Shown: piece by piece, positions 1 to 34,065 of the stretch | How the letters are laid out: each line of letters starts with the position of its first letter | Numbering within the stretch: position 1 is the first letter of the stretch | Virus record (IMG/VR): IMGVR_UViG_3300043466_000400 | Span: 1-34,065 of that record | Reading direction: 5' to 3' (one strand) | DNA: 34,065 nucleotides | From: a virus | Notes under the pieces: model-generated | Told to the model about the DNA's origin: nothing | What the model saw: only the letters and a program-made list of their open reading frames with translations | Database searches by the model: none | Made by a program: the position numbers and the translations under genes

Positions 1-127
1 CTTTTTAACCACGTATAATAAGTGTCCCTTGATATTGTATCCTTTTTATTAAAAGGAAGCCATATATTCAAAAAGAATGCTATTGTAGGTATATGTCTTT
101 CTCTTTGATTAACTATCTTACCTGAGC
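1..127. repeat. Terminal direct repeat, left copy (circular closure)
   Basis: These 127 bases are identical to 33939..34065. The length is typical of a k-mer overlap left when an assembler closes a circular or circularly permuted molecule, so it is more likely an assembly mark than a biological terminal repeat. Joining the ends restores an uninterrupted small terminase gene. Confidence 0.95.
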
Positions 128-218
128 CTGTTGCTACTTCCTTTGTATGGTTTAAACATACATCAATATATTCATCTGCCCAAATAGGTAAATTCTTTAT
201 AAACTCTTCTGATTTCAT
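1..218 (-). CDS. Terminase small subunit, N-terminal part (gene wraps the window ends)
   Basis: Start codon and first 72 codons of the small terminase. The protein begins MKSEEFIKNLPIWADEY and runs in frame across the closed junction into the copy at 33707..34065, giving 149 residues in total. The only in-frame ATG after the upstream stop is at 218. It overlaps the stop of a 12-codon mini-ORF (215..253) as ATGA, so translation may be coupled. Small terminases recognise phage DNA and recruit the large subunit. The assignment rests on position directly before the large terminase and on the general helical, charged make-up of the protein. Confidence 0.8.
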   Translation of the reverse strand, partial: MKSEEFIKNLPIWADEYIDVCLNHTKEVATGSGKIVNQRERHIPTIAFFLNIWLPFNKKDTISRDTYYTWLK

Positions 219-249
219 TTCCAAAAGTATTGCATTTGATATTCATCGT

Positions 250-372
250 TCATCTTCCTTGTCCTTTGTATTGTTTAGTCTGTTTATCCTTTGGCGACTT
301 ACGTTTGAATGGTTTACCTACCTTACGTTTACCAAAGTTTAGTTTGTTGTTTATCTGTTTATCCTTTGCCAT
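250..372 (-). CDS. Small basic protein, 40 aa
   Basis: An ATG at 372 inside the end of the upstream methyltransferase gene opens a 40-codon frame, MAKDKQINNKLNFGKRKVGK and onward, ending at a TGA at 250. Lysine and arginine make up about a third of the residues and no hydrophobic core is visible, so it may bind nucleic acid or be disordered. Its stop overlaps the ATG of a 12-codon mini-ORF (253..215), which in turn overlaps the small terminase start. No family is recognised. The start overlap and tight packing support it as real, but the length leaves doubt. Confidence 0.5.
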   Translation of the reverse strand: MAKDKQINNKLNFGKRKVGKPFKRKSPKDKQTKQYKGQGR

Positions 373-881
373 AGTTTAGTATAATTAGTCGGATAGTTTA
401 ACTCTTGAATTAATGTATAACCTATCTTAGTAAAATATTCAATCCATTCTGATTGTTCCTTTACATTGATATGTCCCCAATCTGCATCCCAATCGGTTTT
501 ATTTGATGTTGAACTAAATAAGATGTAGTTAGGTTTTATTGACTTGAATAATGAGTTTAATTCTTTATCAGTCATGTGTTCTGCTACTTCAATGAAGTTC
601 ATTAAGTCGGTAGTTATTGGCTTGTCTATTATATTTAATTCAGGAAAATTACTTTTAATATAATTCTTATGAGCATCCCAAATCTCATAGGCATAAGTCT
701 CATAACCTGCCTTGCGATATGCTTCGCCATAAACACCAGTACCTGCTCCAAAGTCTAAAACAGTTTTGAAAGGTATGTTTAGTTGGCTAACTGTAGCTTT
801 AGCTAAATCAGTGAATGCTTCATTAGTTGCTGAGATACCCCATTCTAATTCACATTTTAAAAACTCCTCAGGTGTTATCAT
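351..881 (-). CDS. SAM-dependent methyltransferase (class I)
   Basis: 176 residues with the class I SAM-binding motif VLDFGAGTGVYG near residues 41-52, followed by the acidic strand end AYEIWD. The region after it, with FIEVAEHMTD and YILFSSTS, fits the later strands of a Rossmann-fold methyltransferase. The substrate is not evident. It follows a HAD-like gene with a 4-base ATGA overlap and lies in a cargo section that also has a glycosyltransferase, so modification of a glycan or small molecule is possible. It is unrelated to the cytosine methyltransferase at 5806..6906. Confidence 0.75.
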   Translation of the reverse strand: MITPEEFLKCELEWGISATNEAFTDLAKATVSQLNIPFKTVLDFGAGTGVYGEAYRKAGYETYAYEIWDAHKNYIKSNFPELNIIDKPITTDLMNFIEVAEHMTDKELNSLFKSIKPNYILFSSTSNKTDWDADWGHINVKEQSEWIEYFTKIGYTLIQELNYPTNYTKLWQRINR

Positions 882-1210
882 GCGTTAAATAATTTACCGA
901 TAGGTCCTAATGCCTTAACAACATCTGGATTATTATCGTAATGAATATCTATATTTAATGATTTTACTTTAGCTACCTTTGCTTCATTTGAACCTGTAGC
1001 ATATACATTGTGTTCAGGAATACCAACTGCATTAGCAGCACCTAATAAATCCGCTTTGTTTCTCCTTGCTGAAATAATATAACAAGTATCACCATTAGCT
1101 ATTAGTTTCTTAGCTTTTAGCTTACCTGCTTCGGTTGAAATAACCCCATCATAATCAAAAGATACTTTTATTATGGCGAACTTTAATATCTTATTTATTT
1201 TCTCCATCAA
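878..1210 (-). CDS. HAD-superfamily phosphatase-like protein, small
   Basis: 110 residues. The HAD motif I DxDG is seen as FDYDGVIS (Asp19, Asp21), motif II as IISAR, and motif IV as HYDNNPD near residue 92. The protein has no room for a cap domain, like the small HAD proteins with macromolecular or small phosphate substrates found in many phages. The start has two adjacent ATGs, and the frame overlaps the upstream gene by 20 bases and the downstream methyltransferase by 4 bases, so the four cargo genes look like one operon. The substrate is unknown. Confidence 0.7.
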   Translation of the reverse strand: MMEKINKILKFAIIKVSFDYDGVISTEAGKLKAKKLIANGDTCYIISARRNKADLLGAANAVGIPEHNVYATGSNEAKVAKVKSLNIDIHYDNNPDVVKALGPIGKLFNA

Positions 1211-1652
1211 TCTCTTTTAATTTTCTAATTGCCCAGTTTATTCCTGCATCTCCGCCCCAAGCATCCCACATCAAACCACCACAACCCTCTGAATAAGGTA
1301 CATCTTTATGTTGTTGATGTCTCTTAAACGATGCCATCCTTGCTATTGTATCTCTACTTATTGGTTCACGTTTAGCTAATTGATTTGCTCTTGCCTTTCC
1401 TGTAGCTTCGCCACAACTTCCCCATCCATGTTTATCAACCCAAGCTAAAGCACGTTTAGCGTTATTAGTTGCTCCCTCCGGATAATCAGTATAAGAATCA
1501 GCATATTTGCTAATCTTAGCCATCTTTGCTTCGGACCATTTAGATTGACAAATAGCATATCTTTGTTCGGTATCATATTCCTGCATATCAGGAAAACCCA
1601 TACATCGAGATATAAACTCAGGCTTTGATTCTTTTGCGGATGGTGTAGGCAT
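1191..1652 (-). CDS. Conserved phage protein of unknown function, 153 aa
   Basis: The N-terminal part (MPTPSAKESKPEFISRCM, then a segment with Cys35) resembles a short module seen in phage structural or protease polyproteins. The C-terminal part, with YADSYTDYPEGATNNAKRAL, SCGEATGKARANQLA and CGGLMWDAWGGDAGINWAIRK, resembles a domain I recall from the C-termini of phage prohead proteases and other head proteins. Here the two stand alone without a protease domain. Function is unknown. It starts 4 bases after the TGTAATTTAATA motif, which is otherwise found before virion genes, so it could be a virion component. Confidence 0.65.
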   Translation of the reverse strand: MPTPSAKESKPEFISRCMGFPDMQEYDTEQRYAICQSKWSEAKMAKISKYADSYTDYPEGATNNAKRALAWVDKHGWGSCGEATGKARANQLAKREPISRDTIARMASFKRHQQHKDVPYSEGCGGLMWDAWGGDAGINWAIRKLKEIDGENK

Positions 1653-1656
1653 ATAA

Positions 1657-1668
1657 TATTAAATTACA
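1657..1668 (-). promoter_or_regulatory. TGTAATTTAATA start-site motif, copy 1
   Basis: Exact 12-mer on the minus strand, ending 4 bases before the ATG at 1652. It covers the last codons and stop of the glycosyltransferase gene. It is identical to copies at 21891, 24114, 24755 and 32337. This copy is the only one not before an evident virion gene. Confidence 0.4.
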
Positions 1669-2792
1669 AAATTTTTATAAATTTCGTACCTTTTTTCTGA
1701 AAGCAAATCTAATGAATATTTTTTAACATCCTCCTTTAATTGTTGAGCCTTATCAGTAACTATTGATGGATTGTTTAAAATATATCTTTGCCATTCAAAG
1801 AAGTTTTTTTCAGAAAGTAAGAAAGAGTTTTGTTTATTAGCTACTAACGTATAAGGTTTGACATTTGAAACCATTGCAGCGCAATCTTTGAAACCTGCTT
1901 CAATTAGTTTAAGTTCTGATTTACAAGAGTTAAACTCATTATCCTGCAAAGGAATAACTGAGATGTCTATGTGGTTGTAAACCTCCGGAAAATCAAACAC
2001 ATCCATCGCTTCTATTCTCCGGTATGGTTTGTTTATTTCTTTAGGAGTGATAAGTCGTTTCAGTTGGTCACAATAGATAGGCTCGTATTTCTCTAATGTC
2101 TTTAAGCTATCTGTAAGCATTCGCTCATAACCGATGTATATAGATTCCTGATTAGGCTCAGCATTAAAGCCAGTTAGAATGATTTGCCCTTTAGAATAGA
2201 ACTTAACATCGTATAATGATTGAGCTACTTTGTCGGATATTAAACCAATATCGTGAATATGAGTAACACCTTGAGTAAACGCAAATCTAATGCGTTTAGC
2301 TTCTGACTTGTTAGGCTTCCAAACTTCATCGTGAGTATCAATACCATTCTCAATAATATAAACATTCGGATTTATTTCTTTAACCTTGTCAGCTAAATAA
2401 GGAGTTGTGCAAGTAACGAAGTGAGCAACTTTTATTGAATCAATGATTAGTTTAGGTATTTGATGTTGAATATAATGCGGATATAAGATGTGATTATCCG
2501 GTAAAAACCAATAATCATCTTCGTCTAATCCAAACTTAATTCCTAACTTGTTTAATCTTTGAGCGGTATGTTCAGGATTATCAATGTGCCTACAGAATAA
2601 CACCAGGTTAAATTCCTGTAAGAAACTATCCTCAACTGCATCGTTAAACATAGGTATCTCAGTAAACTCAATATCTTCATAAAGCCTATGTAGTACAATG
2701 TTTGGTTTCAGCATCCGATAGTAAGATACAGCATTGTATTTCCTATCGCCATGTTCATTTAATTGAAAATTATGGACAAGTAGTATTTTCAT
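1659..2792 (-). CDS. Glycosyltransferase (GT4-like)
   Basis: 377 residues with a two-domain GT-B pattern. The N-terminal half contains KILLVHNFQ at the start and VTCTTPYLADKV with YIIENGID, the usual link region. The C-terminal half has ISVIPLQDNEFNSCKSELKL followed by EAG, the acceptor/nucleotide-sugar binding signature of GT4-type enzymes. It probably transfers a sugar to a virion protein, DNA base or host surface glycan; the sequence does not say which. It follows a tRNA-like element with no gene between and precedes the small HAD and methyltransferase genes. Confidence 0.75.
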   Translation of the reverse strand: MKILLVHNFQLNEHGDRKYNAVSYYRMLKPNIVLHRLYEDIEFTEIPMFNDAVEDSFLQEFNLVLFCRHIDNPEHTAQRLNKLGIKFGLDEDDYWFLPDNHILYPHYIQHQIPKLIIDSIKVAHFVTCTTPYLADKVKEINPNVYIIENGIDTHDEVWKPNKSEAKRIRFAFTQGVTHIHDIGLISDKVAQSLYDVKFYSKGQIILTGFNAEPNQESIYIGYERMLTDSLKTLEKYEPIYCDQLKRLITPKEINKPYRRIEAMDVFDFPEVYNHIDISVIPLQDNEFNSCKSELKLIEAGFKDCAAMVSNVKPYTLVANKQNSFLLSEKNFFEWQRYILNNPSIVTDKAQQLKEDVKKYSLDLLSEKRYEIYKNFVI

Positions 2793-2808
2793 GTTCAGTT
2801 TGTTTTAG

Positions 2809-2891
2809 TAGTCAAGGCAGGATTCAAACCTGCATCTCCTTAAGGAATGTTCTACTTATTATAGATTTTAACCTATTTACACCACTTGACT
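2809..2891 (-). tRNA. tRNA-like element, class II shape, anticodon not assigned
   Basis: On the minus strand the ends AGTCAAG and CTTGACT form a perfect 7-bp acceptor stem (8 bp if one flanking base is added). A perfect 5-bp T-arm GCAGG/CCTGC encloses TTTGAAT. The D-loop has the GG plus TTAA pattern of class II tRNAs, and TCC-TTAA-GGA could be an extra arm. The D stem is poor (GTG against AAT), and the best anticodon stem is only TCTA/TAGA around TAATAAG, which lacks U33. No CCA is encoded. It may be a decayed or unorthodox tRNA. Confidence 0.5.
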
Positions 2892-2894
2892 ATA

Positions 2895-3161
2895 TTATTT
2901 ACGTTTCTTATGTTTAGGGAATTGATGTTGAGTAGTTTCAGCCTTAGGCATATTAGCTAATCTTATTCTATTACAATCCATAAGCATTGCCATGCCACAA
3001 CCTGAGCAGTCGTTTCTGTATGTTGGATTGAATACTTTGTATGCGCCTATAATTTCATCCATAATACTTTCACACGCTCTCGGTACATACATCTCCCTAA
3101 TGTATAATTCAAAGAATTGCGAATGTTTAATGAATACTTGTATTGCTTCTTGTTGTGTCAT
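2895..3161 (-). CDS. Hypothetical protein with Cys pairs, 88 aa
   Basis: No family recognised. The middle contains DCSGCGMAMLMDC, three cysteines that with Cys29 could bind a metal. The tail is basic (FPKHKKRK). The start overlaps the stop of the upstream gene by 4 bases, so it belongs to the same transcript. It is the last protein gene before the tRNA-like element, whose acceptor stem begins 3 bases beyond its stop. Confidence 0.65.
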   Translation of the reverse strand: MTQQEAIQVFIKHSQFFELYIREMYVPRACESIMDEIIGAYKVFNPTYRNDCSGCGMAMLMDCNRIRLANMPKAETTQHQFPKHKKRK

Positions 3162-3397
3162 AAATTGTTTATTTCTTGTTTAACTTGTTGCCATTCTGAT
3201 TCTGATTTCTTAGCACCTACTTCTTGTAACCAAAAAAACTCTTCTTTTAATACTTCATCAACTGCTATTAAAGCACATTTTTTGGCTAAACCTTTATTTA
3301 ATGCAATAATAAATAAATTATCTTTTTCATCTGTTGCATTTTCTTGTAATAAAAAATACTTATTATACAACTCTTCTGCCTTTTCTTTTGGTGTCAT
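3158..3397 (-). CDS. Small helical phage protein, paralogue of 11534..11746
   Basis: 79 residues beginning MTPKEKAEELYNKYF, with CALIAVDEVL in the middle and WQQVKQEINNL at the end. The same three blocks appear in the 70-residue protein at 11534..11746 (AKEKSIYLIQKF, CLLICIDEIL, YWKKVKSDIKN). The family is common in Bacteroidota phages as I know them, but has no assigned function. It is predicted all-helical. The ATG shares its first base with the last base of the upstream stop codon. Confidence 0.75.
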   Translation of the reverse strand: MTPKEKAEELYNKYFLLQENATDEKDNLFIIALNKGLAKKCALIAVDEVLKEEFFWLQEVGAKKSESEWQQVKQEINNL

Positions 3398-3648
3398 TAT
3401 GATAATAGTTTATAATAGATTCTTGAAAATATAATTGCGAATAACGAAGTTAGTCCAGCATATAATATAACTAAATGCACCTGATAATAAAGTAAACCAT
3501 AAAACAATGCAACCCAAAATGATAAACACTTGGTGCAATCGAATGGTCTTATTCGTTTGCAATCAAAGAATATAACTATCTGTTGAGGTACTGTAGACAA
3601 TTCAGCAAACCAAAAACTAAATGCTGCTATTAAAATAAATGATACCAT
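3397..3648 (-). CDS. Small membrane protein with Cys motif, 83 aa
   Basis: Two or three hydrophobic segments: residues 1-14 (MVSFILIAAFSFWF), about 42-55 (CLSFWVALFYGLLYY) and about 57-76 (LVILYAGLTSLFAIIFSRIY). Between the first two lies FDCKRIRPFDCTKC, a three-cysteine patch followed by SFW, which resembles small DUF1360-like membrane proteins in which C-x2-C precedes a tryptophan. Role unknown. It overlaps the 49-residue gene upstream by 19 bases. Confidence 0.65.
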   Translation of the reverse strand: MVSFILIAAFSFWFAELSTVPQQIVIFFDCKRIRPFDCTKCLSFWVALFYGLLYYQVHLVILYAGLTSLFAIIFSRIYYKLLS

Positions 3649-3779
3649 TTGCGCTGATTTTTAGTTAATAATTTTACTTGATGTTTATATGCTTCTAATG
3701 TTTGCTCTAATAATTTAATTGTTTCTTTTAAGTCTAAATATTCATCAATGTGAATAGTTACTATTTTTTCATCATTCAT
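3630..3779 (-). CDS. Small hypothetical protein, 49 aa
   Basis: ATG at 3779 opens a 49-codon frame starting MNDEKIVTIHIDEYLDLKET. Heptad-like spacing of Leu and Ile from residue 14 to 40 suggests a single amphipathic helix or short coiled coil. The start overlaps the stop of the sigma-like gene by 8 bases, and the end overlaps the membrane protein gene by 19 bases. It fills what would otherwise be a gap of more than 120 bases in a tightly packed operon, which supports it. No family recognised. Confidence 0.7.
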   Translation of the reverse strand: MNDEKIVTIHIDEYLDLKETIKLLEQTLEAYKHQVKLLTKNQRKWYHLF

Positions 3780-4386
3780 AGACTACGCTATATAATTTAT
3801 TCTTTAATGTTTCTTTATATTCATTACAAGTCTTAATCAATGCACTATATTTAATCCCTGAACTTATTGAAAACTCCCTTGCATTCCGGCATATTGCATA
3901 ACCTTTTATCTCAAGTTCCGCAGGATTACCATTAGAATAATTAAACACTCTTGCCCTATACCTTACATCCATATCTTCTGAGTTACAATCATTTATTATT
4001 ATTTTCTTTGCTTTGATATAAAATGTATCAATTTCATCATGATAAATATTCTCTAAAAACTTAATTTGAGTATTACATTCTTTATTAATCTCATAATATA
4101 TCGGATCATTAAATTCATCTTTATTATAATTAGTAAAGTAATATAGAGGTGATGTAGTTCCTGACTTGTAACTCTTTACTCGTCCTCTATTCCGCCAAAC
4201 ACCTGTAATAACTTTAATAATGTAAAAATCCAAATAGTCATTAATATACGCATCATGTAACTTGTTTTTATCAATTTTAAGAATTTCTAATACTGATTCC
4301 TGCCAAAGGTCCTGCCATAAACTCGGTGTAATTTTCTTACATACATTAATGTATTTTTGATTACTTACTATCGTGTTTATATTCAC
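3772..4386 (-). CDS. Sigma-70-like transcription factor
   Basis: 204 residues from a GTG start. The N-terminal stretch ITPSLWQDLWQESVLEILKI, then YINDYLDFYIIKVITGVWRN, resembles sigma region 2-like segments found in small phage sigma-factor-like proteins (the pattern of helix, LxQE, helix, RN). The C-terminal 50 residues (AICRNAREFSISSGIKYSAL) could be a helix-turn-helix in the place of region 4. If functional it would direct host RNA polymerase to phage promoters, perhaps late genes. It starts 20 bases after the HNH gene stop. The family call is moderate, as no long signature is conserved. Confidence 0.55.
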   Translation of the reverse strand: MNINTIVSNQKYINVCKKITPSLWQDLWQESVLEILKIDKNKLHDAYINDYLDFYIIKVITGVWRNRGRVKSYKSGTTSPLYYFTNYNKDEFNDPIYYEINKECNTQIKFLENIYHDEIDTFYIKAKKIIINDCNSEDMDVRYRARVFNYSNGNPAELEIKGYAICRNAREFSISSGIKYSALIKTCNEYKETLKNKLYSVVYE

Positions 4387-4406
4387 GAGTACAATATTAC
4401 AAAATT

Positions 4407-5204
4407 TTAATTAGTTTCAATAAATTTTTTATAGAAATTCATGTTTTTATGTAATTTTTTATGACAATTAAAACATAAAGTTAATCCATTATCTATATTA
4501 TATCTTAAATCTATATATTTAGAAAATGATTTAATATGATGAGCATGTAAATTTCCACCTATTTGTTTACATTCTTGACAAGTATAATTATCTCTTAAAA
4601 ATACATTTGTTCTCCATTCTTTATATTTATCAGATTGTCTTTCTTTTTTATTTTCATTCATTAATCCACCCTTCCAATTTGGATTATTATTTGATAAAAA
4701 AAATAATTTTTTAAATTTTGTATGACAATTTTTTGAACAAAATTTATTAGAACAATGTTTTTTAATAAATTTTATATTACATATTTTACAAAAACCTATT
4801 TTTTTTATTGATTCTCTATAACAATTAACACAATTTTTAGATTTTATATCTTTAATATTTCCACATTTACATTTTTTTTTAGGATTGTTTAATCCTTTTA
4901 TTTTTTTTAATTCTATATATTTTAAAGTATTTATATGCAATTCTCTTTTTAATCCAGTTTTAGATTTTATAGAACATACAATAGAACAATATTTTCTTTT
5001 ATAATATATATTATTTGGAATAAAATTATTGTTACAAAAATTACAAATTTGATTTTTTGGACCTCCTTTATAATTATTATTTAAAATACCAATTTTATTT
5101 TTTTGATTTAAATTTTGACATTTTTTAGAACAACAAATTCTTTTTTTAAAATGAGATGGCTTTACTTTAAATTCAATTAAACATATTTTACATATTTTAT
5201 ACAT
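4407..5204 (-). CDS. HNH homing-type endonuclease with zinc-finger repeats
   Basis: 265 residues from the ATG at 5204 ([12 protein letters not shown]). An ATG at 5228 in the same frame would lie in the terminator of the leader RNA and is less likely. The N-terminal part has repeated C-x2-C units, including [23 protein letters not shown] matches the NUMOD3 motif of homing endonucleases. The C-terminal HNH domain shows [20 protein letters not shown] and then [14 protein letters not shown]. The gene is richer in A+T than its neighbours, with long Lys/Asn/Ile runs, which suggests transfer. It sits between nuclease and sigma genes without an evident host intron. Confidence 0.85.
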
Positions 5205-5307
5205 AAAAAAAATACCAACCCAATGCAAAGGCTTATCCGACTGCTAAGAATTAGCAAAAGGCAATGCAAAGGATTGGATTTTATTAATGTTTTCATATCG
5301 GATAAGC
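5205..5307 (-). ncRNA. Leader RNA 3 with pseudoknot and terminator-like hairpin (upstream of HNH)
   Basis: Predicted minus-strand transcript from about 5307. The 5' segment GCTTATCCGA (5307-5298) is exactly complementary to TCGGATAAGC (5240-5231). Between and around these, CCAATCC (5277-5271) pairs with GGGTTGG (5221-5215) with one G-U pair, followed by TA and eight T (5212-5205). The arms interleave, so this is a pseudoknot. An internal hairpin TGCTAA/TTAGCA and an 11-base direct repeat (5221-5231, 5262-5272) lie inside. The AUG of the HNH gene follows the U8 tract directly. Confidence 0.6.
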
Positions 5308-5311
5308 GATA

Positions 5312-5342
5312 CAAATATAACTATTTATTTTCAATTATCCAA
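5312..5342 (-). promoter_or_regulatory. Bacteroidota-type promoter for leader RNA 3 and HNH gene
   Basis: On the minus strand, TTG (5342-5340), 20-base spacer, TATATTTG (5319-5312). This matches the known consensus TTG-N17-23-TAnnTTTG of the primary Bacteroidota sigma factor. The start is expected about 5 bases downstream, at about 5307, the first base of the long complementary 5' segment. Confidence 0.7.
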
Positions 5343-5809
5343 GTATATTGATGTATAAATTCATCAAAATCTTTAACTATAGTATATATTCCACCAACAT
5401 TCTCAATATCTTTTTGATATTTTTTTTGTGCTTCTGACTGCCTATCTTTACCAATTTTTACTTCAATTTTCCAAGGAATTACAGTTCCTTTAATTGTTTT
5501 TATAATAGCACTAATATCAGCAGTACCATTAGTTCCTGTACCTTTAATATATTGCCCTGAGCCTATTCGTTTCTGAAATCCCATTGAATCAGTTACTATC
5601 TTAGAATTATCAATATACCTACCGGTATTAGATATTCTTTCGGCTTGATATCCATTTGCTTTTACAAAATGTATTATACACTTTGTTAAACCATTAGCAG
5701 TCTTATCTGAGTAAGTCGGCTTAGGTATATATTCCTTAGGCATTCGTGGATATTTAATACATTCCAACTGCCATATAAGGTCCTGTAATACTTTGATTGA
5801 TTGTTTCAT
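5321..5809 (-). CDS. VRR-NUC domain nuclease
   Basis: 162 residues. The second half carries the PD-(D/E)xK core of VRR-NUC proteins: GTADISAI, then WKIEVKIGKDRQSEAQKKYQ, then IENVGGIYTIVKD. The catalytic set is the Asp of TADIS and the Glu and Lys of IEVKIG. VRR-NUC proteins in phages are structure-specific nucleases thought to act on branched DNA in replication or recombination. The start overlaps the methyltransferase stop by 4 bases (ATGA). The next gene downstream has its own promoter within this gene's 3' end. Confidence 0.85.
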   Translation of the reverse strand: MKQSIKVLQDLIWQLECIKYPRMPKEYIPKPTYSDKTANGLTKCIIHFVKANGYQAERISNTGRYIDNSKIVTDSMGFQKRIGSGQYIKGTGTNGTADISAIIKTIKGTVIPWKIEVKIGKDRQSEAQKKYQKDIENVGGIYTIVKDFDEFIHQYTWIIENK

Positions 5810-6906
5810 AATTTTAAATTCTTAATTATTTTATAAAGTACATTAACTACTATTGAATTACCTGCTTGTTTATATGCTTGACTATCTGATACAGGCCAAG
5901 TAAAACTATCAGGAAAGTCCATAAGTCTAAAACATTCACGAGGTGTAAGTCTGCGGATTTTGTAACCATCCCAAAGTTTACGGTCATTATTTTGTGCATG
6001 TCTTGCTTTTAATGTTGGACACTCTTCATGTATTGATTGATTATAAGTATCTAACATCATTGGGTATCCACTTGGTAAATCGTTTTTTTCTATTGTTTGA
6101 TTTAATCTTTTATCATTGTATTCAATTTTAATAATATTATCACTAATATCTAAACTTGAATTTGACTTTGTTATTGTAGTTGCATAATCATTTTCTGTTC
6201 TATAATTTATTTTACCATTATTAAAATTATCACTTCTATTTTCTAAATAACTTATCATCTTTTCACTTAAAAAATACTTATCATCCACATTATCCTCCAG
6301 TACATCCTTTAATATTTTAGTTAATTGCTCTTCAACAGGAAACCTAAAGTTATTGTCTTCATCATCTCTAATACCTATTAAAAAAACTCTTTCTCTATTT
6401 TGTGGTACTCCGTGATGTTTAGCATTTAATACTTTATAATACAAATGATAAGGTACTGCATCCTCATAAGGAAATATAACAGGATTACCATTTATTGATT
6501 TACCACCTAATAAATTAACCCATTCACTAAATGTCTTACCTCCATTATCTGATAACAAACCTTTTACATTCTCAAATATAAAATATCTCGGTTTGTTCTT
6601 TTGTATAAATTCATGGCTATTAAAGAATAAAATACCTCTTTTATCTTCCTTACCTAATCGTTTACCGGCTAATGAGAATGCTTGACAAGGGGGAGATGTC
6701 ATATAAATATCCAATGATTCATTAGGTATTTCCCTATCATAAACATTAGTCGGATAATATTCAGGCTCACCATAATTATGAATAAAAGTCTGCCTTGCAT
6801 ATTTATCCATATCACATGCAAATAGTTCTTTATATTCAATACCTAATCTAATTACTGCTTGGTTAAATGCACCAACACCGCTAAAATCACTTCCTATTTT
6901 TATCAT
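5806..6906 (-). CDS. DNA (cytosine-5) methyltransferase
   Basis: 366 residues with the C5-methyltransferase motifs in order: FSGVGAF (I, residues 8-14), SPPCQAFS with catalytic Cys74 (IV), ENVKG (VI, 112-116), QNRERVFLIG (VIII), RRLTPRECFRLMDFP (IX) and QAGNSIVV (X). The target recognition region lies between VIII and IX. No cognate restriction enzyme is evident beside it, so protection of phage DNA from host restriction is the likely role. The start forms ATGA with the stop of a 37-codon gene. Confidence 0.95.
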   Translation of the reverse strand: MIKIGSDFSGVGAFNQAVIRLGIEYKELFACDMDKYARQTFIHNYGEPEYYPTNVYDREIPNESLDIYMTSPPCQAFSLAGKRLGKEDKRGILFFNSHEFIQKNKPRYFIFENVKGLLSDNGGKTFSEWVNLLGGKSINGNPVIFPYEDAVPYHLYYKVLNAKHHGVPQNRERVFLIGIRDDEDNNFRFPVEEQLTKILKDVLEDNVDDKYFLSEKMISYLENRSDNFNNGKINYRTENDYATTITKSNSSLDISDNIIKIEYNDKRLNQTIEKNDLPSGYPMMLDTYNQSIHEECPTLKARHAQNNDRKLWDGYKIRRLTPRECFRLMDFPDSFTWPVSDSQAYKQAGNSIVVNVLYKIIKNLKL

Positions 6907-7016
6907 ATCTTATAATATTTCTTAAATAATTTCAAAGGCATAGTATTAAAATGACCATTTAACTCATAATCTACAAGAGTTACATCTTGGCTAAAGTATA
7001 TCCGTATTATTTTCAT
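6903..7016 (-). CDS. Small hypothetical protein, 37 aa
   Basis: ATG at 7016, inside the last codons of the primase-helicase gene, opens a frame starting MKIIRIYFSQDVTLVDYELN and ending in KLFKKYYKI. The stop overlaps the methyltransferase ATG as ATGA. It fills the only gap between these two large genes and couples them, which argues that it is translated. It has a mixed beta and basic helical look, with no family recognised. Confidence 0.6.
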   Translation of the reverse strand: MKIIRIYFSQDVTLVDYELNGHFNTMPLKLFKKYYKI

Positions 7017-9330
7017 TTGGATTAATTATTTGAATGAATCTTTGGCCCATTGAATCTTGGCCTTTATTAACTTCTAATTTGTAAAATGTAGCATATTTAT
7101 CAACCCATGACCAGAATCTCTTTTGAGATAAATTATACTTTTTAAAGTCAGGATACTCTTCTAAAAACACATTAAATAACATATTTTTATTTAACCTTTC
7201 TCCCTCTTTAATTGTTTCAAAATTCGCCCATTCGTAAAACTCAAACGATGTTTCTTTAATGAATTTCCTTATCTCTAAATTCTTATAATCAAATGATATT
7301 AAGCCATTCGTTAAATACATTCTAATACACATTAGCATATAATTATAAAACTTAAGCCATTCATTATAATCCCATTCGTCAAACAACATCCTGCCAAATT
7401 CGTTTAATGGTGTATGTTTAGAACTAAAATGACTGCTAAATTCAATCTCCCATTTCCTACGTTCAAATGAGCCACCAACACCTCCTACAGTATAGTTAGT
7501 AGTTATTATAATTTTAGGACTTTTTGATACCGGTATCTTTATTGCATCTTTATTCTTTTTTTCTAATGTGATACCCTCGGTAATAACACTAAATAGATTT
7601 TCAAATTTAAAGTTCTTTTGTACATCGTCAAACACTAATATTTGAGTATCAGCTGAAACAGTTTGATATGGAAATGATTTCTCAAAACTAAATGACTTAC
7701 CATTAATATCAGCAACCCTTTTTACTTTAGATAGTGCATTCCAAAATATACCCTTACCACTTCCACCATTCGGATTCTCGCTTATTGTTTCATCATTTAA
7801 AATAACTGCTTTATTATTGGCTGATGTCTTAAATGAGTGCATAAGATAGCCTAATGTAGATGTAATTGAATTAACCTTGTTACTATCGTTATTCGATATT
7901 AAGTCAATAAACTTGCTGAAATCACAATTAATATTTTCAGTTACTTTAAAATCAAAATCTATTATGTGTTTATTCCAAACAAATCCATCCAAATCAATAT
8001 AATCAATAAGTTCAAATTTATCAGATGTTACCTTAACTGCCTTGTTTTTAAAATAAATGTATGCAGTATCAATGGTATCTTCTTTGAAATGTATATTAGT
8101 TTCAGCCAGTAAGTTTAAATAATCCTCTTTAAAATACTTGGGATTAGAAGCCATGTATTCATAAACTCTATGTTCTTTGTTCTTTAATAGGTCCGCTAAT
8201 ACATAATCTTTAATTTTTACTTCTGTAGTATTATCAATAAGGTTATTAGTTACTTTAATAAATATAAATGATTCGGAGTTCTCAGGATAATATTTATAAA
8301 AGCCATTAGATTCAAGCCAATTCTTATAAAGTAAATTATCTAATATAACATTCCCTTTCTTATTGTATTTCCAAAAGTTCTGTTGATTAATTGTTTCAGT
8401 AATATCATTAAGTACATTAATATCAATACCAGGATATTTAATTAATATTTCTTTCTCAGTTGTTCCTGTTTTAATAGATTTCTTAATGTCATTAAGTTTC
8501 TCAGTATCTTCAAAATACTTCATACCAAAATTAGCCTTACCTTTAGAATATGCTGAGCGGATGGTTTTTTCTATCTCATTTCTACTAAAATCCTTTTGCT
8601 CAAACTGCAAAGAAAACCTAATACATTCTACTTCTGATACACCATAATCATTAAATGAACTTGCAAGTATAAATAGATTATTGTTTCTTTTACCAATATT
8701 CATATCATAAGACTTACAGAACCATTTATAAAGCCTTTTAATTATTTCTGATTCATTATCTAACTTTACTATTGGTGCCTGTTCTCGATAGTCATATTCA
8801 ATAAAATCTTCCTTAGCATCCCATTCTTTTGAGTTCTTATTTATAAAGATGTTGCTATCATAAGATTCAAAACATATCCGGCTAATGTTTTTAGATGTGG
8901 TATCAAAATGAGTATTGTTATAATATTTCTCTAAAGCATCAAAATACTTTTTATGGTTTTCAATGTCTTTAGGTATCTTAACAATTAATTTTAAACCATT
9001 ACCTGAAGGACTAATAAATAAAGCAAAGGTATATTTATCAACTATTAGTTTATCCCTATCTTCATTTAATAATTCTAATGATTCGTATTTGTCAAAGTCA
9101 AGGCAAATGTAACCTGAATGTTCTAATATAGCAGCATCGTTTCGCTTTGAGAATGTACCACTAAAACAGATAGCAGGTAGTTGTTTTTTAAACTCATCTT
9201 TATTGCTTTGTTGCCTAACTTGTTCAACCAGTTCCTTTGACTTACCGGATTTGATTCGTTCCAATACAAAGTCAATATCTCTAAAGAAAGGAGTATTTGT
9301 TTGTGCTAAATTTTTAAATATAGTTATCAT
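6991..9330 (-). CDS. Primase-helicase (BT4734-type primase, SF3 helicase)
   Basis: 779 residues. The N-terminal part is like the BT4734/VirE-N primase family: FSGTFSKRND, CLDFDK (76-81) and ISPSGNGLKL (106-115), a metal and nucleotide site, then DTTSKNISRICFES. Residues about 215-262 resemble a PriCT linker (RNNNLFILASSFNDYG). The C-terminal SF3-type ATPase has Walker A NGGSGKG (521-527), Walker B ILVFDDV (564-570), sensor KIIITTNY (606-613) and an arginine-finger candidate FERRK (622-626). It would prime and unwind phage DNA. It is preceded by leader RNA 2. Confidence 0.85.
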   Translation of the reverse strand: MITIFKNLAQTNTPFFRDIDFVLERIKSGKSKELVEQVRQQSNKDEFKKQLPAICFSGTFSKRNDAAILEHSGYICLDFDKYESLELLNEDRDKLIVDKYTFALFISPSGNGLKLIVKIPKDIENHKKYFDALEKYYNNTHFDTTSKNISRICFESYDSNIFINKNSKEWDAKEDFIEYDYREQAPIVKLDNESEIIKRLYKWFCKSYDMNIGKRNNNLFILASSFNDYGVSEVECIRFSLQFEQKDFSRNEIEKTIRSAYSKGKANFGMKYFEDTEKLNDIKKSIKTGTTEKEILIKYPGIDINVLNDITETINQQNFWKYNKKGNVILDNLLYKNWLESNGFYKYYPENSESFIFIKVTNNLIDNTTEVKIKDYVLADLLKNKEHRVYEYMASNPKYFKEDYLNLLAETNIHFKEDTIDTAYIYFKNKAVKVTSDKFELIDYIDLDGFVWNKHIIDFDFKVTENINCDFSKFIDLISNNDSNKVNSITSTLGYLMHSFKTSANNKAVILNDETISENPNGGSGKGIFWNALSKVKRVADINGKSFSFEKSFPYQTVSADTQILVFDDVQKNFKFENLFSVITEGITLEKKNKDAIKIPVSKSPKIIITTNYTVGGVGGSFERRKWEIEFSSHFSSKHTPLNEFGRMLFDEWDYNEWLKFYNYMLMCIRMYLTNGLISFDYKNLEIRKFIKETSFEFYEWANFETIKEGERLNKNMLFNVFLEEYPDFKKYNLSQKRFWSWVDKYATFYKLEVNKGQDSMGQRFIQIINPNENNTDIL

Positions 9331-9333
9331 AAT

Positions 9334-9422
9334 AAAAAACCCTACACCCCTCGATGTAGTGGCATCTCAGGGAATAGGGTAAAATTCTTTAGTTAATTTT
9401 ATGAGCCACTACTCATTAACTA
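9334..9422 (-). ncRNA. Leader RNA 2 with kissing hairpins (upstream of primase-helicase)
   Basis: Predicted minus-strand transcript. Hairpin I (9421-9391) has outer stem AGTTAA/TTAACT, inner stem TGAG/CTCA and loop TAGTGG. Hairpin II (9380-9339) has ACCCTA/TAGGGT, CCCT/AGGG and GATG/CATC with loop CCACTA, followed by a T run. The two six-base apical loops are perfect complements, so a kissing interaction is expected. Hairpin II looks like an intrinsic terminator, and the primase-helicase AUG is only a few bases beyond its U tract. Confidence 0.6.
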
Positions 9423-9427
9423 TTTTA

Positions 9428-9435
9428 CAAATATA
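9428..9435 (-). promoter_or_regulatory. TATATTTG promoter element for leader RNA 2
   Basis: Minus-strand TATATTTG matches the Bacteroidota TAnnTTTG element, and hairpin I begins 7 bases downstream. No clear TTG is seen 17-23 bases upstream, so the promoter is weaker by consensus or needs an activator. Confidence 0.5.
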
Positions 9436-9456
9436 ATAAATTAATTACTTAAATTA

Positions 9457-9628
9457 AATAACGCATTTAACGGATTAATAACGGATTGTTTTTCGCTTTG
9501 TGTCCTTAGAACTATAAAGGTTACAACACATTAACGCTTTCACATTGGTATTTTTCAACTTTAAAAACACACCTTTAAAAAAAATTATATAAGGAGTATA
9601 GGGCCATCTCAATCCGTTAAGCGTTATT
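9457..9628. repeat. Inverted repeat and AACGGATT iterons (possible origin or operator)
   Basis: AATAACGC-at-TTAACGGATT (9457-9476) is matched in inverse by AATCCGTTAAGCGTTATT (9611-9628), 18 paired positions with a 2-base bulge. AACGGATT also occurs at 9469-9476 and 9480-9487, 11 bases apart, and inverted at 9611-9618. Between the arms lies an AT-rich stretch without a gene. The position before the primase-helicase gene suits a replication origin or operator. The right arm overlaps the stop codon of the gene at 9617. Confidence 0.5.
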
Positions 9629-9898
9629 TCTTACAATCTCAATCTCCTCACCATTGATTAATGAATAGTAAAAGTCACACATCATATCATTTAAGTCCTT
9701 GACTTGCTGAAGTTTATGGTCATCTAAATTTTTATAAATGGTTTTTACAAACTCTTCGCATGCAAATTTCAAAGCGTTAAACTTCTGTTTTTCTTGGAAT
9801 TTAAACTGCCCTAAAAAACGTGTATATTCATCTGACATGGTTAAAGCATGAGCGCAGAAGATTAATAAGGCTCTTTCTGATTTTTCTAATTCGGTCAT
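9617..9898 (-). CDS. Hypothetical protein, 93 aa
   Basis: Helical protein (MTELEKSERALLIFCAHALT at the start, FYYSLINGEEIEIV near the end), with no family recognised. The start overlaps the stop of the Gp157-like gene by 4 bases (ATGA). It is the last gene of the ERF operon before the iteron region, and its final codons form one arm of the long inverted repeat. A role in replication or recombination is suggested only by position. Confidence 0.65.
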   Translation of the reverse strand: MTELEKSERALLIFCAHALTMSDEYTRFLGQFKFQEKQKFNALKFACEEFVKTIYKNLDDHKLQQVKDLNDMMCDFYYSLINGEEIEIVRNNA

Positions 9899-10383
9899 TT
9901 TATCTGTATATTATTATTGATTACTAACCTTGCACCATTAACATCTTCGCCATTCTTAATAGCTTCTTTAATTGCCATTTTATCCGGTGTTATAGTTACT
10001 TTCTCATTTAGAAACTTAGCATCTAATAGAGCCATATTGTCAACCTCAACTGCTTCTGACTTTCTAAAGTTAATTTTAATTAAAGGAGTTTTGATTTCAT
10101 CTACTTGGAATAGTTGCATAGCATTGCTAATGTTAGTTTTAAGCCTTTCAAGTGCATTCTCACGAACTTTCTTAAGGTCTTTAAGTCTATCTATCTCAGC
10201 ATTGATAATAGAAATTTCATCGTTAATATCTTTAATTACAAAAGAATAATTAACAGATTTTACTTCTAATTCATGCTCAGCAATAGCTAAAGCCTGTTCT
10301 AACTCAGGAGTTAATTCTCCAGTTGTTAAAGCATCAGCGATTTGCTGATACTCTGATTGGATTTGATACATTGATTTTTTCAT
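9895..10383 (-). CDS. Siphovirus Gp157-like protein
   Basis: 162 residues matching the Gp157 family layout: a long N-terminal helical coiled-coil region (YQIQSEYQQIADALTTGELT, then INDEISIINAEIDRLKDLKK) followed by a small domain with IKTPLIKINFRKSEAVEVD and ITPDKMAIKEAIKNGEDVNG. The family is widespread in siphophages near recombination genes, and in streptococcal phages has been linked to phage resistance, but the molecular role is unclear. The start overlaps the upstream 62-residue gene by 4 bases. Confidence 0.8.
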   Translation of the reverse strand: MKKSMYQIQSEYQQIADALTTGELTPELEQALAIAEHELEVKSVNYSFVIKDINDEISIINAEIDRLKDLKKVRENALERLKTNISNAMQLFQVDEIKTPLIKINFRKSEAVEVDNMALLDAKFLNEKVTITPDKMAIKEAIKNGEDVNGARLVINNNIQIK

Positions 10384-10568
10384 TGTTTTTTGTTGTTTAG
10401 ATTATTATTTACTTCTAATTCTATAGCTAATATGCTAACCTTAGCCTGTAGTTTACCTATTATTTTAGCCATTTGTAACATTGCTGCTCCTGCATCTAAT
10501 GTGTTAATATTAGACCAATCTTCATCTATTGATAATAGAAATTCGTTTAATTCTTGTGGTGTTGTCAT
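10380..10568 (-). CDS. Small hypothetical protein, 62 aa
   Basis: Short helical protein starting MTTPQELNEFLLSIDEDWSN and ending in a polar Asn/Lys tail. Residues 25-53 (AAMLQMAKIIGKLQAKVSIL) could form an amphipathic helix or coiled coil. It begins 2 bases after the ERF gene stop and overlaps the Gp157-like start by 4 bases, so it is embedded in the recombination operon. No family recognised. Confidence 0.65.
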   Translation of the reverse strand: MTTPQELNEFLLSIDEDWSNINTLDAGAAMLQMAKIIGKLQAKVSILAIELEVNNNLNNKKQ

Positions 10569-10570
10569 GT

Positions 10571-11068
10571 TTAATTGTTTTTAATTGCTACATCTAATAA
10601 TTGTTTATACTTACTATCAATAGTATATTTATCCATTGATGCTATTACATGATTCTTTTTACCCTCATTAATTGCCTTAATCATAGATTCAAATTGCTCA
10701 GGACTTAATGTAGGTTTGGATGGCTTAATAGTCATATTAGCATCGTCATCTTCAATTTCTAATGATAATAAAGATGCTAATGTATATCTACGGAAATAAG
10801 TTATAGCACTACCCATCTGTTGTGGGTTCAATCCTGTAGGCAAATCAATATAACTTGTAGCGATTTCTTTGCCGGATTCATCGAGTAGTATTGTACCTAC
10901 TTTGCCATCCTTAATCGGTTGTAATAATACCAAACCTAAATCTGAAAGTATTGGCTTTACTTCTGATAAGATTTGTGTTAATGTTGCATAAGTGCTTTTA
11001 AAATGTGGATTCTTACCATCCTTTTTAATCGCATTTACTTTCCTTTGGAACTCTAATAATTGTTTCAT
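10571..11068 (-). CDS. erf: ERF-family single-strand annealing protein
   Basis: 165 residues with the ERF core: NPHFKSTYATLTQILSEVKP, the GLVLLQP strand, TSYIDLPTGLNPQQMGSAIT followed by YFRRYTLASLLSLEIEDDDA. These are the conserved blocks of the P22 Erf family, which binds ssDNA and anneals complementary strands during phage recombination. The C-terminal region is short. It follows a predicted SSB gene, its usual partner, but is separated from it by leader RNA 1, which has its own promoter. Confidence 0.9.
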   Translation of the reverse strand: MKQLLEFQRKVNAIKKDGKNPHFKSTYATLTQILSEVKPILSDLGLVLLQPIKDGKVGTILLDESGKEIATSYIDLPTGLNPQQMGSAITYFRRYTLASLLSLEIEDDDANMTIKPSKPTLSPEQFESMIKAINEGKKNHVIASMDKYTIDSKYKQLLDVAIKNN

Positions 11069-11079
11069 TTTTATAAAAT

Positions 11080-11171
11080 ATAAAGCCCTCTATTCTGAAT
11101 GCCAACCGCCAAGTAAAGCATAGAGAATAAAGGGCAATGTTTAAAATTAGTTTGATTCATGGCGGTTGAAT
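11080..11171 (-). ncRNA. Leader RNA 1 with kissing hairpins (upstream of ERF)
   Basis: Predicted minus-strand transcript. Hairpin I (11171-11155) is ATTCA/TGAAT with loop ACCGCCA. Hairpin II (11135-11085) pairs GCCCTTTATTCT with AGAATAGAGGGC (12 bp with one U-G), has inner stem ATGC/GCAT, and a large apical loop containing TGGCGGT, the exact complement of loop I (9 bp if flanks are included). TTTATATTTTAT follows hairpin II, then the ERF ATG at 11068. The U-G pair favours the minus strand as the RNA strand. Confidence 0.6.
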
Positions 11172-11175
11172 ATGA

Positions 11176-11205
11176 CAAAATTAATAATTTTTTTTAAAAC
11201 GGCAA
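11176..11205 (-). promoter_or_regulatory. Bacteroidota-type promoter for leader RNA 1 and ERF operon
   Basis: Minus-strand TTG (11205-11203, part of TTTG), 19-base spacer, TAATTTTG (11183-11176). This fits TTG-N17-23-TAnnTTTG closely. The expected start, about 5 bases downstream, is at the first base of hairpin I. The promoter overlaps the 3' end of the predicted SSB gene. Confidence 0.7.
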
Positions 11206-11550
11206 ATCATTTATTTCATCAATTTTAATTTTAGCTGCCGGGTTATACTTAGCCGATGTCTCAACATAATCATTATTAGCCGAAGCATCAGTTATAACTA
11301 TCTTCCATGCTTCTAAAGTATTGAAGTATTTACCATTCCATTCTCTACCTTTCAGGTTGAACTCAACACTAACCTCATAACCTACTATAAAGTTATTTAG
11401 TGATTCGCACTTGTCTTGGGAGACTTGGAATGTTACATGCTGCGGATACTTTGTGTCAGCATCAATAGTTACTACTATTTCTCTTTTTTTGAACTTATCG
11501 GAAACTGCTACAGTTTCGCCGATGTGTTTTATTTTACCTTTTATATTCAT
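11194..11550 (-). CDS. DUF3127-family predicted single-strand DNA-binding protein
   Basis: 118 residues with the DUF3127 blocks: KGKIKHIGETVAVSDKFKKR, EIVVTIDADTKYPQHVTFQV, then GYEVSVEFNLKGREWNGKYF and NTLEAWKI. The predicted fold is an OB-like beta barrel. The acidic tail ends IDEINDLPF, like the C-terminal tips by which SSBs contact partner proteins. The family replaces SSB in many Bacteroidota phages. It sits just before ERF, which supports the role. The start overlaps the upstream gene by 17 bases. Confidence 0.8.
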   Translation of the reverse strand: MNIKGKIKHIGETVAVSDKFKKREIVVTIDADTKYPQHVTFQVSQDKCESLNNFIVGYEVSVEFNLKGREWNGKYFNTLEAWKIVITDASANNDYVETSAKYNPAAKIKIDEINDLPF

Positions 11551-11746
11551 AATTCTTTATATCTGATTTTACTTTTTTCCAATATTTATATCTATCTGTA
11601 CCCTCTAATTCTGTTAGAATTTCATCTATGCAAATTAATAAACATTCTTTAAAATACTCATTATTATCGCATTCAAGGATGTATCTAAACTTCTGAATTA
11701 AATAAATAGATTTCTCTTTTGCGGTTGTTACGTTTGCGGTATTCAT
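11534..11746 (-). CDS. Small helical phage protein, paralogue of 3158..3397
   Basis: 70 residues sharing the order AKEKSIYLIQKF, CLLICIDEIL and YWKKVKSDIKN with the protein at 3158..3397, so the genome has two diverged copies. The first 20 codons overlap the end of the upstream gene in another frame. No later ATG restores the conserved N-terminus, so the start at 11746 is kept. Function unknown. Confidence 0.7.
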   Translation of the reverse strand: MNTANVTTAKEKSIYLIQKFRYILECDNNEYFKECLLICIDEILTELEGTDRYKYWKKVKSDIKNYEYKR

Positions 11747-11906
11747 TGATAAATTTAGTTATTTGTTGTGATTCGTGAAATAATGCCCATTTATGATTAG
11801 TCTTATCTTCGTTGTTAATCATTCTACTATCTAAATTATTTCTGTAATTAACTAATGTTTCAATTTGCTCATCTGTTAATTCAATAGTCATATTAGATGG
11901 CCACAT
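11685..11906 (-). CDS. Small hypothetical protein, about 73 aa
   Basis: The frame is open from an ATG at 11939, but that would overlap the upstream membrane protein gene. ATGs at 11906 (5 bases after that gene's stop) and 11891 are better. The protein from 11891 begins MTIELTDEQIETLVNYRNNL, a natural-looking N-terminus, and ends in a basic segment (YRKRNNRKRE). It is probably helical, with no family recognised. Its 3' end overlaps the next gene by 62 bases. Confidence 0.6.
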   Translation of the reverse strand: MWPSNMTIELTDEQIETLVNYRNNLDSRMINNEDKTNHKWALFHESQQITKFINEYRKRNNRKREIYLFNSEV

Positions 11907-11910
11907 GATA

Positions 11911-12057
11911 CTATCTTCTGCTTTTTTTCCAGTTCTCATAAGATGTTGGTTTTTTAGGTTTTTGATTAACTACCATATTAACTATGCACCCAAGAGTTAA
12001 TCCACCAAGTAAGCATAATAATATCAATAATAATAATTCGATTAATGCTTGTATCAT
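11911..12057 (-). CDS. Small single-pass membrane protein, 48 aa
   Basis: ATG at 12057 overlaps the stop of the ribbon-helix-helix-like gene (ATGA). The protein starts MIQALIELLLLILLCLLGGL and stays hydrophobic to about residue 32, then turns polar and basic (NQKPKKPTSYENWKKSRR). This is one transmembrane helix with a positively charged tail, which would usually be cytoplasmic. Such small early membrane proteins sometimes modify host physiology, but nothing specific can be said. Confidence 0.65.
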   Translation of the reverse strand: MIQALIELLLLILLCLLGGLTLGCIVNMVVNQKPKKPTSYENWKKSRR

Positions 12058-12194
12058 TTTGATTTGCCCTCCAATGCAATTAGTATTAATTGTTCTGCTT
12101 TGACTTGAATAGCTACTTTATCTTTAGTAGCTTGTTGTTTTACTTTGTCAAATGTAGCCTCGCTAATTTGCCATGATGTTTTCTTTTTACTCAT
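12054..12194 (-). CDS. Ribbon-helix-helix-like small protein, 46 aa
   Basis: MSKKKTSWQISEATFDKVKQ and onward, ending AEQLILIALEGKSK. A short strand after the basic start, then two helices with the spacing of MetJ/Arc-type DNA-binding proteins, makes a ribbon-helix-helix protein the best guess. If so it would be a dimeric repressor acting in the early region. It begins 5 bases after the stop of the upstream gene and is coupled by ATGA to the membrane protein gene. The call is by pattern only. Confidence 0.6.
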   Translation of the reverse strand: MSKKKTSWQISEATFDKVKQQATKDKVAIQVKAEQLILIALEGKSK

Positions 12195-12198
12195 ATTG

Positions 12199-12384
12199 TT
12201 ATTTGTTTTTATTAATTATTGATTCTCTTAATGATTTGATTGCTTTTTTATAGCCACGTTCCTGACTTGTAATTAAGTCATAAGTTGGAGCATCGGTAAA
12301 ATGTATGCTAATTGTTTTTCCATAATACTCAGTTGATGCACTCCATTGTCCGTAACCTGTTTGTTTAAAATTTACTGTTTTCAT
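12199..12384 (-). CDS. Small hypothetical protein, 61 aa
   Basis: MKTVNFKQTGYGQWSASTEY at the start, then ISIHFTDAPTYDLI and a basic helical tail (ERGYKKAIKSLRESII). An N-terminal beta hairpin followed by one helix is likely. No family recognised. It is the second gene after the early minus-strand promoter at 12641..12673, with a 40-base gap upstream holding no obvious element. Confidence 0.6.
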   Translation of the reverse strand: MKTVNFKQTGYGQWSASTEYYGKTISIHFTDAPTYDLITSQERGYKKAIKSLRESIINKNK

Positions 12385-12424
12385 ATTGTTATGCAGTGTA
12401 GGATGCTGCTCCTCTTTTTGTTTG

Positions 12425-12610
12425 TTATTTTTTTTCTAATGTTTTTACTATTTCATTTGGATTTAAAATATATTCTACCTCACTATTGCTTGTTATAATA
12501 ACAGTTAAATCATTTTTACTAATTTTCCATATATTTCTATACATATTTTTTAATTTAACTAATTCTCCACTTTTTAAATCAGATGCTTTTTTTAAAGTAA
12601 TTGTTGTCAT
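12425..12610 (-). CDS. Small hypothetical protein, 61 aa, first early gene
   Basis: MTTITLKKASDLKSGELVKL at the start, with MYRNIWKISKNDLTVIITSN after it. The mostly beta pattern could be a small barrel. No family recognised. It is the first gene downstream of a consensus-like Bacteroidota promoter on the minus strand, so it is probably made early in infection. Confidence 0.6.
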   Translation of the reverse strand: MTTITLKKASDLKSGELVKLKNMYRNIWKISKNDLTVIITSNSEVEYILNPNEIVKTLEKK

Positions 12611-12640
12611 TGTTTTTTGTTTTTAATTGTTTTCGTTATA

Positions 12641-12673
12641 CAAATATATATATTTATATTTATATATTGCAAA
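12641..12673 (-). promoter_or_regulatory. Bacteroidota-type early promoter, minus strand
   Basis: Minus-strand TTTG (12673-12670), 21-base spacer, TATATTTG (12648-12641). This is a full match to TTG-N17-23-TAnnTTTG. Transcription should begin near 12636, leaving a leader of about 25 bases before the ATG at 12610. It serves the early operon and diverges from the plus-strand element at 12737. Confidence 0.7.
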
Positions 12674-12736
12674 TTATTTTTACTTTTTTATGTAACTGAT
12701 TGATTATCAAGCTATTTATTTTTAAATTATATTTAT

Positions 12737-12744
12737 TATATTTG
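12737..12744 (+). promoter_or_regulatory. TATATTTG promoter element, plus strand
   Basis: TATATTTG lies only 4 bases before the ATG at 12749. With the usual start about 5 bases after the element, the mRNA would be leaderless or nearly so. No TTG with correct spacing is seen upstream. Confidence 0.55.
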
Positions 12745-12748
12745 TAAA

Positions 12749-12934
12749 ATGAAATATATTATAGCAGCATTTATCTTAGTTATGGCTCAATTTATCTACC
12801 ATAACAACCAACAAACACAACTAAAAAACGAGATAACAAGGCTAAAAATGGATAATGAATTGCTACTTAAACAAGCTATCCGAGCAAAAGAAATCCTAAA
12901 AGGTGATTCTTTACACACTTTACTTTATTATTAA
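12749..12934 (+). CDS. Small membrane-anchored coiled-coil protein, 61 aa
   Basis: MKYIIAAFILVMAQFIY is a membrane anchor or uncleaved signal, followed by a polar helix (NNQQTQLKNEITRLKMDNEL) with coiled-coil spacing. The stop and the next gene's start share one base (TAATG). It is one of only two plus-strand genes in the genome. The shape is like an inner-membrane spanin or a small superinfection factor, but no family is recognised and it is far from the lysis genes. Confidence 0.65.
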   Translation: MKYIIAAFILVMAQFIYHNNQQTQLKNEITRLKMDNELLLKQAIRAKEILKGDSLHTLLYY

Positions 12935-13251
12935 TGGAGAAAATAAACAAGCTATTAGCCGAGCAATGTGATGCTATTAAAGAGCAGTTAATTCAAAAGA
13001 ACATTGATTATAACAACTCCCTACAAAATCCGATTTCTATATTCCACAAAGGCAATAACATTGATGGTATATTAGCAAGGATTGATGATAAACTAAATAG
13101 GATTAAACAGGTAGGTATTACTGATAAAACAGAAGATACTTTAGGCGATTTAATAGGATATATTATTCATTTGAAGATAGCTTTACAACTTCAAAAAGAT
13201 TCAAATAACCATCTCGATAATTCTTCTCAAATGTATCAATTTTGTTCGTAG
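12934..13251 (+). CDS. DUF1599 / nucleotide-modification-associated domain protein
   Basis: 105 residues. KNIDYNNSLQNPISIFHKGN, then GILARIDDKLNRIKQ and EDTLGDLIGYIIHLKIAL, match the pattern of the DUF1599 family (predicted association with nucleotide modification, often in phages). The conserved part ends near residue 90, and the last 20 codons overlap in antisense the 3' end of the minus-strand gene at 13163..13471. It may act on free nucleotides or on the host pool, perhaps together with the phage DNA methyltransferase; this is inference. Confidence 0.75.
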   Translation: MEKINKLLAEQCDAIKEQLIQKNIDYNNSLQNPISIFHKGNNIDGILARIDDKLNRIKQVGITDKTEDTLGDLIGYIIHLKIALQLQKDSNNHLDNSSQMYQFCS

Positions 13252-13471
13252 CGAATACAAATGATCCATCATTTAAAAACACTTTAGTACATTCAATCGG
13301 TGTGTTATCTTCTGTAAACAATACATAAGACCTGAAAGCAGTTATTCTAATTTCGTTCACATCAATAACAAATGTAAAAGTTACCCAGTCATCAAATGGC
13401 TTAACTATTACACCCTCTTGGTCAAATGTAATAGTCTCATGTTTATCGTATATCCTAAATTTAAAAATCAA
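13163..13471 (-). CDS. Hypothetical protein, 102 aa
   Basis: MIFKFRIYDKHETITFDQEG at the start (from a TTG that overlaps the metallophosphoesterase stop as TTGA), then WVTFTFVIDVNEIRITAF and FVFATNKIDTF. The protein looks beta-rich and compact. No family recognised. Its last 89 bases overlap the plus-strand DUF1599 gene tail to tail. It would be the final gene of the late minus-strand transcript, so the two transcripts collide here. Confidence 0.55.
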   Translation of the reverse strand: MIFKFRIYDKHETITFDQEGVIVKPFDDWVTFTFVIDVNEIRITAFRSYVLFTEDNTPIECTKVFLNDGSFVFATNKIDTFEKNYRDGYLNLFEVVKLSSNE

Positions 13472-14463
13472 TATACTTTGCCTTTAATTACTTTTAAATT
13501 CTGTAAATTATAGTTACCTGTTTTAATATCCAATTCAACATAAGCAAAGCCTAAATTGTGTTTATTTATTGGCATATACAATGGATTCAAACCACATAAG
13601 CAACCTGTTGAATGTACACTAATAACATTGCCTGTCATTGTAGTTTCTGTATTAGTTGAAGTCTTATGGTAATGGCCTACAATTACATTATCTAATGTTT
13701 TAAGAAATGTGCTTCGTGCCGGATTAACTCCACCTGCTCCACCTGCTAACTCATGACCATGCAAGGCAGTTAATTTGCCTATCTTAATCGGTCTTTTATC
13801 CTTAACTGTTTCAATCTTTAATTCGCCTAATTTCAATAATATTTCTAATTGAAAATCTGATACATCAAATAACTCAGGTGCTTTGACATATAAGTATTTC
13901 TCCCATCTTTCATCGTGATTGCCATGCTTGTAAACTATCTTAGCATTAGGAAATGCTTTGCGTAAAGAAACTAAAAACTGCCTAACTGCATCAAATTCAT
14001 CATTAACTGACCTCATTCTCCAATCTTTCTCATGTCGTGAACAATTTGGTAGGTCCAAAAGGTCCCCATTGATTAAGATACAATTAGCTTTCTTATCTAA
14101 CCCATAATTTAAGGCCAATTCAATAGCTTTATTATCTTGATAAGGAAAATGTAAATCTGATAATATTAATACTTTAGATTGCTTTATTTCATAAGCGGTA
14201 TAATCATTTGCATAACTTTCAGGTAGATTAAACGGATTCAATGGTTTGGGAGGTGTAAACAATTCTTTGTTTCTTACTTTCTTAGCATTTTTTTTTCCAT
14301 TATTACCAGTGTAAGTTCTTATGATACTTCTGACATTATCTACATTTGTAAATGATGTTGTATTTTCTTTATAAATTTTCTTTGCTAATGTTAGATTAGG
14401 AGTGTTTGGAAACTTTTTAATGTAGTCAATTACTAACTGACTTTTAATGCTTACTGGTCTCAT
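13468..14463 (-). CDS. Calcineurin-like metallophosphoesterase with N-terminal HTH-like region
   Basis: 331 residues. The catalytic core has all metal-site motifs: SDLHFPYQD (Asp103, His105), INGDLLD (Asp134), GNHDE (His183), LHGHE (235-237) and GHYHK (264-266). The first 60 residues (IDYIKKFPNTPNLTLAKKIY, then NVRSIIRTYTGNNG) look like a helix-turn-helix followed by a basic linker, an arrangement seen in phage proteins of this type. The substrate could be nucleic acid or a phosphoprotein. Its start overlaps the holin gene stop by 4 bases. Confidence 0.9.
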   Translation of the reverse strand: MRPVSIKSQLVIDYIKKFPNTPNLTLAKKIYKENTTSFTNVDNVRSIIRTYTGNNGKKNAKKVRNKELFTPPKPLNPFNLPESYANDYTAYEIKQSKVLILSDLHFPYQDNKAIELALNYGLDKKANCILINGDLLDLPNCSRHEKDWRMRSVNDEFDAVRQFLVSLRKAFPNAKIVYKHGNHDERWEKYLYVKAPELFDVSDFQLEILLKLGELKIETVKDKRPIKIGKLTALHGHELAGGAGGVNPARSTFLKTLDNVIVGHYHKTSTNTETTMTGNVISVHSTGCLCGLNPLYMPINKHNLGFAYVELDIKTGNYNLQNLKVIKGKVY

Positions 14464-14948
14464 TTATTGATGTACTTATCGATTTGACTTTGCTTATTTG
14501 CCGAACCGATAGAACTACCAAAATAATAACCTACAACTCCCATTGATACGGTTGTTAGTGAACCTATAATGCCACTAATTAAAACTTCTTTTTCTTTATT
14601 AATATCTTTAAATATTATAATGTACCAAAATATAAACGTACTTCCTAATATCAGCATTGCTAATACCGGAGTGATTATCTTATTTAATAATGGAGCCTTA
14701 TCACTTGTTGCAATGTCTATTTCACGCTTACGGGCCGAATCCATTTCTTTCATTTGGATTTCAAACTGCTTAGTGAACTCCTGCTCCATTGTTTGAATAT
14801 GCTTATTAGTAGCTTCCAATATAGCCTGTTCTGCTTTGAGTTTATCAGCAGGAGACAAATGAAATTCACTTATCACTCCTTTAACGCTATCAACTATCTT
14901 AGAAGCACCCCCTGAGAATAGTCCTGTTAATACTTTAGGTAATGGCAT
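14460..14948 (-). CDS. Holin (GTA/3TM holin-like)
   Basis: 162 residues. The N-terminal half is soluble and helical (IVDSVKGVISEFHLSPADKL, then a charged coiled-coil stretch EQEFTKQFEIQMKEMDSARK). Two transmembrane helices follow: about residues 91-113 (IITPVLAMLILGSTFIFWYI) and about 123-146 (LISGIIGSLTTVSMGVVGYY). This layout matches the Holin_3TMs family of gene-transfer agents and phages. It lies directly after the M15 peptidase, its expected partner for crossing the inner membrane. Confidence 0.8.
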   Translation of the reverse strand: MPLPKVLTGLFSGGASKIVDSVKGVISEFHLSPADKLKAEQAILEATNKHIQTMEQEFTKQFEIQMKEMDSARKREIDIATSDKAPLLNKIITPVLAMLILGSTFIFWYIIIFKDINKEKEVLISGIIGSLTTVSMGVVGYYFGSSIGSANKQSQIDKYINK

Positions 14949-14949
14949 T

Positions 14950-15360
14950 TTATGTTATTATTAGTGTTTGGTTTCTGTTATTGTTTTTATTGTAGCTAAT
15001 ATGCACCCATGAATAATCATATTCATTAATTAGTTGGTCGAAGATAAGATTGTTCTTTGCCCATTCATAAATCAATTTATTACCGGCTTTAGTTCCTGTA
15101 CTTATATCAATGGCTTTGCCTTGAACGTGTTGAGATGTAGCACTTTTTGAACCTACCGCACGATTAAGAGCCTCACATCTATAAAATGAATTAACCTTAA
15201 TAGGTCTACCATACCAATTTCTAATAGGCTCAAAGCATCTCTCAGCAACTAACTTCATATTAACTAATACATCTTCATTAGGTGTATTATCTATTCCTAA
15301 TCTTAATCCTGTAGGACTTAATGTCGCTTCCTCTATTGATATATGTTTACTTATCCTCAT
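14950..15360 (-). CDS. Endolysin, M15-family peptidase
   Basis: 136 residues of the Peptidase_M15_3 type. Zinc ligands are seen in SQHVQGKAIDI (His78, Asp85) and in YSWVHISY (His120), with the upstream block KVNSFYRCEALNRAVG typical of the fold. The enzyme cuts peptide crosslinks in peptidoglycan (L-Ala-D-Glu or D-Ala bonds). There is no signal peptide, so it needs the holin encoded next. The start overlaps the upstream gene by 14 bases. Confidence 0.9.
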   Translation of the reverse strand: MRISKHISIEEATLSPTGLRLGIDNTPNEDVLVNMKLVAERCFEPIRNWYGRPIKVNSFYRCEALNRAVGSKSATSQHVQGKAIDISTGTKAGNKLIYEWAKNNLIFDQLINEYDYSWVHISYNKNNNRNQTLIIT

Positions 15361-15568
15361 CTTTTAATTCAGGCTTTTCAGGTATAATAGCTAATGATTT
15401 TAAACCAAGTTTATATTCAATTTCGTTTATTCGGTATTCAATTAATTCATGTGATTTGACATGTACTTCAAAATCAGTTTTTAAATCATACCACATAGAT
15501 GCAAGTATTAAAGCACCTATAACTACTTTGTAAACTTCAGGTATATTTAATTTCATTTGATTAGCCAT
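15347..15568 (-). CDS. Small membrane protein in lysis cassette, 73 aa
   Basis: One hydrophobic helix at about residues 12-29 (VYKVVIGALILASMWYDL), then a charged helix (VKSHELIEYRINEIEYKLGL) and an acidic Pro-rich end (PEKPELKDEDK). This is the layout of small phage membrane proteins next to endolysins, either an accessory holin or a spanin-like protein. No lipobox is seen. It overlaps the structural gene before it by 8 bases and the endolysin gene by 14 bases. Confidence 0.65.
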   Translation of the reverse strand: MANQMKLNIPEVYKVVIGALILASMWYDLKTDFEVHVKSHELIEYRINEIEYKLGLKSLAIIPEKPELKDEDK

Positions 15569-16040
15569 CGATTAAAGCGCATAATAATTCAACATAAAAC
15601 TCCTGTTCAGCAACAGGTATATAAGTTTCGCCACCTAAAGTAATGTAACCATAAATATTATTAGCATCGGTTTTTACAAATAAAGGCGAATTAACAACTC
15701 CATAGGCACAATCTTCAGCACTTATTAATGACAATGAGATAGAACCTATTAAATTAGCTTTATTTGCAAATAAAATAGTATCTGCTACATTGTCTGCAAT
15801 AGCAGTTTGTTCAGCATCTAATAAATGTAAATAACAATCTAATGTAGTTGTATTATTAGTGAATACTTTTGCTGATTCAACCTTCAATGATTGACCACTA
15901 TTTATGTTTACACCATCGCTTGTAAACTCAATTAATGAAGCAGGTGATGTACCTATAACATCGCCTGTTGCATATTCAGTTTCATTATCAGGTCTTGTAA
16001 AGCTACCTGTTAGCTTAATATATTTAGTTGTTTGAGCCAT
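15561..16040 (-). CDS. Virion-associated beta-rich protein, 159 aa
   Basis: MAQTTKYIKLTGSFTRPDNE, then TEYATGDVIGTSP, and a series of beta strands (LKVESAKVFTNNTTTLDCYL). The pattern resembles small beta-sandwich proteins I associate with tail or capsid surface decoration in many phages. It ends the run of fibre genes and shares one base with the preceding gene, so it is most likely a late virion protein. The exact role is unknown. Confidence 0.6.
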   Translation of the reverse strand: MAQTTKYIKLTGSFTRPDNETEYATGDVIGTSPASLIEFTSDGVNINSGQSLKVESAKVFTNNTTTLDCYLHLLDAEQTAIADNVADTILFANKANLIGSISLSLISAEDCAYGVVNSPLFVKTDANNIYGYITLGGETYIPVAEQEFYVELLCALIDG

Positions 16041-16270
16041 TATATTTCATATTTAGTTAATTCATTATCTACCCAATTAATTATATCATTGTCATTCCAA
16101 TCTGATACATAAGTAAAACCTGTAAAGTTAATACCGAATGAAGCAGTATCAGTTACTAATATAATATCAGTATTACATTCTTTTGTTATGATATTGTCAT
16201 GCACAGTTAATACTGTAACTGTTGGATTAATTATTTCTAAATTAAATTCTGGAAATTTATAAGTTGGCAT
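16040..16270 (-). CDS. Small protein in tail fibre cluster, 76 aa
   Basis: MPTYKFPEFNLEIINPTVTV then VLTVHDNIITKECNTDIILV and a tail with NDNDIINWVDNELTKYEI. It is beta-rich at the start and acidic at the end. No family recognised. It is set between an adhesin-like protein and a decoration-like protein with gaps of under 5 bases, so it may be a fibre chaperone or a small fibre subunit. Confidence 0.6.
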   Translation of the reverse strand: MPTYKFPEFNLEIINPTVTVLTVHDNIITKECNTDIILVTDTASFGINFTGFTYVSDWNDNDIINWVDNELTKYEI

Positions 16271-16274
16271 ATTA

Positions 16275-16886
16275 TTAAGATAAAGTTGTTCCTGTTACTG
16301 TGAATACTCGATTGAATAGTGAATTAATCCCTGCAGTTTTACCGGTGGTAAATACATGCAATGTACTTGAATTGATTAAATAAAAAGCATTAGCGGTATT
16401 ATTAGCATCGGTTGTTGAACTCCAAAAATCACCTACTAAACTAAATGGCGCATAATTTATTTTATTTGCAGGTGTATTACCCCAATTAACCAAACTTAAA
16501 TATTCCATCATGTTAGCTAATTTCCAACCACTTGTAAAAGTTCCTATTGTAAATGTCAAAGCATTGTCTATTGCTTGGTTCCATGTGTAACTACCTGTTG
16601 CAGGTCTCTTTAATCGATACCATCCTAATACAGTTGAACCATCATAAGTACTCCAATCAATTACAATGTTATTAGTATAGGTTGAACCGCCTAATTCATC
16701 TGTAAATCTATTTGTATTACCGAATGGATTATTAGCTGATAGTACACTAAATGAAGTTGCTCTACCTGTACCTAAGTTTGGGTCATCGCCAGTTCTATAA
16801 GATGTTGTTTGTCCTGTCTTCATTAACTTTGCAGTTGTTAATGGACTTGATGCAGGAGCAGTAGCTTTTATATAAATCTCATTCAT
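16275..16886 (-). CDS. Adhesin-like protein with DUF1566/Lcl-type C-terminal domain
   Basis: 203 residues. The second half follows the DUF1566 pattern: YTWNQAIDNALTFTIG, GWKLANMMEYLSLVNWG, then FWSSTT and a closing set of strands with NANAFYLI-like spacing. DUF1566 domains adopt a C-type-lectin-like fold and serve as binding domains. The N-terminal part is a short leader plus linker. It follows the tail fibre gene with a one-base overlap, so receptor binding at the tail tip is likely. No reverse transcriptase or template repeat was seen. Confidence 0.65.
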   Translation of the reverse strand: MNEIYIKATAPASSPLTTAKLMKTGQTTSYRTGDDPNLGTGRATSFSVLSANNPFGNTNRFTDELGGSTYTNNIVIDWSTYDGSTVLGWYRLKRPATGSYTWNQAIDNALTFTIGTFTSGWKLANMMEYLSLVNWGNTPANKINYAPFSLVGDFWSSTTDANNTANAFYLINSSTLHVFTTGKTAGINSLFNRVFTVTGTTLS

Positions 16887-18172
16887 TATATCCTTGTTGC
16901 GTTTAATACAACTACCGAAGCAGTTGATGCAGTTATTGTTATTTTAGAACCTATTGCTATTGTTGCGCCTAATGTATAAGCCACATTATCGTCTTGAATA
17001 GTTATGGTCGGTGAGTTTAAAACATTAGTAATTGAATCAATACTCATTGCATATCTATTGTAAAAATCAACTGTTAAAGCATTAACTAATTCAACTGTTA
17101 TTTTAGGCTTCTTTATAATCGCATCACCGCAAGTTAAATTGTTAGTTGCCAAATCAACTGCACCTGTAGCACCTGTATAAGGTACATAAGTCAATGCAGC
17201 ATTTGAACTTGTTAAATAAGGAGTTAATGCACTTGAAGTAATGAATCCACTTGGATTAGTATTGTTGTATGGTGTAAAACCTAATGCAGTTGTAACTGTT
17301 TTATTTTTCCATAACGAAGTAGAATTCTCATAAGTAAGTATCTCATTATCTGCAGGAGCATTGATATACACATTGTGTAACTCATCCAACTCCCATCCAT
17401 TCATTATCTTTACATATATTTTACCATTATTTTGATGAGCGTATTCTACATAACCAAGCACTACTATATGACCTGTTGCTCCTGTTGGTTTTACTTTAGT
17501 TATTGCACCAGGTGTTGTAGGACTTAAATATAATACATCCCCATCGGCCCATGATTCGCCTTGCAATGAACCTGTAGTGTTTATATTTTCAATCTGACCA
17601 ACACATATAATAAAACCCTCTTGATTAGTAGCAATAGTTTCAGTTACTATTCCTAATGTATCTGCTGAGTTATTATCGTTATTAGCTTGTGCTAAATTAA
17701 CTGCTAATCTTTGACCTTGCGCTCCTGTAACCTTAACAACTTGATATGCTGCCTTAGTTAGTGTTGTATTCGGTACTACTTTATTAACTACCCTTGCAAC
17801 TAAATCAACTCCATTCTTAAGTACAACACTACCACCCTTTAAAGTAGTTTCTGTTGAACCTAATGTATTATTCCATCGTGTTATAGTTACACCTGCAGTT
17901 CCTGTTGGACTTTGGTCTAATTCTAATTGACCTACTTTTATTTGATATTCGCCTAAATCTACATTACCAGTTGCACCTGTATAAGGCACTCCACTACCAC
18001 CACTACCTGCAGGTAAGAATGGCAAAGCACTTAGTTGAGTTGTACCATCTCCTAACTTGAATAAACCTGTTGTTTCGTGATAGGCAGGTTCTCCTGCTTT
18101 TAGTACCATTGTTGCATTGGCAGTAAACCATGCAGTATTTTGAGGTGAATATCTTAATTCTACTGTAGCCAT
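16886..18172 (-). CDS. Tail fibre / receptor-binding protein
   Basis: 428 residues. The N-terminus, with NTAWFTANATMVLKAGEPAY and FKLGDGTTQLSALPF, resembles the N-terminal attachment module of Mtd-type and hyaluronidase-type fibres. PYTGATGNVDLGEYQIKVGQ (from residue 63) and PYTGATGAVDLATNNL (near residue 332) are copies of a fibre shaft repeat. The middle (LAVNLAQANNDNNSADTLGI) and C-terminal beta regions lack a recognised enzymatic site. It begins a cluster of four fibre-associated genes before the lysis genes. Confidence 0.75.
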   Translation of the reverse strand: MATVELRYSPQNTAWFTANATMVLKAGEPAYHETTGLFKLGDGTTQLSALPFLPAGSGGSGVPYTGATGNVDLGEYQIKVGQLELDQSPTGTAGVTITRWNNTLGSTETTLKGGSVVLKNGVDLVARVVNKVVPNTTLTKAAYQVVKVTGAQGQRLAVNLAQANNDNNSADTLGIVTETIATNQEGFIICVGQIENINTTGSLQGESWADGDVLYLSPTTPGAITKVKPTGATGHIVVLGYVEYAHQNNGKIYVKIMNGWELDELHNVYINAPADNEILTYENSTSLWKNKTVTTALGFTPYNNTNPSGFITSSALTPYLTSSNAALTYVPYTGATGAVDLATNNLTCGDAIIKKPKITVELVNALTVDFYNRYAMSIDSITNVLNSPTITIQDDNVAYTLGATIAIGSKITITASTASVVVLNATRI

Positions 18173-18771
18173 TATGTTAATGTTTGTATTATAGTTGCCG
18201 GAGGTGGGTCAATTAATGTTTGTATAATCTCTTGTAATACCTCAACCGTATAAGTTGAGTTTGGATTCAATGTAGCTATTACATTTCCGTTTTGGTCTAA
18301 TATCTTTACAACTCCTGCATTCAATCCACTATTCGGAGTTTCGCATGTACTCATATCAAAGAATTGCTCAACTGATACAGTCATTTGCCACCCTGTTACA
18401 TCATCATCATAAACACCGATACCATGCTGAAACGAACTTGTTATGTTTACTGTAGCATCGTAGTAATCCTCTAAGTCAGATTTTATTTGTGCGAATATAT
18501 CTAATGCAATAGACATCATATCGCTCAATACTTCTGTTTGATTTAATTTGTCTTGGTGAACATGGTCCACAAATTCAAACATAAAACTAAACGTGTGAAT
18601 GTTACCATTTAGAGTTGATGGTTGTAACCTTACACCAAACAATGGATAAGTTATCTCAAAGTCAGCACCCCATTCAGCACTCTCATCAAAGATGAATGTA
18701 CCACTACTTAGTTGAGCGTGGTTTGTTTTTTTGTCCTCGAATAGCTTTACTATTTGGTTTAGTGTTAGCAT
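18172..18771 (-). CDS. Neck / tail terminator-like protein
   Basis: 199 residues. HAQLSSGTFIFDESAEWGAD, then YPLFGVRLQPSTLNGNIHTF and FMFEFVDHVHQDKLNQTEVL, match a protein found in Bacteroidota phages next to the connector gene. The size and alternating alpha/beta pattern fit tail terminator or head-closure proteins. It lies 53 bases after the connector and shares one base with the fibre gene. Function is inferred from position. Confidence 0.6.
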   Translation of the reverse strand: MLTLNQIVKLFEDKKTNHAQLSSGTFIFDESAEWGADFEITYPLFGVRLQPSTLNGNIHTFSFMFEFVDHVHQDKLNQTEVLSDMMSIALDIFAQIKSDLEDYYDATVNITSSFQHGIGVYDDDVTGWQMTVSVEQFFDMSTCETPNSGLNAGVVKILDQNGNVIATLNPNSTYTVEVLQEIIQTLIDPPPATIIQTLT

Positions 18772-18824
18772 TTAATTTTTCGTATTGTTGAAGTAGTTTA
18801 ATATTCTTTTTATGCACTCCCATA

Positions 18825-19376
18825 TTAATAATTACCTATAATTATATTGCAGTCATCTTCATCGCTTCTTAAATCGCCCACAAATATACCGCCAGTATAA
18901 TTGTTTCTATTCGGTCTAATTTCATCGTATTGAGCATTCGCAGTGTATAATGGATAAGTGCTTGAGTTATGTCTTAAAAATCGTGTTGTCCTTTCGGCTA
19001 ACTCTTCTGCTTTATTCTTTGCTCTATCCATTAAGAATTGTATCTCAGTCAAATCAGCAGGTTGTGAATTCTCACTATTCTTAATCATTACCCCTTTATT
19101 CATCATTCTATATTTCATCTCAGGGATTAACTCGCATTTAACGTAGTACATTAAACAAGGTACCACATAATTATCTAATAGAGTTATATTAGCTGCTGAA
19201 ACAGTATTACTACCAACTTGAGATATTATTTGATTATATAATTGAGTACCTAATATAGGCAGTATATAGAATACCTGAGCTTCTTGAATTACAGGAGTTA
19301 CTATCTTAACATCAACATTATTATTGATGGTTGTATACTCTTTTAAATAGTTTTCTGATATAATTAAATTACTCAT
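18825..19376 (-). CDS. Head-tail connector protein (DUF6712-like)
   Basis: 183 residues. FYILPILGTQLYNQIISQVG, LLDNYVVPCLMYYVKCELIP, YRMMNKGVMIKNSENSQPAD and LMDRAKNKAEELAERTTRFL form the all-helical pattern of gp6-like adaptor proteins in Bacteroidota phages. The protein would sit between portal and tail. It shares one base with the portal stop, the usual neighbour, which supports the call. Confidence 0.75.
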   Translation of the reverse strand: MSNLIISENYLKEYTTINNNVDVKIVTPVIQEAQVFYILPILGTQLYNQIISQVGSNTVSAANITLLDNYVVPCLMYYVKCELIPEMKYRMMNKGVMIKNSENSQPADLTEIQFLMDRAKNKAEELAERTTRFLRHNSSTYPLYTANAQYDEIRPNRNNYTGGIFVGDLRSDEDDCNIIIGNY

Positions 19377-21478
19377 TATTTCTTTCTTGCTTTAATTACT
19401 GATTTCCAAATGTGCCTACAATACGGAGTAGTTTCTCCATCAATAGGGTTAGTATAAAAACCACCTCTATATGCCCAAGCATCTGTATTATCCTCCATAT
19501 CGTTAGATAATTTATCTATTGATTCTCTTGTCCATCTCTTACCATTGTTTGATGCTCTTAATAGTTTCTCACAGAATGGTCTACTTCCTGTTATAGCTCT
19601 TGGTACATCTTCACGAGTGATATACTTGTAAACGGTGTATATTTCAGTTTTAACAGGATTTATTGTTCTTTCGATAGCTTTAGGTGTTGGCATTATTGTA
19701 CCCTCTAAAGTGTTTAATAATCCTGCTAATCTCATTGTTTCAATAGTAGCATAAATAACCGTTACATCTAATGCTAATTGTTTAGCTATCTCTTCAGGTG
19801 TTATGTATGGATTTCCTGAAGTCATATCTATAATGGCATTCTCTAACTTCGCAGAATCTTCATAAGGATTAGCAAATTTATGCTTAAAGAATTTATTTTC
19901 TTTCTCTAATGCTTCAAATCCATTCTTTACTTCAAACTCAGCTAATATCTCATCATCCGGATTATCATCTATTGCACATTCTAAAAACATCTCTATTATC
20001 TTATCTTCATTATGCTTAGCGAATGTACTTTCAGGACTTTTGAATAATAACTCAATATCTTCATCTTTTAATCCGTAGCTATTTTTAATTAGCATCTTAG
20101 CAGCATCTTTTGATGTTTTGCCATTGCTAACCTCCCTAACTAATCGCTTAATATGAATCCATTGCTTTGCAGTTATATTCTTTAAATGTTCATTCACTCC
20201 CTCCATTTCAACTTCACCCTTAGCAACCTCCACTTCTGAACTTTCAGCAATATCAATACCTAACTGCTTCGCATAATGTTTCTTTAATGTTTCAGCATCA
20301 AATAATGTAGTCAATAGGTTAGTATCATAAGGTAAATCCAATGATGCAGGAGCCTTCTGTTTTACTTCTAATTTAGATAAATCAACTCCATTAACTTCGC
20401 CTATCATGTGAATTATCTCAAGATGTATCGCTTGTCTGTGTTCAATGTATGATTTCATCCACCTGTCGTACTTTTGTAAGTAAACAGTATTATCTCCTAC
20501 AATCATTGTGTCGCTGAATATACCAGCTAATGCAGGATCAACTCTATGACCTGTTAATATATTTTGTTGTAAACGCTTAGAAAGTATCTCAAATTGTTTA
20601 TCTAAATCAGAAGCAGTTAATGAAGTTATTTTAGCTTCCTGACCGCCTTGATTAACAAAGTTAAATATTATCTTACCGGCATTACTTGAACCTGTAAATC
20701 TATTTTCAAATAATCTACTATATTTCTTTTTTTCTGCTTCTGTAGGCTCACCATTAAACAATGATAGCATTGCAGATGCGCTAAATCCTTGCTTAGTATT
20801 CGAGTAATGGAAATTAGTTATTTCAATATCTGTTTCAATATCTAAGCAACATTGTAAATAGTTCGGTGCAGGATAAATATCACCGTATTCATATGCAGTT
20901 AATGTTGGCATTTTGAAATACAATATTTGTGTTCCTGTCCTTATTTGTGGATTGAATATCGGATATTCTTTAAATGAATCATGTCTTTCAGGATTGATAT
21001 TCTTTGTACCATCGTCATTAATCCACTTATCACAATAGAAAACTGTTTTACCATCCGGACTTAATCTCAACTTCGCGAACTCCATTGCATATACTTCGCA
21101 TTTACCATTGAATGTATAAATGACTTGTAATGCAACACCATCAAACAATTCAAACGGAGTTGTGTTTTTTCTGAAAATACTATTCCAATCTTCGAATCTA
21201 TTTGCTTTAGCTAAGAAATTATTGTATTGTACCTGCTCTTCAACTGTTAATTCATCCTTATCATAGCATAGGCCCTTACCATAAATATGCTCAGCCTTTG
21301 ATTTTACAATAGCACCATGATAAGCATTGCGCTTATATAGTTCTAATAAGTAAGATGGATAGTTATTATCAACACCCCAAAATAAATAAGGCTTATTTGA
21401 TTTCACTGCCACAACTGGCAATGTATTATTTTCAAATTCTATTTTCAGCAAATTGCCTACTATTTCACTATTGGCCAT
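19376..21478 (-). CDS. Portal protein with C-terminal winged-helix and cysteine domains
   Basis: 700 residues. Residues about 30-380 are a portal core: LFWGVDNNYPSYLLELYKRN, the clip/stem region with PAPNYLQCCLDIETDIEITN, and LQQNILTGHRVDPALAGIF. Residues about 430-540 are helical. Residues 557-590 (ITPEEIAKQLALDVTVIYAT) look like a winged helix. The end (625-695, with SRPFCEKLL, AWAYRGGFYT and CRHIW) resembles a Cys/His/Trp domain found in phage head proteins. The portal forms the DNA channel at one capsid vertex. The extra domains make it longer than usual. Confidence 0.8.
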   Translation of the reverse strand: MANSEIVGNLLKIEFENNTLPVVAVKSNKPYLFWGVDNNYPSYLLELYKRNAYHGAIVKSKAEHIYGKGLCYDKDELTVEEQVQYNNFLAKANRFEDWNSIFRKNTTPFELFDGVALQVIYTFNGKCEVYAMEFAKLRLSPDGKTVFYCDKWINDDGTKNINPERHDSFKEYPIFNPQIRTGTQILYFKMPTLTAYEYGDIYPAPNYLQCCLDIETDIEITNFHYSNTKQGFSASAMLSLFNGEPTEAEKKKYSRLFENRFTGSSNAGKIIFNFVNQGGQEAKITSLTASDLDKQFEILSKRLQQNILTGHRVDPALAGIFSDTMIVGDNTVYLQKYDRWMKSYIEHRQAIHLEIIHMIGEVNGVDLSKLEVKQKAPASLDLPYDTNLLTTLFDAETLKKHYAKQLGIDIAESSEVEVAKGEVEMEGVNEHLKNITAKQWIHIKRLVREVSNGKTSKDAAKMLIKNSYGLKDEDIELLFKSPESTFAKHNEDKIIEMFLECAIDDNPDDEILAEFEVKNGFEALEKENKFFKHKFANPYEDSAKLENAIIDMTSGNPYITPEEIAKQLALDVTVIYATIETMRLAGLLNTLEGTIMPTPKAIERTINPVKTEIYTVYKYITREDVPRAITGSRPFCEKLLRASNNGKRWTRESIDKLSNDMEDNTDAWAYRGGFYTNPIDGETTPYCRHIWKSVIKARKK

Positions 21479-21887
21479 AGGTTACAATGGATGTTCTAAT
21501 GTCTTTATAATAATAGTTTACGATTGCAGGAGCGGACCAATAAGCCTTTCCTGTTTCAACTAAACCTGTTAATGTTCTTAAATCTGTTGTATTTATTGTT
21601 GCATAGTTGAATGTAGTTGCATCAACTATTTGATAAATGTAATAATGATAGAATCCATAATCATCAAATTCAACCTCAGCTAATAATGGATTAGGTGTTG
21701 TTGTAAGTAATGAAATGTCAAACTGATTATATCTATCTGTATTAGGACTTATATCTGTTGAGGTACAAGCGAATTTCTTACCGGTATTATCATTAACGAA
21801 TACAAATACAAATTGCGGATTAGCTATTGTAACTTTCTCCGTTAATGTAACTGTAATTGTATTTCCGCCTGTAATTAGATATAGCAT
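21468..21887 (-). CDS. Small virion-associated protein upstream of portal, 139 aa
   Basis: Beta-rich protein (MLYLITGGNTITVTLTEKVT, then NPQFVFVFVNDNTGKKFACT and FDDYGFYHYYIYQIVD). The pattern is common beside portal or capsid genes in Bacteroidota phages. It follows a strong terminator and a copy of the TGTAATTTAATA motif only 3 bases before its ATG, so it probably begins a transcript with the portal and neck genes. Role unknown, likely a head or neck protein. Confidence 0.6.
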   Translation of the reverse strand: MLYLITGGNTITVTLTEKVTIANPQFVFVFVNDNTGKKFACTSTDISPNTDRYNQFDISLLTTTPNPLLAEVEFDDYGFYHYYIYQIVDATTFNYATINTTDLRTLTGLVETGKAYWSAPAIVNYYYKDIRTSIVTYGQ

Positions 21888-21890
21888 TAA

Positions 21891-21902
21891 TATTAAATTA
21901 CA
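21891..21902 (-). promoter_or_regulatory. TGTAATTTAATA start-site motif, copy 2
   Basis: Exact 12-mer on the minus strand, 3 bases before the ATG at 21887 and about 25 bases after a terminator, which is where a new promoter would be needed. Similarity with the copy at 32337 extends about 12 bases upstream (TTTCTAAAA). Confidence 0.5.
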
Positions 21903-21924
21903 ATTTTTAGAAAGTTTTTAAAAT

Positions 21925-21953
21925 AAAAAAGACTAACCTTACAGGGTTAGTCT
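21925..21953 (-). terminator. Intrinsic terminator after the 176-aa virion gene
   Basis: Minus-strand hairpin AGACTAACC/GGTTAGTCT (9 bp, 21953-21930) with a 6-base loop, followed by six T in the direction of transcription. It lies about 25 bases beyond the stop at 21977. Confidence 0.85.
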
Positions 21954-21976
21954 GATTATATATAGAGCATGGAAAA

Positions 21977-22507
21977 TTATGCAGCAGTAGTCAATGCAGT
22001 AATTAAACTACTTGGTACTTCATTTGCTAATACTCTTTCCTCACCTGAGAAAGCTAATACATAGCCTGATTGCTCATTTCCTGCAATACCTGATGGCGCA
22101 GTTGATGCTATCATTCTCATTCCGAACTCTTGACCTAATAAACGATATTTACCATTTCTATCCTTAACGATAAATAGTAAATCTTGTTGTGCTAATAACA
22201 TTACTTGTTGTGCAATAGATGCCTGTTTTTTAGGAATATAAAAATTCAAGTTTTGCGCTATTGCTAATGTTCCTGTCTTGCTATCAGGATTGATATTTTC
22301 TACTTCAGAACCAACACCCATTTCTAATTCATAAGTCCAAAACTTTTTACCTGTACTTAAGAATGAAGTTGAGTTAGTTATAATACCTGAAGCAGATGTA
22401 ATTGTACCTTGAGTATAATTGCTGAACTCAGTTACATATACGGTAGTAAGACCAGGTGCTGCATCTCTACAGGCTTTGGTTATACCGCTATTTAATACAC
22501 ATGCCAT
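21977..22507 (-). CDS. Virion structural protein, possible major tail tube protein
   Basis: 176 residues. Features: CRDAAPGLTTVYVTEFSNYT, then KKFWTYELEMGVGSEVENIN, LAIAQNLNFYIPKKQASIAQ and RNGKYRLLGQEFGM near the end of a beta-rich body. The beta pattern and size suit a tail tube or a similar ring-forming protein. It is transcribed alone between two strong terminators directly after the major capsid gene, which suggests it is made in large amounts. Family not firmly recognised. Confidence 0.5.
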   Translation of the reverse strand: MACVLNSGITKACRDAAPGLTTVYVTEFSNYTQGTITSASGIITNSTSFLSTGKKFWTYELEMGVGSEVENINPDSKTGTLAIAQNLNFYIPKKQASIAQQVMLLAQQDLLFIVKDRNGKYRLLGQEFGMRMIASTAPSGIAGNEQSGYVLAFSGEERVLANEVPSSLITALTTAA

Positions 22508-22531
22508 AATTAATTATAATTTTATTTGTTA

Positions 22532-22559
22532 TAAAAAAGGGGAGGTTTTATTCTCCCCT
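22532..22559 (-). terminator. Intrinsic terminator after the major capsid gene
   Basis: Minus-strand hairpin AGGGGAG/CTCCCCT (7 bp, 22559-22538) with an 8-base loop, followed by six T. It lies just beyond the capsid stop at 22571. Partial read-through could set the ratio of capsid to the next gene. Confidence 0.85.
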
Positions 22560-22570
22560 ATTAAGTTTTA

Positions 22571-23482
22571 TTAAGAGTTGATTTGCTTAACAATTAAATC
22601 AGGGAATGCTACTTGAACACCTAATTTAAATTTGCAATTCATTCTGATTTCGTCTGCTTCCTTAGCAAAGAATAAATCTAATTTCTCCTCTTCATTAAGT
22701 AAATCACAACCTAAATACATGTTCTCAGTAGACATTGCATAAAGTTTCTTAGTTCCTGATAAACCAATTACCGGTACGATTTCAATATCTGAATTCTCAG
22801 CATATAACTTAGCATCGGCGCCAGTTAAGTGGTAAAGATTATCAATACCTAATTTCAATCTATAATCACGTGCTTCAGCAGTACCGATAAATATCTTCAT
22901 ATTAGGGTTAGCTAACATATCATCAGTCATAGCAGTCAATACGTTTTGTACCGCAGTACGAGAGTTAGCAACTGACCATGTTACAGTAGTAGCTGAATTA
23001 ACACCTGAAGCAGCACCGATAATTTTAATTAAACCATCAAACTTGTTTAAGTAAGCACTTGTTGAAGTAGTATCACCTTGCCAAATTGCTCTTTCTTTAT
23101 CTTTGATAATGTTTTGTAAAACATCTCCTACGATTTGTTGTTCGAAAGTAAGCATGTCATATTGACTACCTGCTTTCAAAGCACCTTGTAAATACTTAGC
23201 TTCCAAATCAGCTTCACACCATTTTAATTGAGCGGTAACTTTACCGATAGTGATAGTTCTTTGAGAGAAAGTAGTATCACCTGATGCAGTAAAACCACAA
23301 GCACCACCTGCTTGCCATACAGCACGAGCAGCAACAATGTTAATAGTTTCAGCAGATTTTACACCTGTTTGTACAGTCATTAATGAAGCAGTTTGACCGC
23401 CTGCTATTATCTTATAAATAAGAGAATTTGCGTCTTGTTTTGTATAGCTTCCTAAAGCGGAAACATCATATCCATTTGCCAT
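22571..23482 (-). CDS. Major capsid protein
   Basis: 303 residues, the usual size for an HK97-fold major capsid protein. Features include SALGSYTKQDANSLIYKIIA at the N-terminus, FEQQIVGDVLQNIIKDKERA in the spine region, and IEIVPVIGLSGTKKLYAMST plus EEKLDLFFAKEADEIRMNCK towards the C-terminal P-domain and A-domain strands. It follows a scaffold-like protein and protease in order. No separate scaffold cleavage site was identified. Confidence 0.85.
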   Translation of the reverse strand: MANGYDVSALGSYTKQDANSLIYKIIAGGQTASLMTVQTGVKSAETINIVAARAVWQAGGACGFTASGDTTFSQRTITIGKVTAQLKWCEADLEAKYLQGALKAGSQYDMLTFEQQIVGDVLQNIIKDKERAIWQGDTTSTSAYLNKFDGLIKIIGAASGVNSATTVTWSVANSRTAVQNVLTAMTDDMLANPNMKIFIGTAEARDYRLKLGIDNLYHLTGADAKLYAENSDIEIVPVIGLSGTKKLYAMSTENMYLGCDLLNEEEKLDLFFAKEADEIRMNCKFKLGVQVAFPDLIVKQINS

Positions 23483-23494
23483 TTGATTTTATTT

Positions 23495-24100
23495 TTATTT
23501 GTTAAATTGTTTGATTTTATTTAGTTTACTTTGAAATTTACTATCTACTACTTTTGTAGGCTCATTAGTTGGTAAATCTAATAACTTACCAAACTCACTA
23601 AACTTACCTTGTAATTCACTTGATGCTGCTTGACTTACTAATATTGCATCTTCTAATGCTTTTAGTCTTGGCTCAAACATTGCTATAACCTCATCCATTA
23701 TAGCTTGTTTCTCTTCAGGAGTTACTGCCATTGCTACAGGAGCAACAGGTGCAACTTCCTCTTCAGGTGCTTCCTCTTCTTTAGTAGCTATTTCAATTAC
23801 TTTACCTGTTTCATCAACAGTTACTACAGTTCCATTCTCTAATGTATGTTCACCAGCAGGAGCAGGAAACTCACCATCCGGAGTTACTACAGTTATCATT
23901 GAACCAATTACTAATTCAGGAGTATCGTATTTAACGATAGTACCATCTACTAACTTAGCTTCACCCATTACTACAGGCTCAGCTACAGGAGTATTCTCAG
24001 GTGCAATAACAGGTACAGGAGTATTGAAAGTAAATAATTCTTTCAATTCTGTTTTCTGCTCTACACTAAGAATCTTGTTTACGGCTTCTTTAAATGTCAT
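23495..24100 (-). CDS. Scaffold-like capsid assembly protein, acidic
   Basis: 201 residues. The middle is a beta module (KLVDGTIVKYDTPELVIGSM, PDGEFPAPAGEHTLENGTVV), then a Glu/Pro/Ala-rich linker (EEEAPEEEVAPVAP) and a helical coiled-coil end (EEKQAIMDEVIAMFEPRLKA). It sits between protease and capsid genes, where scaffold or delta-domain proteins are encoded. The beta module recurs in Bacteroidota phages. An internal or assembly-core role is inferred. Confidence 0.65.
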   Translation of the reverse strand: MTFKEAVNKILSVEQKTELKELFTFNTPVPVIAPENTPVAEPVVMGEAKLVDGTIVKYDTPELVIGSMITVVTPDGEFPAPAGEHTLENGTVVTVDETGKVIEIATKEEEAPEEEVAPVAPVAMAVTPEEKQAIMDEVIAMFEPRLKALEDAILVSQAASSELQGKFSEFGKLLDLPTNEPTKVVDSKFQSKLNKIKQFNK

Positions 24101-24113
24101 TTTATTCTTTATT

Positions 24114-24125
24114 TATTAAATTACA
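24114..24125 (-). promoter_or_regulatory. TGTAATTTAATA start-site motif, copy 3
   Basis: Exact 12-mer on the minus strand, 13 bases before the ATG at 24100, in the 50-base gap after the protease gene. The spacing is longer than at the other four copies. Confidence 0.45.
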
Positions 24126-24149
24126 ATTAGTTGTATATTGTGTAAAAAA

Positions 24150-24752
24150 TTATAGTGCATCAATTATAGCCTTAGCTTCATCTTCGCTTAATTCATTAAC
24201 CGATTGCTCATAAAAATTACCCTCAACACTAAAGCCAGTATAAATACCTGTCTTAATAAATTCATCCCAAACTTTCTTATCACCTACATACACAAATCCA
24301 AACCAAGTCCCATCCGGTAAATGGTTTTGATTTAATGGCGGATTAATACCCATTGCTCTATCAATAATGAAATGCTGATACAATACTGAGTTATTAATCG
24401 GTTTGTTAAGATCATGCATCTCATTGATGCTATTATTAAATCCTAATATTGAAAATTTCTTAACTATCTTTTGAATAGTATCTTTTGTAAACCTGCAATT
24501 ATATTCTCTACCATTATCGTTTCTGTATATCTCCATGTCAGGTATCATTAAAGCACCTGCTAATATTTGTTTATCAGGGGATATTGGGGCAAAGTTATCT
24601 TTGTTTGTACCTAAAGTTAATCTGATAGTTTTTTTATTCTTATTGAATGCGAAGTAACCTTGTTCAATGGCAGGGCTATCAACGGTAGCAATACCATTAA
24701 CTCCGCTATTATCTTCTAAATTCTCATCAATATATAAGTCGATTAATTCCAT
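24150..24752 (-). CDS. Prohead protease (XkdF / Peptidase_S78_2-like)
   Basis: 200 residues. KQILAGALMIPDMEIYRND (61-79), then FTKDTIQKIVKKF, MHDLN with His113, WFGFVYVGDKKVWDEFIKTG and YTGFSVEGNF with Ser175 match the XkdF-like serine protease family. His113 and Ser175 are the catalytic candidates. It would cleave scaffold and capsid proteins during head maturation, in keeping with the next two genes. The start lies 2 bases after a copy of the 12-mer motif. Confidence 0.85.
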   Translation of the reverse strand: MELIDLYIDENLEDNSGVNGIATVDSPAIEQGYFAFNKNKKTIRLTLGTNKDNFAPISPDKQILAGALMIPDMEIYRNDNGREYNCRFTKDTIQKIVKKFSILGFNNSINEMHDLNKPINNSVLYQHFIIDRAMGINPPLNQNHLPDGTWFGFVYVGDKKVWDEFIKTGIYTGFSVEGNFYEQSVNELSEDEAKAIIDAL

Positions 24753-24754
24753 AG

Positions 24755-24766
24755 TATTAAATTACA
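24755..24766 (-). promoter_or_regulatory. TGTAATTTAATA start-site motif, copy 4
   Basis: Exact 12-mer on the minus strand, 2 bases before the ATG of the protease gene and 11 bases after the tape-measure-like gene's stop at 24778. It marks the boundary between the tail and head modules. Confidence 0.45.
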
Positions 24767-24777
24767 TTTGTTTTAAA

Positions 24778-26412
24778 TTATCCAAATTCGGCTTGACTTT
24801 GTAGCCTATTTACTGTTGTTTGTTTATTCGTTATTTCAGTTTCAACTACATAGGCTTTGATAGAACCACCTCCGATAACATTACCTTGAGCATCAAAGTT
24901 AGTACCAGGTGTTGTAGGTTGTTGAGCCATCGGTTGTGTTATTGTTGGTGTTTCGCCTGTGCTACCTATTGATGGCGATGGTGTTTCACCTCCACCTGTA
25001 GATGTAGATTCATATTGAGTTGCTAAAATCTTAGCTACATTCGCTGCTGAGGTAGTTACTGCAAATGCTAATGAAGCAATACCGGCAGGATTAGGAATAG
25101 GACCAATAGCTACAGGTGCTTGTGATAATGAAGCAGTGATAGCTTTATAACCATCCATAACTGCTAATGATAATTGTAGGGCCTTATTTACTTTAAATTG
25201 TTTCTTAGCTAATGCTTCTGATTCAGCACTTCCTTTCTTAGCCTTTGAAGATTGCGCTAAAAAGAATATATCTGATAAGTTTTGAATTGATTTTAATCCC
25301 TGCTCTGTTGCTTTAAATGTAGCTTCCTGTGCTTCTTTTTTAGCTTTCTCTGCTTCGGCTTGTTGTTGTTTTAATTGATTTTCTTTCTCAATAAATTCAG
25401 CAACTTCCTCTTGGTCTCTTTTTAACCTTGCTGCTTTCTCCCATTCTAAGAATTTCTCATAATCTTCTTTCTTTTTTTCCTCTAATCTTATTCTTTCTTG
25501 TTCAGCCTTTTCAGCATCGGCTTTTACTTTTGCATCTGCTTCTTCTTTTTCTTTTTGAGCCTTTTCATCTAATGCCTTTTTCTCTTCTAATCGTTTTTTA
25601 TAGGCTTCCTTTCTTCTGTTATTCTCTTCAATATCAATTACAGTTATAGAAGTTTGAGCAGTTTTAATAGCTTCTGTTGATGCTACTAATTGTTTCCTTT
25701 GCTCTTCTGATAATTCACCTCCTGCTTTCTTATAAGCTAATAATTGATGTATTATGGCTGCATTAGTTTCCATAATAGCTAACTGCTTAGCTTTCTCAAC
25801 CTTTACAGTTGATTCACCATTGGCTTTCATTACCGATATTTGCCTATCATATTCGGCAGTAGTTTTAGCCAGTGCTTGAGTTGATTGCTCAGTATGTTTT
25901 TTAATAGCATCCGCTTGTCTACCTAATGCTCTTTCTGATTCGGATGTCAAGCCAATTAAATCAGTTACAAAGTTTATTACACCTCCGATTACATCACCAA
26001 CTGCTTTTAATGCTCTTGCTAATGGTCCACTACCTTTAGTTAGATTATCAAAGTTTGTAATTAAGTAAGTAATACCCTCAACTAATAGAAATATAGGTAC
26101 TGCTTTCATTGCTGCACCAATACCACTAAAACCTGTTTTTATTGCTCCAAAATCAAAGTTTTTTAACCCCTCACCTAATAAACCAAATGAACTACTAATC
26201 CTTTCAACTCCTGAGCCTTTGAGGGTTTTCGTTGAATCATTTAAGTCATCTAATTTATCTCTTAATTCAGCAACTCTTTGAGCAGCCTTTCCATCTCCAT
26301 TGAGGGCAGCGGCTTGTGCTTCCTTTAATTCTTTTTTTAGGTTTTTTAATGAGTTGGCTGCTGCATCTGTGCCTTTAACCTCAACTTCTATAACTGTTTT
26401 ATTATCTGCCAT
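24778..26412 (-). CDS. Tape-measure-like tail protein
   Basis: 544 residues. An N-terminal coiled coil (EVKGTDAAANSLKNLKKELK), two hydrophobic segments (about 104-119, PIFLLVEGITYLI; about 139-155, VIGGVINFVTDLIGL), a long charged coiled coil rich in Lys, Glu and Ala (about 260-370), and a C-terminal hydrophobic Ala-rich region (NPAGIASLAFAVTTSAANVA). This is the order found in short tape-measure proteins of Bacteroidota phages. The length suggests a short tail. It precedes the protease gene, not the tail tip genes. Confidence 0.7.
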   Translation of the reverse strand: MADNKTVIEVEVKGTDAAANSLKNLKKELKEAQAAALNGDGKAAQRVAELRDKLDDLNDSTKTLKGSGVERISSSFGLLGEGLKNFDFGAIKTGFSGIGAAMKAVPIFLLVEGITYLITNFDNLTKGSGPLARALKAVGDVIGGVINFVTDLIGLTSESERALGRQADAIKKHTEQSTQALAKTTAEYDRQISVMKANGESTVKVEKAKQLAIMETNAAIIHQLLAYKKAGGELSEEQRKQLVASTEAIKTAQTSITVIDIEENNRRKEAYKKRLEEKKALDEKAQKEKEEADAKVKADAEKAEQERIRLEEKKKEDYEKFLEWEKAARLKRDQEEVAEFIEKENQLKQQQAEAEKAKKEAQEATFKATEQGLKSIQNLSDIFFLAQSSKAKKGSAESEALAKKQFKVNKALQLSLAVMDGYKAITASLSQAPVAIGPIPNPAGIASLAFAVTTSAANVAKILATQYESTSTGGGETPSPSIGSTGETPTITQPMAQQPTTPGTNFDAQGNVIGGGSIKAYVVETEITNKQTTVNRLQSQAEFG

Positions 26413-26413
26413 T

Positions 26414-26983
26414 TTACGCTATTCTTAATGCTATTATTGATGTTCCTTTATCTGAATTATCTGATATATTATTTGTTGTTCCAACTCCTGCCCCATCCAT
26501 TACAGTAAATACACCTGTAATAGTTGTGTTACCTCTCGCTGCTCTTAGCTTGTAAGTAGTAGTAGTTGTTGGTGTTACTATTCCTGTAATGTTTAAGTTT
26601 ACAAACTGTCCTACCGATGCGTTACCGGAAGATGCACCACCTTGAGATGCTTCAGCTATAACTATATTTGAATTATCGGTTATGGCTGCATGTACTAATA
26701 CTGCTACGTTCACATTCCTTGCTATTACATTAGCAAATATTATCCAAGTCCCTGCGCTTAATGTTACCGATGCACCTGTTATGTCAGCATAGGTTGCAGC
26801 GGTTATATTTGTTTGGGCAGTTATGAATGTAGCTTGGTAATTATTACTTGAACTTATTTTAATATCTATTTCTTTACTATTTGAATTATTAGTAATATCT
26901 AAAGTAACATTGTTACCCTCAACAAAATTCAAAGTCCTACTAACTCCGATAAATTGACCTAATTTTTTTATAATCTTTCTCAT
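26414..26983 (-). CDS. Tail-associated beta-sandwich protein, 189 aa
   Basis: A short basic start (MRKIIKKLGQFIGVSRTLNF), then beta strands with a jelly-roll-like pattern (YADITGASVTLSAGTWIIFA, TTTTYKLRAARGNTTITGVF). This resembles the C-terminal beta domain of some tail fibres or spike heads. It lies between the large tail protein and the tape measure, starting on the last base of the former's stop. Function is inferred from place and fold only. Confidence 0.55.
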   Translation of the reverse strand: MRKIIKKLGQFIGVSRTLNFVEGNNVTLDITNNSNSKEIDIKISSSNNYQATFITAQTNITAATYADITGASVTLSAGTWIIFANVIARNVNVAVLVHAAITDNSNIVIAEASQGGASSGNASVGQFVNLNITGIVTPTTTTTYKLRAARGNTTITGVFTVMDGAGVGTTNNISDNSDKGTSIIALRIA

Positions 26984-29856
26984 TAGTAAACTATATACAT
27001 TTCATTATTAATATTATTCATAAATACAGTAAGCGAATCATAAAGAACTAACCCTGTATTGTATGGTAGCGCATTACCATCTATTGTTAATGCAGTATCA
27101 TCGCTTGTTATTTCAAAACCTCCCGTAGCATCTATTATTTTAAAAGTTATTTCCAATCCTGTAAATGCTACAGGCCATGTACATATTAAATTAAGTCCTG
27201 CACCACCTGTTATTGATGTATCAATTAAATAGGTTGAATATGTCCCATCAATAGTGAAATCATTTTGAACTAACAATGTTTTACTTGTCGGAGGTGCTAC
27301 ATAAGTATTATTAATTGTTTTACCGCTATCTATTCCAATAATTGTAGTATTACTTAATCCTATTCCTACAAAATCAGTAACATCACCTTGAACTGTAACA
27401 TCGGTACAATTAACTAATAATATACCTCTTGCACCATTAGCAATGAAATTATTACTACCTCCAAATATATTGCTTAACCTACCATTGTTAATTCCCTCTT
27501 CACCATTACCCCCTAAATTCTCAATCCCTGCTTTTGTTGGTCTTATCGGTGGAATAATCTCAGGCTCAAAGTAATCATACTCTTGTAACTTCAATAATTC
27601 AACTTGAGTTGATTGTCTATTCATTACGTTATAATCCTTAATGGTATTCACATAGAAATAAGCATTTAAAGGATGTCCTACATAAACTACATTTCTAAAC
27701 GAGAAGTTTTTAATATCTAACTCATCTAAATTAAACCATGCAGTTACTATTCTACTATTTTGGTCCGTTAATTGATTAACTTGTCTTGAATAGAATCTAT
27801 TGTATAAATTATTAGTTGTGTATGAAGTTGATGGATAAGTATAATAAACATGTCTTGGTAATCCCCAATTATAATCCTTTGTAGGGTTGTATGGATTATC
27901 ATTGTGGCCTACATACGGATAAGTATTATAAGTAGTTGTACCTGTAGCATGGATTAAGTTCCAACTACCATAATTCATTGTAGTTAATCCGGCATAATAC
28001 AACGACCTTATCTTACATTTAACATTCTTAATAACGCTATTCTCTTCTTTGTAAAATTTAGGAATAACAAGGCCATTTACGTTATTACCTACAATCGGAG
28101 TTGCTGCATATATTACATCTGATTTAACTGTAGGTTTTACAAAGTCTGAAGTATTATCGTGATAGCCAAATCCATAAACTTCCTTATAGTCATCAAAGTA
28201 ATCTTTGTTGTATTTATCAGCATCGCTTTGATAAGTATATTCGTATCTCTTAGCATCAAGCAATGACACAGGAGATACTTTATATTTCCTACTTAAATCT
28301 AATTTATCAGTCCAATCTAAATTACCTGAGTAAAAAGTTTCTCTTGGCTCAATTATATAATTCTTATCGTTATTAGGGTCCAACTCCATGTATAAATTAT
28401 GAAGTTTAATCTCAGAAGTTAAGAAGTCTATTTGTTTTGTTTGTGTTGGTAGTACTTGGTTAATTTCAACATTAAATCCCTCTTGAATAGTATTGTCTAT
28501 TAATTTAGCATTGTACCAACTTTGACCACCAAATGATGAAGTTCCTATACTTATATCAATAGATGATGTATTTATTACAACAGGTAATACAGCACTTGTA
28601 AAATATTTAACTTCAAAAGCATAATCTAAGGCTATATTAACTGTTCCAATATTAGTCCAAGGTACATTATTTAAAACTACAGGAATAGAATACCATCCTG
28701 TTACATTATTTATACCTGGACCAAAATTAGGACCACCTGGTAATGTATTCCAAAGAATATTTATTGAATTAAAAGCATTACCTAATTGTATATTAACTTG
28801 CCCTGTAGCATATATATAAGTAGTTGAAAGTGATGGCAAATTAAAAGATAATTGAAAATATACTAATGCACTATAAGTCCTTAATGGTGTTGGTGTTGAA
28901 GGAAATGATAAGAAACCTGTTGTTGTATTATAACTATTTGATGGGTCATTTAATGGAGGTGTTGAATCATCATTAAATATTACATTATAATATTGTGTTG
29001 GAGGGGCAGGAAAATTAAATGATGAAGATGGATTCCAAGTATATGAACCTGGACTTGCAGAACCATTAGTATTAAGAAACAATGGATAATTAATAACTTG
29101 CGGAAATCCAACTGCCCCTGCATAAAATTCACTATTAGCTAAGTCTGTTGGAGATGCTAATAGATTTTCTTCTGTTGATGGTAATACAAAGTTATTATAC
29201 TCAGCACTATTTAAGAATGTTGATGTATAAGTATAACCTGCATTAGCAAATATCTTATCTAATAATACTTTCTTTCTTATTGCAGGTCTTAAATGCTTTA
29301 GATAAAAGTTTGTAGGGTCTCCTAAATTCTTACCATAATCAATCAATCCATAAACATAATTATTAGCACCTGTCCAACTATTTGTTACATTAGTTAAATT
29401 CAATACATGGTCATCCGCACTAATATCAATGTCTAATGCACTATCGGGATTTCCTGTTATAAGTTTATCACCTATCTCAACAAATAAATTACCTAATTTA
29501 CCAAATGCTGAGGTATAATAAGTAACTTCTTTACTTAGTGCATCAACTTCTATATTCAGTAATTGTAAATCCCCTTTAAGTTGTATTTTCTCATTTACAT
29601 AATACCTAATGCCACATTTTAAACGAGGGTCAAATGTCGTTAGTTCTAAATTGATTTTCCAAATCAAACTAAAGAATCTATCTATCTCCTTAGTACCTGG
29701 AAATGTAATGGTTTTACTAAAAGATGAATTTCTCTTATCAGGACTTCTAACATCGGCAATTAATAAGTTTAATGAGATAGGTATCTCTTGAATATAACTT
29801 ACATCGTATTCAGCACCTGTTTGGTCTATTAGTATTACTTTTATATTATTAGCCAC
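26983..29856 (-). CDS. Large tail protein, tip or baseplate-like
   Basis: 957 residues, the largest gene. The N-terminus (about 1-150, with KRNSSFSKTITFPGTKEIDR) is a domain common at the start of big tail proteins in Bacteroidota phages. The middle (about 230-470) is Asn/Ser/Pro-rich beta repeats, followed by a Tyr-rich region (YKVSPVSLLDAKRYEYTYQS). The C-terminal 160 residues (GSNNFIANGARGILLVNCTD, VTVQGDVTDFVGIGLSNTTI) look like a beta-solenoid or fibre tip. It probably forms the tail tip and contacts the host. Confidence 0.65.
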   Translation of the reverse strand: MANNIKVILIDQTGAEYDVSYIQEIPISLNLLIADVRSPDKRNSSFSKTITFPGTKEIDRFFSLIWKINLELTTFDPRLKCGIRYYVNEKIQLKGDLQLLNIEVDALSKEVTYYTSAFGKLGNLFVEIGDKLITGNPDSALDIDISADDHVLNLTNVTNSWTGANNYVYGLIDYGKNLGDPTNFYLKHLRPAIRKKVLLDKIFANAGYTYTSTFLNSAEYNNFVLPSTEENLLASPTDLANSEFYAGAVGFPQVINYPLFLNTNGSASPGSYTWNPSSSFNFPAPPTQYYNVIFNDDSTPPLNDPSNSYNTTTGFLSFPSTPTPLRTYSALVYFQLSFNLPSLSTTYIYATGQVNIQLGNAFNSINILWNTLPGGPNFGPGINNVTGWYSIPVVLNNVPWTNIGTVNIALDYAFEVKYFTSAVLPVVINTSSIDISIGTSSFGGQSWYNAKLIDNTIQEGFNVEINQVLPTQTKQIDFLTSEIKLHNLYMELDPNNDKNYIIEPRETFYSGNLDWTDKLDLSRKYKVSPVSLLDAKRYEYTYQSDADKYNKDYFDDYKEVYGFGYHDNTSDFVKPTVKSDVIYAATPIVGNNVNGLVIPKFYKEENSVIKNVKCKIRSLYYAGLTTMNYGSWNLIHATGTTTYNTYPYVGHNDNPYNPTKDYNWGLPRHVYYTYPSTSYTTNNLYNRFYSRQVNQLTDQNSRIVTAWFNLDELDIKNFSFRNVVYVGHPLNAYFYVNTIKDYNVMNRQSTQVELLKLQEYDYFEPEIIPPIRPTKAGIENLGGNGEEGINNGRLSNIFGGSNNFIANGARGILLVNCTDVTVQGDVTDFVGIGLSNTTIIGIDSGKTINNTYVAPPTSKTLLVQNDFTIDGTYSTYLIDTSITGGAGLNLICTWPVAFTGLEITFKIIDATGGFEITSDDTALTIDGNALPYNTGLVLYDSLTVFMNNINNEMYIVY

Positions 29857-31054
29857 GTTGTCTATGGTTGTTAAATGTATAACTTAAGTCAAATGATAAC
29901 ATTCTTAATCTATCACTATTTTTTTGAATGTAATTACCATTGTTTATCTTAACTGCTATATTTGGAGTTGAACTACCTAAATCCAAACGTATATCAGTTG
30001 AAGCAAATAAATCACGATGTCTGTCAAACTCCTCTTGAGTTAACCAATCGCTATTAAGTTTTAACGAATCAGTAATTGTAATACCTTGAGTTTTCTCTAA
30101 CATCATTGATGGATTATAAGTCATTACATTTGATACTTCGTTCCAAGGATTTTGTTTAAATGTAGTCGCTGACTTTGTAGATGTTTTTTCAGATACCTTT
30201 GTACAATGTAATGTATCATAACCACCTTTCTGATTAAGATAATGTAAACTATAAACTGTATACTTAGGATTACATTTTATGAAGCATCTTATTAAGCCAG
30301 TATTGACAAACTCCCTAACTGTATATGAAGCAACTGAAGATGTGATAATCGGATAAGCACCTGTAACTAAACCTGAAGATATATTAGTTAATCCCTTAAC
30401 TCCAATGTCTATACATTGGTATTGGTCTGCTATTAATCCTGTAGTAGCTGATGGCCTTGCTATTGTTGAGTTACCAATAATATTACCATCAACATCAAAG
30501 GTTCTTATTCTTAATTGTGGCAAATCTGTTGTATTTCCAACTGTACCTAAAAAATAAACATAATTACTTCTATCTTCATAAACATTCAAATCACCGATAG
30601 CAGTTAAGTATTTATAATTAGATGTAGTTTGGTTATATAAATAATCATCTGCATTGTAATATGCGAATGTCTGAGTATCTAACCCTGCATTCCATACATT
30701 ATAAGTCAAATCAGTTCCTGATGCATAGGTAGGTGTACTGCCATAAGTTTCACCAATATTAACTGTTATCTTTCTATAAGCATCAACACATTTTTGCCAC
30801 CCATAACTATTATCGTCAAAGAAATTAACCATGTATTTCTCAGCATAAGCACCTGCATCAAAGTATATCTTATTAGTACCAAAAACAGGCTCTATCTGTT
30901 CAGTCCATTGTGTTGATGTCGCTACATCGGTTATTTTAACTGTAAATTTAAAATTAGGTTGTGCAGTTTGTGTTGAACTTGCAATAAACCAATTCTCATT
31001 GTATGCCGGAGTTACTTTAGTTGTGGATGGAGTTTGTATTAATGTTACTGCCAT
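29849..31054 (-). CDS. Tail structural protein, 401 aa
   Basis: The N-terminal pattern (MAVTLIQTPSTTKVTPAYNE, then FIASSTQTAQPNFKFTVKIT) is familiar from large Bacteroidota phage tail proteins that precede the tip protein. The body is beta-rich (IYFDAGAYAEKYMVNFF; RIRTFDVDGNIIGNSTIARP) and the C-terminus has VKINNGNYIQKNSDRLRMLS. It overlaps the large tail protein by 8 bases. A distal-tail or hub role is likely, but no specific family is recognised. Confidence 0.6.
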   Translation of the reverse strand: MAVTLIQTPSTTKVTPAYNENWFIASSTQTAQPNFKFTVKITDVATSTQWTEQIEPVFGTNKIYFDAGAYAEKYMVNFFDDNSYGWQKCVDAYRKITVNIGETYGSTPTYASGTDLTYNVWNAGLDTQTFAYYNADDYLYNQTTSNYKYLTAIGDLNVYEDRSNYVYFLGTVGNTTDLPQLRIRTFDVDGNIIGNSTIARPSATTGLIADQYQCIDIGVKGLTNISSGLVTGAYPIITSSVASYTVREFVNTGLIRCFIKCNPKYTVYSLHYLNQKGGYDTLHCTKVSEKTSTKSATTFKQNPWNEVSNVMTYNPSMMLEKTQGITITDSLKLNSDWLTQEEFDRHRDLFASTDIRLDLGSSTPNIAVKINNGNYIQKNSDRLRMLSFDLSYTFNNHRQRG

Positions 31055-31055
31055 T

Positions 31056-31583
31056 TTATATTCCTGTTAATTGTAATGTAATGTCTTTGCCTATTATTTT
31101 AGCAATGTCTATTTCTAATTTATCTAACCTACCATCCTCAATCACTCTGTCTCTAAATGGCTTAGGTTTTATACCATTCCTACCGATTGAACGAGCCATA
31201 ATCCAAGCAAATTGTTTAACTGCCTTTAAGTAAGTTGGTTTCTTTTTAGCCTTAGTAATATCAAGCATAATATCTTGTACCTTGATATTATTTTTACCCA
31301 TATATTCCTTATCGAATACCGATGGCGGAGGCATTTTACCTTTCTTTCTACCTTTCTCTATATAATACCAATAATCACCTGATGCTCTAATCTTTAATGT
31401 AGATGTACTCTTATCAACTTTTAATTCAGGATTGAATTGTAACGCTGCTTGTTGAGGTCCACCTTTGCCACGCTTTCTACCATCCTTTAAAGCCTTATTC
31501 ATTGATACTTCTAAATCCTTTGCTAACTGAATACCAAAGTTATCTAATAACTGCTTTAATTGACTTTCTACGCTATCTGCCAT
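31056..31583 (-). CDS. Tail completion / HK97 gp10-like protein
   Basis: 175 residues. DYWYYIEKGRKKGKMPPPSV (from about residue 70) and FAWIMARSIGRNGIKPKPFR (from about 125) are the two conserved blocks of the gp10-like minor tail or neck proteins, followed by an RVIEDGRLDKL helix. The N-terminal 50 residues are helical and basic. The start overlaps the frameshifted chaperone gene by 11 bases. The role is in joining head and tail or completing the tail. Confidence 0.75.
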   Translation of the reverse strand: MADSVESQLKQLLDNFGIQLAKDLEVSMNKALKDGRKRGKGGPQQAALQFNPELKVDKSTSTLKIRASGDYWYYIEKGRKKGKMPPPSVFDKEYMGKNNIKVQDIMLDITKAKKKPTYLKAVKQFAWIMARSIGRNGIKPKPFRDRVIEDGRLDKLEIDIAKIIGKDITLQLTGI

Positions 31584-32333
31584 TGTTTAATAACTTCATT
31601 CTATTTATTTGCTCTTCAACCTGTGCTTTCTCTTTTAAGTAACTTAATCTATTTAAAAACCTAATAACCTCCCATTCGTATATCGCATCTTCAACTATTG
31701 GATTACCTTCGCTCATTTCAATTATAATGTGTTGCCATCCCCAGTATCGTTCAAAATCCCCTCTTGGATTAAATCCATTATCTCCTGTATTCTCTCCTGT
31801 ATCACTTTCTCGGCTTCCAAATAAGCTACCGAAGTTTTGCTCAAGTGCAGTAATGCTCTTAAACAAAAAAAAACAACCGGATATATATTTTTAATACTTT
31901 GTTTCTTTAATTCCTTAGATAGTTCTTTGTGATATTTATCACTATACTTAAAACCTTTCCAAGTTAATTTCTCATAACACAATGCTCCAATATCAGTTAA
32001 ATTTTCTATTGCTTTATTCTCTTGCATTAATGTACTGATTGAAACATAACGAGCAGTATTCAACATCTCAGCATCGGTAGTCGCTCTGTATAGATTACCT
32101 TTGATAAATAAGTACTTTTTTGGATTCTTATTCCATTTTTGGCTCTTTAAGAATGATAGCAATACAAAGTATCTTCTAACTTTCTTAATTTCAATAGCTT
32201 CAATCTCAGCAACTGATAAACCTGAAAGTATAGATAATATCTTAACTTGGTCATCTAAATTGCCATTTATTAAAGGCTCAATCTGTTGGTATTGCTCTAC
32301 CGATAGTTGTTTATAAGATGTTGGTATTCTCAT
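31573..32333 (-). CDS. Tail assembly chaperone, long form by -1 frameshift (253 aa)
   Basis: The first 156 codons are those of the gene at 31722..32333. At the T9 run the ribosome can slip back one base and read TTG TTT AAG AGC, giving 97 further residues (LFKSITALEQNFGSLFGSRE, then WGWQHIIIEMSEGNPIVEDA and FLNRLSYLKEKAQVEEQIN). The second part has no proper start codon of its own (its frame begins with TTG in the T run), and its sequence matches the C-terminal extension of phage tail chaperones. It binds the tape measure during tail assembly. Confidence 0.75.
31722..32333 (-). CDS. Tail assembly chaperone, short form (203 aa)
   Basis: MRIPTSYKQLSVEQYQQIEP, LDDQVKILSILSGLSVAEIE, then the strand KKYLFIKGNLYRATTDAEML and VSISTLMQENKAIENLTDIG form a mainly helical protein of the size of lambda gpG-like chaperones. 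Unshifted translation runs 47 codons past the slippery site and stops at 31722. It overlaps the -1 frame by 145 bases. A copy of the TGTAATTTAATA motif lies 3 bases before the ATG. Confidence 0.75.
   Translation of the reverse strand: MRIPTSYKQLSVEQYQQIEPLINGNLDDQVKILSILSGLSVAEIEAIEIKKVRRYFVLLSFLKSQKWNKNPKKYLFIKGNLYRATTDAEMLNTARYVSISTLMQENKAIENLTDIGALCYEKLTWKGFKYSDKYHKELSKELKKQSIKNIYPVVFFCLRALLHLSKTSVAYLEAEKVIQERIQEIMDLIQEGILNDTGDGNTL
31866..31872 (-). other. -1 ribosomal slippery site
   Basis: Seven of a run of nine T (31873-31865 on the minus strand) form T TTT TTT in the zero frame, a standard X XXY YYZ heptamer. Slipping by one base moves from the short chaperone frame into the frame of the C-terminal extension. 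It is placed as in lambda-type G/GT genes. Confidence 0.75.
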
Positions 32334-32336
32334 TAT

Positions 32337-32348
32337 TATTAAATTACA
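32337..32348 (-). promoter_or_regulatory. TGTAATTTAATA start-site motif, copy 5
   Basis: Exact 12-mer on the minus strand, 3 bases before the ATG at 32333, at the end of a 148-base gap after the large terminase. The preceding bases (ATTTCTAAAATAT) resemble those at copy 2. Confidence 0.5.
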
Positions 32349-32399
32349 ATATTTTAGAAATGTTTGTGTATATTTGAATGTGTTTTTTGTTGTTATCTT

Positions 32400-32478
32400 A
32401 TAAGGCAGGTTTCGTTCATTCCTGCCTTATTTGTTCACGAAAACGTGAACGACATTAAATTCCGAACCACTGGCTCGG
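32400..32478. other. Cluster of three inverted repeats between terminase and tail genes
   Basis: ATAAGGCAGG (32400-32409) pairs with CCTGCCTTAT (32421-32430), 10 bp with an 11-base loop. GTTCACG/CGTGAAC (32433-32439, 32444-32450) has a 4-base loop. CCGAACC/GGCTCGG (32462-32468, 32472-32478) forms 7 bp when a G-U pair on the minus strand is allowed. None is followed by a clear T run on the minus strand. The first loop also holds TCGTTCA, complementary to TGAACGA at the end of the second hairpin. Confidence 0.7.
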
Positions 32479-32481
32479 ATA

Positions 32482-33624
32482 TTACATAAAACTATATTTA
32501 CCGGTATTCTTATTAATCTTATTCAATGCTACATACCTAATCGCATCAATGGTATGATTATTATAATCTACCGGTATATTAGGCTTTCCATCAATCCATT
32601 TGTAAGACCTAAACTCTTTTATAACATTAACTGAGTCTCTTGTTATATTAATCTTAAATGCTTTTAAAGTATCTATTGAGTTACGAATGCTATCAGGTCC
32701 TTTGTTTGCACCATCGACATTGAATCCACCCCTCCTTAAATCTTCTATTGACTTAGGCTCAGCACTATCTGCTATAATGTGCATTTGCTTTGTTATACCT
32801 AAGTTATGTAGCTTGTTTATGATATCGGAGTTGGTTAGTCCTGTTTGATAGATTAGTTCTTTAATTATCAATTCACCATTATGCCTAAATACCTTTACTA
32901 ATGTTGTAGGGTCTTGAGTGAATCCGAAGTCCATCCCTAATCCGATTAGTTCAGCATTCATAGGAATATCATCTATAATATCAAAGTTTCTAAATATTAA
33001 TCCTTCAATCTTACCAGTTAATCCACGAGCATAAACTTTGAATAGTTCCATGTCTTTGAATCGTAGGCCCTCAATCTTATTTCTTATCTTTTGTGGTACA
33101 AATGGATTATGCCTATGGTCCGATATGAATAGCTTTGCATTGCCTTGTTTCAATAGTTGCTCATGTACCCAAAATTCAGCATTAGGATTGTAATCAATAT
33201 AAACTTGTTTCTTAGTCCGCATATACAACTCATTGAATATGTCATAGCTTATACCTTGCGCTTCGTTAATGAATAGATAATCTCGTTTACCGGACTTTGC
33301 ACCTTGCGAATCTTCATAAGACTTAAATTCCATTACTGAGCCATTAAGGAATGTAAATATCCTATCTGACTTATTATAATCAATAACAAATGATTTTAAT
33401 ATCTCCGAACTATTATAGATGTCGAGCGCATCTCTTAATGCACCTGCCTTTAAGTTAGGTATTGATTCACCTACAACTGTAATTACATTGTATTCACTAA
33501 CTGCCTTTGTGAATAGGACTTGTAAGATAGAATATGTTTTGCCTGATGAACTACCTCCCTGATTGATTAATATATCTTCTGTAGCATTATAATTAGCTTC
33601 AAATAAACAGGAGGTCTTAAACAT
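32482..33624 (-). CDS. terL: Terminase large subunit
   Basis: 380 residues. ATPase: Walker A GGSSSGKT (23-30), Walker B DYLFINEA with catalytic Glu121, and coupling motif YIDYNPN (142-148). Nuclease: Asp232 in GMDFGFTQDP, Asp286 in IIADSAEP and Asp360 in HTIDAIRY, the three acidic residues of the RNase H-like fold. This is the Terminase_3 family, which cuts concatemers and drives DNA into the prohead. It starts 2 bases after a 26-codon ORF. Confidence 0.95.
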   Translation of the reverse strand: MFKTSCLFEANYNATEDILINQGGSSSGKTYSILQVLFTKAVSEYNVITVVGESIPNLKAGALRDALDIYNSSEILKSFVIDYNKSDRIFTFLNGSVMEFKSYEDSQGAKSGKRDYLFINEAQGISYDIFNELYMRTKKQVYIDYNPNAEFWVHEQLLKQGNAKLFISDHRHNPFVPQKIRNKIEGLRFKDMELFKVYARGLTGKIEGLIFRNFDIIDDIPMNAELIGLGMDFGFTQDPTTLVKVFRHNGELIIKELIYQTGLTNSDIINKLHNLGITKQMHIIADSAEPKSIEDLRRGGFNVDGANKGPDSIRNSIDTLKAFKINITRDSVNVIKEFRSYKWIDGKPNIPVDYNNHTIDAIRYVALNKINKNTGKYSFM

Positions 33625-33626
33625 AA

Positions 33627-33707
33627 TTAATTCAATACATGGTACACAAACTCACTTAGCACCTTAGAATAGTACATCTCATAAGTTAGTGTTAGTTCAT
33701 CTTCCAT
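33627..33707 (-). CDS. Small ORF between terminase subunits, 26 aa
   Basis: The ATG at 33707 shares one base with the small terminase stop (TAATG). The frame MEDELTLTYEMYYSKVLSEF and six more residues ends 2 bases before the large terminase ATG. It is acidic and possibly one helix. It may serve mainly to couple translation of the two terminase genes, or encode a real micro-protein. No family recognised. Confidence 0.45.
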   Translation of the reverse strand: MEDELTLTYEMYYSKVLSEFVYHVLN

Positions 33708-34065
33708 TAGTCTAAACTTATATCTTTCTCATTATTAGCTATTGGTGCATCTGACTTAATGACCTCAACTTGAATATTCTTATTAAGGTTTTCATTCTTA
33801 CTTTCTACTCTATCTGTCATTCCTAGTTTATTCTTAGCATAGAATATACCTTTGCCTTCATTTGCAACAATATCAACTGCTAAAGAGTTAAATTTATCAT
33901 CTATCTTTTTTATAGTGTCGTATTTTACCTCATTTTCGCTTTTTAACCACGTATAATAAGTGTCCCTTGATATTGTATCCTTTTTATTAAAAGGAAGCCA
34001 TATATTCAAAAAGAATGCTATTGTAGGTATATGTCTTTCTCTTTGATTAACTATCTTACCTGAGC
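33707..34065 (-). CDS. terS: Terminase small subunit, main part (5' end continues at 1..218)
   Basis: The part encoded here includes FFLNIWLPFNKKDTISRDTY, then YYTWLKSENEVKYDTIKKID, KFNSLAVDIVANEGKGIFYA and KNKLGMTDR, a helical pattern with a likely helix-turn-helix near the start, typical of Bacteroidota phage small terminases. An apparent start at 34009 is internal; joining the ends gives the true start at 218 and 149 residues. It lies directly before the large terminase with one micro-ORF between. Confidence 0.8.
   Translation of the reverse strand, partial: SGKIVNQRERHIPTIAFFLNIWLPFNKKDTISRDTYYTWLKSENEVKYDTIKKIDDKFNSLAVDIVANEGKGIFYAKNKLGMTDRVESKNENLNKNIQVEVIKSDAPIANNEKDISLD
33939..34065. 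repeat. Terminal direct repeat, right copy
   Basis: Identical to 1..127 over all 127 bases. See the left copy. It lies inside the small terminase gene. Confidence 0.95.

Follow-up and report, generated by a model that had tools for sequence, protein, structure and literature searches.

A conserved leader RNA with complementary hairpin loops, possibly a terminator-based attenuator, before the primase-helicase gene of a Bacteroidota virus

The primase-helicase gene of a virus of Bacteroidota is preceded on the minus strand by a structured leader, leader 2, which sits between the gene at 9617-9898 and the primase-helicase gene itself. Both of its hairpins and the contact between their loops exist, are conserved and covary, a U-tract follows them, and the gene contexts are clear; we consider it near certain that leader 2 is conserved as an RNA whose two loops contact each other. 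As to what it does, we lean, without great conviction, towards an intrinsic-terminator attenuator for phage early (replication) genes, a reading in which termination, the direction of the effect and a common factor are all inferred. Leader 2 apparently belongs to a family of phage leader RNAs that has not yet been described.

Anatomy of leader 2 and of two further leaders

The window analysed here is the whole 34,065-base record. A 127-base direct repeat at its two ends (1-127 and 33939-34065) makes it probable that the record is a complete genome, and it carries one tRNA gene (2809-2891, minus strand). Leader 2 runs from TATATTTG through hairpin I, hairpin II and a U-tract to the primase-helicase ATG. 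The first-pass annotation had described these elements, and checking strand and coordinates placed every one of them where it had put them. Its statement that the two 6-base loops are perfect complements is also correct; complementarity in fact extends over 8 nt (GTAGTGGC/GCCACTAC). The features are as follows.

9435-9428, minus strand: promoter-like element TATATTTG, called by position
9420-9392, minus strand: hairpin I, with outer stem GTTAA/TTAAC and inner stem TGAG/CTCA
9411-9406, minus strand: loop of hairpin I, TAGTGG (segment A)
9380-9339, minus strand: hairpin II, terminator-like, with base ACCCTAT/GTAGGGT, then CCCT/GGGG, a GA/GA internal loop and apex GATG/CATC
9362-9357, minus strand: loop of hairpin II, CCACTA (segment A')
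9339-9334, minus strand: U-tract TTTTTT directly 3' of hairpin II
9330-9328, minus strand: start codon ATG of the primase-helicase
6991-9330, minus strand: the putatively controlled gene, a primase-helicase of 779 aa with a BT4734-like N-terminal domain and PriCT-1

We take TATATTTG to be a -7 promoter element of the Bacteroidota type. Since TAnnTTTG is not enriched in the window (61 observed vs 57 expected), this call rests on position; in most relatives, segment A begins 4-15 nt after TTTG. The RNA from 9426 to 9328 folds at -31.5 kcal/mol, compared with -16.8 +/- 3.0 for shuffled versions (z -4.94; 0 of 200 shuffles as good), and the minimum-energy fold contains both hairpins.

Just upstream of leader 2 lies an array of AAAGCGTTAT/AATCCGTTAT-like repeats (9460-9545, minus strand). 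Similar arrays stand at -135 to -245 from the primase ATG in L003, L004, L006, L008 and L009, at 4-6 repeats per 330 nt where 0.1-0.3 would be expected from the locus. They are candidates for replication-origin iterons or regulator sites.

Scanning the window for upstream segments, 8 nt or longer, that are complementary to sequence inside an enclosing stem with a strongly T-rich tail returned only three sites, at 5307, 9412 and 11168. These are leaders 1, 2 and 3, with complementary segments of 10, 8 and 9 nt, respectively.

5319-5205, minus strand: leader 1, with TATATTTG, then A, hairpin II holding A', a U-tract and the ATG at 5204
5307-5298 and 5240-5231, minus strand: leader 1 segments A (GCTTATCCGA) and A' (TCGGATAAGC)
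5277-5271 and 5221-5215, minus strand: leader 1 hairpin II stem, CCAATCC/GGGTTGG
4407-5204, minus strand: gene after leader 1, an HNH endonuclease
11183-11069, minus strand: leader 3, with TAATTTTG, then A, hairpin II holding A', and the ATG at 11068
11168-11160 and 11111-11103, minus strand: leader 3 segments A (CAACCGCCA) and A' (TGGCGGTTG)
11135-11085, minus strand: leader 3 hairpin II, GCCCTTTATTCT/AGAATAGAGGGC
10571-11068, minus strand: gene after leader 3, an ERF annealing protein

The scan thus recovers the same three leaders for which an equal layout had been proposed, but the equality is incomplete: hairpin I is weak in leader 1 (TATC..GATA) and leader 3 (ATTC..GAAT), where the complementary segments are longer. 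Among 3000 shuffled leaders, 63 had two hairpins (stems of at least 4) with at least 6 complementary loop bases, and one had two loops of exactly 6 nt that were fully complementary.

Conservation and covariation in other phages

Covariation had originally been inferred from the likeness of the window's own leaders. Those three are not homologous and give no proof; orthologous leaders in other phages, by contrast, support a covarying functional RNA strongly. Our comparison sample comprised 18 loci with primase relatives, and most of those with the upstream region present show the leader-2 layout immediately 5' of the primase ATG; the letters of their loops are quite different. Rewritten loop pairs include CTGGAAG/CTTCCAG, GTGCAG/CTGCAC, AACCCGTCAA/TTGACGGGTT and TAAACGACTAAGTA/TACTTAGTCGTTTA, and the primase leader of a Bacteroidota MAG has CCTTCAC/GTGAAGG. 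The pairing score was that of the best Watson-Crick run linking a leader's first 34 nt to the hairpin segment; the script was given no loop positions. Fourteen divergent orthologous primase leaders scored on average 19.4 with themselves and 12.2 between leaders, and their self-pairing sum was not reached in any of 200,000 permutations. As a caveat, these leaders were picked by eye for layout, and the permutation takes no account of their relatedness. More distant primase relatives (about 50% identity or less) often lack the leader, and ERF relatives below about 85% identity are without it.

The leaders most like leader 2 have two fully complementary loops of exactly 6 nt, and stems that differ. 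MAFFT failed to align this group by structure, so loops and stems were compared directly. Hairpin I stems include AGTT/AACT, GGCAT/ATGCT, GGTT/AGCC and TTGCA/TGCAA; those of hairpin II include GGA/TCC, GGAA/TTCC, AGCA/TGCT, GTG/CAC, GTTG/CAAC and GGTCGCG/TGCGACC. The inner stem and loop of hairpin I covary in L004, L006, L008-L010 and L126. Loops in a second group are mostly of 8 nt, with 7 of the 8 bases paired. Both this group and that of leader 2, with its 6/6 nt, have loops shaped as in whole-loop kissing complexes. Since the stems covary along with the loops, and the loops set the limits of complementarity, a kiss of two finished hairpins is probably the functional state in the leader-2 group.

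Leader-1-type relatives have a longer pseudoknot. Their model, with 16 matches of which 10 are distinct, contains 28 pairs, those of the long-range helix among them; pairing holds in 98.6% of cells and 17 pairs show two-sided change (0/500 shuffles), with slid controls far lower. The long-range helix itself is paired in 100% of cells, with five doubly changed pairs as well as G-U exchanges. As the model was built without this helix, its pairing in newly found matches is a partly independent check. A DNA-level palindrome or origin was rejected in favour of an RNA, given the G-U exchanges, a U-tract on one strand only and the constant position ahead of the ATG.

Several further observations concern variation within the family. 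Hairpin II has internal loops with possible tandem G-A pairs (UGAA/GGAU, GA/GA, UGAA/UGAA) in L049, L079, L091, L098, L122, L008 and the window (9339-9380), possibly a site of protein or tertiary contact. In L114 and L115 (near 3001 and 2990, before the primase ATG), the inner segment of a terminator-like hairpin is complementary to sequence after the U-tract, e.g. AGACTT...AAGTCT, the mirror arrangement of the leader-2 idea. Finally, loop codes differ between the leaders of one genome, no more than chance predicts, and we draw no conclusion from this.

Termination and competing explanations

An attenuator should have, between its promoter and the start codon, a G+C-rich hairpin with a U-tract after it, as well as a conserved, covarying pairing of loop and 5' end that is connected with the terminator; both features are present. 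Of 14 primase leaders, 13 have a U-tract (at least 5 T in eight bases) after the G-rich arm, and at least 6 T in eight at -18 to -6 occur in 57% of primase leaders vs 5.5% of 127 other gene starts. Support for hairpin II and its U-tract as a terminator comes from sequence alone, and termination itself is inferred. U-tracts are interrupted in leader 3 and in most type-1 leaders. L116 (before the ATG at 2998) keeps a long pairing, AACCGACCAA/TTGGTCGGTT, without any U-tract. Termination may therefore be weak or lost in some leaders, and the element may have a role without it.

When transcripts were cut at the end of A' and folded, A:A' was formed (median probability 0.96) and the 5' terminator arm was mostly free; in the full-length leader, the terminator stem is formed (0.98) and both loops are free to kiss. 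Nothing else paired with the terminator arm consistently when the leaders were folded. There is thus no consistent antiterminator of the classical kind, and the loop contact is left as the only conserved competing or accompanying element.

In the attenuator that we favour, RNA polymerase would start just after TATATTTG and make hairpin I and then the intrinsic-terminator hairpin, whose apical loop would kiss the hairpin I loop over 6-7 bp, or form a 9-14 bp pseudoknot in the longer versions. By default many transcripts would stop at the U-tract, a few bases short of the start codon, and the kissing complex would set how often polymerase passes; the read-through direction is slightly favoured, by inference. 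From loop geometry that is kept while the letters are freely rewritten, we infer a shape-reading factor common to all leaders of a phage, which could be a phage or host protein or the polymerase itself and through which several operons would respond together. In ColE1, Rop reads the kissing shape and not the letters; by analogy, we infer that the kiss sets termination efficiency, probably via such a factor. Against the attenuator stand the absence of any experiment and of an identified trans factor, without which an unregulated cis contact is no switch, the different pairing of L114 and L115 with sequence after the U-tract, and open reading frames through hairpin II in some leaders, which suit translational control.

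Translational control is the main rival, and we rate it as unlikely but in need of serious consideration. Here the two-hairpin body, 8-24 nt before the AUG, would gate ribosome loading, or, in leader-peptide variants that share this rating, translation of an upstream ORF (uORF) through hairpin II would open or couple the gene start. Pseudoknot-controlled plasmid rep genes are a parallel for such coupling. Hairpin II does end 8-24 nt before the ATG in nearly all leaders, and some U-tracts are weak. Leader 3 (11071-11160) and leader 1 (5177-5296) have minus-strand ORFs that start beside A and cross hairpin II. In leader 3, L011, L021, L058 and L109 such uORFs end no more than about 4 nt from the gene ATG, which fits coupling; that of leader 1 overlaps the gene ATG by 28 nt. 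Bacteroidia do without Shine-Dalgarno pairing (PMC9976891), so structure near the AUG may matter more. However, a uORF is absent from most leaders and lies in a different frame in L013 and L015, so leader-peptide attenuation is rejected as a general rule; moreover, neither hairpin covers the AUG, and translational control would not account for the strong U-tract of 13 out of 14 primase leaders.

Protection or processing of the mRNA 5' end by an RNase-resistant hairpin or pseudoknot, with no switch, is improbable: it would suit segment A, which most leaders carry right at the RNA's 5' end, but requires no U-tract and no loop that contacts a hairpin immediately upstream of the AUG. Still more doubtful is the idea that the terminated leader is a trans-acting small RNA which targets leaders, its own or others, in the manner of the P4 CI and P1 c4 immunity RNAs. 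The terminated product would hold both loops, and loop codes do differ within one genome; yet cis pairing should win by proximity, the code differences do not exceed chance, and no prophage setting is apparent in the window. A metabolite riboswitch with its aptamer inside the terminator has very little to recommend it beyond the principle shown by the HMP-PP riboswitch (PMC6478431) and internal-loop motifs that recur within sub-types (GA/GA, UGAA/GGAU, UUSUGC/AAASUU), given that the family has no invariant pocket sequence, several hairpin II architectures and unrelated downstream genes.

Spread of the leaders and relation to known RNAs

We applied to 187 loci (1.85 Mb) a detector that asks for an upstream segment, its enclosed complement, a T-rich tail and an ATG. 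When a TAnnTTTG promoter and a score of 20 or more were required, 37 matches came out, vs 2 in reversed and 2 in dinucleotide-shuffled sequence; matches scoring below about 20 are largely chance. The structure search yielded 31 non-redundant leaders, a few of which (e.g. L042, L075, L142) resemble chance. Further leaders were found around homing endonucleases. Isolated, named phages that carry the leader are Flavobacterium phage mumin9-1, before the gp34 endonuclease and gp37, and Flavobacterium phage elemoF_6-3D, before gp17. A candidate in Bacteroides phage BT-TP2 was set aside for want of the loop geometry. Genes after the leaders include those for primase-helicase, ERF, a primosomal/replication-initiation protein, a ParB-methyltransferase and NUMOD4-HNH endonucleases; one downstream protein was recognised as GIY-YIG by eye only. 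The leader-1 type (window 5205-5319; L013, L054, L058, L059, L267, L279) precedes HNH, NUMOD4-HNH and GIY-YIG-like genes, and a primase in L013/L015, so leaders apparently pass from gene to gene as cassettes. The type-1 model found no host leader among 296 genomes from the order to which a Polaribacter MAG belongs, while a positive control in virus records worked; this speaks against a host-gene leader, weakly, as one sub-type only was searched.

Searches of Rfam 15 at gathering score returned only a tRNA for the window and nothing for eight related loci, and leaders 1 and 2 had no match at gathering or relaxed thresholds. Leader 3 scored 14.4 and 14.8 bits against RF01087 and RF01089 (PK-repZ / PK-repBA), below the gathering cut-offs of 44 and 45. 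These ColIb-P9 repZ and IncB/IncL-M rep leader pseudoknots likewise combine a loop pseudoknot with a leader peptide before a replication gene, but act by translational activation near the rep start. ColE1 RNAI/RNAII and TAR/TAR* also pair whole loops of 6-7 nt fully, but between two molecules, whereas the phage leaders hold both loops in one leader, one being the terminator loop. P4 CI and P1 c4 exemplify RNA-controlled termination before replication or antirepressor genes. They share with our leaders a short RNA-RNA pairing in a phage leader and, in P4, termination ahead of a primase-helicase gene, but use a trans-acting processed RNA and have no kissing terminator loop. The nearest described terminator-embedded pseudoknot before a gene is the HMP-PP (thiS motif) riboswitch (PMC6478431), which is likewise decided within a narrow transcription window. 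It has an invariant ligand pocket and one gene class, whereas the phage leaders have rewritten loops, a separate 5' hairpin partner and varied genes; no conserved ligand-binding sequence of the HMP-PP type was found in the terminator, either as an Rfam match or as a sequence common to the sub-types. In T4-like phages, hairpins in homing-endonuclease mRNAs mask the ribosome site, and a late promoter bypasses them (PMC2988022); these structured leaders also restrain homing-endonuclease expression, but without loop-loop contact or terminator. We found no description of the kissing-terminator leader layout in the open papers searched; subscription papers could still contain one.

That dozens of related viruses keep the pairing with other letters points to an undescribed gene-switch family. 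More tentatively, and with more doubt than belief, we suggest a superfamily whose loop letters can be rewritten freely, in which the terminator loop is tied by an intramolecular kiss to the transcript 5' end and one structure-specific factor would switch phage regulons and homing endonucleases from termination to read-through. Transcription timing in Bacteroidota phages is little described in the searchable literature, and a recurring, easily recognised leader offers an entry point. It predicts possible phage transcript ends and may supply natural terminators with interchangeable loop codes. In our best reading, attenuator leaders are a control device shared by phage early genes and homing endonucleases, and selfish endonucleases may have joined the phage regulon through leader exchange.
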